Shown one piece after another: positions 1 through 64,000 of a stretch of 64,000 nt of DNA. A program made the translations under genes and the position numbers. The DNA comes from Ignavibacteriales bacterium (lineage in GTDB: Bacteria; Bacteroidota; Ignavibacteria; Ignavibacteriales; Melioribacteraceae): assembly GCA_026390795.1 (NCBI GenBank), contig JAPLFG010000003.1, positions 1,860,001-1,924,000 of the forward strand, given 5' to 3'. The notes under the pieces are model-generated. The model was given only the letters and a program-made list of their open reading frames with translations, was not told where the DNA came from and ran no database searches. Each line of letters starts with the position of its first letter. Position 1 is the stretch's first letter.

Positions 1-1
1 T

Positions 2-616
2 ATTTTCAAAACCGCTGGTCTCCAAATAGTTTTTACTCTCTTATGTAATCCTGGTTTGGAAAGAGATCCTTATCGCGATATTGCTGATTGGGCCAATGTT
101 GCACTTGGCACCGTTCATCTTACAATGATTCAATTGGAAAAACTAGGTTATTTAGTCAATGTTAATAGCGGTGGTAAAAAACTTGTTAATACAAAAGAAT
201 TGCTGAAAGAGTGGACCCTTGGATTTCCAAGACTTATTAAACAAAAATACTTTTTCGGCAGATATCAGATTGATGATCATGAAACCATCAATAAAATCGA
301 TCTCAATTATTTTGGTGCTTTGCTCGGTGGTGAGACCGCAGCTGCTCAATTAACAAATTACTTGCGTCCGCTAATCCATACCATCTATATTGGCGATAAA
401 TTAGGAGAGTTTATTTTGAGAAATCGCCTTAAAAAAAATCCTAATGGTAATATCGAACTGATTAAAAAATTCTGGAATTTTAGCGGTGAATATGAATTTA
501 AAAATCTGGCACCTGCAATTCTCATTTATACAGATTTAATGACAACCGGTGATCCAAGAAACATAGAAACAGCCAACATAATTTACGAGAGAGACATTGC
601 TGGACATCTCAACTAA
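2..616 (+). CDS. AbiEi-family antitoxin of a type IV toxin-antitoxin system (5' end cut by window)
   Basis: This is the antitoxin half of an AbiE-type pair; family members bind DNA at their own promoter and counteract the AbiEii nucleotidyltransferase without direct contact. The frame is open from base 2, so the N-terminus lies outside the window; the TTG at 56 is only an internal candidate start. Visible residues show a winged-helix-like segment (DIADWANVALGTVHLTMIQL, then LEKLGYLV) and the conserved AbiEi C-terminal signature GGETAAAQLTNYLRP followed by a hydrophobic TIYI strand. It overlaps the downstream toxin gene by 20 bases, typical of co-translated TA pairs. The family call is firm; function is inferred from the family and the partner. 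Confidence 0.82.
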   Translation: MFKTAGLQIVFTLLCNPGLERDPYRDIADWANVALGTVHLTMIQLEKLGYLVNVNSGGKKLVNTKELLKEWTLGFPRLIKQKYFFGRYQIDDHETINKIDLNYFGALLGGETAAAQLTNYLRPLIHTIYIGDKLGEFILRNRLKKNPNGNIELIKKFWNFSGEYEFKNLAPAILIYTDLMTTGDPRNIETANIIYERDIAGHLN

Positions 617-1451
617 AATAGATCCGTTTACTTCAGAAGTGTTAACGTTGGTATCTAAAATTACCGATACTTTGAATATGGATTTCTTTGTAATCGGAGC
701 CACCGCAAGAGATATAGTCTTCAATCTTATCCATGGAATTAAAATCCAAAGAGGAACAAACGACATCGATTTTAGTGTTCGAGTAAGGAATTGGGATGAC
801 TTTAAAAAACTTACCAACGCGCTTATAGACAATAATTTTTCACCTTCTAAGATTGTTCACAGATTCACATACAAATCTATTCCAAGCATTGATATTATTC
901 CCTTTGGAGAGGTTTCCCTTGATTCTTCTTCAATTCGGTGGCCGGATAAAGAAGCAAAAGAAATGAGTATTCTCGGTTTCGAAGAATGTTTTCTTGATTC
1001 AGAATCTGTTCGGATCCAAACAAATCCTCAAATCGATATTAAATTTGCTTCCACAAGAGGATTAGTTCTAATGAAATTAATTTCATGGAAAGATGGTTTT
1101 CCTACACGTTCCAGAGATGCACTTGATATTCAATATATCATTAAGAATTACATTGAAGCCGGCAATATGGAGCGGTTACAATCTGAACATAATGATTTAG
1201 TCAATGATCAATTTGATTTCGAACTAACTGGAGCTATTCTACTTGGTCGGGACATTGCTGAAATTTCAACTCCTCAAACTCTTGAATTTCTGATAAATAT
1301 TTTGGTAGAAGAAATTAAAAACGGGGGCAATTCAAAATTCATTTCTGATATGATGATTGGCGCCAATATAATTTCACAAAGAGATGAAAAGATCAAACAC
1401 TATACTAATCTTCTCAATAATTTACTCATAGGTTTGAAAAATAAACTGTAG
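597..1451 (+). CDS. AbiEii/AbiGii-family nucleotidyltransferase toxin
   Basis: This is the toxin half of a type IV TA / abortive-infection pair: a DNA polymerase beta-fold nucleotidyltransferase that in studied homologues uses NTPs to modify tRNA and arrest growth. The core motifs are FFVIGATARDIVF (G-x-x-ARD) near residue 30 and TNDIDFSV near residue 57, which carries the paired metal-binding aspartates. A later SRDALDIQYI segment matches the family's RxKDxxDIxxI element. The TTG start is chosen for the GAGAGAG stretch just upstream and the overlap with the antitoxin stop. The 284 residues are within the family range. A GC-stem hairpin follows the stop codon. AbiE phage-defence function is established for the family; here it is inferred. 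Confidence 0.85.
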   Translation: MLDISTKIDPFTSEVLTLVSKITDTLNMDFFVIGATARDIVFNLIHGIKIQRGTNDIDFSVRVRNWDDFKKLTNALIDNNFSPSKIVHRFTYKSIPSIDIIPFGEVSLDSSSIRWPDKEAKEMSILGFEECFLDSESVRIQTNPQIDIKFASTRGLVLMKLISWKDGFPTRSRDALDIQYIIKNYIEAGNMERLQSEHNDLVNDQFDFELTGAILLGRDIAEISTPQTLEFLINILVEEIKNGGNSKFISDMMIGANIISQRDEKIKHYTNLLNNLLIGLKNKL

Positions 1452-1453
1452 GG

Positions 1454-1480
1454 AACGGTTTGTGACCGTTTCACTTTTTG
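1454..1480 (+). terminator. Hairpin after the AbiE operon
   Basis: An AACGGT/ACCGTT stem with the loop TTGTG begins three bases after the toxin stop and is followed by a CACTTTTTGG tail. It is a plausible rho-independent terminator but could also be one of the palindromic repeats common in this region. Confidence 0.45.
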
Positions 1481-1503
1481 GTGCAAGCCATTTCTTGACC
1501 AAC

Positions 1504-1893
1504 TCATTTCCTAATCTTCTCAACAATCTTTTCTCCCGTTCTACCCACTACATAACCGCCTAAGCCGATTTGCAATAAAGTCCATGCTTCATTACTTAAA
1601 CGAAATGCAAGCCACCCAAAAGAATCACACACAACTAGGATAAGAAAAGTAAGCATTGTAATTGGTCTCCAATTTCTCTGCAGCCAGCTTTGTCCTTTCG
1701 CTTCTGCTTCAACAACCCGGGATTGAGAATCCAATAACTTTGATTCATATTCTAAAGCTTTACCTAAAAACTCATTCTCAATTTTCGTCAACTCATTTTG
1801 CAATTTCCCGCGCTCTTCGTCAGTCGTTGTAAGATTATCAATCAAATTAGTAATTGGCTTTACAATTCCACTCAAAAAATCTAACACTCCCAT
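1504..1893 (-). CDS. Phage-type holin, 3TM family (HOLIN_3TMs-like)
   Basis: A 129-residue inner-membrane protein resembling the three-TM holins that release endolysin in phages and gene-transfer agents. It has an amphipathic N-terminus (MGVLDFLSGIVKPITNLID), a charged coiled-coil middle, then the family hallmark: EAEAKGQSWLQRNWRPITML, with WRP leading into the first strong TM helix, followed by a second hydrophobic stretch. The ATG at 1893 is preferred over an upstream TTG because GAGGAGG lies directly before it. It is the last gene of a minus-strand set with the endolysin (2327-2869) and the small membrane protein (1967-2224), so a lysis cassette is the best reading. No phage structural genes remain nearby. 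Confidence 0.72.
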   Translation of the reverse strand: MGVLDFLSGIVKPITNLIDNLTTTDEERGKLQNELTKIENEFLGKALEYESKLLDSQSRVVEAEAKGQSWLQRNWRPITMLTFLILVVCDSFGWLAFRLSNEAWTLLQIGLGGYVVGRTGEKIVEKIRK

Positions 1894-1916
1894 TTTAACC
1901 TCCTCGTTCAATTGTC

Positions 1917-1941
1917 ATTCCGGCATGTCTTTAGCCGGAAT
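1917..1941. repeat. Palindromic repeat, GTCATTCCGG family
   Basis: ATTCCGGC and GCCGGAAT arms are separated by nine bases. The same GTCATTCC...GGAATC layout recurs at 2811-2850 and 33520-33703. It resembles REP-type intergenic palindromes; it lies upstream of the holin start, between it and the next gene of the set. Confidence 0.6.
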
Positions 1942-1954
1942 CCATTTCTATTCT

Positions 1955-2011
1955 AACAGCTAAATACTAATCGCTAGTAGCTGATTTCTGACTACTGATT
2001 GCTGACAGCTT
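1955..2011. repeat. Degenerate repeat, AGCTAATAGCTG family
   Basis: The stretch is built from variants of AGCTGTCAGCAATCAG / AGCTACTAGCGATTAG. Related stretches occur at 2889-2921, 3541-3563, 53459-53545 and 54041-54075. Here it supplies the last codons and stop of the small membrane protein at 1967-2224. Confidence 0.6.
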
Positions 2012-2224
2012 CACGTTGTAAATCTCCCGAATAATATTTTTCTCAACTTCACTCAACTTATTATGTAATATTTCAAATCGCGATAAATAATTTTTCTCAA
2101 TTGAAGACGATTTCTTTTTCGCTTCATCAACATCTTTCTCAATACGTTTAATCCTGGACCAGAATAAAAAATTGACCAGACTTACTAAACCACTTATAAC
2201 CCAAAAGAAAATATTGTCATTCAT
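1967..2224 (-). CDS. Small membrane protein with coiled coil, within lysis cassette
   Basis: I do not recognise a named family. The 85-residue product has one N-terminal TM helix (IFFWVISGLVSLVNFLFW), a basic junction (SRIKRIEK), then a long charged helix predicted to form a coiled coil. This is the layout of small phage lysis accessories such as i-spanins or antiholins, and it sits between endolysin and holin genes on the same strand. That role is inferred from position and topology only. The C-terminal residues (KLSAISSQKSATSD) are encoded by an AGCTGTCAGC-type repeat, so the natural C-terminus may have been altered by repeat acquisition. Confidence 0.55.
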   Translation of the reverse strand: MNDNIFFWVISGLVSLVNFLFWSRIKRIEKDVDEAKKKSSSIEKNYLSRFEILHNKLSEVEKNIIREIYNVKLSAISSQKSATSD

Positions 2225-2326
2225 AAAAACCTCATGAAAATAGTCTGGTCATCCTGATACCGACTTGTCGGGAAAAGGATCTAAGACCTAACAATCCTCC
2301 AATTATCCATATGTATATATTTTCCT

Positions 2327-2869
2327 TCATAAAATACTTCTCACGTCTAGCGTTTCACTTTTCACGTTCTCATACACCGTTTTCCCATGAACCTTTCTTG
2401 AAATCATCACATCCTTACGATTCGATTCACCATTCCAAGAAACATGAATCCACTTTCCGAATTCATAAATCAATTGATCGAATGATAATTTTTGTAAAAC
2501 GATATTGAACACATCAACTAATTTCAAGGAGGGGATTATAAAATCGGCAGCTTTTCCTTCAAGATGTTGAGAATTAAATTTTCCACCAACTGCAGTATTT
2601 ACATCGAATGAACGAAATCCTGAATTAATAAAAATCGGCACATCGATGATTTCTCTCAAAGGTTGGAGAACATTCACACAAAGTAATCTCAAATTCTCAA
2701 TCTGTTTTTCATTCGGTTCATTTTTATAACCATGCCTTTCAGCTTCTTGAGAAATGACAAACTCTTTCAGATAGAAATTATTTGTTAGTTTTATATCATG
2801 TGAGTTTGTCATTCCGAATCCGGATTTATCCGGCGAGGAATCTTTCTTTGTCTTCACCAAAGCATTCAT
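2327..2869 (-). CDS. Peptidase M15 family endolysin (D-Ala-D-Ala/L-Ala-D-Glu-type peptidase)
   Basis: A zinc peptidase predicted to cleave peptide cross-links of peptidoglycan, in the class used as phage endolysins. The core begins at LTNNFYLKEFV and shows SGFRSFDVNTAVGG, SQHLEGKAADF (His and Asp zinc ligands) and WIHVSW (third ligand). There is no signal peptide, as expected for a holin-released lysin. The start is uncertain: ATG 2869 is given, but ATG 2813 (MTNSHDIKLT) gives a product that begins close to the family's usual N-terminus. The codons between these two starts are made of a palindromic repeat, and the C-terminal NVKSETLDVRS is also repeat-like. It heads the lysis cassette with 1967-2224 and 1504-1893. 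Confidence 0.8.
   Translation of the reverse strand: MNALVKTKKDSSPDKSGFGMTNSHDIKLTNNFYLKEFVISQEAERHGYKNEPNEKQIENLRLLCVNVLQPLREIIDVPIFINSGFRSFDVNTAVGGKFNSQHLEGKAADFIIPSLKLVDVFNIVLQKLSFDQLIYEFGKWIHVSWNGESNRKDVMISRKVHGKTVYENVKSETLDVRSIL
2811..2850. repeat. GTCATTCCG...GAGGAATCT palindromic repeat inside the endolysin N-terminal codons
   Basis: CATTCCGAATCCGG and CCGG..GAGGAATC arms form an imperfect palindrome of the same type as 1917-1941. It is read in frame as DSSPDKSGFGM if the upstream start is used. If ATG 2813 is the true start, the repeat instead forms the leader and supplies the start codon. Confidence 0.55.
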
Positions 2870-2881
2870 TTTAATTTCCAA

Positions 2882-3559
2882 TAATTTTTAGCTGATGGCC
2901 AAAAGCTAATTGCTGAATGCTATCAAACCACTGTATTTCACTTTACATCAGATTGGAGATTAAACTTGTTCCGAACTCGATTCTGGATAGGCAAGCAACC
3001 TTTTGTGTGAGGTCTCAGCTCAACTTGCCCGGCCCTGACGGGTCGGGGCATGTGACAGCCAGTATTACATAACGAACATTATGCCAAAGGCTTTGTGTAG
3101 TCCCAACTTAAACTTTGTAGTTCTGTCATTTCAGCATAATGTTGCATTATGCAAACTCGGCACTAAAGAATACTAATCGCCTCATCATACATTTTCAAAA
3201 CTGTCATCCGGTCATAGCATTTATTAACTAACCGAACATTAAATTCCACTCGTGGGCGGCTCGCGCTCTCGACACGCCCACTCCTTAATCGAATCCTATT
3301 ATTTTCATTCATACAAACTGCGAGTGGAGTTTATCCCGTTCTTTTTCGGGATGTCGTGGCTTTGCCACACACACTCCACTTCGCTCCATTCAAAATTAAA
3401 TCCGCGTTAATCCGTTTGATCAGTGTCATCTGTGTTCCATTCATTTCGTCATCTTTTTATGATTCTTTGAAAACAAAAGAAAACAAATCATAAATATCGA
3501 GCGTTGCATTTATCAAATCACAAAAATAATTTTCACCAACAGCTAAAAACTAAAAGCTA
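2882..3559. other. Repeat-rich non-coding stretch
   Basis: I see no convincing gene here. It holds an AGCTAAT-type repeat (2889-2921), a GC-rich palindrome around GCCCGGCCCTGACGGGTC (about 3027-3048), the inverted pair at 3068-3151, hairpins with GTGGGCG/CGCCCAC (about 3245-3290) and CCCG..CGGG (about 3330-3350), and a GCGTTAATCCG..CATCTGTGTTCC stretch (3401-3446). The density of hairpins suggests accumulated mobile or recombination debris. Confidence 0.55.
3068..3151. repeat. Imperfect inverted repeat pair
   Basis: CATAACGAACATTATGC (3068-3084) is nearly the reverse complement of GCATAATGTTGCATTATG (3134-3151), with about 49 bases between. It could fold into a long stem. It resembles recombination-site secondary structures but lacks neighbours that would identify it. 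Confidence 0.45.
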
Positions 3560-3808
3560 ATGGCTCACTTAATAGACATATCACATATAAGAAATGAATC
3601 CAAATTCCAGAAATATCACAAACTTGGATTAATCAATGAACTGGTCCTTCGGAATTTGCAAATCAAATCAGAATACCTTGAATTGCGAAAGATTCACAAT
3701 CAGATCGAATCAATTTTTATACTCTCAGAAAAATATCATCGTTCTTATGATTCAATTAATACAATTTTGTTTCGTAAAAGGAACACAAAACCTATTTCAA
3801 TTTTCTAG
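3560..3808 (+). CDS. Small helical protein with HTH-like C-terminus
   Basis: An 82-residue basic, helical product with no family I can name. The C-terminal half (IESIFILSEKYHRSYDSINT, then ILFRKR) reads like a helix-turn-helix: a first helix ending LSEKY, a turn, then a recognition helix ending in basic residues. Small phage or mobile-element regulators of Bacteroidota have a similar arrangement. No Shine-Dalgarno sequence precedes the ATG; the start codon itself lies in an AGCTAAAAACTAAAAGCTAA repeat. It stands alone between repeat DNA and the DUF6266-like gene. It may be a real regulator or a remnant of one. Confidence 0.45.
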   Translation: MAHLIDISHIRNESKFQKYHKLGLINELVLRNLQIKSEYLELRKIHNQIESIFILSEKYHRSYDSINTILFRKRNTKPISIF

Positions 3809-4026
3809 AAATTTTACACTCTGATTTCTGAATTCTGATTTCTGTTTTCAACACTTTTTCTTGCCCTCATCAAACCAACCCCTAACAAGCCTGTAACAAG
3901 CCATATCCAAGCCATAAGACCGCCACAATCTCATTTTCTTTTACTTTCCCATTATTACAGTGAACACGTCATTTCATTCACGTAGAATTGCCTTCGTAAT
4001 TAATCATAACTTTAGGAGGTTTTACC

Positions 4027-4710
4027 ATGGCAATCGTAAATGGAAATGTCCTTGGAAACTTATCCGGGAAGCTTGGCAACCTTTCCGCGAGAACAGTTGA
4101 TGGTCACACTGTATTAGCAGCTCGTCCATCTAGCTTTAATGCAAGCCAAGATCCGGCTGTTCTACAAGTTCGTCAGAAATTCTCAGTTACTGCAAAATTT
4201 GCAAGTGCTATTCTTGCACTTACTTCTCTCGTTTCAATTTGGAAGAAAGTTAGAAATGTCGCAAGCTCAGTTTTTAATGAAATCTTTCAGAGCAACTTCG
4301 CTTATTCTTCCATTGAAAAACCAACCGAGCAAAACATTCTCGCACCGGAAGGATTTCCTTTGCAGATTTCAACCGCTGCAGTAGCCGCTGATAAAATCAC
4401 AGCTACACTTCCAATACTTAATACTTCATCTGTTTTCGGTGCTGATGAAGTTAATCTTTCTGCTAATGCATTAGTCTGCTATTATGATCCAACTAATGAA
4501 GCAGACGAACCATTTAAGATAATTTCTTTATCTAAAGATGCAGCGGGTTACAATTTCGCGCAGACATACGATTTAGAAATCGATCTTAACGCATTGCAGA
4601 AAAATACAGCCGCGAAGTATCAACATAGCATTCTCTATGTGTGTGTAGTAACCAAGACTGCTGATGGAAAAGTCGTTCAAAACTCCGGCACCTACACAAA
4701 ACTTAATTAA
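4027..4710 (+). CDS. DUF6266-like protein, phage/mobile-element associated
   Basis: A 227-residue protein whose N-terminus (MAIVNGNVLGNLSGKLGNLS) resembles the Bacteroidota DUF6266 type, in which a G-x-x-SGK-x-G-N element is followed by a helical QxRxKF segment; here QVRQKFSVTAKFASAILAL. The C-terminal half is beta-rich (YYDPTNEADEPFKIISLSKD). No signal peptide, TM helix or catalytic motif is visible; function is unknown. Expression signals are strong: TTTAGGAGGTTTTACC directly before the ATG and a GC hairpin after the stop. It faces the lysis cassette across about 1.1 kb of repeat DNA. The family match is from memory of the N-terminal pattern and is tentative. Confidence 0.6.
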   Translation: MAIVNGNVLGNLSGKLGNLSARTVDGHTVLAARPSSFNASQDPAVLQVRQKFSVTAKFASAILALTSLVSIWKKVRNVASSVFNEIFQSNFAYSSIEKPTEQNILAPEGFPLQISTAAVAADKITATLPILNTSSVFGADEVNLSANALVCYYDPTNEADEPFKIISLSKDAAGYNFAQTYDLEIDLNALQKNTAAKYQHSILYVCVVTKTADGKVVQNSGTYTKLN

Positions 4711-4720
4711 ACCTTTCACG

Positions 4721-4740
4721 TGGGCGGTTCACTCCGCCCA
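4721..4740 (+). terminator. Hairpin after the DUF6266-like gene
   Basis: TGGGCGG/CCGCCCA stem with a six-base loop, 11 bases after the stop. No clean U-run follows, so termination is probable but not certain. A related GTGGGCGG...CGCCCAC element lies near 3250. Confidence 0.5.
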
Positions 4741-4759
4741 TCTCTACCTGTTTAACTTA

Positions 4760-5419
4760 TTATTTATTCTTTACAAATTTAATTGCTGTGACCGGATGAA
4801 TTTCCCAGCAAGTATATGACTTCATTCCTTTTTTACCTCTTGGAATTCCATTCAAATGAGGTGCATCAAAAAACAATTGCCCGGTTATCTCAACATACAT
4901 TTTATGTTCCATTACATTGCCTGCCCCTGGTTCTTTCCCCCTTAAAAATTTCTCCTTAATAAAATCTCTTACGACCTTACATTTTGCACGCAATTTTGAA
5001 TCTTCAACAAATCTCTCTTCCGGTAAGGGAACTTCTACTATTAGGCAACTATCTTTCCATTCCTCTGAATTCCTAATCTGTATATGATAATCACCATCCC
5101 GATGGTTCTTGGAATCATTCTCTAATGCTATCAAATGTAAATACCCTCGTGTTGTTACAATATCACCTTCTTTCAATCCTTTCTGAACCGTGGTAGGGAT
5201 TCTCTTTGCCACATATATTTTTGATGAATAAGATTCAATTGGATTGTCCAATGCTAATAATTCGGTTAAAGGAATTGTCATCTTAGTAGATTTTGGAGGG
5301 AGACTTGTTTTAATGCTCCATCTAGCAATCCCTGGATTTAATTCTGTTGGTTGTCCAATGCTGGCACTCAACGAAAAGAGGCAAATAAGTAAAATGAAAG
5401 AGTAATTCATTCTTCTCAT
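4760..5419 (-). CDS. Secreted protein with C-terminal WEIHPVT motif
   Basis: A 219-residue product with a clear signal peptide (MRRMNYSFILLICLFSLSAS, cleavage near SIG-Q). The mature part is beta-rich, with TRGYLHLIALE, HIQIRN, CLIVEVPLP, MYVEITGQLFFDAPHL and a terminal SYTCWEIHPVTAIKF. That last motif ends a widespread family of secreted OB-fold-like proteins of unknown role, recalled from experience rather than searched. GGAG precedes the ATG. It lies alone between convergent phage-like genes, so it may be a cargo (moron-type) gene. No catalytic residues can be assigned. Confidence 0.6.
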   Translation of the reverse strand: MRRMNYSFILLICLFSLSASIGQPTELNPGIARWSIKTSLPPKSTKMTIPLTELLALDNPIESYSSKIYVAKRIPTTVQKGLKEGDIVTTRGYLHLIALENDSKNHRDGDYHIQIRNSEEWKDSCLIVEVPLPEERFVEDSKLRAKCKVVRDFIKEKFLRGKEPGAGNVMEHKMYVEITGQLFFDAPHLNGIPRGKKGMKSYTCWEIHPVTAIKFVKNK

Positions 5420-5649
5420 ATAAACTCCATTGTTAAATTAGGATTACACTGAACATAACTTAAATACTAATTAAAATAAATCAGAAGCATCGTGAAGAAT
5501 TTTTTCAGATAATGTTGCAATGAGGTTATAAGAATTCTTATTAAGATTCTTTCATTTCTGGGATAACGAATTTACCCTTAGTTCACAAATTTGCGCCTGC
5601 CTGCCGGCATAGGCAAGTTCACTTCGATTCACTTAAAATTGTTCGCTAG

Positions 5650-5672
5650 AAAAAAGCCGCTCTGATTCGGCT
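5650..5672 (-). terminator. Rho-independent terminator of the remnant ORF
   Basis: Read on the minus strand: AGCCG stem, eight-base loop, CGGCT, then a run of Ts. It starts at the stop codon of the remnant at 5672-5779, which supports that remnant having once been a real gene end. Confidence 0.55.
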
Positions 5673-5779
5673 CATTCATTCGCCTCACACAGCGTAAACC
5701 AGTCCTGATGAAAAGAAGGATCTACTTTCAGTTCGGTCAATACTTTTTCATCAAAGGCATTCAAAAATATTTCCCTCAT
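5672..5779 (-). pseudogene. C-terminal remnant of an unidentified gene
   Basis: A 35-residue open end beginning MREIFLNAFDEKVLTELKVD with the composition of a genuine soluble protein C-terminus, terminated immediately by a good terminator. The frame is blocked by a stop about 75 bases upstream of the ATG and there is no ribosome-binding site. I read it as the surviving 3' end of a deleted gene, or possibly a very small protein. Confidence 0.3.
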
Positions 5780-6077
5780 AAAGCATGAACGCAAATTATT
5801 CGTTTGTCTCTTGCTCACACTTTTTGTGACAAAAAGATGCGCCAATTTCCAAACTCATAAATTGCTTAAAGCAACTTCCTTTCCAAATTGTTTGCTTCAC
5901 TTCGTTCAGCTATTACAAGCATTATTTTGCCCGCCGGCAAACAAGCTTAGTCTTATTCGAATCTTGGTAGTCAATCGGGGCAAGGGTATATGAAACTCAC
6001 CCTCTAATTTATTTCAATAAATTTTAGTCAATCGGGTTTCGCCCTTGCCTTGAATTTTCATCTTTTCTTACACCAAC

Positions 6078-6344
6078 ATGGTATCAAGTCATTATTTCGC
6101 AAAAGAGCGCCTAAGCGGGCAAAATATGTTTTTTAACGGCGTAAAAGGTTGGGTCATGTCATCTGTAATAGTTCACTACTCCAAACGGCACAAAGGTTTT
6201 CTTATTCGCTTAGTTCAATCAAATCAAAAATTCTTTGTAAATATATTTACTCCCGCCGGTTCACTTCATTCACTACCATTTAAAACATATACCGCAGCAA
6301 ATACTTTTCTAAATGCTTTTATCAAATCAATCAAAAAATCTTAA
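6078..6344 (+). CDS. Hypothetical small protein upstream of ardC-like gene
   Basis: An 88-residue basic product not recognised. The conserved-looking part is probably the C-terminal VIVHYSKRHKGFLIRLVQSN and FFVNIFTPAG segments, so an internal ATG (6126 or 6156) may be the true start; no clear Shine-Dalgarno sequence supports 6078. It ends 12 bases before the ardC-like start and is probably co-transcribed with it. Small basic genes of this sort are common beside antirestriction genes on mobile elements, but the function is unknown. Confidence 0.4.
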   Translation: MVSSHYFAKERLSGQNMFFNGVKGWVMSSVIVHYSKRHKGFLIRLVQSNQKFFVNIFTPAGSLHSLPFKTYTAANTFLNAFIKSIKKS

Positions 6345-6356
6345 AGGAGATTAGCC

Positions 6357-6761
6357 ATGTTATCACAAGAACAAAAACAACAATTAAGACAAGAGAAAAA
6401 AGAAAAGATCATCCGCATTCGGAAAACTCTTTCTGAAATGACAGAAGAACAGCGCCAAGCCGTAGCTGATAAATTCGGCATTGTTACTGTTGAAGGGCAT
6501 TTATTAACACCTCACAACCAATGCTTTTTGGTTGCTCAATCAGAAATAAACTTTTCAATTGTTGGTGGGTTTCAACAGTGGAAGAAAGCCGGAAGAATTG
6601 TTCGCAAAGGTGAACACGGCTTTTTAATCTTTGTTCCATCTAAAGCCAAGCAAGAAAATAATTCAGAAATGATTTCTGATGAGGAAGATGTTCACTTTTT
6701 TATAGCAACGGTTTTTGATATTTCACAAACAGAAGCTATAGCAAAATCGGAAGCTGCATAA
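6357..6761 (+). CDS. ArdC-like antirestriction protein, N-terminal domain only
   Basis: A 134-residue protein matching the N-terminal ssDNA-binding domain of ArdC antirestriction proteins: NQCFLVAQ, then GGFQQWKKAGRIVRKGEHGF with the hallmark Gxx.W...G..V.KGE pattern, LIFVPSK, and TVFDISQTE, the point where full ArdC proteins continue into a metallopeptidase domain. That second domain is absent and the gene ends on its own hairpin. ArdC-type proteins protect incoming DNA from restriction during conjugation, so this supports a mobile-element origin. AAAGGAGATTAGCC precedes the ATG. Whether the lone domain is functional is not known from sequence. Confidence 0.75.
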   Translation: MLSQEQKQQLRQEKKEKIIRIRKTLSEMTEEQRQAVADKFGIVTVEGHLLTPHNQCFLVAQSEINFSIVGGFQQWKKAGRIVRKGEHGFLIFVPSKAKQENNSEMISDEEDVHFFIATVFDISQTEAIAKSEAA

Positions 6762-6785
6762 GCTTCCGGTTGTTTCTCTTTTTAT
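6748..6785 (+). terminator. Terminator overlapping the ardC-like stop
   Basis: CGGAAGCT / AGCTTCCG stem spans the stop codon and is followed by GTTGTTTCTCTTTTT, a T-rich tail. A rho-independent terminator is likely. Confidence 0.65.
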
Positions 6786-6878
6786 ACTATTTCAGTATAT
6801 TGAAAATGAAAAAAGTTAAAGCAGCTTTTAGTTAACAATTATGTTCATATTAAATTTTGTTTGGTAGTAAAGAGGACT

Positions 6879-6911
6879 AGGACTCGAAAAGTCCCTACTA
6901 AAGTCCCTACT
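6879..6911. other. Possible integration-site remnant
   Basis: GGACTCGAA at 6879-6887 repeats nine bases of the tRNA-Thr T-arm (7002-7010), a usual core for tyrosine-recombinase attachment. It is followed by a short tandem repeat, AAGTCCCTACT at 6889-6899 and 6901-6911. No integrase gene is present, so this is only suggestive. Confidence 0.3.
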
Positions 6912-6952
6912 TAGTTCAGTGAATCAGCGTGATAGTTCAAATTTGCAGAAAC

Positions 6953-6987
6953 AAAAAAGCCCTAAAATTTATCATTTTAGGGCTTTT
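6953..6987 (-). terminator. Terminator of tRNA-Thr
   Basis: A perfect AAAAGCCCTAAAAT / ATTTTAGGGCTTTT stem with a five-base loop lies five bases beyond the tRNA 3' end. On the minus strand it ends in a T-run, a classic rho-independent terminator. Confidence 0.9.
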
Positions 6988-6991
6988 GAAG

Positions 6992-7064
6992 AGCTGGCTA
7001 TGGGACTCGAACCCGCGACCTGCTGATTACAAATCAGCTGCTCTACCAACTGAGCTAAGCCAGC
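6992..7064 (-). tRNA. tRNA-Thr (anticodon TGT)
   Basis: Read on the minus strand, GCTGGCT/AGCCAGC acceptor arms enclose a D-arm (TAGCTCAGTTGGTAGAGC), an anticodon arm with loop TTTGTAA (anticodon TGT at the 34-36 positions), and the T-arm with GGTTCGAGTCC. The encoded 3' end is the discriminator T; CCA is not encoded. Terminator at 6953-6987. It borders the accessory region, a common integration point. Confidence 0.95.
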
Positions 7065-7196
7065 ATTTTTTCGTGCGGCAAATCTAATATAAAAACTACA
7101 TTCAGCGCAACAATTTCAAATGAATAATTCCATCCCCATTATCAATTTATTGAAGCAGCAAAAACTATATATTTGAACTGGAAATAATTGATAATC

Positions 7197-7958
7197 ATGC
7201 TATCTAAAAACCAACTCAAATATTATTCATCTCTTCTGAATAAAAAGATAAGACAAGAAGAGAAAAAATTTATTGTTGAAGGTCCGAAACTTATTTACGA
7301 AGCGATTGAATCCGACTTCCGGTGTGAACTTGTTGTTGCTTTAAAAGATTTTTTAGATGAAAATAATAGTTTTGTTAACATCCTTGTGAAGAATAATATT
7401 AAGTATGATCCGGTGAAAAAAACGGAACTTGAAAAACTGTGTGATACAAAAACTCCCCAAGGAGTTATCGGCGTCTTCAATTTCAATGAAAAAGCCGAAG
7501 CTGGTATTCTTAAAGATAAATTAATCGTTGCCATGGAAAACATTTCTGATCCGGGCAATTTAGGAACCATAATTAGAAACTGCGATTGGTTCGGTGTAAA
7601 GAATGTTCTATTAACTTCCGATTGTGCGGAAAAATATAATCCCAAAGTTATTCGCTCTTCAGCCGGTTCCGTTTTTCATCTTAATCTTTTTTACAAGAAT
7701 AATTTTTACGGTGTGTTGGAAGAACAACAGAAGTATGGTTATAAAATTTTGTGCGCTGATCTTAAAGGGGAAAACCTTTACCATATATCTCAAAACGAAA
7801 AAATGATTCTTCTTTTGGCTAACGAAGCCAATGGTCCATCCGAAAAGATTTTGGAAATCTGCGATTTGAAAATTACAATTCCAAAGAAAGGAGAAGCAGA
7901 ATCAATGAATGTTGCGAGTGCATCGGCTGTTTTACTTTCCGAATTAACAAGAAATTAG
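7197..7958 (+). CDS. TrmH-family (SpoU) RNA 2'-O-methyltransferase
   Basis: A 253-residue SPOUT methyltransferase that transfers methyl from SAM to a ribose 2'-OH in rRNA or tRNA. The N-terminal substrate-binding domain begins with the family pattern KNQLKYYSSLL...FIVEGPKLIYEA. The SpoU catalytic domain carries ISDPGNLGTIIRNCDWFG (motif 1), LLLANEANGPS (motif 2) and IPKKGEAESMNVASASAVLL (motif 3, knot and SAM site). ATG 7197 is preferred to the TTG nine bases upstream. The exact target nucleotide cannot be told from sequence. It converges with the DinB-like gene. Confidence 0.9.
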   Translation: MLSKNQLKYYSSLLNKKIRQEEKKFIVEGPKLIYEAIESDFRCELVVALKDFLDENNSFVNILVKNNIKYDPVKKTELEKLCDTKTPQGVIGVFNFNEKAEAGILKDKLIVAMENISDPGNLGTIIRNCDWFGVKNVLLTSDCAEKYNPKVIRSSAGSVFHLNLFYKNNFYGVLEEQQKYGYKILCADLKGENLYHISQNEKMILLLANEANGPSEKILEICDLKITIPKKGEAESMNVASASAVLLSELTRN

Positions 7959-7961
7959 AAT

Positions 7962-8411
7962 TCATCTCCGTGTGTAATAAATATAATCGGTTACCGCTGG
8001 CTCGTGACCATTCTGTCTCAGCAGCAAATTTATCTGTGCGCGGTGATATGTGGAGTGGTTGATTATATGAGTAATTATATCTTGTAACGAAGTTTCAAAT
8101 GATTCACCTTTTGTGTTCTGATAAGAATATTTTTTTACCAAATCATTTTTACTCGAACTGTTTAACAACTTAAGCCATTCTTCATTATTTAATTGCGACC
8201 TTTTTTCCAATAGGTCTAATTCAACTTTATCCCAGAATGAATTTGTGTGTTTGCCTTGAATTCTGCCGAGCCATGTTTCTTGCGAAAGGACGAGATGACT
8301 CATGATCTCTAAAATTTTTTGAGTCGGGTGTAGAACTAATTTTAACGCAGAAAAAATTCGATTATTCGCCCAGATATTGTATTCGAATAGATTTATAAAA
8401 TGTTCATTCAT
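7962..8411 (-). CDS. DinB-family protein
   Basis: A 149-residue four-helix DinB/YfiT-fold protein, a family of metal-binding, often stress-associated proteins with thiol-dependent transferase members. The start is typical (LFEYNIWANNRIFSAL), with a mid helix containing HLVLSQETWLGRI (first His ligand) and a C-terminal HIINHSTYHRAQINLLLRQ segment that supplies the other histidines. The substrate is unknown. It ends three bases from the TrmH gene (convergent) and lies just downstream of the amylase gene on the same strand. Confidence 0.85.
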   Translation of the reverse strand: MNEHFINLFEYNIWANNRIFSALKLVLHPTQKILEIMSHLVLSQETWLGRIQGKHTNSFWDKVELDLLEKRSQLNNEEWLKLLNSSSKNDLVKKYSYQNTKGESFETSLQDIITHIINHSTYHRAQINLLLRQNGHEPAVTDYIYYTRR

Positions 8412-8415
8412 GAGA

Positions 8416-11283
8416 TTATTTCAATATTATCATTTTTTTTGTCTGAACAAAATTCCCGGCTTGCAGGCGGTAAAAATAAACGCCGCTTGGTAATTGATAA
8501 TTTTTAATTGAGAATTGAGAATCATATCTGCCCGCTTGTTTAAATTCATTCACGAGAGTTGCGACCTCTCTTCCCAATAAATCATAGATTTTTAGAGAAA
8601 CATGAGTTCCAGCTGGCAGTTGATAACTTATAACTGTGCTGGGATTAAATGGATTAGGATAATTCTGATTGAGTTGGAATGATGTAGGAATTGCCGTTTC
8701 GTTTTTAACATCTGTTGCCAATTCGGATGCCTTTGGTATTCGTACGGAAGTATAAATACGATACTCGCCGGGTTGCAACGTAATTGAAGTTGAGGCATTC
8801 ATTACATCGGTGCTGTCCCCTGTAAAAAATTCATACCACTTCCCAACGTTTTGAAATGCAATTGTGGCGTTCTGAGTAGAAACATCAAAATTGCCAATTA
8901 TAGCGACATTCATTGAATTATGATTAATGTACAAACTTTTAATTGCACCCGATGCATTTAGTGTAAAATCTGAACTTGAAAAAGCTGGGTAATATTTTTT
9001 TAACCGGATTAATGCCGCAAAAGTATTGAACAAATTTTTTCTATCTGTGTTTGATAAATAATTCCAGGCGAATGGTTTTTCTCCAAGTCTGCCGTTTGTA
9101 TTAATCGAAACATCATAACCCAGTTCGCCGCCCATCCAGATCATTTTTGGACCGGGAACGGTTATGAATAATGTGGCGGCAAGTTTTATTCTCTCTAATG
9201 CTGTTGTAAGAGTTTTTATGTTATAACTCCCGTTAGAATTTCCGAATTGTAAATTCTTGTACATCAATCTCTCTTCATCATGACTTTCCATATAGCCGTC
9301 AATATTTGGAATGGTCCAATTTCTCTTCTTATAAGAAATATCTGAAAAATCCCAGCCTGTTGAATATCCCATTGTTGATTGATTGTAAGCATAATTAAAA
9401 TTTCCCCACATAAGAATTCCATTTCCGTGCTGAGCGAGCTCTTGATCTTCGCGGTTCTCGGCGAGATGTTCAAAAATAATTATTGCAGTCGGATCGTAAG
9501 ACCAGACTTTATCAACCATTCTCTCTAAGAGGCGAACTCGAGCCGCGTCATAAATACTTCCCCAAATATCGCCTGTTGCGGGCTTTGGAGTGTTGCTAAA
9601 TCCTTTTGTAAAATCAAATCTAAATCCGTCAATCTTAAATTCTGTTAACCAATATTGAAGAACACGGTCAACAAAGTATTGAGTTGCCGGGCTTTCATGG
9701 TTGAAATCATTTCCCCATTGAGCATCGGGATTTGCAAAATTAGATTTTACATTGAACCACGGATTATTTGAAGCGGGACGGCTGTTAACAATATCCCAAT
9801 ACATTTGAACCATTGAATTAGAATTATATGCGTGATTAAGAACTATATCTTGTATAACGGCAATTCCGTTTTGATGGCATGCATCAATAAAATTTTTCAG
9901 ATCATCTATCGTTCCGTAATATTTATCCGGTGCGAAATATGTCATCGGATTGTAACCCCAGCTATTATTTCCCTCGAACTCGCTTATCGGCATTAGTTCA
10001 ATTGCATTAACACCAAGTTTTTTGAAATAGCTCAGCGTATCCACAAGAGTTTTATAAGAGTGAGTAGAAACAAAATCGCGTACCAGCAATTCGTAGATAA
10101 CTAATTTTTCTTTTGAAGGACGAATGAAATTAGGAACTTTCCAGTTGAAAGTAGATTTGTACGGTTGTAAAACAGAAACAATGCCGCTTGTTTTTTGAGT
10201 GGGGTAAGATTTAAGATTTGGATAAACGGTCGAAGGAATATACTGATCATTTGCCGGATCAAGAATTTTATCTGTGTAAGGATCATAAATTCGCAAGCTG
10301 CCGTCTATCAAAAATTGATAAGCAATTTCCCCAGGAGGATCTGCTATACTAGATGGCATATTAATCCACCACAAACTATCTGGAGTTGAGTTATCACGAT
10401 TCATAAACCAGAGAGGGTCGACTTTCCAATCTGAATGATCTCCGATCAAGTAAATAAATTTTTTGCCCGGTGCGTAAAGAGCAAGAACTCTTGTATTATA
10501 ATTTACTCCGATTTGACTCCCCGAGGGGATTGGAAGGTTTTTTATCTCCGGGTTTCGCATTATAATAAATGTTTTAGTATCGGTTACATCCGCCGTATCA
10601 GTTGCGATGACTTTAACTTCATTACTTCCGCTGCTGTAATCATTTGCATTGAAGACATAACTGAGAGTGTCTGTAGTTCTTTCAACCTTTTGTTCTCCAT
10701 TTACAAAAAGTTGGACGGATTTAGTTTTCGTATCGATTGCAGAAGTTGAAACGGAAATCGGAACTGTTCCGCCGGTAGAAACAAAAACCGGTGAGCGTAG
10801 AGGATCACCAAAAGAAACATTTACTACCGGTGAGTTAAATACAACCGATATACCAGAAGTGTAAAGCGGAATAATAATATCTTCGGTTTGTTTTGTCCCG
10901 TCATAGCTTCGTACAACAAGACAAAGTTCTGTAATATTTTCACTTGCTAAAATTTGTGTTTTGTAGGAGTAGTATTGACGCGGATTATTTATCAGTAATT
11001 GATAGACATTAGGTGAGATGCGTGTGAGCTTGGCTTGGGATAAATTAACGCTCCAATCCGCAATTACATGCTGCCATCTTCCTGCTTGAGTTGTAACTCC
11101 TGTGTAGACATAAAGATCATTAGTATAATTAATTGGTTTTCTACTATCTGTTGATAACGTAATATCAAACGTAATTGCAATCTGATCTGTTTGAGTTGGA
11201 TAAGTCGGTGATGTAGTCCAAATCTTTTGAGCAAATACTGCTGAAGTAAAAAATAAAAACAAAATAATAATTTTATTTTTCAT
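8416..11283 (-). CDS. GH13 alpha-amylase-family hydrolase with type IX sorting domain
   Basis: A 955-residue extracellular glycoside hydrolase acting on alpha-glucans. There is a signal peptide (MKNKIIILFLFFTSAVFA), then N-terminal beta domains including an early-set-like module, and a TIM barrel with GH13 motifs: VIQDIVLNH (near residue 478), GFRFDF (nucleophile Asp, near 548), IIFEHL (acid/base Glu, near 601) and MESHDEERL (near 664). A C-terminal type IX sorting domain follows from near 861 (NYPNPFNPST, LKIYDLLGREVATL, YFYRLQAG, KKMIILK), so it is exported and probably attached at the surface. The sorting domain contains an AATTGATAATTTTTAATTGA-like repeat read as IKNYQ. Upstream neighbour is a TonB-receptor-like gene, which would suit glucan uptake. 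Confidence 0.92.
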   Translation of the reverse strand: MKNKIIILFLFFTSAVFAQKIWTTSPTYPTQTDQIAITFDITLSTDSRKPINYTNDLYVYTGVTTQAGRWQHVIADWSVNLSQAKLTRISPNVYQLLINNPRQYYSYKTQILASENITELCLVVRSYDGTKQTEDIIIPLYTSGISVVFNSPVVNVSFGDPLRSPVFVSTGGTVPISVSTSAIDTKTKSVQLFVNGEQKVERTTDTLSYVFNANDYSSGSNEVKVIATDTADVTDTKTFIIMRNPEIKNLPIPSGSQIGVNYNTRVLALYAPGKKFIYLIGDHSDWKVDPLWFMNRDNSTPDSLWWINMPSSIADPPGEIAYQFLIDGSLRIYDPYTDKILDPANDQYIPSTVYPNLKSYPTQKTSGIVSVLQPYKSTFNWKVPNFIRPSKEKLVIYELLVRDFVSTHSYKTLVDTLSYFKKLGVNAIELMPISEFEGNNSWGYNPMTYFAPDKYYGTIDDLKNFIDACHQNGIAVIQDIVLNHAYNSNSMVQMYWDIVNSRPASNNPWFNVKSNFANPDAQWGNDFNHESPATQYFVDRVLQYWLTEFKIDGFRFDFTKGFSNTPKPATGDIWGSIYDAARVRLLERMVDKVWSYDPTAIIIFEHLAENREDQELAQHGNGILMWGNFNYAYNQSTMGYSTGWDFSDISYKKRNWTIPNIDGYMESHDEERLMYKNLQFGNSNGSYNIKTLTTALERIKLAATLFITVPGPKMIWMGGELGYDVSINTNGRLGEKPFAWNYLSNTDRKNLFNTFAALIRLKKYYPAFSSSDFTLNASGAIKSLYINHNSMNVAIIGNFDVSTQNATIAFQNVGKWYEFFTGDSTDVMNASTSITLQPGEYRIYTSVRIPKASELATDVKNETAIPTSFQLNQNYPNPFNPSTVISYQLPAGTHVSLKIYDLLGREVATLVNEFKQAGRYDSQFSIKNYQLPSGVYFYRLQAGNFVQTKKMIILK
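8490..8524. repeat. AATTGAGAATTGATAATT-type repeat within the amylase sorting domain
   Basis: TAATTGATAATTTTTAATTG followed by AGAATTGAGAATC is coded in frame. The same word family occurs at 14631-14689 (also in a sorting domain) and 53820-53852 (intergenic). Confidence 0.5.
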
Positions 11284-11354
11284 AGTAACTTCGATTCTTC
11301 GGTTAAATAATAGTTGTCTAATATTTTCGTGTAAAGTTAGGTATGGATAATTTG

Positions 11355-13502
11355 CTAATCAAGGAATTCCCAAGCAAAACCGAAGCGTATGCCGCGCTCT
11401 TGTTTGGGATAATAGGGAACAATAAAATATTTTGTATTTATTAGATTTTCCAAGACAAAATAAACAGTGGCTGATTTTTGAATCCTCCCGGCAAGAAAGA
11501 AATCAACCTGGAATGATGGGGAGACCGATGGAGACAACAATACTTGATCTGCCGTTACCGGATTGAAATCGAAATAAGAAGAGATATTCTTTTCATAATC
11601 AAAATAAATAAAATCCCTTGTGCCGATTGAATAATAATTCAATCCTGTTTTTAATTGTAGGTTTGTGTTGAAAAGTGTATCAACATAATAAATTCCGCCC
11701 GAAGAATTGAAACTTGGAAGTTTGTATTCCTTTCTGTTTTCCGGTGAAAAATAGAAACTGAAATTTGAACTAAGCAGAATTTTCCAAACTTTGTAATTCA
11801 GTTTTACATTCATCCCCTGCAATAGAAGATTTTTAATTGCAAAAAAAGAGGTCTGCTCGTACGATGAATCACCGATAAAAGTAGTAGATAGAAGGGCATT
11901 TGCAGTTGACTGGCTAAAATAGCCGATGGAAAGGTTGCCAAACTTATTTTTATAAGACAAGATAAATTCAAAAGAAGATTTCTTCTGAGTCTCTAATTTT
12001 ATAACCGGTCGAACAAATCTTTCTTCCCATGGGTTAAACGGTTTTTGATATGAAGAAAAACCTGCATACAGATTAAACGATTTACCGATTAAAAGATCAG
12101 CGTCTGCACCCAGTCCTATGTATCCCTTGTCAGAGTAATTCAGATACTTTCCGAATATTGACGGATTGAATGAATTACCGAACATTGTAAATGATGCAAG
12201 CATTGATTCTGAAAAAGAAGCTTTACGCGTTTCCTGTGCAAGAAACGGTGTGTTGAAAACCGATCGCTCTAAATTTGTTGTCGAAATTAATTTCCCAAAT
12301 TTAAAATTAAGATCTTGCCGTAAATTCAAACCGATTGTTCTGTGAAAATTATTATCAACAATTTTTTTCAATATATTTTGATTGATTGTCAATAATTCGT
12401 TTTGGCGGAACTCTATTAGATTCGATTGATAATACAAGGCAAGATCGGTGTAAGCCGAATCTAAAAAATTGGCAAGCATTCGTAATCTAAAATCATTAAC
12501 CGTTACTTTCTGATAGCGGTTCGGAAAATTAACCGGGGCTTGAAGGTTATTATAAACCACATCATTAAATTGTGCCAAAGGGTAAGTGGCGAGAATTGAA
12601 TCGGCATCTACGCCTCCGTTCAACTGAACTTTGGATTTTACATATCTATAACTTGCAGTCAGATTAATCGATTTAGAAAAAAGATAACTTAGACGGGTTA
12701 TTCCGCTCCAGACACTGTAATCTGTGTTTATGTAGTTGGGGTTTGTGTTTTGATTCGTAATTTCTATATAAGTATTTAATTTATGTATCGGGTAAATGTT
12801 GAATATTCCATCAATTAATCCTTCTCCGTTTGGCGCCTGGTAATATTTTAACCGGGAAAACGGTTTACGCGAATCGGATTCTCTTGAAATGAAATTAATA
12901 GAAACCGGGTTATTAGCATTTCCAAACAAAAAACCGCGCGCAAGCGGAATTACCTCAATGGAATCAATGCTTTCCGACTGAAAGAGATTCAGATCGAGTG
13001 AATTTGTTAACCGGTTATTGATAGAAATACCGTCAGACAAAAATGAAACATTTCCGAAACCATTACCATAAATCAAGGCTTCGCTTGGCTGCCCAACAGT
13101 GCCAAGATCGCGCACAAATCCGAAGGGAACATTAAAGAAAAAATCAGCCGCAGTTCGGTAATCGGTTGTTCTCAATTTTTCCTTTGATATGATAAAATTA
13201 TTCAACCGGTTACTTAGCAGAGATTGATTCTTGATAGGGAGAAGAACTTCTTTTTTGATTTTGCTAACGGTAGTGTCCTTCAAAGAAGTCTGATTTGTTT
13301 TTACAGTATCGCTAAGTAGGTTTTTTTTTGAAAAAGAAGAATTAGGAAAGTGATTCCCCGCAAAAATATTTGCTGCAAGAAAAAAATAAATGGAAAAGTG
13401 AAGTAATAATTTTTTTTTCACAAGCGAATCTAAAATTTGTTTACAAGATAATTCGATTTTATTTCTCAACAAAAAAGAAATGATGCATGTTTTTGACTGC
13501 AA
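11355..13502 (-). CDS. TonB-dependent receptor-like outer-membrane protein with plug domain
   Basis: A protein of up to 715 residues with a plug domain (about residues 110-215: SEALIYGNGFGNVSFLSDGI, SIDSIEVIPLARGFLFGN) followed by an extended beta-barrel rich in alternating aromatic strands and ending ERGIRFGFAWEFLD. Such proteins import ligands across the outer membrane with TonB energy. No CarboxypepD-reg domain or clear TonB box is visible. The start is uncertain: no in-frame ATG occurs near the N-terminus; TTG 13502 is given, but GTG 13421 would place a good signal peptide (VKKKLLLHFSIYFFLAANIF) at the very start. The adjacent amylase suggests, but does not prove, a sugar substrate. Confidence 0.78.
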   Translation of the reverse strand: MQSKTCIISFLLRNKIELSCKQILDSLVKKKLLLHFSIYFFLAANIFAGNHFPNSSFSKKNLLSDTVKTNQTSLKDTTVSKIKKEVLLPIKNQSLLSNRLNNFIISKEKLRTTDYRTAADFFFNVPFGFVRDLGTVGQPSEALIYGNGFGNVSFLSDGISINNRLTNSLDLNLFQSESIDSIEVIPLARGFLFGNANNPVSINFISRESDSRKPFSRLKYYQAPNGEGLIDGIFNIYPIHKLNTYIEITNQNTNPNYINTDYSVWSGITRLSYLFSKSINLTASYRYVKSKVQLNGGVDADSILATYPLAQFNDVVYNNLQAPVNFPNRYQKVTVNDFRLRMLANFLDSAYTDLALYYQSNLIEFRQNELLTINQNILKKIVDNNFHRTIGLNLRQDLNFKFGKLISTTNLERSVFNTPFLAQETRKASFSESMLASFTMFGNSFNPSIFGKYLNYSDKGYIGLGADADLLIGKSFNLYAGFSSYQKPFNPWEERFVRPVIKLETQKKSSFEFILSYKNKFGNLSIGYFSQSTANALLSTTFIGDSSYEQTSFFAIKNLLLQGMNVKLNYKVWKILLSSNFSFYFSPENRKEYKLPSFNSSGGIYYVDTLFNTNLQLKTGLNYYSIGTRDFIYFDYEKNISSYFDFNPVTADQVLLSPSVSPSFQVDFFLAGRIQKSATVYFVLENLINTKYFIVPYYPKQERGIRFGFAWEFLD

Positions 13503-13630
13503 ATCTATTGCCTGATAACGGCATTGCTTGCTAAGTCAAAATGATGATAAAAGACAAAAACTGTTTGTTTTCAATTAAAAAAATACTAAATTTCATTCGA
13601 ATTTCATCCACAAATAAAAGAGGTAAAAAT

Positions 13631-13915
13631 ATGTCGATGACAAAAAGCGAACTGTTAACCTATATGGCTAAAAAATCCGGTCTAAGCAAAAAAGCAACCG
13701 GAGAATTTATTCAAGAATTTGTAGTTCTCGCTTACAAAGAAGCAAAAAAAGCTTTTGTTATTCCTGGTCTTGGAAAATTAGTTCTTGTTGATAGAAAAGC
13801 AAGATTAGGCAGAAATCCAAAAACCGGTGAAACAATTCAAATCCCAGCAAAAAAAGTTGTGAAATTCAGAATTGCTAAACAAGCAAAAGACGCTATTCTT
13901 ATCTATAAAAAGTAA
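13631..13915 (+). CDS. HU-family DNA-binding protein
   Basis: A 94-residue histone-like protein that bends and compacts DNA. It has the HU/IHF fold signature: MTKSELLTYMAKKSGLSKKA helices, then IPGLGKLVLVDRKARLGRNP (saddle and arm) and GETIQIPAKKVVKFR. ATG 13631 is chosen because AAGAGGTAAAAAT precedes it and it matches the HU N-terminus; a longer open frame upstream is not needed. A strong terminator follows. The product is slightly divergent at the arm tip (RNPKTGETI is canonical). Confidence 0.93.
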   Translation: MSMTKSELLTYMAKKSGLSKKATGEFIQEFVVLAYKEAKKAFVIPGLGKLVLVDRKARLGRNPKTGETIQIPAKKVVKFRIAKQAKDAILIYKK

Positions 13916-13928
13916 TTTTTGAAAAACT

Positions 13929-13960
13929 GAAAGTCCCGCTTTGCCGGGACTTTCTTTTTC
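13929..13960. terminator. Bidirectional terminator between HU and 13959-14456
   Basis: GAAAGTCCCG / CGGGACTTTC perfect stem, loop CTTTGC, then TTTTTC. It serves the HU gene and, by symmetry, may serve the convergent gene. Confidence 0.9.
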
Positions 13961-14456
13961 ATTCTTTATGCCCGGATCTTAACCCCTTCATTTTATCTAT
14001 CAGTTGTTGATAAAGATCTTCATTTATATTCTTCATGATTATTAAAAGCAGTTCATTAAATTTTCCGGCACTCGCATAAAAACCGATTGTTCTGTTTTGT
14101 AAACTATCATGAATATAAACCGGTCGTGTAGGATAGCCATTAAAAATACCACCGGATATTTTATCAATATTTTCAACCTTTATTTCGAAAGTCTTTGAGG
14201 AGAAAAAGAAATCGGAACAAACTAATCTCTCATTATCCGCAGAGATTCTAAATGGAAATTGTCTATACGTTTTGATGTAATATCTATTGAGCCAAATGAT
14301 AATTGCAAAATTAATTGCCACAAAGAAAGCGAAGTACCAATGCGATAAAGCCCCGATGATTGAAGCGGCGAGATAAATAAGAAGCAGTATGCTTAGAGGA
14401 ATATTTCCGTAACGGTAAAATAATTTTGCTAAGAATGAATAGCTGAAAGTTTTCAT
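13959..14456 (-). CDS. Membrane protein with PH-like domain, unknown function
   Basis: A 165-residue product with two adjacent TM helices (IPLSILLLIYLAASIIGAL and WYFAFFVAINFAIIIWL), then a cytoplasmic beta-rich segment (FRISADNERLVCSDFFFSSK, then EIKVENIDKISGG) with the layout of bacterial PH-like (bPH) domains, ending in an amphipathic helix. No enzymatic motif is visible. It is convergent with HU and shares its terminator. The bPH assignment is tentative; function unknown. Confidence 0.6.
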   Translation of the reverse strand: MKTFSYSFLAKLFYRYGNIPLSILLLIYLAASIIGALSHWYFAFFVAINFAIIIWLNRYYIKTYRQFPFRISADNERLVCSDFFFSSKTFEIKVENIDKISGGIFNGYPTRPVYIHDSLQNRTIGFYASAGKFNELLLIIMKNINEDLYQQLIDKMKGLRSGHKE

Positions 14457-14555
14457 AAGGTGTAAATTGTTTTTATAAAGCTACTAAAACATTATTAAAG
14501 ATTCTAAAGAGTAATTTGTAAGAGTGAAATACCGGCGGGAGAACTTGAAGCTGAA

Positions 14556-16022
14556 TTATTTTACCAGAAGCATTTTTTTTGTTTTTATAAAATCATTGGC
14601 TTGGAGAGTGTAGAAGTAAACACCCGAACTTAATTGAGAATTGTTAACATGCCTTCCAGTAAGCAATGTTGAGAATTGAGAGTTATAAATTCCCGGTGGT
14701 TTGAATTCTTTTACTAATGTCGCAACTTCTCTGCCAATGAAATCGTAAACTTTTAGAGTCACTAAACCGCCAACTGCTATTTGATAACTTATAATAGTAC
14801 TTGGATTAAATGGATTCGGATAGTTTTGCTTAAGCTCATATTCACTGGGTAAATCTAACTTGCCAACTTTTGTAACCGGGGTTCCGATGAATTTATAAAT
14901 TTTACCTATTGCGTAGTTTGCAAAGTAAAGTTCGTTATTCTCATCAAGACCAAATGTTGATATTGGGTTTGAAGATGAGAACAACAAATTATTTTTAACA
15001 ACCGAACCTTGAAGTTCAATTGCCCAAATCTTTCCGGAGACATAATCCGCATAAACATATTTTCCTAAGAGTTCCGATGCATTTTTGCCGTGGTAAACAA
15101 ATCCTCCCGTAATTGAATAACCGCCGTCATTGTTGTGTCCATATTCCCAAATCGGTTTAATATAATCGGTAGCGTTGCATCCGGATGTATTGTATGAATG
15201 ATTCCCTTCAAAACATCTCCAGCCGTAATTGCCTCCTTTTTCTATTAGATCAATTTCTTCCCATGCATTTTGCCCAACATCTGCAGCCCAAAGTTTTTTA
15301 GTCTCAAAATCAAAACTGAAACGCCAGACATTTCTAAAACCATATGCAAAAATTTCTTCCCGGTGTCCCGATGTATTTCCTTTAAATGGATTATCGGGCG
15401 GAATGGCATAATTCAATGACCCGGTTTTGTTATTAATATCGATTCGTAAAATTTTTCCGAGAAGTGAAGAAAGATTTTGCGCGTTATTCTGAGGGTCGCC
15501 GCCCGAGCCGCCGTCGCCGAAAGAAATATAGAGAAAGCCATCCGGTCCAAAAGAAATTCGTCCGCCATTATGATTTGTATACGGCTGATTTACTTCCAGC
15601 AAAATCAATTCGCTGTTTCGATCTGCTTTGTCCGGATCATTAGCATCAACCTTGAATCTCGATATAATTGTACGCCTAGGATTATCGGTTGTGTAATCAA
15701 CAAAAAAATAACCGTTATTTTTATAATCCGGATGAAATGCTAAGCCAAGCAAACCCATCTCTCCGCCGCTTAGCACTTTATCGCTTAAATCGAGAAATGT
15801 TTTTTTTGAGGTAGTAAATTGAGTATTCTTGAAAACAGAAATTACTCCGCGTTGTTCCAGAATAAAAAGCCGATTCGAACCATCTCCGGAATTTTGGATA
15901 TCGACAGGCTGCTCGAATGTAAGATTAGGAAAAGCCAATTCTATTTGTAATTGTGTTTGCGCCGGATTACAAGATGAAAACAAAAAAATTATAGCGAGGT
16001 ATGATTGAGTAATCTTTTTCAT
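14556..16022 (-). CDS. PQQ-type sugar dehydrogenase (GSDH) with type IX sorting domain
   Basis: A 488-residue secreted beta-propeller related to soluble glucose/aldose and sorbosone dehydrogenases. ATG 16022 follows AAAGG; the N-terminus is a lipoprotein-like signal (YLAIIFLFSSC). Propeller motifs include GGEMGLLGLAFHPDY, NHNGGRISFGPDGFLYISFG, GKILRID, EIFAYGFRNVWRFSFD, LWAADVGQNAWEEID and NYGWRCFEG. The C-terminal sorting domain (NYPNPFNPST...KKMLLVK) predicts type IX export. That domain carries an extra stretch, TLLTGRHVNNSQ, encoded by a degenerate repeat (14631-14689). Whether PQQ is bound is inferred from the family. It is a single gene. Confidence 0.87.
   Translation of the reverse strand: MKKITQSYLAIIFLFSSCNPAQTQLQIELAFPNLTFEQPVDIQNSGDGSNRLFILEQRGVISVFKNTQFTTSKKTFLDLSDKVLSGGEMGLLGLAFHPDYKNNGYFFVDYTTDNPRRTIISRFKVDANDPDKADRNSELILLEVNQPYTNHNGGRISFGPDGFLYISFGDGGSGGDPQNNAQNLSSLLGKILRIDINNKTGSLNYAIPPDNPFKGNTSGHREEIFAYGFRNVWRFSFDFETKKLWAADVGQNAWEEIDLIEKGGNYGWRCFEGNHSYNTSGCNATDYIKPIWEYGHNNDGGYSITGGFVYHGKNASELLGKYVYADYVSGKIWAIELQGSVVKNNLLFSSSNPISTFGLDENNELYFANYAIGKIYKFIGTPVTKVGKLDLPSEYELKQNYPNPFNPSTIISYQIAVGGLVTLKVYDFIGREVATLVKEFKPPGIYNSQFSTLLTGRHVNNSQLSSGVYFYTLQANDFIKTKKMLLVK
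14631..14689. repeat. In-frame AATTGAGAATTG-type repeat expanding a sorting domain
   Basis: TAATTGAGAATTGTTAACAT and GTTGAGAATTGAGAGTTATA flank a GC-richer core. The stretch lies between two conserved parts of the type IX domain (YNSQF and LSSGVYFY), adding roughly ten residues compared with the other two sorting domains in the window. Confidence 0.55.
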
Positions 16023-16182
16023 ATAAACCTTTCTGTCCGTAGTATATGGAACATTTTTCGGTTGAAGAATGTTCACCCAGTGTAAAAATTTTGCCTTTAA
16101 CGTTTCTTAACGGACTTAATATTGACCTTTATCACTTGTCTGAATATTTTAAAAATGAATTCATAAAAGAAAGGATACAAAG

Positions 16183-16764
16183 ATGAAAACCAAAATAAAT
16201 TTTCTTATTCAGGTTGTTCTTTTATTTGCAATGCTGATAACTTCTAAGTCATTTGCAAGTGAGCCAAAGAAAGCTGCAAATTTTAGATTGAAAGACTATA
16301 ATGGCAAAGAATATCAATTAAGCGATTTTAAAAATTCCAAAGCTACTGTTGTAATGTTCATCGCAACTCAATGCCCGGTTTCCAATGCCTATAATCCGCG
16401 TATGGCTAAACTTTATGCCGATTATAAAGATAAAGGTGTGACATTCATTGGTGTTAATTCCAATGAGAAGGAGAGCGTTGAAGAAATCAAAGAACATGCA
16501 AAATCAAATAAACTCGATTTTTTAATTCTAAAAGATCCAAACAATGTTGTAGCCGATAAATTTGATGCTTCAGTTACGCCGGAGACATACGTGCTTGACG
16601 CCAATATGAATATATTATATCATGGCAGAATAGACGACAATCGCCGCGAGTCTGATGTTAAAACTAAAGATTTAAGAGCAGCATTAGATGAAGTTCTTAC
16701 CGGCAAGAAGGTTGAAGTTTCGGAGACTAAAGCATTTGGCTGTTCAATAAAAAGAGCGGAATGA
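16183..16764 (+). CDS. Periplasmic thioredoxin-fold (redoxin/AhpC-TSA type) protein
   Basis: A 193-residue exported peroxiredoxin-like protein. Signal peptide (NFLIQVVLLFAMLITSKSFA), then a redoxin domain beginning AANFRLKDYNGKEYQLSDFK, the active-site region VVMFIATQCPVSN with a single N-terminal cysteine (CPVS rather than CxxC), FIGVNSNE, the cis-Pro region SVTPETYVLD and HGRIDD. Members with CPVS act as thiol peroxidases or redox sensors; the exact substrate is unknown. AAAGGATACAAAG precedes the ATG. The stop overlaps the next gene's start by four bases (ATGA), implying a joint redox operon. Confidence 0.85.
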   Translation: MKTKINFLIQVVLLFAMLITSKSFASEPKKAANFRLKDYNGKEYQLSDFKNSKATVVMFIATQCPVSNAYNPRMAKLYADYKDKGVTFIGVNSNEKESVEEIKEHAKSNKLDFLILKDPNNVVADKFDASVTPETYVLDANMNILYHGRIDDNRRESDVKTKDLRAALDEVLTGKKVEVSETKAFGCSIKRAE

Positions 16765-17264
16765 TGTTGAGAAAAATTTTCATGGTTTTGATTTTACTCT
16801 TTATTGCTTCTCAATTTGAAATTTATCGAGCACAAGAAATAAAAGTTGAACCGATTGATAAAACAAAACTGACAAAGCTAATAAAGGACCGGAACGGAAA
16901 AGTTCTTTTTCTAAATTTGTGGGCAACTTGGTGCATTCCTTGCAGAGAGGAATTTCCATCGATAGTTAAATTGGCTGGCGAAATGCAAAATGTTGAGTTC
17001 GTTGGCATTAGTGCGGATTATCCGGATGAAGTCAAAACCAAGATTATTCCATTCTTAAAATCGAATAAAGCGAATTTTACTAATTACGTAAGCGGTTTTT
17101 CGGGAGATGAAGATTTGATAAATGCTCTTGATAAAAAATGGAACGGCGCTTTACCGGCTACTTTAATTTATGATAAAAACGGAAAGAAGATTTCATTCTT
17201 AAAAGGGAAACAATCTTACGAGAAATTTAAGGCAGACATAAAAAAAGCTGATGAACAGAATTGA
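16761..17264 (+). CDS. TlpA-family thiol-disulfide oxidoreductase
   Basis: A 167-residue periplasmic thioredoxin-fold reductase. There is a signal/anchor helix (FMVLILLFIASQFEIYRAQ), then LFLNLWATWCIPCREEFPSI with the CxxC pair C-I-P-C, FVGISADYPDE and the cis-Pro loop GALPATLIYDKNGK. Such proteins keep periplasmic cysteines reduced, for example in cytochrome c maturation; the partner is not known here. It is translationally coupled to the redoxin gene upstream (four-base overlap) and converges with the photolyase gene. Confidence 0.88.
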   Translation: MMLRKIFMVLILLFIASQFEIYRAQEIKVEPIDKTKLTKLIKDRNGKVLFLNLWATWCIPCREEFPSIVKLAGEMQNVEFVGISADYPDEVKTKIIPFLKSNKANFTNYVSGFSGDEDLINALDKKWNGALPATLIYDKNGKKISFLKGKQSYEKFKADIKKADEQN

Positions 17265-17290
17265 TTTATGCCGGAAAGCTTTGAGTTAGA

Positions 17291-18673
17291 TCAAAATTGA
17301 TTGCCGGCAATATATTTTTTTACGTCAAATTTTTTAGCGCAGCCGTTGTAATTCATGTAACGGGTTTTACCATAAACAGAACGATCGAACCAAGCGCGGT
17401 CGTGAACACCGCCTATTGACCATGCAATTCCTGCATAACCATTCGGATCCCTGCCGTCAAGTTCATATTTATCATTTAAGTAAATTGCAATGCGCATTGC
17501 CTCTTCTGGTAATTTGCTCCATTCCAAAATTTTTTTTGCCCAATACATTCGCATATATCCATGCATCTTACCTTTACTTATCATCTCTGATTGTGCGGCA
17601 TTCCAGAGTTCGTCATGAGTTTTGGCGTTCTCAAATTGCTTGAGTGAATATTCATACTCACGTTTATCTTTGCGATGAGAATTCAACGAGTTCTTTGCCC
17701 AATCCGGAAAACCATCAAATGAATCGTAATTTTCATTGAAGTAACAAAAATTATCGGCTAATTCCCGTCTCACAATCAGTTCTTCTAAAAACGATTTATG
17801 TGATTCAGAATATTCGGTCATCGGTTGTATCATTAAAGCAACACGCTGAGGAGAAATCTGCCCAAAGTGAAGGTAAGGTGAGAGATTAGAGGCACCATTT
17901 GCGTTCGGATCATTACGCTTCTCGTTATAATTTTTCAATTTATGTTTTATAAAATATTCCAATATAAGATGAGCAGTTTTCTCGCCGGGTATAATCCAAT
18001 CAACTTCCGGGACATCAAAATTTATTTTAAGTGAACTTCTAATTTTTTGCCAATCAACTTTATCGTTATTAAAATTACTTCGTTTCATTTTCTTCAAGGA
18101 AGGAAACTCATCCATAAATTCCGGTAATAATTTTTGAATCTTGGGTCGTATAGTATAAGCCGCGAACTCCAGCTTGTTTGATGCAACCAGACATGGAACA
18201 ATATTGTGTGCATCAACCTCATAAAATGGAATTTCTATTTTTTCTGCTACAGATTTTTTCCAACGGCGTACACTTTTTAGAGGATTGAAATCTGTAACCA
18301 GTGCCGAAGCATCAGATTCAACAACATACTTTGGAATTTCAATTTCCGGATTACCGCTTAACAATAAAAATGGAATGTTAAATCGCAGAAGTTCGTTCTC
18401 AACTTCTTCCAGTCCTTTCAGCATAAAACCATATTGACGGATGCTTGCTTCTAAAAAATTTGGAACAAGGTTAAAAATAACATAAAGAGGAATTTTCCTT
18501 TCAAGTGCAATTTGCTGGGCATGAAGCAAAGCCCAGTTATCATGAGCACGTTGATCACGCTGCATCCAATAAATTACCGGACCGTTTTTAATTATTCCTT
18601 CTTTGAGGGTTCTAATTCTTTTTGGATGAATATTATTAACTAATGATGACAGGTTAATTTCCCATTCTAGCAA
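17291..18673 (-). CDS. Class II deoxyribodipyrimidine photolyase
   Basis: A 460-residue flavoprotein that uses light to reverse cyclobutane pyrimidine dimers. Class II is shown by YWMQRDQRAHDNWALLHAQQ near residue 35 and by the C-terminal FAD domain signatures MHGYMRMYWAKKILEW, DGRDPNGYAGIAWSIGGVHD and YGKTRYMNYNGCAKKF. The N-terminal antenna domain is complete. The start overlaps the end of the EVE-domain gene by 20 bases, so the two are probably co-translated. The gene implies a light-exposed or near-surface habitat. Confidence 0.92.
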   Translation of the reverse strand: MLEWEINLSSLVNNIHPKRIRTLKEGIIKNGPVIYWMQRDQRAHDNWALLHAQQIALERKIPLYVIFNLVPNFLEASIRQYGFMLKGLEEVENELLRFNIPFLLLSGNPEIEIPKYVVESDASALVTDFNPLKSVRRWKKSVAEKIEIPFYEVDAHNIVPCLVASNKLEFAAYTIRPKIQKLLPEFMDEFPSLKKMKRSNFNNDKVDWQKIRSSLKINFDVPEVDWIIPGEKTAHLILEYFIKHKLKNYNEKRNDPNANGASNLSPYLHFGQISPQRVALMIQPMTEYSESHKSFLEELIVRRELADNFCYFNENYDSFDGFPDWAKNSLNSHRKDKREYEYSLKQFENAKTHDELWNAAQSEMISKGKMHGYMRMYWAKKILEWSKLPEEAMRIAIYLNDKYELDGRDPNGYAGIAWSIGGVHDRAWFDRSVYGKTRYMNYNGCAKKFDVKKYIAGNQF

Positions 18674-19109
18674 TTTCTTCGAACTCTTCTTTAGTTACCG
18701 GCATTACAGATAAACGGTTTCCTTGCTGAATAAGATTCATCTTCTGCAATTTCTTGTTTGCTTTTATCTCGGCTATTGAAACCGGGTTACTAAACTTTTT
18801 CACAAACTTAATATCAACCATAAACCATGCGGGAGAATCCTTTTTACTTTTTGGATCGTAGTGAACGTCTTTAGGATCGAAAGCGGTGAAATCCGGATAC
18901 GCTTCTTTAACGACTTCGCAAATTCCAACTGCTGCCGGAATTTCTGTACTGCTGTGATAGAATATCACTTTGTCGCCGGCTTTCATTTCATCTCTAATAA
19001 AATTACGAGCCTGGTAATTGCGGACTCCGTCCCAATATGTTGTTTTGTTCTTCGCAAGATCATCAATCGAAAAAGTTTCCGATTCCGATTTAATAAGCCA
19101 ATATTTCAT
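18654..19109 (-). CDS. EVE-domain protein (thymocyte nuclear protein 1-like)
   Basis: A 151-residue stand-alone EVE domain. EVE belongs to the PUA-like superfamily and binds modified bases in DNA or RNA. Characteristic segments are MKYWLIKSESETFSIDDL, TTYWDGVRNYQARNFIRDEM, GDKVIFYHSS, AAVGICEV and PAWFMVDIKFVKKF. It overlaps the photolyase gene (20 bases) and the upstream DinB-like gene (four bases), forming a compact operon; in many bacteria stand-alone EVE genes sit near DNA-repair genes. The modified base recognised is unknown. Confidence 0.9.
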   Translation of the reverse strand: MKYWLIKSESETFSIDDLAKNKTTYWDGVRNYQARNFIRDEMKAGDKVIFYHSSTEIPAAVGICEVVKEAYPDFTAFDPKDVHYDPKSKKDSPAWFMVDIKFVKKFSNPVSIAEIKANKKLQKMNLIQQGNRLSVMPVTKEEFEEIARMGN

Positions 19110-19561
19110 AATGATTCTCTTCGAATAAGTCTTCTGTGATAATTTATCTGTCCAAGATGATAGCTGAGATGAGCGAGCAGATGGAGAAGCATATAATTTG
19201 TAGAAAATATTTCGCCCTGTTTTTCTAGCGGAAATGGTTTTTCAAAATCTTCTGTCTTAAGATTTGATAAAGCATTTTTAACAACAGAATTTGTTCTTTC
19301 AAGTGAGGTTAGCAATTCTTTTCGCGGAACCATTACAGTGTTGAACTCTGCTTCTCTTTCTCTTTTGTAACCCGTATTTCCTAATGCAAAACCAATAAAG
19401 TGGTTCAGATTACCGATGAGATGCAAAGTTAAATTTCCTGCTGAATTTGCAATTGAACCCTGCTTGATCCACAGATCGCTTTCATTTTTATATAACTTGA
19501 TCTCTTCAATCAGTTTGTTCAAATCTCGCTCAAACAACTCTACTAAAGTATCTTTAAGCAT
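19106..19561 (-). CDS. DinB-superfamily protein (DUF1572-like)
   Basis: A 151-residue four-helix protein of the DinB superfamily, DUF1572 subtype: LVELFERDLNKLIEEI, then NSAGNLTLHLIGNLNHFIG (metal-ligand His region) and the final LLHLLAHLSYHLGQINYHRR with its His-rich helix. Family members bind a divalent metal; the reaction is not established. AAAGGTATAATT precedes the ATG. It is the first gene of a tight operon with EVE and photolyase genes. Confidence 0.85.
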   Translation of the reverse strand: MLKDTLVELFERDLNKLIEEIKLYKNESDLWIKQGSIANSAGNLTLHLIGNLNHFIGFALGNTGYKREREAEFNTVMVPRKELLTSLERTNSVVKNALSNLKTEDFEKPFPLEKQGEIFSTNYMLLHLLAHLSYHLGQINYHRRLIRRESL

Positions 19562-19602
19562 AATTATACCTTTATAAATTTTTTTACATGACTGGATTAA
19601 AA

Positions 19603-20031
19603 TTATCTTTCAATTATTTCTTTCATCAAATTCAGAACTATCAACCAATTTGCTTCGGAGTGTTCTTTAGACTGCAGATTAGGAACATTATCTTGAGTTA
19701 GTGTAAGAATTGTTTTATCCCCTTGGCTTTTAAGATTAAATGTGATTTGCTGATAATTTTCCGGTACATCTTCCAACTTGGAAAACGAACTCCAATAATT
19801 ATACTTAAGTTTTTGTTGGGGAATAAACTCGAGTATGGTTCCTTTATCTTTATATTCCACTCCCTCCCAAACACCTTGAAAAACGATTGGCCTGCCGACT
19901 TTCCAATCTGTCACCGTTTCTGTTCCAAAGAGATATTGTTTTATAATTTCCGGATTAGTAAGAGCATCCCACACTTTAGATGAAGGAGCGTTTATTTCTT
20001 TATTTATTACAATAGAAAACTTATTTGTCAA
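19603..20031 (-). CDS. SRPBCC / AHSA1-like domain protein
   Basis: A 142-residue START-fold (SRPBCC) protein of the AHSA1 (Hsp90-activator homologue 1-like) subtype: INKEINAPSSKVWDALTNPE at the start, then QYLFGTETVTDWKVGRPIVF, GTILEFIPQQKLKYNYWSS and a C-terminal helix (NWLIVLNLMKEIIE). The fold encloses a hydrophobic ligand pocket; the ligand is unknown. It starts with TTG, supported by AAGGATTCC immediately upstream. It precedes the DinB-EVE-photolyase operon by 41 bases and may be co-transcribed. Confidence 0.85.
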   Translation of the reverse strand: MTNKFSIVINKEINAPSSKVWDALTNPEIIKQYLFGTETVTDWKVGRPIVFQGVWEGVEYKDKGTILEFIPQQKLKYNYWSSFSKLEDVPENYQQITFNLKSQGDKTILTLTQDNVPNLQSKEHSEANWLIVLNLMKEIIER

Positions 20032-20272
20032 AGGAATCCTTCTTTAATGATTGATTTTTATAATAACAGAAAATCCTCAAAAATAGTTTTCAAATACCGG
20101 GTGTAAACGGAAAATTCAAACTCTCGTAATACTCAAGAGGTTTATCCGGTTTCATCCTATAATTCTGGCAAAAGATAGAATCATGCTAGTTAAAATTCAA
20201 TACACTAATGTTAGAAATTGAATTTGAGATTCATGTAGGGTAATTTCAAGGCAGGTAAACTAATTGTGTATT

Positions 20273-20431
20273 TTAATGTTTACATCCAGCATCGAACTTG
20301 GATAACTCGCATCCCGTGCATCCGCCGCAGCCGTTTTTAGTTTTCTTAGTCAGTAAATTCTTTATGAAAGAAAAAACTGTGAGGCTTGCTGTCAAACCGA
20401 TAATTGCAAATACTGCTAAATCTTGATTCAT
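20273..20431 (-). CDS. FeoB-associated Cys-rich membrane protein
   Basis: A 52-residue protein: one TM helix (LAVFAIIGLTASLTVFSFI), a basic stretch, then a cysteine cluster NGCGGCTGCELSKFDAGCKH with five cysteines. This is the usual form of the small partner encoded directly after feoB in many Bacteroidota and Firmicutes, thought to help ferrous iron transfer. It begins nine bases after the feoB stop, with AGGA upstream of the ATG. The Cys-rich end would lie in the cytoplasm if the N-terminus is outside; this is inferred. Confidence 0.85.
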   Translation of the reverse strand: MNQDLAVFAIIGLTASLTVFSFIKNLLTKKTKNGCGGCTGCELSKFDAGCKH

Positions 20432-20440
20432 AATTTTGTC

Positions 20441-22930
20441 CTAAAAAATATTTCCAATATGATAAACACTAAAAGCAATAAACCACGCCAGTACAGTAGT
20501 ATATACCATTGTGAATGATGCCCATTTCCAGTTTGCCTCTTTTTTGATTGCCGCTATTACTGCAACGCAAGGAAAATAAATAAGTATGAACAACATCAGC
20601 GAATATGCTACCAGCGGTGAAAAAACTTTCTCTCCTATCTTAGGCCCGCTTGTAAATACCTGTTCCTGCAATCTGTTCTTAAGATTAACCGAATTATCGC
20701 CGGATGTAATTTCAGATTGATAAAGTACGCTCATCGAACCGATTACAATTTCTTTTGCTGCTAGACCGGTAATTATGCTCACTCCGATTTTCCAATCCCA
20801 GCCGAGCGGCTGAATTACGGGAACAATCAAATGTCCGAGCCTGCCGATATAAGAATTTTCCATCCGTTCGGATTCTTTATTTATTTCAATCAGAGCAATC
20901 TCCTTTTCTTTTTCTTTGCTTGTTAAAGAAGAATTGGAAGAAATTTGATTGCTCATTGTGTTGTAATCTTTTGAATATTTTATATCGCGTGGAAAATAAC
21001 CGAGCGCCCAAATAATTATTGATGCTGTTAAAATTACAGTTCCCATTTTTGTAAGGTATTGAACGCTTTTATTCCACATGTGAATAGTTGTATTTCTTAA
21101 AGTCGGAATCCGGTATGGCGGAAGTTCCATTACAAAAGGAACATCTTCCTTTGCAAAAAATATTCTTTTGAAAACCAGCGCCACTAAAATCGCGAGTGCT
21201 ATTCCAATTACGTAAATGGATAAAAGAACAAGCCCTTGATTCTTTGGAAAGAACGCCGAGATTAGTAAAACATAAACCGGCAACCGTGCGCTGCATGACA
21301 TGAACGGAAGAATTAGCATAGTCAAGATTCTATCTTTTCTATTCTCTAGTGTGCGTGTTGCCATGACCGCAGGAACATTGCATCCGAAACCCATTATTAA
21401 AGGAATAAATGATTTTCCGTGCAAGCCCATTTTATGCATCAGCTTATCCATAATAAAAGCCGCCCGGGCCATGTAGCCTGTATCTTCCATCAGAGAAATA
21501 CAGAAAAAGAGAATTAAAATGTTCGGAAGAAAAACTATTACGCCGCCAACACCGCCTATAATTCCGTCAACAATTAAATCGTGTAAAGAACCTGCCGGAA
21601 TTACATTACCTAATAAATCGCCAAGCGCGCTAACACCTGAATCGATCCAATTCATCGGGTAGCTTCCGAGCGAAAAAGTTAATTGGAACATTACCCACAA
21701 AAAGAAAATGAAAAACGGGAAACCCAGGTATTTGTGCGTTAACATGAAATCAATAGAATGACTTGTCTGCCTCTTATTAATCTTGTGTTGTTTAAATGTG
21801 TCTTTAAGAACTCCGTTTATAAATCCGTATTTCGCATCGGCAATGATTGTGTCGGATTTTTCTTTGTATTCGCGCTCTAATTCTGTTTTTTCTTTTTGAG
21901 CCAGTGAAAGAAGATTTGCTGTACCTGGTACATTTGATATTTGATCAGTAAAACTTTTATCGTTTTCGATTAGTTTGATAGCAGTATAACGCGGGAAATA
22001 AAGATTACCAACCTCTTCGTTCTTATTGATTTCCGATTTTAAAATATTGATGGCTTCTTCAATGTTTGTTCCGTAATTGATGTGAACCTGCCTGGCGATG
22101 GGATCTGTGTTTTCATAAACATCAATTATTTTTGAAAACAAATCCTTGATGCCTTTTCCTTTCGAAGCAACTGTTGTAACAATGGGAATACCGATCATTT
22201 TTGCGAGTGTTTCGTGATCAAATTTATCACCTTTGTTTTCCAGTTCATCGTACATATTCAATGCTATAACAACCTTTATGTTCATATCCATCAACTGAGA
22301 AGTCAGGAAAAGATTCCGTTCGAGATTAGAAGAGTCGATGATATTGACAACTACATCAGGCTTCTTTTCGGTAAGATGACGACGCACAAAGAGTTCTTCG
22401 GGTGAATATTCCGAAATTGAATATGTTCCGGGTAGATCGGTAACATTTATCAAGTATCCGTTTTGATTTACAAAAGCTTCTTTCGTATCGACTGTTACAC
22501 CGCCGTAATTTCCAACTCTTTCATGTTTGCCGGTTGCAAAATTGAACAATGTTGTTTTACCTGAATTCGGATTTCCAACAAGTGCGACATTGATTGTCTT
22601 ACTTTGTTCAACGATTGTATTCTCAATCATACCTTCGTCAAACATTCCTTTATAAGACGACTGGAAGAGTTGATCATATTCATCTGCAGGAACAACTTCT
22701 ATCAAACGAGCTTCGCTTCTGCGTAGAGATACTCGGAAGTCCATTACTTCATATTCGATCGGATCCTGCAATGGAGCGTTTTTGATGACCTTTACAGATT
22801 TACCTTTTACAAATCCCATTTCTGTTATTCGTTTTCGAAATGCACCGTGTCCGTTTATTTTCGTAATTATTCCGGTCTCATCATTCTGAAGATCGGAAAG
22901 AAGGATTGCCGTTAATGTTTGAGTTGTCAT
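20441..22930 (-). CDS. feoB: Fused FeoA-FeoB ferrous iron transporter
   Basis: An 829-residue fusion that imports Fe(II) across the inner membrane. Residues 1-80 are a FeoA-type SH3-like domain (RITEMGFVKGKSVKVIKNAP). The G-protein domain follows: G1 GNPNSGKTT (119-127), G3 DLPGTYS (165-171), G4 NMYD (225-228). A helical NFeoB extension precedes the membrane domain (from about residue 400) with FLPNILILFFCISLMEDTGY, GFGCNVPAVMATRTLENRKD and LPFMSCSARLPVYVLL carrying the conserved Cys. Fusion of FeoA and FeoB is common in Bacteroidota. A Cys-rich partner follows; a hemerythrin protein and a LuxR regulator lie upstream on the same strand. Confidence 0.96.
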   Translation of the reverse strand: MTTQTLTAILLSDLQNDETGIITKINGHGAFRKRITEMGFVKGKSVKVIKNAPLQDPIEYEVMDFRVSLRRSEARLIEVVPADEYDQLFQSSYKGMFDEGMIENTIVEQSKTINVALVGNPNSGKTTLFNFATGKHERVGNYGGVTVDTKEAFVNQNGYLINVTDLPGTYSISEYSPEELFVRRHLTEKKPDVVVNIIDSSNLERNLFLTSQLMDMNIKVVIALNMYDELENKGDKFDHETLAKMIGIPIVTTVASKGKGIKDLFSKIIDVYENTDPIARQVHINYGTNIEEAINILKSEINKNEEVGNLYFPRYTAIKLIENDKSFTDQISNVPGTANLLSLAQKEKTELEREYKEKSDTIIADAKYGFINGVLKDTFKQHKINKRQTSHSIDFMLTHKYLGFPFFIFFLWVMFQLTFSLGSYPMNWIDSGVSALGDLLGNVIPAGSLHDLIVDGIIGGVGGVIVFLPNILILFFCISLMEDTGYMARAAFIMDKLMHKMGLHGKSFIPLIMGFGCNVPAVMATRTLENRKDRILTMLILPFMSCSARLPVYVLLISAFFPKNQGLVLLSIYVIGIALAILVALVFKRIFFAKEDVPFVMELPPYRIPTLRNTTIHMWNKSVQYLTKMGTVILTASIIIWALGYFPRDIKYSKDYNTMSNQISSNSSLTSKEKEKEIALIEINKESERMENSYIGRLGHLIVPVIQPLGWDWKIGVSIITGLAAKEIVIGSMSVLYQSEITSGDNSVNLKNRLQEQVFTSGPKIGEKVFSPLVAYSLMLFILIYFPCVAVIAAIKKEANWKWASFTMVYTTVLAWFIAFSVYHIGNIF

Positions 22931-23121
22931 ATAATCTTCTTAAAAATTTATTCTGGATCTCACAGTTATCGCTAAGCTGTTGTCGAGTTTAATCACAATA
23001 CTTTTATCATTGATTCATAATTCGGTAAGAAAATTATGGACAGTCCGATCTTCTTACAATCGCTAAATAAGGTGAATTATTGAGGTTTGTATCCCAACTA
23101 ATAGGGATATCTTACGGGAAA

Positions 23122-23724
23122 TTAGCCTGAAAAGTCTTCTATCTGAATGATTTTATTCAAAATGGCGTAAATGGTCAATCCGGCTTGACTTTTTATTCCG
23201 GTCTTTTGAGAGATATTCTTCCGGTGGCTTATTACTGTGTGAATGCTTATGAACAACTTATCGGCTATTTCTTTGTTTGATAAACCCGCGGCAACTAATT
23301 TTAATACTTCTATCTCGCGGTCGGAAAGCTGCTCGTGCCCCGCAGTGGGTGAAGCCGACGAATTGGATTCATTTATTTTATTAATCAAACCGATAATTGA
23401 ATCGGGCGTGTCCGTGATATGGATTGTCTTATCGAATAACGACAACATCTTCTGATTGAAAAAAGTATAAACCAGCGCAACCCAGTATGTATCTGTCTGA
23501 GCATTTTTCAATGCAGTGAATTCTTTGTCCTTGTTTTGAATTTGAGAAGGGTTGATGATTATTACATCAAGTTTCTTCTTTCCAAAATAATTTTCCAACT
23601 CGTCAAAAGTGTCTATCCTGAGCATTTGAAAATATTGCCCCGATTTTAAAAATATATTCGAAAGTCCTTCGTAAATAATCTGAGAAGGTTCAAGAACCGC
23701 AATATTAATATGCCGGTTATTCAA
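23122..23724 (-). CDS. LuxR/NarL-type regulator with degenerate receiver domain
   Basis: A 200-residue regulator. The N-terminal part has the receiver fold (NIAVLEPSQIIYEGLSNIF), but where the phospho-acceptor aspartate should follow the third strand the sequence reads DVIIINPSQ, with Asn in its place, so classical phosphorylation is unlikely. The C-terminal LuxR HTH (about 133-190) is intact: LSDREIEVLKLVAAGLSNKE, LFISIHTVISHRKNISQKTG. It begins directly after the hemerythrin gene (no gap), and the pair are most likely co-transcribed. A role in iron, oxygen or nitric oxide response is inferred from neighbours (hemerythrin, feoAB). Confidence 0.87.
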   Translation of the reverse strand: MNNRHINIAVLEPSQIIYEGLSNIFLKSGQYFQMLRIDTFDELENYFGKKKLDVIIINPSQIQNKDKEFTALKNAQTDTYWVALVYTFFNQKMLSLFDKTIHITDTPDSIIGLINKINESNSSASPTAGHEQLSDREIEVLKLVAAGLSNKEIADKLFISIHTVISHRKNISQKTGIKSQAGLTIYAILNKIIQIEDFSG

Positions 23725-24441
23725 TTATAAACTTTTCTCCAATTTGCCGATTAAAGGCATTAATACAGTCTCTTCAATTATTGAATGAACATTTAAATCA
23801 TACTCAAGTTCGAATAAACTGACAACAATTTTTCTTCTGAGTACTCTGTCATTTTGAACCGGAACGTACTTTAATAAAAGCTCTTTCAAGTCGGTTAGTT
23901 TCGATTCTATATCCGTATGATGTTCGCTGTACTCGTCCACTGAAAAATTGGTTTTTTGCCGGTCGGCTTTTTTCTGATTTCCGATTCGCAGAAGTTCGTT
24001 AAAATAGGGGAATGCAATTCTGTTCTCGTACGAAAGATGTTCTTTCACTTCTTCAAAATATTCGTTAAAAAATTTGTCTATCAGTTTTATTTCGGGTGAA
24101 GTGTTTTTTGAATAAAGCTCTTGAATGTATTTTTTAATCTCCGGGTACTTTTCATTCTCATAATAGTTGTGAGAGTTTTTCAAGTATGTTATAATATCGG
24201 CTATATCATTGTTAGAAAAATTCTCTTCTCCTGAAAGATTAAAACCGTTGTACAAATTTGCGAATGTGACAAAAACTTTCTCGCTGATCTTGTTCTCTTC
24301 ACACAATTGCATTACGGTTTTGTCGTGAACAATGAAATCCAATCCTGAATGTTCCATAAGCAAAAGGATCAACGGATTGTCGAAAATCAAGGCGGACATT
24401 TTCATTTCGGGAGTTATATATTTTCTATCTGTCTGGTACAT
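23725..24441 (-). CDS. Hemerythrin HHE-domain protein
   Basis: A 238-residue protein with a small N-terminal domain (KYITPEMKMSALIFDNPLIL, then LMEHSGLDFIV; resembles the DUF542/DUF1858 type found before hemerythrin domains) and a C-terminal HHE domain. Candidate iron ligands: HNYYENEKYPEIKKYI, EHLSYENRIAFPYF, SEHHTDIE and HSIIEETVLMPLI. It recalls Ric/ScdA di-iron proteins that repair Fe-S clusters after NO or oxidative damage, but the CxxC-type residues of ScdA's N-terminal domain are not seen. It is adjacent to the LuxR gene and near feoAB. A di-iron sensor or repair role is inferred. Confidence 0.85.
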   Translation of the reverse strand: MYQTDRKYITPEMKMSALIFDNPLILLLMEHSGLDFIVHDKTVMQLCEENKISEKVFVTFANLYNGFNLSGEENFSNNDIADIITYLKNSHNYYENEKYPEIKKYIQELYSKNTSPEIKLIDKFFNEYFEEVKEHLSYENRIAFPYFNELLRIGNQKKADRQKTNFSVDEYSEHHTDIESKLTDLKELLLKYVPVQNDRVLRRKIVVSLFELEYDLNVHSIIEETVLMPLIGKLEKSL

Positions 24442-24523
24442 ATCAGTTCCATAATTAAATTCTATTAAAATTAGATTAATACGTATAGAACAAAGTACAA
24501 TTTATTTTAATTCAATATCTCTC

Positions 24524-27301
24524 TTAGTTTAAATAGCTTTTAAGAAATCTTCCAGTGTGCGATTTTTCATTCTCGGAAATCTCTTCTGGAGTACCAACGG
24601 CAACAACCTCGCCACCTTTATCTCCGGCTTCGGGACCAAGATCAATTACATGATCGGCACATTTAATTATATCTAAATTGTGTTCAATTATAACAACCGA
24701 ATTTTTGTTTTCTATTAGCATCTGAAAACATTTTAGAAGCTTTCCAATGTCGTCGAAGTGGAGACCGGTTGTCGGTTCGTCAAAAATAAAAAGTGTATGC
24801 TGATTTTTCTTCTGCTGGGAAAGATGCAAGGCAAGTTTAACACGCTGTGCCTCTCCGCCCGAAAGTGTAGTTGAAGGCTGACCGAGTTTTATGTAGCCCA
24901 ACCCAACATCTGAAAGAACTTGAAGCATTGAAACTATTTTTGTGTTGTTAACAAAGAATTCGATTGCTTCGTCAACGGTCATGTTCAAAACATCAACAAT
25001 ATTTTTCCCACGGTAAGTAATTTCCCTTACTTCTTTTTTGAATCGTGTACTTTTGCAATCATCACATTCAAGATAAAGATCGGCAAGAAATTGCATCTCG
25101 ATAGTTATGTATCCTTCGCCCTGGCATGTCTCGCATCTTCCGCCCGGGACGTTGAACGAAAAGTAACCCGGCTTGTAACCGCGCGAACGTGCTTGCGGTG
25201 TATTTGCAAAAAGTTCGCGTATTGTTTCATATCCTTTTACATAACTGATCGGATTTGAACGGGGAGATTTTCCGATAGGAGACTGATCAACAATCTCTAT
25301 TTCATCTATGTAACGGGAGCCCTCAATTGAATCATACTTACCAAGCTTACGGGGATTGCCGCCGTTTATTTTTATTATGCCGCTGTAAAGAATATCATGA
25401 ACTAAAGTTGATTTACCCGAACCGCTAACCCCGGTAACTACAACAAATTTTTTAAGAGGGAACTCGACATTAATATTTTTAAGATTGTTCTCTCGTGCAC
25501 CGATAATTTTTATTGATTCTGTTTCCAAAGTGTTTCGATTTTTAGGAATCGGAATCTGAAGAGTACCGGAAAGATATTTTCCCGTGAGTGATTTCTCATT
25601 TGCTATTATCTCATCGCATGTTCCCGATGCCACGATTTCCCCGCCGTGAATACCAGCGCGTGGTCCCATATCAAAAATCAGATCGGATTCATGCATCATA
25701 TCTTTATCGTGTTCTACAACTAAAACTGTATTACCAAGATCACGAAGCGATTTTAAAATATTAATCAGCTTAGCATTATCACGCGGATGTAAACCTATTG
25801 ACGGTTCATCCAGAACATAAAGCGTTCCCATCAATGCGGAGCCAAGAGAAGTCGCAAGATTGATCCGCTGAGTTTCGCCTCCGGAAAGTGTGCTGCTCAA
25901 ACGGTCTAATGATAGATAACCAAGCCCTACATCATTTAAAAATGCGAGACGTTTTACAATTTCATCAAAAATTCTTTGTGCGATTGCCTTTTCGTAATCT
26001 GTAAGAGATAAGAGTTTGAAAAAAATCTGGGCGCGTTCGATAGACATTTGAACAATTTCGTGTATTGATTTTTCATCAATCATAACCTGAAGAGCTTCGC
26101 GGCGCAGACGTGAGCCGCGGCATGCTGCGCAAGTTGTATACCCCCGGTATTTGCTCAACAAAATCCGGATTCCCATCCTGTAAGTTTTTTCTTCAAGATG
26201 TTTGAAGAATCCGTTTATTCCTACAAATCCTTTGAATCCATCTTTGACGAATGTTAATTGTTCTTCGGATAAATCTTTGAATGGAATGTTCAAAGGAATT
26301 CTGTTATCATTGTTTCTAATCAAGTCTCTGAGATATTTGCTGTTCTTCACAGTGCGCCATGGAGCCACGGCGCCTTCCATCAAACTTAATCTTGGATTAG
26401 GAACGATGAGATCCATCTCATATCCCATCGTTTTGCCGAAGCCCTGGCAGACCGGGCATGCACCGAAAGGATTGTTGAATGAAAAAAATCTTGGTTCGGG
26501 TTCTTCATAACGGATTCCGCAGCATTCGTAAAATTTTGTGAATTGCTTGGACTGGTTAGTCTCGGCATTTATGATTGCAAGCCGACCTTCTCCTTCTTTA
26601 AACGCCGCCTCAATTGATTCCGCAAGAGTTTCCCTTACTTTTCCTTTCTTGATCTTGAAGCGGTCGAGAACAACAAAAATATCTTTTTTCGATTTAGGAA
26701 TAGTTTTAGTTTCATTCAGGTCAATTAATTTTTCTTTCAAGAAGATTCTGAAGAAACCTTTTTTCCTAAGTAAGTCAATTTCTTCTTTAACAGTTCTTCC
26801 TTCATGCGAATGGATCGGGAATCCGAGGTAAAATTTCGCTTCTTCATCTTGATCTTCCAACCATTCGGAAACGGTTGCAACCGTATCTTTCTTAACAACT
26901 TTACCGCAGCTAAAACAAATTGTTTTTCCGATGCGGGCATAAAGTAGACGCAAATAATCAAATATCTCTGTGCTTGTTCCTACTGTTGAGCGCGGATTTC
27001 TTGCGCCGGTCTTTTGTTCAATTGCAACTGCGGGAGAAATTCCAAAAATAAAATCAACATCCGGTTTGTTCATCCGTTCAAGAAACTGGCGCGCGTAGGA
27101 TGATAAACTTTCTACATAACGCCGCTGACCTTCCGCATAAATTGTATCGAATACGAGAGAGGACTTTCCGCTGCCGCTTACACCGGTAAACACAACTAAT
27201 TTATTTCGTGGAATTTCTAACGAAACGTTTTTAAGGTTATGCTGCCGTGCTCCTTTGACAATTATTTTGTTCTCTTGTGAGACTTTATGTTTTGATTTCA
27301 T
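24524..27301 (-). CDS. uvrA: UvrA, excinuclease ABC subunit A
   Basis: The damage-recognition ATPase of nucleotide excision repair, about 925 residues. There are two ABC modules: first Walker [21 protein letters not shown], signature [20 protein letters not shown], Walker [15 protein letters not shown]; second Walker [18 protein letters not shown], signature [20 protein letters not shown], Walker [15 protein letters not shown]. Zinc-binding cysteines occur at [27 protein letters not shown] and CDDC. ATG 27301 gives a normal N-terminus just before [19 protein letters not shown]; a TTG 21 bases upstream is possible. It is encoded alone. Confidence 0.97.
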
Positions 27302-27414
27302 CCCGGGTTTTTCTTTTTCCAAAAATTAAAATACAAAAATTCTTAGGGAGACACATAAGTAATTGAGACTGGAAATCCTTCGCGATTATTTATTGTTCGA
27401 GGGATTAACGTTTT

Positions 27415-30400
27415 TTAGAGCACTTTTATGATAATCAAAGTCATATCATCGCTTTGATTTGTATGAAACGTGAATTGTGTTACGTTCTCAAATATAGCTT
27501 CTTTGATCTGTTGAGCCGAGAGTGAATGTGTGTCCATCAATTCGAGAAGAGTTATTAATCTGCCCGCTCCGTATAATTCTTTCTCTTTGTTCTGTGCTTC
27601 AGTAATTCCGTCTGTGGAAAAGAGTAAAATATCTCCCGATGTAAATTGATGCTTCTGCTCTTTGTACTCGGTAGTTGGAAGTCCGCCCAGAGGAAATTTA
27701 GGTCCTGAACTTTCCAAAGAAAAAACTTTACCATTGGTTTTTACCAGCGGTGGATTCAAGCCCGCATTTGTAAAAATTAATTCTTTAGTTCTAATATCAA
27801 GCATTGAAAAGCATAAAGCTGTAAACATCTTTCTGTCTGTTTTTGAAAATAAAGATCTGTTTACACGTGTCATAATTTCTTTTACTGTAAGATTACCGTG
27901 AATAAGAGAAGTAATCATTCCGCTGCACAGGAGAGCATTCATGGCAGATTTCATTCCTTTACCTGAAACGTCGCCAATGATTATTCCAAGTTTCGTTTTC
28001 TCTTCGTCCATCCAGATATAGTCGAAGAAATCACCTCCTACTTCACTTGCAGGAATGCATAAAGCTGAGAAATCGAACAATTCAATCTCGGGATCTTTAT
28101 TGGGCATAATAGACATTTGAGTTTCGTGAGCTGTACGCAGTTCGGTTAGTATTCTCACGTTCTTCATTCTTCTCTTTAATGAAAAAACAAATAAACCGCC
28201 GGTAAGCATTAAACAAATCGCAATGAACCACCACGTTTTCCAGAAAGGAGGCAGAATAATAATGTTAATTGAAGTTCCGGTTTCATTCCAGATTCCATCA
28301 TTGTTGGAACCTTTTACATGAAACACATATTTACCCGGCGACAAAGTTGTATAAACAGCGTATCGTTTATCTGCAGTTGTAGTGATCCAGTTTTCATCAA
28401 GTCCTTCCATTTTATATGCGTACATGTTTTTAGGAGGCGAGTTGAAATCGAGTGATGCAAATTCGAATGAGAAAAGATAATCCTCGTTAGAAAGTTCGAT
28501 CTCGTTTATGGTATTAATCGGTCTTTCAAAAGTAACTTCCCGATTTAGTTTTTTGAAGCTGGTTATTACAACTGGAGGAATATGAGTGTTATCTTTAATT
28601 TCTTTAGGATAAAAGGAATTAAATCCTCCAATGCCGCCAAAGAACATTTCGCCGTTTTTGCTCTTGAAAAATGATCCTCCGTTGAATTCATTATTCTGCA
28701 GACCATCGCTGACATTGAAATTCTTAAAAGTTTTTTTGTCAGGATCGAATTTGGCAAGACCGTTATTAGTACTTATCCAAAGAAAGCCGTCTTCATCTTC
28801 CAGCATTCCATAAATAGCATCACTTGGTAAGCCATTTTTTATTGTATAACTTCTGAAAGTTTTATTCAGTACATCAAATTCAATTAGTCCGCCTCCCCAG
28901 GTGCCAAGCCACAATCTATTATGTGAGTCTTCATAGATAGCAAAAATATAATCATTGTTGATGCTCTTTATATCACCGCTTTTTGCGCGGTAATGAGTAA
29001 AAATATTTTTTTCTCTGTCAAACTTGTTTAGTCCTCCTCCTTGTGTTCCAATCCAAAAGTTTCCGTTATGATCTTCAAAAATTACACGTACAAAATCATT
29101 GCTAAGGCTATTTTGATCATCAGGCGAATTCCTGTAAGTAATAAATTTTGGCGAAGATTTTTTGTTATTATCAAAAATCATCTTGTTAAGTCCACCGCCG
29201 TTTGTTCCTATCCATATAGTTCCCGAACGGTCCTGATAAATTGATCGCAATTCATTATAGCTGATACTGTAAGTATCATTTTCTCTGTGGGTGAATGATT
29301 TAAAATTTCCCGTCGCTTTGTAGAATAGGTTCAATCCTCCTCCGTTTGTGCCTACCCAAAAATTGCTCTCTTTATCTTCAAATACTAAGCGAACAATATT
29401 ATGGCTCAGACTATTTGTATTATTCGGGTCATGCAGATAATGAGTATAAAGTTTTTTTGAACGGTCCAAGCTATTCAATCCGCCGCCGTGAGTTCCTATC
29501 CAAATTATACCGGAATTATCTTCGTAAATAGACCAAACAATGTTTTCGTTTAGACTGTTAGGAGTGTTTGGAATTTTACTATAAAGATTAAATTTTTTTC
29601 TTCCCCTATTAACCAAATCAATTCCCCCTCCGTAAGTGCCAATCCATATAAGACCGGATCTGTCTTCAAAAATGGACCTGACTTCATTATAGCTTAGACT
29701 GGCAGGATTCAACGGATTATGCAGGTAATGTCTAAATGATTCTGTCTTCCTGTCGAAAATATTTAGTCCGCCTCCGTTCGTTCCAATCCAAAGTGTTCCG
29801 TTCGTATCCTCGTAGATAGCATAAACCTGATCATTATTGATGCTGCCGGGGTTGCCAGGTACATTTTTATATCTTATGAAAGATGAGAGTGAATTATTTT
29901 TTGTAGGAGGAATTAATTTGTTCAATCCGCCGCCGCGTGTACCTATCCATAAAATTCCTGATCTGTCGCAATAAATAGAATAAATTTCATTATGGCTAAT
30001 ACTCTTTGAATTTCCCGGCTCATTTAGAAATACTGTAAAAGAATCATTTTTTCTATCAAATCTATTTAAACCGTTATCCGTTCCTATCCAGAGATTTCCC
30101 TCCTTATCTTCGCAAATAGATCTTATAATGTTATGGCTCAGACTCTTATCATTTTTGGGATTGTTCTGGAAACGCGTGAACTTACGTGTTGTTTTATCGA
30201 ATTTATTCAATCCTGCATCTGTGCCAATCCACAGGTATCCTTCCTTATCTTCATAGATTACATTTACGTTATTATTGCTTAGTGTTGCCTCATTTTTCGG
30301 ATCGAAACGATGATGAGTAAATTTATTCTTTAAAGGATCATACAGATCCAAGCCACCGTAAAAAGTACCTATCCAGATTCTTCCATCTGTGTCACCGTAA

Positions 30401-30729
30401 AGAGCGGTTATCTGATTGTAGGAAGGACTATTTGTATTATTCGGATCGTTTCTATATACCTTGAATTCATATCCGTCAAATTTATTCAAGCCATCTTCTG
30501 TTGCAATCCAGATGAATCCCGTTTTATCCTGAATAATATGAGTTACGATGCTCTGTGAAAGACCATGCTGCAGAAAAATTTGTTCGAAAATTGGATTGTT
30601 GTTCTGGGAATAGTTGTTTGTATACGAAGTGAGTATGAATGATAATACTAAAAACAGAATTGATTTTACATCTTTATCGGAAAATATAAGATTAAAAACA
30701 AATTCAATATATTCTCTAACTTTCAACAC
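27415..30729 (-). CDS. Membrane-bound propeller sensor with SpoIIE-type PP2C phosphatase
   Basis: An 1104-residue signalling protein. After an N-terminal membrane/signal segment it carries about a dozen two-component-regulator propeller repeats (residues ~45-740; each with IWIGTxGGGLN-like words), a Y_Y_Y domain (~760-835: YAYKMEGLDENW, GKYVFHVKGSNNDGIWNE), one TM helix (WWFIAICLMLTGGLFVFSL) and a cytoplasmic SpoIIE phosphatase: PASEVGGDFFDYIW, IIIGDVSGKGMKSAMNAL, FSTDGITEAQNKEKELYG. In better known hybrids this sensor drives a histidine kinase; here a Ser/Thr phosphatase replaces it, probably acting on an anti-sigma-factor antagonist. No such partner gene is adjacent. Confidence 0.92.
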   Translation of the reverse strand: MLKVREYIEFVFNLIFSDKDVKSILFLVLSFILTSYTNNYSQNNNPIFEQIFLQHGLSQSIVTHIIQDKTGFIWIATEDGLNKFDGYEFKVYRNDPNNTNSPSYNQITALYGDTDGRIWIGTFYGGLDLYDPLKNKFTHHRFDPKNEATLSNNNVNVIYEDKEGYLWIGTDAGLNKFDKTTRKFTRFQNNPKNDKSLSHNIIRSICEDKEGNLWIGTDNGLNRFDRKNDSFTVFLNEPGNSKSISHNEIYSIYCDRSGILWIGTRGGGLNKLIPPTKNNSLSSFIRYKNVPGNPGSINNDQVYAIYEDTNGTLWIGTNGGGLNIFDRKTESFRHYLHNPLNPASLSYNEVRSIFEDRSGLIWIGTYGGGIDLVNRGRKKFNLYSKIPNTPNSLNENIVWSIYEDNSGIIWIGTHGGGLNSLDRSKKLYTHYLHDPNNTNSLSHNIVRLVFEDKESNFWVGTNGGGLNLFYKATGNFKSFTHRENDTYSISYNELRSIYQDRSGTIWIGTNGGGLNKMIFDNNKKSSPKFITYRNSPDDQNSLSNDFVRVIFEDHNGNFWIGTQGGGLNKFDREKNIFTHYRAKSGDIKSINNDYIFAIYEDSHNRLWLGTWGGGLIEFDVLNKTFRSYTIKNGLPSDAIYGMLEDEDGFLWISTNNGLAKFDPDKKTFKNFNVSDGLQNNEFNGGSFFKSKNGEMFFGGIGGFNSFYPKEIKDNTHIPPVVITSFKKLNREVTFERPINTINEIELSNEDYLFSFEFASLDFNSPPKNMYAYKMEGLDENWITTTADKRYAVYTTLSPGKYVFHVKGSNNDGIWNETGTSINIIILPPFWKTWWFIAICLMLTGGLFVFSLKRRMKNVRILTELRTAHETQMSIMPNKDPEIELFDFSALCIPASEVGGDFFDYIWMDEEKTKLGIIIGDVSGKGMKSAMNALLCSGMITSLIHGNLTVKEIMTRVNRSLFSKTDRKMFTALCFSMLDIRTKELIFTNAGLNPPLVKTNGKVFSLESSGPKFPLGGLPTTEYKEQKHQFTSGDILLFSTDGITEAQNKEKELYGAGRLITLLELMDTHSLSAQQIKEAIFENVTQFTFHTNQSDDMTLIIIKVL

Positions 30730-30839
30730 GTTTTTCAGCTGTATCTATTTTGAAAAATAGTATGCTTATCGTGGTGATGTGCAATTAAAAAGATTGAACA
30801 ACCATCTAAATATTATTTATAATTCAGTTCTCTATAATG

Positions 30840-31877
30840 CTATTTTTTAGTGTTTATTTTTGACTCGAGTTCTTTCAGTTCCTTCATTTTATTATCAAGA
30901 ATTGCCTGCTGCTTTTTCAGTTCTGTAAGTTGAAGATCAATCGCTTTCTCATATTCGGATTGGTTCCAATATCCACGTTCTTCAAAATAACTTTTAAAGA
31001 GCCAGTTATGCTTAAGAGCTTCCATATTTTCCGCTAAACTAGATGTTGCAATACGTGCATCATCAGAAGTCTTAGCCAAATTCTTGATTATTATTTTAAC
31101 AGAGTCTGCAACATTGTTGTCCACAATTAAAGAACCAAGAGCACCTTCACCGCGTTTAACTTTATGTATAAGATTGCGAACGTCAACCGTCGCGCTGTCT
31201 ATATTTCCGATAATTGTTTTCAAACTAGTGCTTGTACTTACAACGATGTCGGCAATTTCATCCAGACGCTTTGTAATTACACTCAAACTTTTATCGGCGG
31301 ATTTTGTTGCGTTCACAGCCGAAGTATAAAGTTGATCATCGTTGACAAGTTTGCCGACTGAACCTTCTCCTTTGTTTATCTTTGTAAAAATTTCTGAAAA
31401 ATCTTTTGTAAGATTATTGATGTTGCCCATTATTGATTTAGTGTCTTCCATAATTGCGGAAATGTTAACCGGATTTTTGGAACGGATGACTCCATTGTCA
31501 CCAACTTCAGAAGTTTCTGTACTTCCTGCAGTTATTGTAACTATTTTTTTACCGACCAAACCCTCGGTTTCAATAGAAGCTTCACTATCAATGTGAATGA
31601 AATGTTTAAGTTCATTATCAATCCTCATTTTCACTTCCACGTTTCCTGTTGAATCGTTTGAAAATGAAATTGAACTTACGCTTCCAATATCGTAACCACT
31701 TAATCGAACTGGGGCGCCGCTTTTCAATCCTTCGATCTGCGCAAAGTATGCTTTTAGCTCAGTAGAGCGGGTAAAAAGTTTTTCTTTGCTGCCCAATAGA
31801 AAAATGGAGATTACAAATAGTACAGTTCCAAAAAAAACAAAAATTCCGAGACGAGCGCCTTCAAGTTGTTTTAACAT
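30840..31877 (-). CDS. MlaD-family MCE-domain lipid-transfer protein
   Basis: A 345-residue MCE protein: one N-terminal TM helix (RLGIFVFFGTVLFVISIFLL), an MCE domain (about 38-115: YFAQIEGLKSGAPVRLSGYD, IGSVSSISF, EGLVGKKIVTITAG), then a long helical tail with heptad character ending in a coiled coil. MlaD hexamers carry phospholipids between the membranes with the MlaF-MlaE ABC transporter encoded immediately upstream (12-base gap). The long tail is typical of non-proteobacterial homologues and may span the periplasm. Confidence 0.92.
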   Translation of the reverse strand: MLKQLEGARLGIFVFFGTVLFVISIFLLGSKEKLFTRSTELKAYFAQIEGLKSGAPVRLSGYDIGSVSSISFSNDSTGNVEVKMRIDNELKHFIHIDSEASIETEGLVGKKIVTITAGSTETSEVGDNGVIRSKNPVNISAIMEDTKSIMGNINNLTKDFSEIFTKINKGEGSVGKLVNDDQLYTSAVNATKSADKSLSVITKRLDEIADIVVSTSTSLKTIIGNIDSATVDVRNLIHKVKRGEGALGSLIVDNNVADSVKIIIKNLAKTSDDARIATSSLAENMEALKHNWLFKSYFEERGYWNQSEYEKAIDLQLTELKKQQAILDNKMKELKELESKINTKK

Positions 31878-31888
31878 CTTTTACTCCG

Positions 31889-32638
31889 CTAAACTTTTAT
31901 AATTTCATGACTGAAAAAATTTTTCAAGAAAGGATCATTGGACTTGATCAATTCATCAATATTTCCTTCGTAAGCAACATGGGCTTCTTTCAAAAATATA
32001 GCGCGGTCGGCTATAATTTCCGCGCAGATCAGATCGTGTGTTACAACAATTGAAGTCATATTCAATTTTTTCTGAAGATTGAGTATTAGTTCGCTAATTT
32101 CTTTCGATGTAATCGGATCGAGCCCGGTTGTCGGCTCATCATAAAGCATCAGCGCCGGATCGGTTATTATTGAACGTGCAAGCCCGATTCTCTTTTTCAT
32201 ACCGCCGGAAAGTTCGGAAGGCATTTTATCAATTGCTTCTTCAAGTGAAACAAGTTCTAAAGTGTATTTAACTTTATCATCAATTTGTTCCGGCGTCATC
32301 TCATCGAAGTGGCGTTTTAGCGGGAATGCCAGATTTTCACGCACCGTCATTGAATCGTATAAAGCCGCGCCTTGAAATAAAAATCCGATATCCTTACGCA
32401 CTTTGTTCAATTGTTTTATTGATAATTCTAAAATGTTTTCATTGTTGATGAAAATATTTCCACTGTCGGGTTTCATCAGACCGATTATACATTTGAGCAA
32501 AACGCTTTTACCGGATCCGCTTTTTCCAAAAACAATAAGATTCTCTGCGCGGAGAACTTCAATGGAAACATTTTCGAGAACAAGAAGTTCCTCAAAACGT
32601 TTTGTAAGATTTTCAACTTTAACTATAGAGTCGGCCAT
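31889..32638 (-). CDS. MlaF-type ABC transporter ATP-binding protein
   Basis: A 249-residue ATPase of the Mla/Ttg2 lipid-trafficking transporter: Walker A FGKSGSGKSVLLKCIIG, Q-loop DIGFLFQGAALYDS, signature PSELSGGMKKRIGLARSI, Walker B ALMLYDEPTTGLDP, switch VTHDLICA. FQGAALYDS is typical of the MlaF subfamily. ATG 32638 is used; a GTG six bases upstream is possible. It overlaps the end of the permease gene by 16 bases, so the two subunits are translationally linked, with mlaD following. Confidence 0.93.
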   Translation of the reverse strand: MADSIVKVENLTKRFEELLVLENVSIEVLRAENLIVFGKSGSGKSVLLKCIIGLMKPDSGNIFINNENILELSIKQLNKVRKDIGFLFQGAALYDSMTVRENLAFPLKRHFDEMTPEQIDDKVKYTLELVSLEEAIDKMPSELSGGMKKRIGLARSIITDPALMLYDEPTTGLDPITSKEISELILNLQKKLNMTSIVVTHDLICAEIIADRAIFLKEAHVAYEGNIDELIKSNDPFLKNFFSHEIIKV

Positions 32639-33429
32639 AACCACAACGTAATTTTAACTAAGACCATATCAAAAACTAAAATAAGCAGAGAGGCAAGAAC
32701 CACGGAAGTTGTTGACGCGCGTCCGACGCCTTCTGTTCCGCCTTCGGCAGAATATCCTTTATATGAACCTACAAGCCCAACTATGTATCCAAAGATAAAT
32801 GTCTTTGCAATACCGGGAATAAAATCTCCAAATTCAACCGATTGAACTACCGAGTTTTGATAATATTGAAAACTCATCGGCTCGACAATAACTATTGCAA
32901 GGTAAGCGCCCATGACTGCAATTATAACAACGTAGATTGTAAGAACAGGAAGAATCATTGTTGTTGCAATAACGCGTGTAACTACAAGATATTTGAATGG
33001 ATTAATTGCCGAAACTTCCATTGCGTCTATTTGTTCTGTAACTCGCATCGAGCCAAGTTCTGCGCCAATACCGGAACTGACACGTCCGGCAAATATTAAA
33101 GCTGTTATTACGGGACCGAGTTCACGTACAACAGAAAGAGAAACCATTCCCGGAAGAAAATCGCCTGCGCCGAATCTTTGCATTACCGGCTGACTCTGCA
33201 TTGCAAGTACAAGTCCAATTATAAATCCGGTGATGCTTACAATCCCAAGCGTTTTAACACCTAGCTCGGTCATATGTTTTTTAATTTCCGATATTTCGTA
33301 AGGAGGCATGAATGCCTGCTTAAGAAATTCCCAGTTGAATATGGTTAAGCCCGTTAACGTTGCAAAAAAATTATAAAGGTAATCCCCGTAAGTTAACCGG
33401 CGCCCGTATTTATGTTTTGGAAGATTCAT
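32623..33429 (-). CDS. MlaE-type ABC transporter permease
   Basis: A 268-residue integral membrane permease of the MlaE/YrbE family. Typical segments: LTIFNWEFLKQAFMPPYEI (interfacial helix), GFIIGLVLAMQSQPVMQRFG, VVRELGPVITALIFAGRVSS, GIGAELGSMRVTEQIDAMEV and a final GGTEGVGRASTTSVVLASLL. It is first in the mlaE-mlaF-mlaD order and forms the membrane core of the phospholipid transporter. About 277 bases of repeat DNA separate it from the yraN gene. Confidence 0.94.
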   Translation of the reverse strand: MNLPKHKYGRRLTYGDYLYNFFATLTGLTIFNWEFLKQAFMPPYEISEIKKHMTELGVKTLGIVSITGFIIGLVLAMQSQPVMQRFGAGDFLPGMVSLSVVRELGPVITALIFAGRVSSGIGAELGSMRVTEQIDAMEVSAINPFKYLVVTRVIATTMILPVLTIYVVIIAVMGAYLAIVIVEPMSFQYYQNSVVQSVEFGDFIPGIAKTFIFGYIVGLVGSYKGYSAEGGTEGVGRASTTSVVLASLLILVFDMVLVKITLWLWPTL

Positions 33430-33519
33430 TCGAAATTATTTTTATGACAGTAACAAAATAGTAAAAGAATCGAATACTTTGAAGTAACACCGGAAATATT
33501 CCATTAAATTTCAGAAAAA

Positions 33520-33703
33520 CTCAGTCATGTTGAGCCCCGATTATCATCGTGATAAACTCCACGAAACATGAGCGACGCAATACATCCATTTCTCGACTTC
33601 GCTCGAAATGACTTTGCATCTCCGATCGGAATGGCTTAGTATTTTTATTGGCAACCTAATTCACAAATGGATTCCCGATTTAATCATGAGGGAATGACAA
33701 ATG
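33520..33703. repeat. Cluster of GTCATTCC-type palindromic repeats
   Basis: Three related elements: CAGTCATGTTGAGC...GCGACGCAATACATCC, then ATTTCTCGACTTCGCTCGAA ATGAC, then TGGATTCCCG...GAGGGAATGACA. They fill the gap between mlaE and yraN, belong to the same style as 1917-1941 and 2811-2850, and no gene is visible among them. Confidence 0.6.
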
Positions 33704-33706
33704 GGA

Positions 33707-34078
33707 TTAAAATGCGTTCTTGATATGATTGATCTTTGGTTTTTCATCTTTTAGATGAAGGATAGCAATCAAATCTATTCGGCAATTCTGTTCGCTGATT
33801 TTTTTGTCAAAAAGATAAGCTTCGGCTGTTCTTCTGATCAGTTTTTGCTTTCCTTTTGAAATGGACAGTTCCGGCGGTCCGTATTCATCATTAGTTCTGT
33901 ATTTAACTTCAATAAAAACTAACTCGTCTTTATCCTTGACAATAATATCAATTTCGCCATGCCCGTAAAAATAATTCCGTTCAACAATTTGGTAACCAAG
34001 CTGTTGTAAAAATTTACAAGCAAGGTCTTCGCCGTAATTGCCGGTCTTACGTTTGTTCGTATTCAAGTCAGTTGTCAA
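33707..34078 (-). CDS. YraN family (UPF0102) nuclease-fold protein
   Basis: A 123-residue protein with the restriction-endonuclease-like core of UPF0102: GNYGEDLACKFLQQLGYQIV, NYFYGHGEIDIIVKDKDELV (GEID active-site-like Asp), FIEVKYR (ExK) and a C-terminal CRIDLIAIL. The family is widespread next to rnhB and is presumed to act in nucleic-acid metabolism; its biochemical role is not settled. The rnhB gene lies upstream on the same strand, separated by a GGCACTCAGG-type repeat. Confidence 0.9.
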   Translation of the reverse strand: MTTDLNTNKRKTGNYGEDLACKFLQQLGYQIVERNYFYGHGEIDIIVKDKDELVFIEVKYRTNDEYGPPELSISKGKQKLIRRTAEAYLFDKKISEQNCRIDLIAILHLKDEKPKINHIKNAF

Positions 34079-34107
34079 TAGTCAAACCCAATTTATCAGT
34101 ATGCTTA

Positions 34108-34147
34108 GGCACTCAGGCACTTAGTTACTCAGGAACTCAGCTACTCA
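34108..34147. repeat. Degenerate GGCACTCAGGCACT-type repeat
   Basis: GGCACTCAGGCACTTAGTTA followed by CTCAGGAACTCAGCTACTCA: five variants of an A/G-CTCAGG(C/A)ACT word. The family recurs at 48091-48124, where it is translated as the N-terminus of LptE. Confidence 0.6.
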
Positions 34148-34151
34148 TTTT

Positions 34152-34793
34152 CTATTGCCTGAATTCTTCAGTAAAAAGTTTTTCTTGTACTTCTTCTAAA
34201 ATATTTTTCAAAAAAGTTTTACGGTGAATTGGCGAAGCTCCGAATTTCTTTACAGCTTCTCTGTGAGCAAGAGTAGCGTAGCCTTTATTCCGGTTCCATA
34301 AGTATTCCGGAAATTTATTGTGAGCTTCCTTCATAATTCCATCACGTGTTACTTTTGCAATAATTGATGCGGCTGCTATTGAGAATGATTTTGCGTCTCC
34401 CTTAACCACTGTTTTTGTTTTAATATCAGAGATAAAAGATTTGTTACCGTCAATTAAAATTAAATTTGGAATAAGGGAAAGCTTGGACGCAGCATGTTTC
34501 ATTGCTTTAAGTGACGCTTGTAAAATATTTATCTCATCAATCTCTTCGTGTCCAATAATTCCAATTCCGTACGAAAGACAATTTTCTAAAATCCACACAT
34601 AAAGTTCTTCCCGTTTCTTTTCAGTAACTTGTTTTGAATCGTTGATCTCTTTATGAAAGGTGTTTTTATCAAATATAACCGCGGCGGCAACAACAGGCCC
34701 GGCAAGCGGACCGCGCCCAGCTTCATCAACTCCGGCAATAAGTTTAATTTTTGGGGAGAGGAATTTGTTGTCAAAATCTTTTAGTGTGCGCAT
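34152..34793 (-). CDS. rnhB: Ribonuclease HII
   Basis: A 213-residue endonuclease that removes RNA or single ribonucleotides from DNA hybrids. Conserved elements: GVDEAGRGPLAGPVVAAAVI (catalytic Asp-Glu), NDSKQVTEKKREELY, NLILIDGNK (Asp) and KGDAKSFSIAAASIIAKVTR (Asp), then NKGYATLAHREAV and SPIHRKTF. The ATG shares its A with the TGA of the upstream BamA-like gene (TGATG), so it is coupled to it. Length is normal. Confidence 0.95.
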   Translation of the reverse strand: MRTLKDFDNKFLSPKIKLIAGVDEAGRGPLAGPVVAAAVIFDKNTFHKEINDSKQVTEKKREELYVWILENCLSYGIGIIGHEEIDEINILQASLKAMKHAASKLSLIPNLILIDGNKSFISDIKTKTVVKGDAKSFSIAAASIIAKVTRDGIMKEAHNKFPEYLWNRNKGYATLAHREAVKKFGASPIHRKTFLKNILEEVQEKLFTEEFRQ

Positions 34794-36622
34794 CAAAATT
34801 CATTTATTATTCCAAAATGTATTTTTCCATCACCGAAGGAATCTCCTTTAGCAAGAGCAAAACTTACACCCAGAACACCAAGACCGGTCTCAATATTCAG
34901 ACCAAAGCCGTAACCGATCTTAAAAGAAGAAATCTCCGGAATGTTTTTCTGTTTATCCTCGTTGCGTAAAAAATATCCGCTGTCGAGAAACAGAAATGTA
35001 AACGAACGTTTAGAGAGAAGAAATCTGTATTCAAGATTAGACCAAAAAATTCTGTTGCCTTGGAATTGCTTCTCTCTATATCCGCGTAAAGTATTTGCAC
35101 CGCCGAGAAAATACAAATCACTTAAATCTGTGTTGTCTCCTCGTAATTCGCGACCGTGAACACCTATAGCAGCAACCTGTTTCTGAAAGAGTTGACTGAA
35201 AATAGTAAAATCGAATTCCAATCGCTGCAGTGAAATATTCAATTTTGTATCTGGAGTTATAAATCCGGTCGGACCGTTTATTCTTTTCGAAATGAATTTG
35301 TAACTATTATTTAAATAAATTCCTTTTGTCGGAGCGTAAAAATCATCGCGGGTATCAATTCTAAAATTAACTCCGGTTGTGAAAGAAGTGGAATTAAATA
35401 CGGTAGAGTTTTGTGAATTCAGTTCTGATGGAATAGTGGATTGTGTACCGATAATAATTGAAGCGGAAATTTCATCTGTCGCCAAATATTCCAAACTTCC
35501 TTCGAGGTTGCGCTGAACATAAGTTGAATCCTGTTTTCGCTGCAGTAATGAGCCTTCAATATTAAACGGGAGATCAAAGAGCCAGGGTTCAAGATAATGC
35601 AGCTCAAGTTCTTGAGAAGAACGGTTCTCCTGCTGCCATCGGAATGATGCCGCGCGGCCTGTTCCAAATAGATTGCGCATGTTAACATTTATAAAACCCG
35701 TTAAATAACCTCTCTCTTTATCATTTACTGCGGGCACATATCCAAGAATTCCGTCAAAATAATTTGTCTGCTTTTCTTTTATAGATATTTTTAAGACACC
35801 TTCTTGTTTGGAGTTAAAATAAAACTCCGGCTGTTCAACCGGTTCAAAGAAACGTAAACGGTTTAAACGGTCCGGTATTTCATCAATTTTTTTTTGAGAA
35901 TACTCTTGGCCTGTTTTTAAATGTAAAGCACGTGTAATTACAAAATCTTTTGTTCTGTCATTGCCCTGAATTTCTATCTTGTCGATTTTACTTTTAACGC
36001 CTTCATCGATGTAAAGAATAAGATTAGCAAAGCGGTCTTCATTTGTCTCTTCGCCGGAAGGATTTGTAAGTTCAACGGATTCAATTCTTATTGAAGAAAA
36101 CGGGTAACCAATATTTTCATAATAATCTAGAACTTCAGAAAGAGCGAAGCTCATATTAGCGTTTGTTAACGGTTGGTTTTCAAGTTGAGAGAGAATTTCT
36201 GCTATCCGGGTTGAATCTTTAACTGCTCTACCAAATTTTATTTTATTGATGAGAGTTGGCTTACCTTCAGAAACATTTATAAAGAGCGAAGAATTTACCG
36301 AATCAATTTTTTCAATCACAATTTTACGAATGGAAGAGTTAAGATATCCTCTCTCTTCCAAAGCGGAAGTGATTCTAGATTTTACCGAGTCTTCCAATCC
36401 GGCAAAATATTTAGAGCCCGTTGAAATTTTAGACCAGCTCAAATAGTCATTTGCCGAAAATACTTTTTCTCCTGTGATCTGGATTCTTGAAATTGTTTGA
36501 GAGAATGAATTTATGATGATTATGAAATAAATAATGAAAGTTAGATTCGTAAAAGAACGCAGGTGACGCTGATTATTATGAGTAACGAGAATTAGATCAT
36601 GAATAATCTTAATTATCTCCAT
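34793..36622 (-). CDS. BamA/TamA-family outer-membrane assembly protein
   Basis: A 609-residue Omp85 protein: N-terminal export segment, POTRA-like domains (about 45-285; e.g. ISRIQITGEKVFSANDYLSW, KIDKIEIQGNDRTKDFVITR) and a C-terminal 16-strand-type barrel with the L6 motif near residue 515 (GGANTLRGYREKQFQGN). It is smaller than BamA and may be a TamA-like or accessory Omp85. The first 30 codons (MEIIKIIHDLILVTHNNQRH) are unusual: they are composed of two repeat families (36553-36574, 36580-36619) before the hydrophobic LTFIIYFIIIINSFSQ signal core. It is coupled to rnhB by TGATG. Confidence 0.85.
   Translation of the reverse strand: MEIIKIIHDLILVTHNNQRHLRSFTNLTFIIYFIIIINSFSQTISRIQITGEKVFSANDYLSWSKISTGSKYFAGLEDSVKSRITSALEERGYLNSSIRKIVIEKIDSVNSSLFINVSEGKPTLINKIKFGRAVKDSTRIAEILSQLENQPLTNANMSFALSEVLDYYENIGYPFSSIRIESVELTNPSGEETNEDRFANLILYIDEGVKSKIDKIEIQGNDRTKDFVITRALHLKTGQEYSQKKIDEIPDRLNRLRFFEPVEQPEFYFNSKQEGVLKISIKEKQTNYFDGILGYVPAVNDKERGYLTGFINVNMRNLFGTGRAASFRWQQENRSSQELELHYLEPWLFDLPFNIEGSLLQRKQDSTYVQRNLEGSLEYLATDEISASIIIGTQSTIPSELNSQNSTVFNSTSFTTGVNFRIDTRDDFYAPTKGIYLNNSYKFISKRINGPTGFITPDTKLNISLQRLEFDFTIFSQLFQKQVAAIGVHGRELRGDNTDLSDLYFLGGANTLRGYREKQFQGNRIFWSNLEYRFLLSKRSFTFLFLDSGYFLRNEDKQKNIPEISSFKIGYGFGLNIETGLGVLGVSFALAKGDSFGDGKIHFGIINEF
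36553..36619. repeat. Repeats encoding the n-region of the BamA-like signal peptide
   Basis: On the minus strand, AATCAGCGTCACCTGCGTTC (family also at 3401-3446 and 53724-53752) follows GATAATTAAGATTATTCATG ATC, a variant of the GATTAAGATTATGATCATGA family. Both are in frame with the BamA-like ORF. Confidence 0.5.
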
Positions 36623-36660
36623 AGGAGTCCTTCGGACATAATTAATCCGCGTTCCATTTT

Positions 36661-37632
36661 CTATTTATAATTCGGAGTGTCATTGATGATCTTCATCTTT
36701 TTACCGATTGTACTTAATTCCACATCGAGAGCCAATCCTTCCATAAGTTCAGAAGTAACTTCGCACGTTTCAAATCGTGTAGCATTTAAAGCACCAAGCG
36801 CTGCGGCTCTCTTAACAAATTCGTCAAAGACAAGAGCATTTTCCAATCCGTATGCAACACCGGCGACAAATGCGTCGCCGCTTCCGGTCGAATCTAACAC
36901 ATCAACCCGCGGCGGAATTATTTTATAATGGAAATTAAATTTGCTAGCATAAATTGGATTGGCGCCGTCCGTTAAAAAAATCAGCTTGATATTTTTTGAA
37001 TAGAGTTCATGCAGAAAATCTAATTTATCTTTTTCGGTACTCAACGAAATATTCAGAGATCTTTCTACTTCTTCTACATTATTATGAATTACTGTGGGAG
37101 AGGCGGATATACAATCATTAAGATGATTTCCGTACGTATCTAATATCGAAATTTTATCGTGTTTATTTGCAAGCTCAATTCCAAAAGGAAAGATATCATC
37201 GGTCTCTTTGCAAGGTGAACTTCCTGCAAATACAACTATGGAACAGTTCAGAATCATTTTTTCAAGTTTGTTCTTGAATTCCGAAGCTTCCTCTGAAGTA
37301 ATTATGCTATTCATTCCAAAGAAAGTAGAAACGCGGTTATTGTTTTTTTCGATAATTAAATCGGCAATTCGAGTCTCTGATTTTGCCGATACAACGGAGA
37401 ATTCAATTTTATCATGAGTTAAACAATGACGTAAAACTTTACCATTGTTTCCCCCAAGAAAAGTGAATGCTGAATTTTGAACGCCGAGGAAATTTAATTG
37501 ACGGTTTACATTAATTCCTTTTCCTCCAGCATAAAAAATCTCATTTGTACTTTTATTTGATTTGCCGAGTTCTACGGATTCAAAAAATAATCTGCGTTCT
37601 AATAGAGGATTAAGTGTAATAGTGAGAATCAT
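36661..37632 (-). CDS. PfkB-family hexose kinase (1-phosphofructokinase-like)
   Basis: A 323-residue ribokinase-fold sugar kinase of the FruK/LacC/PfkB group: ILTITLNPLLERRLFF, PfkB signature 1 AGGKGINVNRQLNFLG, and signature 2 VDVLDSTGSGDAFVAGVAYG containing the catalytic Asp. It phosphorylates a sugar phosphate such as fructose 1-phosphate or fructose 6-phosphate; which one cannot be told. No PTS genes are nearby, so a PfkB-like glycolytic role is possible. It is separated from the BamA-like gene by 38 bases carrying an AATTAATCCGCGTTCCATTT repeat fragment. Confidence 0.87.
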   Translation of the reverse strand: MILTITLNPLLERRLFFESVELGKSNKSTNEIFYAGGKGINVNRQLNFLGVQNSAFTFLGGNNGKVLRHCLTHDKIEFSVVSAKSETRIADLIIEKNNNRVSTFFGMNSIITSEEASEFKNKLEKMILNCSIVVFAGSSPCKETDDIFPFGIELANKHDKISILDTYGNHLNDCISASPTVIHNNVEEVERSLNISLSTEKDKLDFLHELYSKNIKLIFLTDGANPIYASKFNFHYKIIPPRVDVLDSTGSGDAFVAGVAYGLENALVFDEFVKRAAALGALNATRFETCEVTSELMEGLALDVELSTIGKKMKIINDTPNYK

Positions 37633-37755
37633 TTATCAATAAGTAGTTTTTAGTTTTCAGTTAATAGTGAATGGTTATTATATGATTGTTGATAAATATC
37701 AATTTATGTACTCAGGAGTGAGAACCCATAACTCATCATTCAAAACTCGCCACTG

Positions 37756-39030
37756 TTATTGTCTGTATCCCGGCCACCGGCTGTAATCAGGATCCAACAA
37801 ACGGTAATCGCCAAAGCCAGTATGATCCAGGAACACAAATGATCGGTTCAATTCGTAATATTGCCATATTTCATAAGGCTTCGAGTCCATATCCATAGGA
37901 TGTCTCTCAACTGAACTTGGCGGACCGAAAGTGACAAAAACCATCCCCATATCACTTCTCCATCCATCACCAAGCCCTTTGAAGTGTTTGTTGGCGTAAT
38001 CAATACGTCTGTAGTATTCATAAAGAATTGGATTGTCATCTTCTTTAGGGTTTGGTTTTTTCTTATCCCAAAACGTTAGGAAGCGGGCCATTTTTTCGTC
38101 GTAGGCTTTTCCATCCTTTATATAATCTAGTTCTTCTGGAGAAGCTATGTACAACATCTGATTAATCGCAATGTCCAGATCAATTATTGTAGAAGGTAGA
38201 CCGCCGATTTTGGCGTGTAATTTTTTGTCGACTGAAGTAATCGTTTTCCTATTAATATCTTTTAAGGTAACGGTCAATTCAAAATCACCGACAGTAAAAT
38301 TTGTATTTTTTATGGTATGTGTAATTGTATTAACACCTGGTTTTAGGGTCCGCGGATCTTCCTGCTTTAAAGAAGTATTTTCTTTAATATCATTAAATGT
38401 GTATTCAAGAACAACATCCTGTTGCTTGCTGGAATAAAGATCGAAGAAGAAGGAGAGTGATGTATTCTTGCTTGTAACAGTCGAAGAAATATTAGGTACA
38501 ATTCTTTCCCCACCTGCTTCTTTAACAATTTCCGAGATAAGCATTATGTCGCTCACTCCAAGTGAATCTGTTATTTGACGAACATTGAGCGGTAGTTCTT
38601 TAGATGAAATTCGTCTTGAATCGGAATCTTCCACTACACATTTTAAAAAATATTTGCCGGGTGAAAGATCAAATGATTTATAACTTAGATAAAAATTTGA
38701 TTTGGACAATGTATTTGTAAAATCTTCCGAACTGACTTTTTCTTTCCAGTTACGTTCAAAGATGATATTATTCTTCTTCTCATCCATAAAAGTTAAGGTA
38801 ATATCAAAACCGCCGCGGAATCCGTCATCTTTCTTAACAAAGGAGATATTTGAATAGGGGACTTGAACGAAAACATCTATGCGTGTTTTATTAGGTACGG
38901 CGCTCATGTATCCGGCGTAATCAAGAAAGAAGTTACCTTCCCTGTTAAATGTATTGCTGCTGGATGAGGATTCAACCTGAGCAAACAAAACAGATGCGAA
39001 AATAAACGATAATAAAATTATTTTTTTCAC
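37756..39030 (-). CDS. GWxTD-domain secreted protein
   Basis: A 424-residue exported protein with signal peptide (KKIILLSFIFASVLFAQ) and, near residue 330, the GWxTD domain: RFLTFWDKKKPNPKEDDNPI, YYRRIDYANKHFKG, GWRSDMGMVFVTFGPPSSVE and PYEIWQYY. The domain is characteristic of Acidobacteriota, Gemmatimonadota and FCB bacteria; its function is unknown, though several members are envelope proteins. The middle region is beta-rich. It lies just downstream of rimO on the same strand and is probably in one transcript with it. Confidence 0.9.
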   Translation of the reverse strand: MKKIILLSFIFASVLFAQVESSSSSNTFNREGNFFLDYAGYMSAVPNKTRIDVFVQVPYSNISFVKKDDGFRGGFDITLTFMDEKKNNIIFERNWKEKVSSEDFTNTLSKSNFYLSYKSFDLSPGKYFLKCVVEDSDSRRISSKELPLNVRQITDSLGVSDIMLISEIVKEAGGERIVPNISSTVTSKNTSLSFFFDLYSSKQQDVVLEYTFNDIKENTSLKQEDPRTLKPGVNTITHTIKNTNFTVGDFELTVTLKDINRKTITSVDKKLHAKIGGLPSTIIDLDIAINQMLYIASPEELDYIKDGKAYDEKMARFLTFWDKKKPNPKEDDNPILYEYYRRIDYANKHFKGLGDGWRSDMGMVFVTFGPPSSVERHPMDMDSKPYEIWQYYELNRSFVFLDHTGFGDYRLLDPDYSRWPGYRQ

Positions 39031-39058
39031 TTATAACACTCCTTTTCCCGAATTCAAT

Positions 39059-40342
39059 TTACTTGCCGAATAAATCATACTCATTGCAATCGTAAATATC
39101 AACATGATAAAATTCACCTACTTCAAAATTTTTATTTGCCGCATTAATTAATACTTCGCCGTCAACTTCTGGAGCGTCGCGTTCCGAGCGGGCAATGTAA
39201 TTCTCACCGTCAAGTGAATCAATTACAACCTTTATTTTCTTGCCTATGTAAACGCGGTTTTTCTCTTCCGAAATTTCTTTCTGAATTTCCATTAATGTTG
39301 CCTTCCGTTCCTCTTTTATTTCCGGAGGAATCGGATCACCAAGTATAAAACTAGGCGTGTCCTCTTCAACAGAATATGTGAACACTCCAAAACGATCGAA
39401 TTTTATATCGCAGATAAACTGACAAAGTTCCTCAAATTCTTTTTCGGTTTCATTCGGGTAGCCGACAATAAATGTTGTGCGCAAAGTTAGACCCGGAATT
39501 CTATCTTGAAGAGTATTGAGAAGTTCTTTTGTCCGCCGTTGTGTAATTCCGCGCCGCATTGATTTTAATACAGGATCGGAAATGTGCTGGAGCGGTATGT
39601 CAATGTATTTACAAATTTTCGGATTGCTCACAATCTCATTTATCAGATCATCCGGAAAGTGTGAAGGATAAACATAAAGAAGGCGAATCCACTCGATATC
39701 GGAAATTTCGGAGATTTTATGAAGCAGTTCAGCAAGATTTCTTTTTCCATAAAGATCAATACCGTAGTCTGTTGTATCCTGACCGATAATAATAATCTCT
39801 TTTACACCTTGATTTGCTAATGAAGTTGCTTCAGCAATAAGTTCATCCATCGGTTTTGTTTTATGAAGTCCGCGCATTAATGGAATCGCGCAGAATGAAC
39901 AAGGATTATCACATCCCTCACTTATCTTCAAATAGGCAAAATGTTTTGGTGTAGTAATGATGCGTTCGCCAAGCAGTTCGTATCTTAAATTACCGCCAAA
40001 CTCTTTTACAATTCCTTCGTAAGCTTCCGTGCCAAAGAATGCATCAACCTCGGGAATTTCTAATTTGAGATCATTCATATACCTTTCGGAAAGACACCCG
40101 GCAACTACAACTTTTTTAATTTTTCCTTGTTTCTTCAACTCGATTGCGGAAAGAATCGTATTGATAGATTCTTCTTTTGCAGCATCTATAAATCCGCATG
40201 TATTAATTACAATTGAATCTGCCTGGTTTGGATCGTCAATCAAATCGAACTTATTGAGTTTGAATTGACTCATCAAGCGTTCGGAATCCACAGTGTTCTT
40301 CGAACAACCGAGGGTTATAATAGAAATTTTATTTTCGTTCAT
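39059..40342 (-). CDS. rimO: Ribosomal protein S12 methylthiotransferase RimO
   Basis: A 427-residue radical-SAM methylthiotransferase that modifies an aspartate of ribosomal protein S12. N-terminal UPF0004 domain with cluster cysteines (ISIITLGCSKNTVDSERLMS, NTCGFIDAAKEES, VVAGCLSERY), radical-SAM motif KISEGCDNPCSFCAIPLMRG (CxxxCxxC), and a C-terminal TRAM domain. The GCSKNTVDSE and EGCDNPCSFC patterns distinguish RimO from MiaB, which is encoded separately at 50028-51383. It is upstream of the GWxTD gene. Confidence 0.96.
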   Translation of the reverse strand: MNENKISIITLGCSKNTVDSERLMSQFKLNKFDLIDDPNQADSIVINTCGFIDAAKEESINTILSAIELKKQGKIKKVVVAGCLSERYMNDLKLEIPEVDAFFGTEAYEGIVKEFGGNLRYELLGERIITTPKHFAYLKISEGCDNPCSFCAIPLMRGLHKTKPMDELIAEATSLANQGVKEIIIIGQDTTDYGIDLYGKRNLAELLHKISEISDIEWIRLLYVYPSHFPDDLINEIVSNPKICKYIDIPLQHISDPVLKSMRRGITQRRTKELLNTLQDRIPGLTLRTTFIVGYPNETEKEFEELCQFICDIKFDRFGVFTYSVEEDTPSFILGDPIPPEIKEERKATLMEIQKEISEEKNRVYIGKKIKVVIDSLDGENYIARSERDAPEVDGEVLINAANKNFEVGEFYHVDIYDCNEYDLFGK

Positions 40343-40422
40343 GAAAACTTTCTAATGGCAAACCGGTTAATAAAAAAGTTTATGATTATTAAAATCATAA
40401 ACAACCTTAACAATCTGCCGTT

Positions 40423-41253
40423 TTATTTCGTAAAAAAAGTAAGGTAAAGATAAACAATTGGCGCCGTGAATAGTAACGAATCAAATCGGTCAAAAATTCC
40501 ACCGTGACCCGGAATTAGAGATGATGAATCTTTTACATGAGAATCGCGCTTCAACAGGCTTTCAACTAGATCTCCAAGCTGTCCAAAAATTCCAACTATA
40601 ACTCCAATTGCAATAGCATCTTTCATAGTTAAAAAAGCAAGTACAAGCTCACGGGCGGCAATCATTCCTACAATTGCAAAGAAAAAACCGGCAACTGCTC
40701 CTTCCCAGCTTTTATTGGGACTTACACGCGGCATTAACTTATGCAGACCGTATGCACTTCCAATAAAATAAGCCGCAGAGTCACAGATCCAAATGGAGAC
40801 AAGAATTGAAATAATTAAGTATCCGCCCTGCGCGTATGTAAAAGCAGAATCATTATAGAATTCGCGTAAATCTAAAATTGCCGCGGAAAAAAAACCGATA
40901 TAAAAAATCCCAAGCAATGTAGTTCCAAGATTTGCAATTGCGGATTCTTTATTCCTAAAGAGTTCGAAGAGAAGTAATAATAAGATTAAGCAGATGAAGA
41001 AAATGCGGTAGTCGAAGAAATTTTTATATTCATTAATTATAATTAGGGCAACAGCCAGATAACCGATAAATCTATTTGTATAGCTGTGTTTATTTCGTAC
41101 CATTTTGGAAAATTCGTAATAGGAAACAAGTCCAATTCCAAGTGTAAATATTAAAAAAGGAATTTTTCCAATCAGACTGAGAATAACAATCAACGGCACA
41201 CCAATCAAAGCAACTATAACACGCGTTGATAAGTTGTTCATCTTTTTAGTCAT
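40423..41253 (-). CDS. cdsA: Phosphatidate cytidylyltransferase CdsA
   Basis: A 276-residue polytopic membrane enzyme that makes CDP-diacylglycerol from phosphatidate and CTP, the branch point of phospholipid synthesis. It has about eight hydrophobic segments and the family signature SSSLIPGHGGIFDRFDSLLF, preceded by SPNKSWEGAVAGFFFA and GQLGDLVESLLKRDSHVKD with the conserved metal-binding acidic residues. It starts directly after the stop of the zinc-ribbon gene 41254-41595 and appears to be translated with it. Confidence 0.94.
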   Translation of the reverse strand: MTKKMNNLSTRVIVALIGVPLIVILSLIGKIPFLIFTLGIGLVSYYEFSKMVRNKHSYTNRFIGYLAVALIIINEYKNFFDYRIFFICLILLLLLFELFRNKESAIANLGTTLLGIFYIGFFSAAILDLREFYNDSAFTYAQGGYLIISILVSIWICDSAAYFIGSAYGLHKLMPRVSPNKSWEGAVAGFFFAIVGMIAARELVLAFLTMKDAIAIGVIVGIFGQLGDLVESLLKRDSHVKDSSSLIPGHGGIFDRFDSLLFTAPIVYLYLTFFTK

Positions 41254-41595
41254 TTATTCCTCATCGTCCATTTTGGCACTATTAATATCATTGATAATTT
41301 GTAATGTGGCTTCTGCATCTTTCTTTTTTACAAGCAGTTTAACGCCGGCCTGATCTCCTAGAAACGGATAGCTCCGGTCTCTTCTGGAAATTATTATACT
41401 GTCGATCTCCGCACCTTCGAGATTTGCTTTCAACATTTCTGCCATATAAGGATCTGTTGAAACGAATGCTACAATCCAATCTTTAGGGTGGAGTAAATTT
41501 TTTTCAAATTCATCATCTGGAATTAATTCGGCACCGCAATCGGCGCAGTATTTAATTCCCTCAAAATATTCATATTCACATTTCGGACAGATCAT
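41254..41595 (-). CDS. Zinc-ribbon plus DUF2007 (putative signal-transducing) protein
   Basis: A 113-residue protein. An N-terminal zinc ribbon (MICPKCEYEYFEGIKYCADC) is followed by a DUF2007-type domain: WIVAFVSTDPYMAEMLKANL, EGAEIDSIIISRRD, AGVKLLVKKKDAEATLQII. DUF2007 has a ferredoxin-like/GlnB-like fold and is often called a putative signal-transducing protein; no ligand is established. It is encoded between cdsA and a CPBP protease in one operon. Confidence 0.85.
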   Translation of the reverse strand: MICPKCEYEYFEGIKYCADCGAELIPDDEFEKNLLHPKDWIVAFVSTDPYMAEMLKANLEGAEIDSIIISRRDRSYPFLGDQAGVKLLVKKKDAEATLQIINDINSAKMDDEE

Positions 41596-41603
41596 AATAC
41601 CTC

Positions 41604-42560
41604 CTATTTATTGGAGACTATTCTATTATAGTTAGTCTTAATAAAAATAATATAAGCAAAGAAAAGAGTGGCAAACATTGCAAAGCTGATAAGTTGCGGT
41701 ATAATATATTGGGTTTTTGTCACAGTAGTTTTTATTAATTCCTCGTTCCCCAGAAAAAGAAATGCAAGAACGGCTACAAGATTATTAAAGAAATGCAACG
41801 CCATAGGGACAAAAATAGAATTGCTCATGTACGCGGCAAAGCCAAAATAAGCACCGAGTGCTATAAGAGTAACTAATCCGTACGGATTAAAGTGATATAA
41901 TCCAAAAAAGACTGCCGTGATTAAAATACTCCAAAACGGTTTCAGCTTTTGTTCAAAACTTTTTTGAACAAATCCCCGGAACAATGTTTCTTCGCAAAGT
42001 GCAGGAATAACCGCTACAACGAATATGATGAATGATGATTCATACACCGAATGAGATGTTAGTAAAGTGCTATAAGTACTTTCAACAAGTTTATCGAGCT
42101 TATCAAGCATATCCATTATGTTTTTGACGAACGGGCTAACTGCCGCCAGTTTTTCCAATGCATAAGTTTGCAATGATAGAAAATTCTGAAGAAGCGGAGT
42201 CAGAAGAATCAAACCAACTGTAAATACTCCAACTTCCTTAAAGGAAGGAAATTTTACGCGAAGAATTAATGAAATGTTCTCTTTATAAATATACTTTGCA
42301 AGCAAAAGAGTAGGAAATAACATTAAGAGTATTTGTCCGCCCATTGTAAGCAAGCGTGCCATATTCACGTCGGCTTTTTCAAAATTGAAACCGAAAACTG
42401 CAATAGTTAAAATTGCGCCGCCGAATTGATAAAGAAGGAAGATTCCAATAAGCGCAATAAATGCCGCTGTAATTGGAGGAATTGTTGAAAATGGTTTTAC
42501 AATTTCAACTTTCGGCTCTTCTTCTTTTGGTTCATGTTGATCTTTAAATTCTTCATTCAT
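41604..42560 (-). CDS. CPBP-family intramembrane glutamic endopeptidase
   Basis: A 318-residue polytopic membrane protein of the CPBP (Abi/CAAX-prenyl protease-like) family. Motif 1 ALCEETLFRGFVQKSFEQ carries the EExxxR catalytic pair, motif 2 FFGLYHFNPYGL the His, and motif 3 ALHFFNNLVAVL the second His/Asn. Bacterial CPBP proteins act in membrane-protein processing, bacteriocin immunity or stress; the substrate here is unknown. It heads the transcript with 41254-41595 and cdsA; upstream lies a GATGG-type repeat stretch. Confidence 0.9.
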   Translation of the reverse strand: MNEEFKDQHEPKEEEPKVEIVKPFSTIPPITAAFIALIGIFLLYQFGGAILTIAVFGFNFEKADVNMARLLTMGGQILLMLFPTLLLAKYIYKENISLILRVKFPSFKEVGVFTVGLILLTPLLQNFLSLQTYALEKLAAVSPFVKNIMDMLDKLDKLVESTYSTLLTSHSVYESSFIIFVVAVIPALCEETLFRGFVQKSFEQKLKPFWSILITAVFFGLYHFNPYGLVTLIALGAYFGFAAYMSNSIFVPMALHFFNNLVAVLAFLFLGNEELIKTTVTKTQYIIPQLISFAMFATLFFAYIIFIKTNYNRIVSNK

Positions 42561-42605
42561 AGTATTTACAAATTATAAAAAAGGTGAGTGAGTTGCTAAT
42601 TAAAG

Positions 42606-42686
42606 AGAAAGTGAAGATGGTTGATGATTCATGGAAGATGGTTGATGGATTATGGTTGACGGAAGATGGAAAATGGATGAATTGAG
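42606..42686. repeat. Degenerate GGAAGATGGTTGATGG-type repeat
   Basis: GAAGATGGTTGATGATTCAT, GGAAGATGGTTGATGGATTA and GACGGAAGATGGAAAATGGA follow one another. The ACGGAAGATGxAAAA word recurs inside rpiA (52926-52942). No gene is visible in this intergenic stretch. Confidence 0.6.
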
Positions 42687-42730
42687 AAAAATTATAAATC
42701 CATAAGCCGTGATCCATTTCTCCCAAGAAA

Positions 42731-43597
42731 TTATTTCCTCTTCGATTTAAGTTCACCGGCAAGACCGGAATAACTGCTTAGTTCGGCATCAATCGATCCA
42801 ACTAGTACTTTCGTTTTTACTTTTACAGGAATTCTTAATACATCGTCGGTGAGCCAGATAACAATACTTCCTTCGTTTTTAAAGAGTCCGCCTTCCCGAA
42901 CAAGAGGTTCCAAAATAATGCAGTCAAACTTTCCAGCCAAAACAGAAACCGTTTCCTTTCCTTTATAAAGAATTTCAAGAGGATAAGTTCTGTCCTTATA
43001 AAAATTTTCAAGATGAAATTTATCGCCCTCTTTCAACTTCGAATAATCAAAAGTGCGGGCGAGATATAATGCAGAAACAATATCGTTTACATATTTCGGA
43101 ATATCGTAAGAGCCTTCGGAAGTTTTAGCTTTATTTTTTCGCTGATCGAAGAACGCGGAAAAATCGCGCGAGTATCCGCCTTCTCTAATATGCTGTTCGA
43201 AACGCCACGGGAATATTCCTTGAACATCAATGAATGTTTCGTAATGATCGCGTACTTTGTAAAAGGAATCGAATGTTGAAACAGAGCTAACGTTAAATGT
43301 TACATTGTAAACATCCCGTCCCGCGATCTTTACAATTCTTGGAATTGAATATTCGGCATAACCAGCTGTAATAAAACCATAATTGACTTCAAATGTAAGT
43401 AACTCGCCAACCTTGAATGCTTTGTTCTCAATTTTTCGGAATTCACTTTTTTGTGAATATAAGTTCCCGGAAGAGACGAGTAAGATCAAGAAAAAGATTA
43501 GGGAATTCCTCAAAACCGAGTCATGATTCTTACTCTTGATCCTGCTCATAATCATGATCTTCTCGTTAAAATTTATAACCCAAACTCCAAACTTCAT
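42731..43597 (-). CDS. DUF3108-domain exported protein
   Basis: A 288-residue protein with a hydrophobic export segment (NSLIFFLILLVSSGNLYSQ) after an unusually long charged N-terminus, then a DUF3108 domain: VGELLTFEVNYGFITAGYAE, KVRDHYETFIDVQGIFPWRF, GSYDIPKYVNDIVSALYLAR and LTDDVLRIPVKVKTKVLVGS. DUF3108 proteins are periplasmic beta-rich proteins of unknown function. The start overlaps the GT9 stop by four bases (ATGA). The n-region (EKIMIMSRIKSKNHDS) is encoded by a repeat of the GATCATGATTATGA family. Confidence 0.85.
   Translation of the reverse strand: MKFGVWVINFNEKIMIMSRIKSKNHDSVLRNSLIFFLILLVSSGNLYSQKSEFRKIENKAFKVGELLTFEVNYGFITAGYAEYSIPRIVKIAGRDVYNVTFNVSSVSTFDSFYKVRDHYETFIDVQGIFPWRFEQHIREGGYSRDFSAFFDQRKNKAKTSEGSYDIPKYVNDIVSALYLARTFDYSKLKEGDKFHLENFYKDRTYPLEILYKGKETVSVLAGKFDCIILEPLVREGGLFKNEGSIVIWLTDDVLRIPVKVKTKVLVGSIDAELSSYSGLAGELKSKRK
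43521..43562. repeat. GATCATGATTATGAGCAGGATC-type repeat in the DUF3108 N-terminus
   Basis: The plus strand reads TCATGATTCTTACTCTTGAT, then CCTGCTCATAATCATGATCT. It closely matches TCATGATCTTGCTCTTAATC TTGCTCATGATCT at 51494-51526 beside the four-helix-bundle gene. Confidence 0.55.
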
Positions 43598-44634
43598 TTT
43601 TTCTCCAATGAAACTTTAGCGAGAATTTCTTTTGCCGCACTAACAACATCTTCTACTATTATACTATCCATACAATTTAGATTCTCACACTGTTTACGCG
43701 TGCAATTATTGCAATCAATATTTGGTGAAAATATTTTTTTCTTAGTCGTATATGGTCCCCAGCGTTTAGATGACGCCGCAATGAATTTTGGATAAAAACC
43801 AATAATATATTTGCCTAATGCGGCGGCAATATGAATCGGTCCGGTTGAGTTTGCAATCAATAGATCCGCTTGATCAATCAATGCCGTCAGTTCGCCAAGA
43901 TTAAAAATGCCCGCCAAATTTTTTGTAGAGTTATTAACAACAAGAGATTGGCAAAGTTCTTTTTCGGGACCGCTTCCTGTGATGAATATCTCAACTTCTT
44001 CCTTTGATAAAGATTTTACAAGTGATTTCATTTTCTCTACCGGAAGATCAACTGCGCTCTTGCCGCTTCCGGGATGAACAATAACGATTCTCTTCGAAAA
44101 ATCAATTCCGATAGACGCTAAATGATTTTTTATCTTTGCAGTGTCTTTCTTAGAAGAAGAGATTCCAAAGGAAACATTCTCTTCATTTACGGATTCATCA
44201 ATACCAAGCTGTTGAAGCAATCTAACATTGTACTCAAGTTCATGCCTCTCGCCAAACTTGCGATGTTCGTAAATTTTCCTGTTGAAGAAAAACGAATACC
44301 ATCTGTAACCGGTTCCAATTCTTTCTTTTATATTGGAAAGAAAAAGGATCAGTGCTATTGAATACGTTGGATTAGCAACGACACTCACATCAAATCTATT
44401 TTTGAGCTGGGAAACATTTTTTGAGATGGAAGGTTTTCCATTTACCTCGATTAATGTAATAACGTCATCGATGTAAGGATTATTTTCTGCCAGCGGTTTT
44501 GTATACTGGCGAAGCAGAAATGTAACTTTGCATTCCGGAAAATATTTTTTAATAATTGACGCCATTGGGAGAGAAAGAACAACATCCCCAATACGGTCGG
44601 TCCGAACAATTAAAATGTTTTTTGGTGACTTCAT
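43594..44634 (-). CDS. Glycosyltransferase family 9 (heptosyltransferase-like)
   Basis: A 346-residue GT-B enzyme of the ADP-heptose:LPS heptosyltransferase family: ILIVRTDRIGDVVLSLPMAS at the N-terminus, IVIVHPGSGKSAVDLP and the donor-site STGPIHIAAALGKYIIGFYP, with a Cys-containing C-terminus (CNNCTRKQCENLNC) that is typical of the FCB members. It likely adds a sugar to the lipopolysaccharide core. It overlaps both neighbours by four bases (DNA glycosylase upstream, DUF3108 downstream), so the three are translated in series. Confidence 0.9.
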   Translation of the reverse strand: MKSPKNILIVRTDRIGDVVLSLPMASIIKKYFPECKVTFLLRQYTKPLAENNPYIDDVITLIEVNGKPSISKNVSQLKNRFDVSVVANPTYSIALILFLSNIKERIGTGYRWYSFFFNRKIYEHRKFGERHELEYNVRLLQQLGIDESVNEENVSFGISSSKKDTAKIKNHLASIGIDFSKRIVIVHPGSGKSAVDLPVEKMKSLVKSLSKEEVEIFITGSGPEKELCQSLVVNNSTKNLAGIFNLGELTALIDQADLLIANSTGPIHIAAALGKYIIGFYPKFIAASSKRWGPYTTKKKIFSPNIDCNNCTRKQCENLNCMDSIIVEDVVSAAKEILAKVSLEKK

Positions 44635-45236
44635 TTTTTCGATACGAACAGATTGTCCTTTATATAATAGCGCCAGGGCAAATCTACAGATTTTTTAATA
44701 CCGATTCTTGTAGTAGCCGCAATTTTGGAAAAATTTAGTTTAGGCGAATTGCGAATAAAAATCTCACTGCCGGTTAAATCTGTTCCGTTTTGTGCACGTT
44801 CAATTTTAAAAGCTTTGCATAATTTTGCCGGACCGTTTGTGAGATTTACAAATTCTTTTTGCGTAATCTCTTTCTTGTTAAAACGGTTCTTTGTCATCAG
44901 ATCAATTCCGTCAACCGGCTCAAGAGCGCGGATTAAAACAGCTTTACTTTCATTTTCTTTTCCGGCTACGACGTTTGCACAGAAGTGCATTCCGTAAGTA
45001 AAATAAACATATAGCAGTCCCCCATTCTTAAACATAACTTCATTCCGTTTTGTCTTTCCGCCGAATGAATGTGATGCTTCATCAATAGAACCGTCGTACG
45101 CCTCAACCTCAACAATTTTACCGGAAATTATTTTTCCCCGAAACTTTCGCACCAATAACTTTCCAAGTAATTCCTTTGCGACAATGTGAACATCGCGCGT
45201 GTAAAATTTTTTAGAGAGTTTTTGCTTTATGTACAT
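44631..45236 (-). CDS. DNA-3-methyladenine glycosylase (AAG/MPG family)
   Basis: A 201-residue base-excision enzyme of the alkyladenine DNA glycosylase fold: FYTRDVHIVAKELLGKLLVR, GKIVEVEAYDGSIDEASHSF (catalytic Glu of VEAY, His of SH), RNEVMFKNGGLLYVYFTYGM HFCANVV and AVLIRALEPVDGID. It removes alkylated and deaminated purines. Four-base overlap with the GT9 gene downstream; unrelated function, probably an opportunistic operon. Confidence 0.93.
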   Translation of the reverse strand: MYIKQKLSKKFYTRDVHIVAKELLGKLLVRKFRGKIISGKIVEVEAYDGSIDEASHSFGGKTKRNEVMFKNGGLLYVYFTYGMHFCANVVAGKENESKAVLIRALEPVDGIDLMTKNRFNKKEITQKEFVNLTNGPAKLCKAFKIERAQNGTDLTGSEIFIRNSPKLNFSKIAATTRIGIKKSVDLPWRYYIKDNLFVSKK

Positions 45237-45247
45237 TGTTTAAAGTA

Positions 45248-45401
45248 GAGACGACCCGGTGAGTCGTCTCAGATTTAATTTTAAATCAAAGTTATACTGA
45301 AATATAACTTAACATGTTGTGTGAATTAAGAAATGTTTTTCAATAAACTGTTAAAACAGTTTGAAAAATCATGTGCAACAATAAAACCGTTTTAACGGTT
45401 T
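45248..45401. repeat. Three short palindromes
   Basis: GAGACGAC/GTCGTCTC (45248-45270) with a seven-base loop; AAACTGTTAAAACAGTTT (45345-45362); AAACCGTTTTAACGGTTT (45384-45401). The last two are near-identical 18-base palindromes 22 bases apart. They fill the gap between the glycosylase and TPR genes; the first may act as a terminator for the upstream TPR gene's neighbours, but no U-run is present. Confidence 0.55.
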
Positions 45402-45428
45402 ACATTCTAATTCATACAACGAGTTAAT

Positions 45429-46097
45429 TTAGTACAGCTTCAAAGAATTTATGTCTGATATCTTTTGAAGATAGATTCCGGCTTTTTCCGGTTTCTGTCG
45501 CAGCAATTCGGCGTAGATTGAAAGCGCTTCGGTATAATTTTTTTGTGATAAAAATATTTCTGCCATCGTATCGGAGACAATTTTCTTAATAGGGGCCGCA
45601 GGTGAATTAATTTCTGCCGCCGGTTCATCAATTCCCTTAGGAATTATTTTTGCTTTACTCAACTGTTCTGCAAGAAGATCAAGGTTGTCCTCAATATTCT
45701 CGTCATTGTTTTCGACTGCCGATTCTTCTTCTTCGCTCGAAATAAATGTAGGTCTCATTGCTTCGCTTAAAGAATTTCTCTCGGAAATTATTTCCAAAAT
45801 TTTATTCTCATAATACTTTAATGTTTCCGGTGAGCCGAGAATCTCACCACCGATTGCGGCAGAACTTTTTGCTTCGTCTTCAAGCCCGGCATATGCATTT
45901 GCAATAGCAAGCATAAAATAAGCGGTTGGATATGACGGATGATTTGTAATTCCGTTCTCAAGTAATTTAACGGCATCATTTACATTACCAAGTTCAATTT
46001 CAGAAGCGGCGACACGCGCAAAGAGCGGCGAACTATCATTGAATTCGAAAATCAACTTAACTTTTTCTGTAGCTATATCTCTTTCTGTTCCGTTCAC
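45429..46097 (-). CDS. TPR-repeat protein downstream of GT2
   Basis: A 222-residue soluble helical protein with TPR-like repeats: FARVAASEIELGNVNDAVKL, HPSYPTAYFMLAIANAYAGL EDEAKSS, and a last repeat AEIFLSQKNYTEALSIYAEL LRQKP. An acidic linker (SSEEEESAVENNDENIEDN) separates the repeats. TPRs mediate protein contacts. It overlaps the GT2 gene by four bases and may regulate or scaffold that glycosyltransferase, as TPR partners do in polysaccharide synthases; this is inferred. Confidence 0.75.
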   Translation of the reverse strand: MNGTERDIATEKVKLIFEFNDSSPLFARVAASEIELGNVNDAVKLLENGITNHPSYPTAYFMLAIANAYAGLEDEAKSSAAIGGEILGSPETLKYYENKILEIISERNSLSEAMRPTFISSEEEESAVENNDENIEDNLDLLAEQLSKAKIIPKGIDEPAAEINSPAAPIKKIVSDTMAEIFLSQKNYTEALSIYAELLRQKPEKAGIYLQKISDINSLKLY

Positions 46098-47569
46098 TCT
46101 GGCAAAAGCTCTTTTTTAGTGAATGATTGTTTTAACGACATTATTGAAACAGTAGCAAATCCGAAAAAGAACATCAGCTGAAATGGAAGAGCGGCTATTT
46201 CCATAAAATAGATAGCTGCGCCAACGCCTATTAAACAATAAGCGGCAAGAAGAAGCTCAACATATGTTGACGATTGCACTTTTGTCTTTGCTAAATATTT
46301 ATCCTTTACTACCGTATGTTCCGATTTTTTTTCTGTTTTGAATTTCGGAGTACGTACAAATTCGCTTTTCCTGTTCATCAATCCTTCAATTACTGCGCGT
46401 GTATTGTTTAGTGCAAATCCCATGCTCCCCGCCATGAACAATGGAAACAATGTAATCTTCTTTCTCCAATCCGCATGAACATCTTTTTGAGCGAAGAGAT
46501 AAAATAAAAATGTGCTGATGAACGCAACTACAAAAATTGCCATGAAGTTGAAGAAGTTCCAGTAAGGTCCGGAGTTCTTAATAAAGATTAGTGGCACATT
46601 TAAAATTCCCGCCATTAACGTAAAAGGGAAGACAAGGTTATTTGTCAAATTGAATGTTGCTTGTAATTTAACCCGAAGAGGAATTTTTCCTTTCCAAACC
46701 ATCGGAAGCAATTTCATTCCGGTTTCAATTGCGCCTTTGGTCCATCTAAACTGTTGAGCTTTTAACGCATTCATTTCCGTAGGAAGTTCTGCCGGTGTTG
46801 TAAAGTCGCGGAGATAAATAAACTTCCATCCTCTAAGCTGAGCGCGGTAGCTTAGATCCAAATCTTCCGTTAAAGTATCTGCATGCCAGTTGCCGGCATC
46901 TTCAATACATTCTTTCAGCCAAATTCCCCCGGTGCCGTTAAATTGAATGAAGAATCCGGATTTATTACGGACTGTCTGTTCAATTACAAAATGTCCATCG
47001 AGAGCGAGCGCTTGAATTTTTGTAAGAATTGAAAAATCTTCGTTTAAATGTTCCCAGCGGGTTTGAACCAGACCGATTTTATCATTTGTAAAATATTTTA
47101 ATGTTTTATGAAGGAAATTTTTCTTTGGAATAAAATCCGCGTCAAAAATTGCTACATATTTTCCTTTTGCGGTTTTTAATCCTTCCTTAAGTGCGCCGGC
47201 TTTGAAACCAGAACGGTTAGTTCGGCGAACATGCTGAATATCAAATCCTTCATCCTGCTTTTCCTTTACTATCTTTGCAACTATGTCTACTGTTTCGTCA
47301 TTCGAATCATCCAGCACTTGAATTTCCAATTTGTCTTTCGGGTAATCTATTTCACAAATAGCATTTATCAATCTTTCAGCCACATACATTTCGTTGAACA
47401 TCGGAAGCTGAATTGTAACCAGATCGTTTTCGTGGGATTCTTTTGGCTGCGGATTGTTTTTCCTGTACTTGTGATGATAATAAATCATGATAAAACCATG
47501 ACTTCCAAAAACCAAAATGATTGACAAAGAAAATATGTATGTAAAAAGAACTATTTCATCAAATATCAT
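46094..47569 (-). CDS. Processive GT2 glycosyltransferase (cellulose-synthase-like)
   Basis: A 491-residue membrane glycosyltransferase related to CESA/CslA and hyaluronan-type synthases. An N-terminal TM helix is followed by a GT2 domain with IQVLDDSNDETVD, FDADFIPKKNF (DxD), TLTEDLDLSYRAQLRGW (TED) and QQFRWTKGAIETG (QxxRW), then several C-terminal TM helices. These motifs indicate processive beta-glycan synthesis at the inner membrane. Similar FCB proteins are annotated as glucomannan or cellulose synthase-like; the product is unknown. It is coupled to a TPR gene and preceded by lptE. Confidence 0.9.
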   Translation of the reverse strand: MIFDEIVLFTYIFSLSIILVFGSHGFIMIYYHHKYRKNNPQPKESHENDLVTIQLPMFNEMYVAERLINAICEIDYPKDKLEIQVLDDSNDETVDIVAKIVKEKQDEGFDIQHVRRTNRSGFKAGALKEGLKTAKGKYVAIFDADFIPKKNFLHKTLKYFTNDKIGLVQTRWEHLNEDFSILTKIQALALDGHFVIEQTVRNKSGFFIQFNGTGGIWLKECIEDAGNWHADTLTEDLDLSYRAQLRGWKFIYLRDFTTPAELPTEMNALKAQQFRWTKGAIETGMKLLPMVWKGKIPLRVKLQATFNLTNNLVFPFTLMAGILNVPLIFIKNSGPYWNFFNFMAIFVVAFISTFLFYLFAQKDVHADWRKKITLFPLFMAGSMGFALNNTRAVIEGLMNRKSEFVRTPKFKTEKKSEHTVVKDKYLAKTKVQSSTYVELLLAAYCLIGVGAAIYFMEIAALPFQLMFFFGFATVSIMSLKQSFTKKELLPE

Positions 47570-47587
47570 TTAAGCGCCTTAAATTAG

Positions 47588-48139
47588 TTACCAATTTGAA
47601 ACTACACCCAACAAAATATCTTCTGCGATTTTATCAATTGCTGTTTGGATTGCTACATTGCGGACAGATGTTATATCGCCACTCACAATATAATCCCCAT
47701 AGTTGGAAAAATTTTTGTCGAAAATTTGTTGTTTTTTTACCAGGTCTTTATAAACTGCGTGTACCGTAATTGTAATTCTTCTTGATGTAACCCTTTCCCC
47801 GCCAGATACAATATTCGGAGCGTCACTCAATGCTATGATTGTTCCGTCTAAAAATGAATCGGAGTTCAGTTTGTCGCTTACAAGCAATGTATTATCATCA
47901 ATAAATTTTTGAATAAGCTGAGTTGTTAATTTTCTGTTCAAATCAAATTCACCGGATCCGCTTTTGTCGCTGAATACCGGGATAGAAATTGATTTCAAAT
48001 GAGAAGGAACAGAGGATCCCGTAAATGAATAACTGCACGATTGTAAAATTATAATCCCACTAATAAGTGATATGAATACTAAAAAAAGTCTCAGGCACTT
48101 ACGCACTCTTTTACTCAGGCACTCTTTATTCAATTCCAT
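47588..48139 (-). CDS. lptE: LptE-family lipopolysaccharide-assembly lipoprotein
   Basis: A 183-residue lipoprotein with the FCB-type LptE pattern: lipobox region SGIIILQSCSYSF, then GSSVPSHLKSISIPVFSDKS, LTTQLIQKFIDDNTL, DGTIIALSDAPNIVSGGERV and a C-terminal helix. LptE plugs LptD and helps insert LPS in the outer membrane. The start overlaps the sigma-54 activator's end by 14 bases. The first 17 codons (NKECLSKRVRKCLRLF region) are built from the GGCACTCAGG-type repeat at 48091-48124, giving an odd basic, Cys-containing n-region. Confidence 0.85.
   Translation of the reverse strand: MELNKECLSKRVRKCLRLFLVFISLISGIIILQSCSYSFTGSSVPSHLKSISIPVFSDKSGSGEFDLNRKLTTQLIQKFIDDNTLLVSDKLNSDSFLDGTIIALSDAPNIVSGGERVTSRRITITVHAVYKDLVKKQQIFDKNFSNYGDYIVSGDITSVRNVAIQTAIDKIAEDILLGVVSNW
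48091..48124. repeat. In-frame GGCACTCAGG-type repeat at the LptE N-terminus
   Basis: TCAGGCACTTACGCACTCTT followed by TTACTCAGGCACTC. It is the same word family as the intergenic stretch at 34108-34147, and here it encodes the n-region of a lipoprotein signal. Confidence 0.55.
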
Positions 48140-49232
48140 AATCCTTCAATTTTCTATAAAGCGTCCGTTCGCTTATTCCCAGCATCTGCGCGGCTCTTCT
48201 TCTGTTATATTTTGTAAAATTAATCGCATTTAAAATTGCATGCTTCTCAACTTCCTCTAACGGAATAACTTCATTTACGTTTTGACTGATTGCTGAATTG
48301 TTTATATCACTTTGATTTTTATCAGCGATCTGCTTTAAATCATTTAAATCTTTTTTGATCTCAATCAGCGCCCTGTAAATCATTTCCCGGTCAAGTGATT
48401 CGGCTGAGCGGTTTAGATGAACTGGAAGATTCCTAAGTTCATCATCAATTCTTTTCTCAGTCAGAAGTGGAATGAAAGAATCAACATCTAGCGTGCCTGT
48501 CCGGTTTAATGCAATTGAAGTCTCAATTACATTTTTAAGTTCGCGAATGTTACCGGGCCAATTATAATTGATAAGAAGCGTCTCCGCTTCCTGTGTAATC
48601 TGCGGTGGAGTTCTTCTATTATTAGTAGAATAATTTTTTATGAAATGAGAAGTCAATTCTAATATATCTCCACGTCTCTCGCGTAATGGAGGAATATTCA
48701 AAGTCACTGCTTTTAGTCTGAAATACAAATCATTGCGGAATTTTTTTGAATCAACTTCTCTCTGCAAATTTTTATTTGAAGCTGCAATAATCCGCACATC
48801 AACTTTTGTTACCGTTTCACTGCCAAGCCGCATGAACTCTTGAGTTTCCAATACCCGGAGAAGTTTTACTTGAGTAGTGAGCGGCATCTCTGCAATCTCA
48901 TCAAGAAAAAGTGTACCGCCGTCTGCAATTTCAAAATATCCTTTGCGATCTTCGGTGGATCCGGTGAACGAACCTTTTTTATGACCGAACAACTCGCTTT
49001 CTAAAATTCCTTCCGGGATAGCTCCGCAGTTTACACTAACCAATTCCTTGTTTGCCCGACGGCTGTATCCATGTATTGCCTGCGCGAAAACTTCTTTCCC
49101 AACTCCACTTTCACCGGCGATTAATACGGAGATATCTGATTGCGCCACTTGCATGGTGATATCTACCAGATCGCGTATCTCGTGGCTCTTACCGATTATT
49201 CCGAATTTTTTCTGAAACTCTTCTATCTTCAT
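48126..49232 (-). CDS. Sigma-54-dependent activator lacking a sensor domain
   Basis: A 368-residue enhancer-binding protein. The AAA+ domain starts almost at the N-terminus: Walker A AGESGVGKEVFAQAIHGYSR, ESELFGHKKGSFTGSTEDRK, Walker B GGTLFLDEIAEMPLTTQVKL, and the R-finger region FRNDLYFRLKAVTLNIPPLR. A Fis-type HTH ends the protein (NRRRAAQMLGISERTLYRKL). No receiver, GAF or PAS domain precedes the ATPase. The sigma-54-contacting loop reads GSFTGS instead of GAFTGA. It overlaps lptE by 14 bases, a position seen in other FCB genomes; targets are unknown. Confidence 0.92.
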   Translation of the reverse strand: MKIEEFQKKFGIIGKSHEIRDLVDITMQVAQSDISVLIAGESGVGKEVFAQAIHGYSRRANKELVSVNCGAIPEGILESELFGHKKGSFTGSTEDRKGYFEIADGGTLFLDEIAEMPLTTQVKLLRVLETQEFMRLGSETVTKVDVRIIAASNKNLQREVDSKKFRNDLYFRLKAVTLNIPPLRERRGDILELTSHFIKNYSTNNRRTPPQITQEAETLLINYNWPGNIRELKNVIETSIALNRTGTLDVDSFIPLLTEKRIDDELRNLPVHLNRSAESLDREMIYRALIEIKKDLNDLKQIADKNQSDINNSAISQNVNEVIPLEEVEKHAILNAINFTKYNRRRAAQMLGISERTLYRKLKDYGIE

Positions 49233-49305
49233 TCAATAATATAGTTAGAAAATTTTTGCCCTTTAAAATAGCGGTTTTTATATCAATATAATGGAGAAAT
49301 TGGAA

Positions 49306-50022
49306 TTAATGGTTTATAGGAACAACTCTTCCTTTTAAATTAAATTTACTTTCGAGAAAATTTAAGACCGGTTTTGTTTCCTCTTCATTGGCAAATCTGC
49401 CTACGTTTACTACATTTAGAATACTACCTCCAACTTCCTTCGAAGTGATTTCGGTAAAGTAATTTTCTTTCTTTAATTGATCGCTTAACTTTTGAGCATT
49501 TTCAACATTTAAAAAAGCGCCAGCTTGAATTGTAAAGTTATACTCTTTTGTATCAACTTTTTTTTGCTGTACCACAAGCTGAGGTGCATTTTCCGGAATT
49601 GTACTTGGCTCTTCAATGTCGGGTATTTTCCTATCGGCTGTTTTGATGTATGATGATTCCGGGAAATCTTTTTTTAATCTATCAAGATAGGATTCTGCTT
49701 TTTTATAATAGCCCAGAGAATAGTAATAAGAAAAAATTCGGTAGAGAGAGGCGTCCGCGTATTTACTATCGGGGTATTTTTCAAGAATGACAGAATATTT
49801 CCGAAGTGCTTCATCGCCATCTTTAGTTAGTACTGCATCAAGATAGATTACTGACGGATCGTTAACACTTTTCGATTTGAGTTCCAGTAAAATCTTTGAA
49901 GCATTTTGAATGTTTCCGCTTTTGATTTGCTGAAGAGCTGGAGCTATATCAACTTCTTGTCCGAACATCGGAAGTACGATTAGAAAGAATAAAATGGCTA
50001 AAAATTTAGATCTCATTATCAA
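49306..50022 (-). CDS. SPOR-domain protein with TPR-like repeats
   Basis: A 238-residue exported protein: signal peptide (KFLAILFFLIVLPMFGQ), TPR-like helical repeats (DGDEALRKYSVILEKYPDSK, YYKKAESYLDRLKKDFPESS), then a C-terminal SPOR domain (EYNFTIQAGAFLNVENAQKL, VGRFANEEETKPVLNFLESK). SPOR domains bind denuded glycan strands of peptidoglycan at division or growth sites. It follows miaB by five bases on the same strand and is probably co-transcribed. Confidence 0.88.
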   Translation of the reverse strand: MIMRSKFLAILFFLIVLPMFGQEVDIAPALQQIKSGNIQNASKILLELKSKSVNDPSVIYLDAVLTKDGDEALRKYSVILEKYPDSKYADASLYRIFSYYYSLGYYKKAESYLDRLKKDFPESSYIKTADRKIPDIEEPSTIPENAPQLVVQQKKVDTKEYNFTIQAGAFLNVENAQKLSDQLKKENYFTEITSKEVGGSILNVVNVGRFANEEETKPVLNFLESKFNLKGRVVPINH

Positions 50023-50027
50023 GGTTA

Positions 50028-51383
50028 TTACCCAATAATACGTTTTAAATCTCTCTCTTTTGTATGATTTATTATTTCAACAACCTCGCCAAAGAGAGTT
50101 CCCGAAGTTGCGCGATTGATTTTTACTTTAATATAATCACCTACAAATATTTCTTCACTGCGAGGAAAAACAACAATTTTATTTGTATCTGTTCTTCCGG
50201 CAAAAAAATCATCCGATTTTTTACTGTTCCCTTCAACAAGAATAATTTCTTCGGTATCAATTTGCGATTGATTGATCTCGAAAGAAATTTGGTGTTGCAG
50301 ATCAATAATATCATTCAGCCGTTTTGCTTTGAGCTCTTCAACAATATCATCCTTCATCTCAAATGCTTTTGTCCCTTCACGAGGAGAATATTTAAACATG
50401 TAAGCGCCATCGTAGCGTACTTTTCTCATAACATCAAGCGTCATCAAATGATCTTCTTCGGTTTCTGTAGGAAAGCCGGAAATAATATCGGTAGAAAAAC
50501 TTACACCCGGAATAATTGTTCTTGCGCGCTCCATCAAATTAAGATAGTGTTCGATTGTGTATGTTCTATTCATTAACTCAAGAATTCGATTTGAGCCGGA
50601 TTGAACCGGAAGGTGTATGTAGTTGCAAATATTAGGATGTTCGGCAATGGTGTAGAGAAGCTTATCAGATAAATCATGCGGATGAGAGGTGGTAAAACGG
50701 ACGCGTATTGAACGATCAACAACAGCAGCAGCGGCAAGGAGGTCGGCGAAATCATTTCCATTATCTCTGTATGAATTTACATTTTGACCAAGAAGAGTTA
50801 CTTCCTTAAATCCTCTTTCGGAAAGTTGTTTTATCTCATCTATGATTGAATTTAATGCACGGCTTCTTTCCCGTCCTCGTGTGAATGGAACCACGCAGAA
50901 AGTGCAGAACTTATCACATCCGCGCATGACGGAAATCCATGCGTTCAGTCCATCTTCGCGGTAGGGAATGATATCGTCATAAGTTTCTGTGCGCGAAAGT
51001 TTAACACCGATTCCTTTTTCACCTGCAAATGCCGAATCAATAAATTCCGGTAAACGCCGGTATTCGTCCGGACCAACAACAAGATCGACAATTTTCTTCT
51101 CTTCAATTAGATTTTTACGGAGACGCTCCGCCATGCATCCAAGAATTCCGATAACAGTTCCGTTCCTCCTTCTTTTAATTCCGCGCAGATGTTCAAGCCG
51201 TGCATAAATTTTCTGCTCGGCATTATCCCTAATGCTGCATGTGTTAAGGAGGATTACATTTGCATCAACAATCTCTTTGGCTAATTCGTAACCTTGATTT
51301 TTCAAAATGCCCATTACCAATTCAGTATCGGCAAAGTTCATTTGACAGCCGTAAGTTTCAATATATATTTTGTTCTTGCTCAT
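50028..51383 (-). CDS. miaB: tRNA-2-methylthio-N6-dimethylallyladenosine synthase MiaB
   Basis: A 451-residue radical-SAM methylthiotransferase that adds the 2-methylthio group to i6A37 of tRNA. UPF0004 domain with cluster cysteines (IYIETYGCQMNFADTELVMG, NTCSIRDNAEQKIYARL, ILGCMAERL), radical-SAM motif VMRGCDKFCTFCVVPFTRGR, and C-terminal TRAM domain. The ETYGCQMN and FTRGRERSR signatures are MiaB-specific; RimO is at 39059-40342. Upstream lies the repeat array of the four-helix-bundle locus. Confidence 0.96.
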   Translation of the reverse strand: MSKNKIYIETYGCQMNFADTELVMGILKNQGYELAKEIVDANVILLNTCSIRDNAEQKIYARLEHLRGIKRRRNGTVIGILGCMAERLRKNLIEEKKIVDLVVGPDEYRRLPEFIDSAFAGEKGIGVKLSRTETYDDIIPYREDGLNAWISVMRGCDKFCTFCVVPFTRGRERSRALNSIIDEIKQLSERGFKEVTLLGQNVNSYRDNGNDFADLLAAAAVVDRSIRVRFTTSHPHDLSDKLLYTIAEHPNICNYIHLPVQSGSNRILELMNRTYTIEHYLNLMERARTIIPGVSFSTDIISGFPTETEEDHLMTLDVMRKVRYDGAYMFKYSPREGTKAFEMKDDIVEELKAKRLNDIIDLQHQISFEINQSQIDTEEIILVEGNSKKSDDFFAGRTDTNKIVVFPRSEEIFVGDYIKVKINRATSGTLFGEVVEIINHTKERDLKRIIG

Positions 51384-51399
51384 TTTCTAACCTTTATTC

Positions 51400-51712
51400 T
51401 TTTTCATAATCATGCTCATGAACTTATTCTGGCACTTGCTTTCTTAAAAGATGATTAAGATTATGATCACGAATATGATCATGATTATTCCCTTCATGAT
51501 CTTGCTCTTAATCTTGCTCATGATCTATTTTGCAATTGTTTACTTTTTCATGCTCATGATCTTGTTCATCTTCATGATTTTGATTTCTTATAAGACGATT
51601 AAGATTATGATCACGATTACGATTATGACAGTTTCTTTCATAACCATGCTCATGATCTTGCATTCTTAAAAGCTGAATAAGATTATTACCATGATTACGA
51701 TCAAGATTTTAG
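51400..51712. repeat. Hairpin repeat array, left side of the four-helix-bundle gene
   Basis: Alternating arms of the type GATTAAGATTATGATCACGA and TCATGATCTTGCTCTTAATC surround a conserved short loop TTCTTAnAAG at 51441-51450, 51585-51594 and 51663-51672. Exact copies of GATTAAGATTATGATCAC lie at 51453-51470 and 51597-51614. Arms and loop together can fold into imperfect hairpins about 70-80 bases long. It fills the space between miaB and the gene at 51721; an open frame through it is a low-complexity artefact. Confidence 0.8.
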
Positions 51713-51720
51713 TAATATTA

Positions 51721-52119
51721 TTACTCGTAATTTCCTTGAGTTTCATATACTCTATCAGAATTACTTTTTATTAATCCCATTAACATATTAATAACATCTT
51801 TTAAAATAACTTTACCCTCTTCTCTATCTTTATAATCAATTAGATTCCTCGCAAATAGAACATCCAGGCAACCCGCACATTCCATAGCTGAACCTCGGGA
51901 AATATCAAAATATCTGCATCTGTCTTTTGGTAGAAATTTTCCATTTCCCTCGGATATATTCAATACTATTGATTCAGATGCTCTTTCTAGTTGATCTTTG
52001 GTTGAACTCCTGATCTCGATTTTTTTTAACAGCGAATCGGTCCATTTTACAAATTCGATAGCTCTTTGATATACACGTAATTTTTCATGATCGAAAAAGT
52101 ATTTTTCAGTCTCTTCCAT
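51721..52119 (-). CDS. Four-helix-bundle protein (23S rRNA intervening-sequence / S23 family)
   Basis: A 132-residue helical protein of the S23/IVS family. Characteristic segments are LRVYQRAIEFVKWTDSLLKK, DQLERASESIVLNISEGNGK and DRCRYFDISRGSAMECAGCL. Homologues are encoded inside intervening sequences of 23S rRNA, and the Avd accessory protein of diversity-generating retroelements has the same fold; neither 23S rRNA nor a reverse transcriptase is present here. GAGGTTGAAAA precedes the ATG. The gene is bracketed by GATTAAGATTATGATCATGA hairpin repeats on both sides (51400-51712, 52153-52280), suggesting a compact element. Function is not established. Confidence 0.9.
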   Translation of the reverse strand: MEETEKYFFDHEKLRVYQRAIEFVKWTDSLLKKIEIRSSTKDQLERASESIVLNISEGNGKFLPKDRCRYFDISRGSAMECAGCLDVLFARNLIDYKDREEGKVILKDVINMLMGLIKSNSDRVYETQGNYE

Positions 52120-52152
52120 TTTTCAACCTCACACATATTCTTTCTTATGATT

Positions 52153-52280
52153 TTACTCTTTTTCATGATCTTGCTCTTAATCTTAATCATGATATTTCTT
52201 AGAAGCCGATTAAGATTATGATCATGATTACGATCATGACTATTCGTCTCATGATCATGTTCTTGATCTTAATCTTTTTT
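52153..52280. repeat. Hairpin repeat array, right side of the four-helix-bundle gene
   Basis: TTTCATGATCTTGCTCTTAA, loop TTCTTAGAAG (52196-52205), then GATTAAGATTATGATCATGA (52208-52227) TTACGATCATGAC, a short loop TATTCGTC, and the inverted arm TCATGATCATGTTCTTGATC TTAATC. The last two arms make a stem of about 30 bases. A further short copy lies at 52539-52561 and one at about 53777-53797. Confidence 0.8.
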
Positions 52281-52310
52281 TAACATCCCTATAAATCATC
52301 CTCAGTTATT

Positions 52311-52424
52311 CATGAATAAAAGGTAAAGTACCACATTAATTATAATCAACGCTAAGGTGAAAAATATAACCGTAATCCATATCCGTTTTCTTTTATTATG
52401 CTTTTTAATATCAATTTCGTACAT
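52311..52424 (-). CDS. Candidate small single-pass membrane protein
   Basis: A 37-residue ORF: charged N-terminus (MYEIDIKKHNKRKRI), one TM helix (WITVIFFTLALIIINVVLYL), then YS. The basic n-side and clean hydrophobic core look like a real small protein. An AGAAAGAG stretch lies about ten bases upstream of the ATG. It sits between the four-helix-bundle locus and rpiA, on the former's strand. No homologue is known to me. Confidence 0.35.
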
Positions 52425-52662
52425 ACATTTTAGCTCTTTCTTAACAATATAAAACAGGAATAGAAAACTTTATTACCGAAAGGGGATGAAAAATTATGAA
52501 GAATGAAACTGATATACAATATTATATGAAGAGTATAAGGATTATGATCATGCTCTTGATCTATATAATTGCCTACTCATTGTGAAAATCTGAATTCCAT
52601 TAGTTTGTAAGTGATATGAAGCTTAATTAATTTGGAAACAATAATTGAGTAAAAATGTTATT

Positions 52663-53478
52663 ATGATTAACCAGCTCAAAAAACTTGCCGCTGAAAAAGC
52701 TGTTGAAGAAATCTCATCCGGAATGATTGTCGGACTCGGTTCCGGCAGTACATTTCAATTCGCTCTTGAAAAAATTTCGGAGAAGATAAAAAATGGAGAG
52801 TTAAAAAATATCGAGTGCATTCCAAGTTCTGTTAGAACGGAAACTGAGGCAAAGAGGCTCGGAATACCGTTAATCAGTTTTGGAGAATTGATTAAGAAAC
52901 GTGAAAATGAAGAAGTGAAAAGTGAAACGGAAGATGAAAAACCACAGACGAAATTAGATCAAACAAAATCACCAGCACCCCGTTTCCCGTCTTCCGTTTC
53001 CCGTCTTCCGTTTATAGACATCACTATTGACGGCGCCGATGAAGTGGATGAAGAACTCAATCTTATTAAAGGTGGCGGAGGTGCTCTTCTTCGAGAAAAA
53101 ATTTTAGCTCAGGCAAGTAAAAGGTTGGTCATAGTTGTTGATGAGTCAAAACTTTCAAAACATCTTGGTACAAAATGGGCGGTGCCGGTTGAAGTAATTC
53201 AATTTGCTGCAGATGTAGAACAAAAATTTTTAGAAGCACTCGGTGCTGAAGTTGTAAGAAGAAAAAATGCTGAGGGAAAAGATTATATAACAGACGAAAA
53301 TAATTTTATACTTGATGCAAACTTCGGTTCGATAAAAAATGTAAATGAACTTTCATCCTTATTAAATCAGCGTGCGGGAATTGTTGAGCACGGTTTATTT
53401 GTTGGAATGACAAGCGAAGTTATATGCGCAATGAATGACGGGACTGTAAGCGTGAAGCAATCAGCTATTAGCCTTTAG
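52663..53478 (+). CDS. rpiA: Ribose-5-phosphate isomerase A with a repeat-derived insertion
   Basis: The pentose-phosphate enzyme interconverting ribose 5-phosphate and ribulose 5-phosphate. Motifs: IVGLGSGSTFQFALE, CIPSSVRTETEAKRLGIPL, DITIDGADEVDEELNLIKGG GGALLREKI, DESKLSKHLG and LPVE-equivalent VPVEVIQFA; catalytic residues appear present. ATG 52663 is used; a TTG lies 18 bases upstream. At 271 residues it is about 40 longer than usual because residues 77-117 (ENEEVKSETEDEKP...RFPSSVSRLPF) interrupt the region between LISFGEL and IDITIDGADE. The final codons and stop (KQSAISL) are part of an AGCTATTAGC repeat. Confidence 0.92.
   Translation: MINQLKKLAAEKAVEEISSGMIVGLGSGSTFQFALEKISEKIKNGELKNIECIPSSVRTETEAKRLGIPLISFGELIKKRENEEVKSETEDEKPQTKLDQTKSPAPRFPSSVSRLPFIDITIDGADEVDEELNLIKGGGGALLREKILAQASKRLVIVVDESKLSKHLGTKWAVPVEVIQFAADVEQKFLEALGAEVVRRKNAEGKDYITDENNFILDANFGSIKNVNELSSLLNQRAGIVEHGLFVGMTSEVICAMNDGTVSVKQSAISL
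52891..53013. repeat. Palindromic in-frame insertion in rpiA
   Basis: Arm one: GTGAAAAGTGAAACGGAAGA TGAAAAA (52915-52941). Arm two: two copies of GTTTCCCGTCTTCC (52982-53010). The arms are imperfectly complementary (GAAACGGAAGA / TCTTCCGTTTC). It is a multiple of three and preserves the frame. Confidence 0.65.
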
Positions 53479-54548
53479 CTATTAGCTTTTAGTTGTCGGT
53501 TGTCAGATTTCAGTTATCGGTTGTGGATTGTTAGTTGCTAGCTGGAGATTCTAAAGTATTGGTAACCTGAACAGAAAAAAAACTCATAAAGCAATTGAGA
53601 GCAGTAAACCTGAACGCCTCTCTTGATTCGTTCCAAGAAAATTACTTTTGAAACTCAAGCAATGTCGTTTGATCATTTAATAAAATACATTTCTATCAAA
53701 TTGAATAATCTGAGCAAATCATAATCGATCAGCGTAATCCGTGTTCTATTAAGCACTATGAATTGCACGGCGACTATGATCAAGATTATGATTAAACACT
53801 CTATAAACTCTATCCGAAATTCTCAATTGGCAATTATCAATTCTCAATTGCTTTTTCTGGCATGATGATTGAATATATGGGCTGTCGGAAAAAAGGTAAA
53901 CAGAAATAAAAAAAATATTTCATTAATAAAGTGTTTTTATTCGCTTAAAAAGCGGAAAACATCTTGTTTAATTCTTTGGAGATTATAACTTAGTGCGAAT
54001 AATTCTACAGAACTGCGAATATTTTACGTATCAAACCCCCATCAGCCGTCAGCTATCAGCTGTCAGTTATCAGCTCATTTACGAAAAGCTAAACACTAAG
54101 TCTTTATTGATCGAAGGCAACTCACATTTCACTAATTATGATTCTGTTAATTGTTTTAAAAAAAGTTGACAAGATTAAGATGAATAACTATCTTTTAAAT
54201 AGTGACAATGAAAATTTCCTAACACACAAGGAAATTTCTCTTTTTTCAACAAAAAACTTTCTTAAACAAAGTAAAGGATTTTTTTGTTTGAAGCTTGCTT
54301 TTTTTTACTCTAACAATTATCTTAAAGTAAATTTTTACAATAATTATATTAAACGTATAAAAACATTGAACTTAACTTTCAAAAATCTTTATTTTAATTC
54401 TAAAACTAATTCATCTATTATTCTAAATGATAAGGAGGAACTACATGCAAACACGCCTACCGACCTAGGGGGCAATTTAAATTTTATATTTTTGTGTGTA
54501 TGTAACATTTTTTTATTTTTTATTTATTTAACTAACTAGGAGATTCAA
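53479..54548. other. Long intergenic region with four repeat families and a 5' leader
   Basis: From left: AGCTATTAGC-type repeat (to 53545), an AATCGATCAGCGTAATCCGT stretch (53724-53752), a GATCAAGATTATGATTA copy (53777-53797), an AATTGATAATT copy (53820-53852), an AGCTATCAGCTGTCAG copy (54041-54075), then a very AT-rich leader of about 400 bases before the giant gene, containing a seven-codon ORF with a strong ribosome-binding site. The 133-codon frame across the leader has no protein-like character. Confidence 0.55.
54445..54468 (+). CDS. Candidate seven-residue leader peptide (MQTRLPT)
   Basis: TAAGGAGGAACTAC, a near-ideal Shine-Dalgarno spacing, precedes an ATG followed by six codons and TAG. 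It lies 81 bases before the giant secreted-protein gene, in its AT-rich leader. Such a well-placed ribosome site with a tiny ORF suggests translational control or mRNA protection; it could also be chance. Confidence 0.3.
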   Translation: MQTRLPT

Positions 54549-57500
54549 ATGAATCTGAAGAATCTATTAAAATTTAGCACGATCGTTTTTCTTTTTACGA
54601 TCATGCTAAGTTCGCTCTCCTACGGTCAAAAGTATCTGAACTCGACCGATGGTGATGACACATATACGGGAGCGAATCCTACAAACAATCCTTTGGGTAC
54701 TGGTCCAGTAAGAACCATCGAAGGTGCGTATTCGGCTTTTGCAAGTGGTACTACTGTGTATATGGCTGCTGGGCAGTACAATTATGCAGGCGTTGGTGCT
54801 ATTAGCGATGCTAATGGTTACAATTTTAATCCTGGTCCTCTCAGCAAGAGTATGACATTTGTAGTCCAAACATACCTTGGTAATAATACAGTGACCTTAA
54901 ACGGAAATGGAACTTTTACTCTAGACGCAGGCAGTACTGGAGTCATTGCATTTCAACCTACGACTGCTGGTGTTCAAAATGTAGTTTTGAACCCTACCGT
55001 CGGACAAACGATGAACCTTGTAAGCGGTACTCTTGATGTAAGTGCTATGGGTGCCGGCGGTTTTACAATCGGTGTTAACTATACAACTATTAACGTAACT
55101 GCAGGGACTATAGTAGGAACTCCGACATTTACTAAAGCAAACAGAACATTGAATTATATTAATGCTGTTTCTCTTACAGCTGGCGGTGAAGTTCCTACAG
55201 AACTTGGAACTTTAAATCTTTCCGCAACAGCTACAAGTAAAACAGTCACTTTCAACAACCCAATTAATTTTGGTTATGTTGGCGGTGGAATTTTCCGAAC
55301 AACTAATACAAGCGGAACATTTAGAGGGTTAGTTACTCTTTATGATCAAGACGGTGAAACAGATTTAGGGACTAAACAATTCACAGCAACAATTGTAAAT
55401 GCCGGTACTGGTACATTTACTTTCTCAGGCGGAGTTGCTGTTAGATCAACATTAGCTGCTAACGGTACTGTAATTGACAATCAATCAACAGGTGCTATTG
55501 TTATTTCTGGACCCGTTACTTATACTCAATTTGATGCAGCTGCAGCCGGTTATGGTGTTGCATCAGCTAATAGTGCCCATACATCTTTATTTTTAAATTC
55601 AGGTGGAACAACAGGAACACTATCTCTTACCGGTGGTGTAAGCCAAGTAAATACAGGTGATACTTTTGATACTGGCGCTGGTACTTCAGATTACACAACT
55701 GGATCAGGGGGTGGCTTCACTCCAATACTTAATGTGCAGAATGGCAGCACGGGTACAATGAACTTAGGTGGTACAAGTGTAGTTACAACAATCAGTGGTG
55801 GATTAACTACTGCAGCAGCTGCAGGTACCGTTAACGTAAAAGGTCCCGTTACAATTGCTGGTGCATTAATAAACAACGCTGGCCATACTATCGCTCTTGC
55901 TGCAAATACTTTAACTTTAACACTTTCTGGTGCTGCAGTTCATACAAATGAAGGCAATATCACAAGTTCCGCAATCGGTAGCGGTCTTTTAGTATTCAAC
56001 GTTTCTGGAGCAACAACTCTCCGAGAAACTGCTGGTACTGGAAATATTCCGAATCTTCAAAAAGACGGTGCTGGATTGTTAACCCTTAAAGGAGTGACTG
56101 TTAATGGTAATATCACATCTAATAAAGGTGGAATTACATTATCACCTTGGACAGGAACAGATGTTACTGTTACAGGTCTATTAACAATAAACACACCTGC
56201 AACAGGAACAAATGTTGTTACTTCAGCTCCTGGTACAACTTTTTATGCTGGTGTTAATATGTCCGGTGGTCAACTTACTCTACCGGCTTCATCAACTACA
56301 CGCGTAACCAAAGATTATACACAAAACGGTGGTATTCTTTTATACACTGCCGACGCTTCTTTAGATATTAAAGCTAATTTTATTAGAAATGCAGGTACTG
56401 TTACCCCAGCTTCTGGATTGTTAAGATTCAGCGGTGGAATTGCTCAAACCTTCTCTGGCGGTACAAACCTTCAAGTATATAACTTTTCAACTTCTGTTAC
56501 GAATACCAATGTTACATTTATAAACGGTTCGCTTGAAGTATTGAACACAGTTACAATTATTTCAAATACTACCGTTAATGTAGGAACATATAACATTAGA
56601 ATGCTTGGTAATGGTACTGCTTTCCCAACATTCGGAAATCAAGGCAGCTTACTTTCTTCAGGTGGCGGTGGCGTTATATTCTTAGGCCCAACCTCTGGTC
56701 AACTTTCTATTTCTGGTAATGGTACAAACACAAATATCGAAGTTAGATTAACAAATCCAGCAAATTTTGTTGATGTTACTAACACAACAAACGGGCAAGT
56801 TAATTTCTCCGGTATTTTAACATTGAGTTCTGGTACAATTAGAATCAATGCTGGAAATAGTTTTAATCCATCAAATTTAATAACCACACCTACAATCCGT
56901 AGAAATATGGGTAATACATTAGGTGGAGCTCCTGATGGTCAACCGATAAACTTGAATACTGGTTTATTTAATATTACAAATACTTTATACAATCTAGAAT
57001 ATTTCAGTACTGGTACTGTTGGTGCAACATATAATGTAGGTCCAGAATTTGTAATTGGTGCTACACCTTATGTTATTAATCTCACAATTTCAGCAACCAC
57101 AGGTGCAGTTAATTTCCCAGCAGCTGGTTTATATCAGTTTACAGGAAACTTAACTGTTGCTAATAGTGCAACTGCTACTTTAGCCGGCGTTAGCGGAACA
57201 GATGATTTAGTATCAACTGGTTCTAGTGCTGTACATTCAGTTAAAGGAACAATTAATGGTACTGCTCAATTTCTTTTAACTGGAGATGGTACTCTTACTG
57301 GCGGATTAGCTACAGCAGCCCCAGCAGATGCTTCTGCAATAACCACTATGACCATTAATACTGCAACTACTTCAGCTACTTATACTATTACTAACTTAAA
57401 AGCAATTACTACATTAAATGTTGTTGCTGGAATTGTTAATCTTGGCATGGGAACTTGGAGTTCTGGAACATTAGGTACAGTTGCAAACTTCAACTTAACA

Positions 57501-60500
57501 GGTGGTTCTGTAGATCTAACAGCAGATGCAAATGTTTCTACATCATTTGCAATGGCAACCGGAGCTACATTTGATTTTAACAATCAAAACCTCTATGTAA
57601 CTGGCGGTACTTTTGGTACAGTTGCAGGTGGTACATTCTTAGCTACCGGCGCAACAACAAAAGGTTGGCTCATGTTCAAAGCATCAGCCGGACTTAACAC
57701 TGGTACAGTATTAGTTCCAAAGATTCAGATTCAAAATGGTTCAACCGTTACCTTAGGTGGTAATAGTGGTGTTTCTGATACTTTCCAAGATTATGATGCA
57801 ACACCAACAGCTGGTGTATTTGCGATGGGTGCTAATACATTCACACTTGGTGGCGGAACTTGGAATACTATGGGCGGTACATATAGCGGTACCGGTACTA
57901 CAATAGTTACTGGAGCTACAAATATTAATTTAGGTGCTTCTTTAATTGTTCCTAACTTCCAATTAAAGAATACAACAAATACAGCTACATTAGTAAATAA
58001 CACCGGTATTTCAACTCCTCCAAGCTTAACAACCGGTTCATTTACTTCTACTAGCGGTACATTAGCACTTGGTGCTCAGGATGTTATTATTAACGGTACA
58101 GCTGGATTCACTTTTGTTGCTGGTACTTTTACAGCTACAACTTCAAATACAATTACCGCAACAGACAATGCTAACGGCGAATTTGTATTTGATAACGTAG
58201 CAGCTCAAGCATTAAGCACAACAGCAACCGGTTTAGTATTCCCGAACGTTCGCGTTAATAATACCGGTAGTTTAACTTTAGCTGGATCTCCAAATAATAA
58301 CATATTTACAGTTGCTAACAGACTTGTTCTTGCTAATACCGGCGATGTAACAGCTGCTACGACTAAATTGGTTATTGGTGATGGAGCATTGATAAAGAGA
58401 ATGAATAATGCTGGAATTCTTAGTGCACTTCCAACATTTGCTGGCGTTGTAGATGTTCAATACACTGCTACTGCAGCAATTACTCCTGCATTAGAAATGC
58501 CCGGAACAGCAACAACCCCATTGTCAGTTAGAAACTTATATGTTAATAACACAGCAGCAATCCCTGTAAATGCTTCTAAGCCTGTTACAGTTACTGGAAC
58601 TTTATACCTATATACCGGTGACTATGATTTCGAAGCAACTGCAGGTACAATCTATGGTATCACAATGGGTGCTGCTTCAACAGTAAACGTACGTGACGGA
58701 AATCTTCTAAATTCCGGAAGCACTACTGTCACAGGTTTAGCTGGCGGTCCAGTTACATTGACATACTCAAACACAGCTTACAGATTAATCACTTCACGTG
58801 AATATCCTGCAACAGCTGCTTTTGTAAGTGTTCTAAATGTAAATAGCAATACCGGTGCTACGACTGTTGGACTCAAACTACATGCAGATCGTTCATGCGG
58901 AGATTTCGTTCTTGCATCAGGTAACTCAACAACACCAATTAATGATGTTAGATTCGATCTAAATGGTAAAACATTAAGTGTAACAAACGCTACAAGCGCT
59001 ACACTTACAAGAGGTATTTTGTCAAGTGAAACTAATCCAACAGCACCTGCTACAAGCAACGTTGCTGGCACATTAACTGTAACTGGTACACTTACTTCTG
59101 CTGCAGCTGCATCAATTATTAACGTTAACGTTACTGCTGCAACAATGACCTTGGCTGGTCCATTCACACAAGCATTATACGGCACAGCTACTACTACGTC
59201 ATATACATCAGCAACAGCTACAAATGCTAGTTCAGTAGCTGGATTTAAAGGTAACATAACAAGCGCTGATAATTTAACTCTCAACGGTGCTTATACCGGT
59301 GGAACAATTACAGCATCGAAAGATGTTACAATGGCAACAGGTAGTTCAATGAATGCGCTTACAAACTTAGTATTTACAGGCACTGCAAATGCTACGTTTA
59401 CTATTCCATCTGCTGGAGCTACAGTTGGTGCATTGACATTTAGCAAAACAAACAATACAAATACAGTTACATTAGCAGGCGGTAATTTAGCATCAACTGC
59501 TAATACAACATTTGTAAACGGCTTGTTTGTAACTGGAGCTAATACATTTAATATGGTTGTTCCTGCATTTGGCGGTGGACAAGGATTTACAAGAACTGGT
59601 GTTACTGGAACAAATATCAGTCACGTTGTTGGAAATGTTGCTAAGACATTGTTCAATGCAGGAGGTCCTGGTTTAGCTGGTTCATCTGAACCAAGACAGG
59701 TATTCCCAGTTGGTACAATGACAAAATATAGAATGGCGGCAGTTACTTTCAATCCAGCATTTGGATTACCTACTACACCAAATACTACAATTACAGTAAA
59801 TGCAGTTGATGGTAACCCAGGTGGCGCAGTAGGTTTACCGATAAAAGATGGTGTTGCAACTGGTATTGATGTTGCAAGATATCCAAACTTCTATTGGACA
59901 GTTTCTACTTCACCTAGTGATATTGGTCCAAGTACTCCATTTGATTTAGAATTAAGTGCTCAGGACTTTACAACATTTGATGCTATTGGTAACGTTAGGC
60001 TAATCCGTAGACATGGTGCGGTAGCTGATGTATCAAATTCATGGTTGCTCCAGGGTGTTAATACTTCATATGATAACTCAATGAATGCCACTACACCTAC
60101 TATCATTCAGAGAGGCGCTAATGCTGGATTAAGAGCTGGTGGCGCAGTATTTACATTTGGAATGAGTTCGAATCTGTCAGTTAAGAACGCAATTGCAAAA
60201 CAGTGGTTAGTAATTCCACAAGGTGCTAAGCTTGTCTCTTTAGCTAATGTATTCCAAGGCAATATTGGCACGTTGTCATTCACAGCCCAATCATCAAACA
60301 TAGCAGTTGCTACAGCTGAAATAGTTGGATCATCAGTTAAACTGACCCCACTTACAATCGGCGAAGCAGTTATTACTGTTACGGCAGTAGATGCAGCTAA
60401 CAATGACTTCTTTGCATATAGCTTCTCAGTTGATTCACGTAATACAGACGTTGCAACGACAGAGGAAATTCCAACTGAGTTCGCGCTCATGCAGAACTTC

Positions 60501-60737
60501 CCGAATCCGTTCAACCCAACAACAAACATTAAGTTCGCATTACCAAAAGAAAGCAATGTAACATTGAAGATATACAATATCCTCGGTGAAGAAGTTGCTA
60601 ACTTAGTTAACAAAGTAATGCCTGCTGGATATCATACCGTTAATTTTGATGCTACAAAATTAGCAAGTGGTATGTATATCTACAGAATTGAAGCTGGTAG
60701 CTTTGTTCAAGTTAAGAAGATGTTATTAATGAAGTAA
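54549..60737 (+). CDS. Giant type IX-secreted beta-rich (adhesin-like) protein
   Basis: A 2062-residue extracellular protein. Signal peptide (FSTIVFLFTIMLSSLSYG), then TVYMAAGQYNYAG-like right-handed beta-helix start, followed by about 1800 residues rich in T, G, N, A and S with short strands and recurring words (TLNLSATATS, TVTLGGNSG, NVNVTAATMTLAG). Few charged residues and almost no Cys. A Big/Ig-like segment precedes the type IX sorting domain near 1970 (MQNFPNPFNPTTNIKFALP, YRIEAGSF, KKMLLMK). It probably forms a surface beta-helix or fibre for attachment or matrix. AGGAG precedes the ATG; a strong terminator follows. It is monocistronic. Confidence 0.88.
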   Translation: MNLKNLLKFSTIVFLFTIMLSSLSYGQKYLNSTDGDDTYTGANPTNNPLGTGPVRTIEGAYSAFASGTTVYMAAGQYNYAGVGAISDANGYNFNPGPLSKSMTFVVQTYLGNNTVTLNGNGTFTLDAGSTGVIAFQPTTAGVQNVVLNPTVGQTMNLVSGTLDVSAMGAGGFTIGVNYTTINVTAGTIVGTPTFTKANRTLNYINAVSLTAGGEVPTELGTLNLSATATSKTVTFNNPINFGYVGGGIFRTTNTSGTFRGLVTLYDQDGETDLGTKQFTATIVNAGTGTFTFSGGVAVRSTLAANGTVIDNQSTGAIVISGPVTYTQFDAAAAGYGVASANSAHTSLFLNSGGTTGTLSLTGGVSQVNTGDTFDTGAGTSDYTTGSGGGFTPILNVQNGSTGTMNLGGTSVVTTISGGLTTAAAAGTVNVKGPVTIAGALINNAGHTIALAANTLTLTLSGAAVHTNEGNITSSAIGSGLLVFNVSGATTLRETAGTGNIPNLQKDGAGLLTLKGVTVNGNITSNKGGITLSPWTGTDVTVTGLLTINTPATGTNVVTSAPGTTFYAGVNMSGGQLTLPASSTTRVTKDYTQNGGILLYTADASLDIKANFIRNAGTVTPASGLLRFSGGIAQTFSGGTNLQVYNFSTSVTNTNVTFINGSLEVLNTVTIISNTTVNVGTYNIRMLGNGTAFPTFGNQGSLLSSGGGGVIFLGPTSGQLSISGNGTNTNIEVRLTNPANFVDVTNTTNGQVNFSGILTLSSGTIRINAGNSFNPSNLITTPTIRRNMGNTLGGAPDGQPINLNTGLFNITNTLYNLEYFSTGTVGATYNVGPEFVIGATPYVINLTISATTGAVNFPAAGLYQFTGNLTVANSATATLAGVSGTDDLVSTGSSAVHSVKGTINGTAQFLLTGDGTLTGGLATAAPADASAITTMTINTATTSATYTITNLKAITTLNVVAGIVNLGMGTWSSGTLGTVANFNLTGGSVDLTADANVSTSFAMATGATFDFNNQNLYVTGGTFGTVAGGTFLATGATTKGWLMFKASAGLNTGTVLVPKIQIQNGSTVTLGGNSGVSDTFQDYDATPTAGVFAMGANTFTLGGGTWNTMGGTYSGTGTTIVTGATNINLGASLIVPNFQLKNTTNTATLVNNTGISTPPSLTTGSFTSTSGTLALGAQDVIINGTAGFTFVAGTFTATTSNTITATDNANGEFVFDNVAAQALSTTATGLVFPNVRVNNTGSLTLAGSPNNNIFTVANRLVLANTGDVTAATTKLVIGDGALIKRMNNAGILSALPTFAGVVDVQYTATAAITPALEMPGTATTPLSVRNLYVNNTAAIPVNASKPVTVTGTLYLYTGDYDFEATAGTIYGITMGAASTVNVRDGNLLNSGSTTVTGLAGGPVTLTYSNTAYRLITSREYPATAAFVSVLNVNSNTGATTVGLKLHADRSCGDFVLASGNSTTPINDVRFDLNGKTLSVTNATSATLTRGILSSETNPTAPATSNVAGTLTVTGTLTSAAAASIINVNVTAATMTLAGPFTQALYGTATTTSYTSATATNASSVAGFKGNITSADNLTLNGAYTGGTITASKDVTMATGSSMNALTNLVFTGTANATFTIPSAGATVGALTFSKTNNTNTVTLAGGNLASTANTTFVNGLFVTGANTFNMVVPAFGGGQGFTRTGVTGTNISHVVGNVAKTLFNAGGPGLAGSSEPRQVFPVGTMTKYRMAAVTFNPAFGLPTTPNTTITVNAVDGNPGGAVGLPIKDGVATGIDVARYPNFYWTVSTSPSDIGPSTPFDLELSAQDFTTFDAIGNVRLIRRHGAVADVSNSWLLQGVNTSYDNSMNATTPTIIQRGANAGLRAGGAVFTFGMSSNLSVKNAIAKQWLVIPQGAKLVSLANVFQGNIGTLSFTAQSSNIAVATAEIVGSSVKLTPLTIGEAVITVTAVDAANNDFFAYSFSVDSRNTDVATTEEIPTEFALMQNFPNPFNPTTNIKFALPKESNVTLKIYNILGEEVANLVNKVMPAGYHTVNFDATKLASGMYIYRIEAGSFVQVKKMLLMK

Positions 60738-60763
60738 TCTTCTGAATTGAATATTCAGCTTTT

Positions 60764-60795
60764 AGAAATCCCGCTTCGGCGGGATTTCTTTTTTA
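60764..60795 (+). terminator. Terminator of the giant gene
   Basis: AGAAATCCCGC / GCGGGATTTCT perfect stem with a TTCG tetraloop followed by TTTTT: a textbook rho-independent terminator 27 bases after the stop. Confidence 0.95.
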
Positions 60796-61003
60796 AATCA
60801 ATCAATTTATTAAAACTATGTTGATTATAAAATGAAGTTGCTTACTTAGGTATCAAAGTGTTTTTAGAAATGACTGGAAAGGGAATAAAGCTATCTTTAA
60901 TGGCTATTGCCAATTTTAGTCTTGAATTGCAGAGTAATAGGAAAACATAGTGAGTTCAGAATCTGATATTATTTACGAATGATTATTTGAATATTCTTTC
61001 TAT

Positions 61004-62905
61004 TTACTGGGGCGATTTATTTTTTAATTTATTTACTAATTTCATATCTGGTTCCAAGCCTTTCGTTTTAATAATGTTTATTTGATCCCAGGCTTCTTTG
61101 TATTTACCAATGTTGTAAAAACTGCTTGCTAAATAATAATGTGCTTGAGTATAGGTTGGATTAAAAACCAAAGCAATGGAAAATTTTTTGATCGCTTCTT
61201 CATAATTGTGCATAAAATAGTGAACATAACCTAGATTATAAAATGCATCTGTGTAATTACCTTGAAGTTCTATAGCCTTGTTAAGGTCAACAAGAGCTTT
61301 CTCGTAGTCTTTAATATAGATATAAGCACTTGCCCTGTTGTTGTAGGCATATGGCGATTCAGGTTTAATCCGAATGGCCTCATTCATATACTGAATTGCA
61401 GTTTGGAAATCCTTCTTTTCCTGATATGCAATACCTAGATTATCATATGCGCGGTAATAATTTTTATCTTTTGCAATAACATTTTTGAAATCTAATATCG
61501 CCATATCAACTTCGTTCTTTTGTAAATAAACATATCCTCTAAAAAACTCCGGACGAACTTTATTAGGCGACTTGTTCATTGAATCAGTCCACATTGCAAT
61601 CGGATCGTTCCACAATTCGTTTCTTAGATAGGTTAGAACCGAACAACTAAGTATAAAAACAGCAAGAATGGAAAATTTCAGAACGTTGTATCGCCGAGGA
61701 ATCATAAAAACCAATGAGGCAATGAGTAATGAGAGTCCGAATAACGGTAAATAAAGACGGTGTTCAACAATGACGTCTCTAATGGGAATGATGCTGGACT
61801 CGATGGAAAGGGTAATAAAAAACCACAAAATCGAGAAAGAAATTAGAGGATACTTTTTCCAGAATTTAATACTAACGGCGATCAATGAAGTCAATAGAAG
61901 TAAACAACCGATAGTTTTAACATCTAACAGTGATTGATAAATTGGGAAATCATAATCTAAATTTTGATTAATTGGGATTAAGAAAAGTCTAAGATAAGTT
62001 ACTAAGACATTAATTTGAGTAAGTAAATAATCTTTTCTTGAGATTTCATCTGTTTCTGAAGGTAAACCAAAAATTAGAATTGCGATTATTACAAAAATGA
62101 TAAATATTGATATTAGTGGTAATACTACTTTCCAGTTAATTCTTTTCTCTTTATTCCTGAAGAAAAGAATTTCATAAATAATAATTGTTGCGGGAATAGT
62201 AAGGACAATTTGCTTACTTCCCATCCCCATGAATGCTGAAATAATTGAAAAGATAAAAAGAATCGTGACTTTAAGATACTTTTTGGTTGATTTAACAGGA
62301 CTGCTTAAATAAATCGATCTGGCTTTAATGTAAATGCATAATGATGCTAAATAACACATAGTGGCTAAAGAAGTCATCCTTTGAATAACATAAGTAACTG
62401 CTTGTGTTTGAACTGGATGAGAAATGAAAATTAATCCTACAATCAGGATAAATGCAGTTTTATCTTTATTACTGAAAATCTCACGCAATTTGGAAGTATT
62501 TAGAGTAAGCGAGGTTAACATCATTACTAATAATGAGTTGACGAGGTGAATGGCAATATTTACAATATGATAACCGGTAACATTTATTCCATCAAAATGA
62601 AAGTTTAGTGCAAAAGTTAAACTGGATAAATACCGGGCATGTATGAAATCGTAAAAGCTTGGAAATCGAAAAAAGTTATCAAGATTCTTAATTAGTGGAT
62701 CGCCGACTATGGAGTCATAATCATCGTAATAAAATGGCACTTTAAATGTATTTGAGTATAATATAACTCCTACTGCAATTACAGCAAGAATTAAGATCCA
62801 ATTTGGCAGATTTAAAACAAGGAAATCTTTTTCGTTTTTGACATGAAGAGTTTTATCTTTATTTACTTTTTTAATGTTATTTTTTAATTCTCTACTTTTG
62901 CTCAT
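61004..62905 (-). CDS. TMTC-like polytopic membrane protein with C-terminal TPRs
   Basis: A 633-residue protein: about 11 TM segments, with FYYDDYDSIVGDPLIKN in the first loop (acidic motif of GT-C glycosyltransferases), ARYLSSLTFALNFHFDGINV and GYHIVNIAIHLVNSLLV, then EHRLYLPLFGLSLL, and from about residue 430 at least five TPRs (e.g. YRAYDNLGIAYQEKKDFQTA, AYNNRASAYIYIKDYEKALV). This layout matches bacterial relatives of TMTC O-mannosyltransferases, which use a lipid-linked sugar. The substrate is unknown; it may glycosylate secreted proteins. It is divergent from the GT4 gene over only 39 bases. Confidence 0.82.
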   Translation of the reverse strand: MSKSRELKNNIKKVNKDKTLHVKNEKDFLVLNLPNWILILAVIAVGVILYSNTFKVPFYYDDYDSIVGDPLIKNLDNFFRFPSFYDFIHARYLSSLTFALNFHFDGINVTGYHIVNIAIHLVNSLLVMMLTSLTLNTSKLREIFSNKDKTAFILIVGLIFISHPVQTQAVTYVIQRMTSLATMCYLASLCIYIKARSIYLSSPVKSTKKYLKVTILFIFSIISAFMGMGSKQIVLTIPATIIIYEILFFRNKEKRINWKVVLPLISIFIIFVIIAILIFGLPSETDEISRKDYLLTQINVLVTYLRLFLIPINQNLDYDFPIYQSLLDVKTIGCLLLLTSLIAVSIKFWKKYPLISFSILWFFITLSIESSIIPIRDVIVEHRLYLPLFGLSLLIASLVFMIPRRYNVLKFSILAVFILSCSVLTYLRNELWNDPIAMWTDSMNKSPNKVRPEFFRGYVYLQKNEVDMAILDFKNVIAKDKNYYRAYDNLGIAYQEKKDFQTAIQYMNEAIRIKPESPYAYNNRASAYIYIKDYEKALVDLNKAIELQGNYTDAFYNLGYVHYFMHNYEEAIKKFSIALVFNPTYTQAHYYLASSFYNIGKYKEAWDQINIIKTKGLEPDMKLVNKLKNKSPQ

Positions 62906-62944
62906 AGCCTAAGTATTTATTCATTTGTGGGATATTTATAATCT

Positions 62945-63994
62945 ATGATTTGTATTAATGCCCGTTTTCTTACAAGAACCATAACTGGAATTGAAAGATA
63001 CGCTACTGAAATTTCCTATGCACTAAAAAAAATCGACAGCGATATTTTATTATTATGTCCTGCCAATTTATCCAACCCACAATTGGAAAAAGAATTAATT
63101 CCCAAAAGGATCGGCATATTTAGAGACCATCTCTGGGAACAAATAAGTTTACCCCTCTATTTAATAAAGAACAAGAAACCGTTTCTAATTAACCTGACAA
63201 ACACTGCTCCTATTTTTTATAAAAATCAGGTTTTAGTAATTCATGATTTAGCCTTTCTTCATCAGCCCAACTGGTACACAAGAAAGGCCGCCATTTCTTT
63301 CCGTCTATTTGTAAGTAAATCAGCGAATGCTTCAAAAGCAATTATTACAATGAGCAATTTTACAAAGCAGGAGATTATTAAATATCTAAATGTTCCAGCA
63401 GAAAAAATTACAGTAATCCCATCAGCCATCCCTTCTTTCGTCAAGAAATATTATAATAATGAGTATGAAAACAAGTATGGTGAATATATCTTGACTGTTT
63501 CATCAATAGAACCCCGAAAAAATATAACAAACTTGGTTGAGGCTTTTATTAAGCTCGATAGACCTAATTTAAAACTACTTATTGTTGGAAAAATACACCC
63601 GAGGGTTTTCAGGAAAGTCAGGCTTGATTTCACTAAAAATAAAAACATCCTTATGCTTGGTTACGTTTCGGATCAAGAATTGGTCGGTTTGTATAAAAAT
63701 GCAAAGCTTTTTGCTTATCTTTCATATTACGAAGGATTTGGTTTTCCACCAATCGAGGCGATTTTTTGTGGATGTACAACCATAGTCTCAAATACAAGTA
63801 GTTTACCTGAAGTTTGCGGTGAATTTGCAAATTATTGTGACGCTTATAGCACAAATGATATTGTCTCTAAATTCGATAAGATCCTAACTGATGACGTTAA
63901 AATTGAGGAAGAAAGGCTAGAGCTTTTCAGACAGAAATTTAGTTGGAATAATAGTGCTAGAATGATGTTGGATTTAATAAATAAAGTCTCATAA
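62945..63994 (+). CDS. GT4 family glycosyltransferase
   Basis: A 349-residue GT-B enzyme. The N-terminal INARFLTRTITGIERYATEI and the middle LVIHDLAFLHQPNWYTRKAA are typical of mannosyl/rhamnosyltransferases of the GT4 group; the donor site shows ILTVSSIEPRKNITNLVEAF, LLIVGK, LGYVSDQELVGLYKNAKLFA and SYYEGFGFPPIEAIFCG (E-x7-E). It likely builds a surface polysaccharide. The stop TAA overlaps an ATG (TAATGGGAA) at the window end, so another gene of the same operon probably starts at 63994. Confidence 0.92.
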   Translation: MICINARFLTRTITGIERYATEISYALKKIDSDILLLCPANLSNPQLEKELIPKRIGIFRDHLWEQISLPLYLIKNKKPFLINLTNTAPIFYKNQVLVIHDLAFLHQPNWYTRKAAISFRLFVSKSANASKAIITMSNFTKQEIIKYLNVPAEKITVIPSAIPSFVKKYYNNEYENKYGEYILTVSSIEPRKNITNLVEAFIKLDRPNLKLLIVGKIHPRVFRKVRLDFTKNKNILMLGYVSDQELVGLYKNAKLFAYLSYYEGFGFPPIEAIFCGCTTIVSNTSSLPEVCGEFANYCDAYSTNDIVSKFDKILTDDVKIEEERLELFRQKFSWNNSARMMLDLINKVS

Positions 63995-64000
63995 TGGGAA

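Follow-up and report, generated by a model that had tools for sequence, protein, structure and literature searches.

The closest described systems are the intervening sequences (IVSs) of rRNA genes. According to PMC4990558, the IVS in helix 45 of the Coxiella burnetii 23S rRNA has an open reading frame (ORF) for S23p, with tandem heptamers just ahead of it, and a terminal stem of 28 bp, and rRNA IVSs are cut by RNase III in their complementary ends. The same paper describes a patchy distribution and a suspected mobile-element origin, and calls the origin and function of rRNA IVSs and of the S23 protein unclear. S23 ORFs are also reported within rRNA insertions of CPR bacteria (PMC11270868), and the Pfam family PF05635 is discussed as Avd-like in PMC10053308.

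Two other kinds of element resemble the units described here. The RAYT/REP system also consists of a single gene with bracketing hairpins that occur solo as well, but its gene encodes a Y1 transposase and its palindromes are GC-rich. The arms of S23 units are made of periodic words that complement each other across the gene, and S23 itself is not known to have a catalytic activity. IS elements and MITEs share with S23 units a short length, inverted ends, presence or absence at orthologous sites and gene-less derivatives. Copies of one IS have common ends, while the ends of an S23 unit match each other and mostly not those of other copies, and no transposase is seen in the unit. Searches of the open PMC library, which has few subscription journals and no preprints, gave no paper whose title or abstract describes S23 or GxxExxY units of this free-standing, armed kind.

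The S23 unit of the window

The DNA analysed, here called the window, is a 64-kb stretch of an Ignavibacteriales bacterium (assembly GCA_026390795.1, contig JAPLFG010000003.1, positions 1,860,001-1,924,000 of the forward strand); features are given in window positions, and the genome itself is called the own genome, or G000. An earlier note on this DNA had described an S23 gene flanked by hairpin repeats and suggested a mobile element akin to rRNA IVSs. Its observation is confirmed and its interpretation partly supported.

The gene (51721-52119, minus strand) encodes a four helix bundle protein of 132 aa, which belongs to the S23 family by two profiles above their curated cut-offs: 74.2 bits to PF05635 (cut-off 33.8) and 64.8 to TIGR02436 (cut-off 24). 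PF05635 is the sole Pfam profile above cut-off in the protein; the same Pfam scan gave no Y1 transposase (PF01797). The own genome has 17 PF05635 matches and, as the earlier note had it, only this one falls in the window. The gene shares its strand with miaB, which lies downstream of it, and is divergent from rpiA (both names come from the earlier note and agree with our reading of the sequences), so that its ORF, like that of an rRNA IVS, would be in sense with the host transcript.

The flanks of the gene are complementary to each other over 28 nt (89%), the unit thus having complementary ends like an rRNA IVS. Self-comparison and an inverted-repeat scan place the 5' arm, in gene sense, at 52249-52276 and the 3' arm at 51457-51484 (minus strand). 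This pair, which brackets the gene, is the single inverted repeat scoring at least 36 within about 1 kb in the 64-kb window, and one block-shuffled window gave none. Each flank is also partly palindromic and built of word arrays with a six-base step (GATTAA GATTAT GATCAT ...). The 5' flank forms a local hairpin at 52154-52242, in which 52154-52188 pairs with 52208-52242 (74% complementary) around a loop with TTCTTAGAAG. In the 3' flank (51399-51708; repeat families D1, D2 and D5) a hairpin unit is reiterated with three TTCTTAnAAG loops, and a six-base-step array lies at 51595-51628. The identical 18-base words noted earlier are there (51453-51470 equals 51597-51614, and 52208-52225 matches at 17 of 18 positions), as is TTCTTAnAAG at four sites (51441-51450, 51585-51594, 51663-51672 and 52196-52205).

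The same words recur beyond the unit, on the rpiA side at 52539-52561 (repeat family D3) and, by eye, past rpiA at 53777-53797 and at 43521-43562; a further position claimed for the repeat family, 36580-36619, fits weakly. If up to 3 mismatches are allowed, one 21-base word from this family has 15 matches in the own genome, 7 of them at the window element, and none when read backwards. Folded as RNA, as the earlier note had proposed, 51400-52280 lies below its shuffles on both strands (20 shuffles each; sense z -4.0, antisense z -6.4).

An Rfam search of the window and of 15 other S23 loci of the own genome gave no rRNA and a single tRNA (6992-7064); the window unit does not lie within an rRNA gene. 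Because these loci are not next to rRNA, we class their units as an IVS-like variant and not as IVSs. Compared with the rRNA IVS as described in PMC4990558, the units are alike in a sense S23 ORF, complementary ends, heptamers and patchy distribution, and the likeness proposed in the earlier note thus reaches the heptamer words upstream of the ORF. They differ in that rRNA IVSs lie inside rRNA and are excised by RNase III, whereas S23 units occupy gaps between protein genes, and one genome can have as many as 17 of them.

S23 genes between matching arms

When the flanks of the other own-genome S23 genes were read, many of these genes were found between reverse-complement arms whose sequence differs from copy to copy. 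To score this, we aligned the 200 bp left of each gene locally with the reverse complement of the 200 bp to its right, and called a locus armed at a score of at least 28. The genus sample started from 117 PF05635 matches in 14 genomes; 13 were dropped (second gene pieces, fragments, contig-end copies and copies not fetched), 104 were used and 101 scored, three having short flanks, and many of the 104 are orthologous and hence not independent. The broad set holds the best 80 of 584 confirmed relatives on named genome contigs, mostly Bacteroidota, with 77 scored. A third sample of 27 S23 loci came from further genomes of the phylum, with 24 scored.

Armed loci made up 60/101 of the genus sample, against 0.7% of 1128 decoy positions; partners mismatched within a genome reached 28 in 1.2% of 970 cases, and partners from other genomes in 2.1% of 9130. 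In the broad set (best 80 of 584), 50/77 were armed against 0.7% of 1582 decoys, and mismatched partners reached 28 in 5.4% of 5852, a rate raised by TTAGAT-like words that recur. In the third sample 10/24 loci were armed, and the threshold was reached by 1.5% of 341 decoys and by 0.9% of 552 mismatched partners. Weak or no arms, below score 28, were found at 41/101, 27/77 (best 80 of 584) and 14/24 loci. By their titles, the 50 armed loci of the broad set (best 80 of 584) include Gracilibacteria, Peregrinibacteria, Clostridia, Fibrobacter, KSB1 and Desulfosarcina, while an Oscillospiraceae locus of that set was not armed. The repeat association proposed from one locus is therefore seen in all three samples, above both decoys and mismatched partners.

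When contig C4 of the own genome was scanned for inverted repeats with a cut-off of 36, it gave 3 pairs and its shuffle 1; no pair enclosed an S23 copy of that contig, so a scan at this cut-off misses most armed copies. In a scan for local hairpins with a cut-off of 34, C4 and the window had one each, both away from S23 units.

Placement and site occupancy

Among the S23 genes with a neighbouring ORF of at least 80 aa within 450 bp, the upstream ORF was on the same strand in 97/98 and the downstream ORF in 92/98. In the broad set (best 80 of 584), the genes spanning S23 were co-directed in 69/75 cases, compared with 123/158 for other neighbours. Sixteen S23 sites are common to two or more genomes, and a tree of 95 S23 rows groups mostly by site and not by genome, from which it follows that most copies were inherited.

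Orthologous sites with and without the unit, a check proposed in the earlier note, were found at three own-genome sites and at the window site, as for a mobile element, and may reflect gain or loss (the gene names at these sites are our reading of the sequences). Between preA and dihydropyrimidinase (L003) the own genome has a unit, G004, G007 and G008 have a gap of 30-32 bp, and G002 has an 85-bp hairpin of the same words and no gene; G001 and G005 have other contents, and G003 and G006 failed to align on one side or both. The G001 insert is presumably an ORF6N-like gene and has no arms by eye. Before hemB (L007) the gap is 7, 8 and 42 bp in G004, G007 and G006; one S23 clade occupies it in G000, G005 and G002, and a second, which has different words, does so in G003 and G009; G001 has 91 bp of other words. 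Between hemE and hemN (L004) an S23 unit or its remains are present in G000, G001, G003 and G005, and G008 has an S23 gene behind the same upstream gene. At this site G004 and G007 retain, by eye, remnants of the 3' arm, G006 has 107 bp, and G002 and G009 carry a GxxExxY unit instead of S23.

At the window site itself the unit is present in G000 and G005, and G001 has gene-less hairpins of the same words. G004 has a remnant by eye, G007 is empty, and the G002 contig ends within such words; by eye, no such words were seen in G003, G006 and G009, and the site was not found in G008, an assembly that is 66% complete. At another place in the own genome (G000:C2:267153-267775; L016 and L014), two S23 gene pieces have a GIY-YIG reading frame between them.

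Words in the arms

S23 arms consist of imperfect tandem words, mostly of 7 nt, and of 6 nt in the clade of the window gene. Over the three sets, the best period in arms of at least 24 nt was 7 in 71/106, 8 in 20, 9 in 6 and 6 in 4. G outnumbers C in the 5' arm of 56/69 loci (the reverse in 6) and, in a second set, of 51/57 (the reverse in 3).

The idea that S23 genes have one cognate hairpin family did not hold: most copies have their own word, in which they also differ from rRNA IVSs, and only close protein relatives share one. The constant feature of S23 units is complementarity across the gene and not a common hairpin sequence. Terminal inverted repeats common to all copies, as in an IS or MITE, were not seen, mismatched same-genome pairs scoring 28 or more in 1.2% of 970. 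Among pairs from different sites, arm words were common in 12/20 with at least 60% protein identity and in at most 1% per class below 50%; in the broad set (best 80 of 584) the figures were 3/8 at 70-80%, 5/40 at 60-70% and 0.6% of 792 at 40-50%. Overall, arm words did not correlate significantly with protein distance (Spearman 0.04, with 51/500 permutations as high). Neither movement nor a recent jump that left near-identical S23 copies at different sites was seen; the closest pairs have about 72-76% protein identity, and several of these have common arm words.

At shared sites, arms score 34.6 within a copy and 26.6 between orthologues, the within-copy score being the higher in 41/55 pairs and at 12/15 sites. 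At most of these sites, then, the two arms change in concert. Exceptions are the window site (32.5 between orthologues, 28.5 within a copy) and two further shared sites, which show no within-copy gain. At the site between nuoC and nuoD (names read from sequence), the S23 proteins of G000 and G003 are related and the words on either side of them differ.

The 21-base window word has 15, 53 and 20 matches in G000, G003 and G005, which carry the gene clade, and 11, 4, 0, 0, 3, 3, 7, 2, 0, 1 and 0 in the 11 other genomes; the backwards control gave 2 matches over all 14. That the word is commonest in clade carriers speaks for the suggestion that the protein helps to spread the repeats; that S23 proteins are mostly not basic, and that no movement was seen, speaks against it. 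Without its seven element matches, G000 has 8 copies of the word, fewer than G001 (11), a genome with hairpins but no S23 gene at the window site. Arm polarity and common words can stem from local repeat slippage. In one copy (L070, G009:C5:3401-3706) the arm words run opposite in direction to the gene when compared with its close protein relatives at site 7, as if gene or arms had been flipped.

GxxExxY units and control gene families

A second protein family was found in the same setting. GxxExxY proteins correspond to PF13366, two copies being verified as TIGR04256, and all 21 matches of the 14 genomes were taken. Armed loci (score at least 28) made up 18/21, with mismatched partners at 10.7%, and 20/28 in a sample of the phylum, against 0.3% of 385 decoys. 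Co-directed neighbours on both sides were present at 18/21 and 22/28 loci. GxxExxY units therefore resemble S23 units in their matching repeated-word arms and mostly co-directed neighbours, but their protein is unrelated (PDDEXK_3 Pfam family), the 5' arm has no G-over-C bias (9 versus 8 of 20), and the word period is mostly 9 and not 7. The best period was 9 in 17/35 and 7 in 1/35, compared with 6/106 and 71/106 for S23 (Fisher p 7e-13). On this evidence GxxExxY genes appear to form a second kind of unit on the S23 plan, mostly with 9-nt words.

Two further families served as controls in the same 14 genomes: GIY-YIG, with 24 of the 30 fetched loci entered, and RAYT, with 26 of 30. GIY-YIG genes, which are of similar size, were rarely bracketed (2/23 at a score of at least 28), and had co-directed neighbours on both sides in 5/24. 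RAYT (PF01797) matches were found in all 14 genomes, and 16/24 copies were bracketed, by GC-rich REP-like hairpins of another kind. In G010 three GIY-YIG genes stand in tandem at each of two places (G010:C1:1733881-1734727 and 1384667-1385513), spaced by about 317 and 323 bp and with equal scores within a set.

The S23 protein

The dN/dS medians over 11 sites range from 0.02 to 0.49 with a median of 0.12, values that are rough because dS is mostly above 1; the S23 protein is under purifying selection. The predicted model of the window protein is a helical bundle with a mean pLDDT of 92.7. In a Foldseek search it matched 2GSC and 2RLD, and after these S23 structures came Avd of DGR complexes (8UB7 and 4DWL; E 0.08 and weaker, TM 0.7). 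The solved relative is a pentamer. Nucleic-acid binding was considered from charge and is unsupported, since S23 proteins are mostly not basic: the median pI is 8.0 in the relatives and 5.9 in the broad set (best 80 of 584).

One S23 paralogue (L015, L095, L096, L097, L100, L102, L103 and L104) occupies one site in 8 genomes of the genus and has no arms. It is highly conserved (dN/dS 0.02), a natural contrast to the armed copies, and is perhaps a copy taken into host use.

Interpretation

We read the window unit as a member of a class of small mobile elements that are free-standing relatives of rRNA IVSs, and give this reading a probability of about 0.55. The unit would be about 0.5-0.9 kb long, with one S23 gene between reverse-complement arms of an imperfectly repeated word. 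It would enter intergenic gaps of transcribed gene rows and be expressed by read-through. The S23 protein would act on the arms, most likely as hairpins at the DNA level; because the unit encodes no recognisable transposase, we suppose that host or trans-acting recombination enzymes assist it. Loss of the gene would leave solo hairpins or remnants. The match between the arms might persist through a need for the hairpin, or through template switching, in which one arm serves as the template for the other.

A wider reading, which we hold tentatively and at somewhat less than even odds, is that unrelated proteins (S23 and GxxExxY) travel between matched arms, with word length tied to the protein family and the word drifting from copy to copy, and that the rRNA IVS is a member that landed in rRNA. 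The arm pair would then be renewed as a pair, and the protein or its machinery would therefore recognise a period and a hairpin and not one set sequence. Terminal repeats as generally known are different, for here the two ends match each other and mostly do not match the ends of other copies. A tie between word length and protein family makes for a concrete prediction in biochemistry. If this wider reading is true, it would explain the source of rRNA IVSs. Should the free-standing S23 unit be the general form, its copies in rRNA would be a special case, and the matter could be put to the test in those Bacteroidota genomes that have a dozen copies. With PF05635 matches in 30/41 genomes and PF13366 matches in 22/41 (the own genome and 40 drawn from the phylum), units and solo hairpins may shape operons widely.

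The arms might instead work in RNA: paired in the operon transcript, they would form a stem that RNase III cleaves, and the S23 stretch would drop out, which would leave the insert harmless or let it tune the operon; selection would act on the RNA stem and spread would depend on rare DNA events. The apparent sense placement in transcribed gene rows agrees with this, as does the rRNA precedent of RNase III cuts in complementary ends (PMC4990558), and the arms pair in predicted sense folds of 53/60 armed loci and of 38/50 in the broad set (best 80 of 584). Antisense folds, however, pair them about equally (49/60, and 45/50 in the best 80 of 584). Sense G.U pairs are not in excess over A.C mismatches (109 versus 118, and 59 versus 90 in a second set), and sense duplexes are not stabler than antisense ones: 26 versus 36 and, in a second set, 16 versus 37, with p 0.008 the other way. 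Whole-element sense folds are lower in 47/60 relatives but in 29/50 of the broad set (best 80 of 584), and we suppose that the preference in relatives is due to coding composition. An RNA-level role of the arms is thus weakened by the pairing tests and kept alive by sense placement and the rRNA precedent, and we regard it as unlikely, though still to be reckoned with. We think it rather improbable that dispersed word arrays are primary, with S23 and GxxExxY as cargo in or between them; such arrays would owe their spread to recombination, to slippage during replication or to other enzymes, for instance the RAYTs of these genomes. Solo arrays and hairpins do occur without a gene and RAYTs are present throughout the genus sample, but the RAYT brackets are of another kind, word period depends on the gene family, GIY-YIG genes of like size are not bracketed, and the window word is commonest where the cognate gene clade is present.

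That S23 is an ordinary operon gene, flanked by hairpins serving as regulatory or processing sites of the host, would account for vertical inheritance by site, purifying selection, operon placement and the one conserved armless site in 8 genomes. We consider such host modules quite improbable, in view of the patchy presence among close relatives, the empty and hairpin-only sites, neighbour genes unrelated in function, and single gaps filled by different S23 clades or by GxxExxY. A retroelement, in which S23 is the Avd-like helper of a reverse transcriptase copying the excised hairpin RNA, could draw on the common fold of Avd and S23, on the Foldseek order, on the comparison of PF05635 with Avd (PMC10053308) and on sense placement. 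Avd belongs with the DGR reverse transcriptase, whereas the own genome, 100% complete and with its 17 S23 matches, has no PF00078 match, and the profile is present in 3/14 genomes; we reject the retroelement for these hosts and rate its chance as very small. An artefact of low-complexity flanks or AT-rich sequence we practically discount: the arms are repetitive and AT-rich, and similar recurring words lift mismatched partners in the broad set (best 80 of 584), but same-locus decoys and same-genome mismatched partners stay near 1% and the GIY-YIG control is negative.

Arrays and repeats outside the unit

Besides the words of the unit, the window has arrays with a 7-nt step that come without a gene, at 53455-53526, 53812-53852 and 54032-54077, the first of which overlaps the rpiA stop codon. 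Period-7 arrays number 8 in the window (other periods at most 4) and 5 in contig C4 (others at most 2), small numbers in each case, and shuffles of the window and of C4 gave none. Contig C4 also contains a perfect inverted repeat with 68-bp arms and a 6-bp loop (G000:C4:160705-160846), real or an assembly artefact. A further array with a 7-nt step (CCGTTTC CCGTCTT ...) lies at 52977-53014, inside the rpiA reading frame; its words match elsewhere in G003, G005 and G006, and the G005 alignment breaks there.
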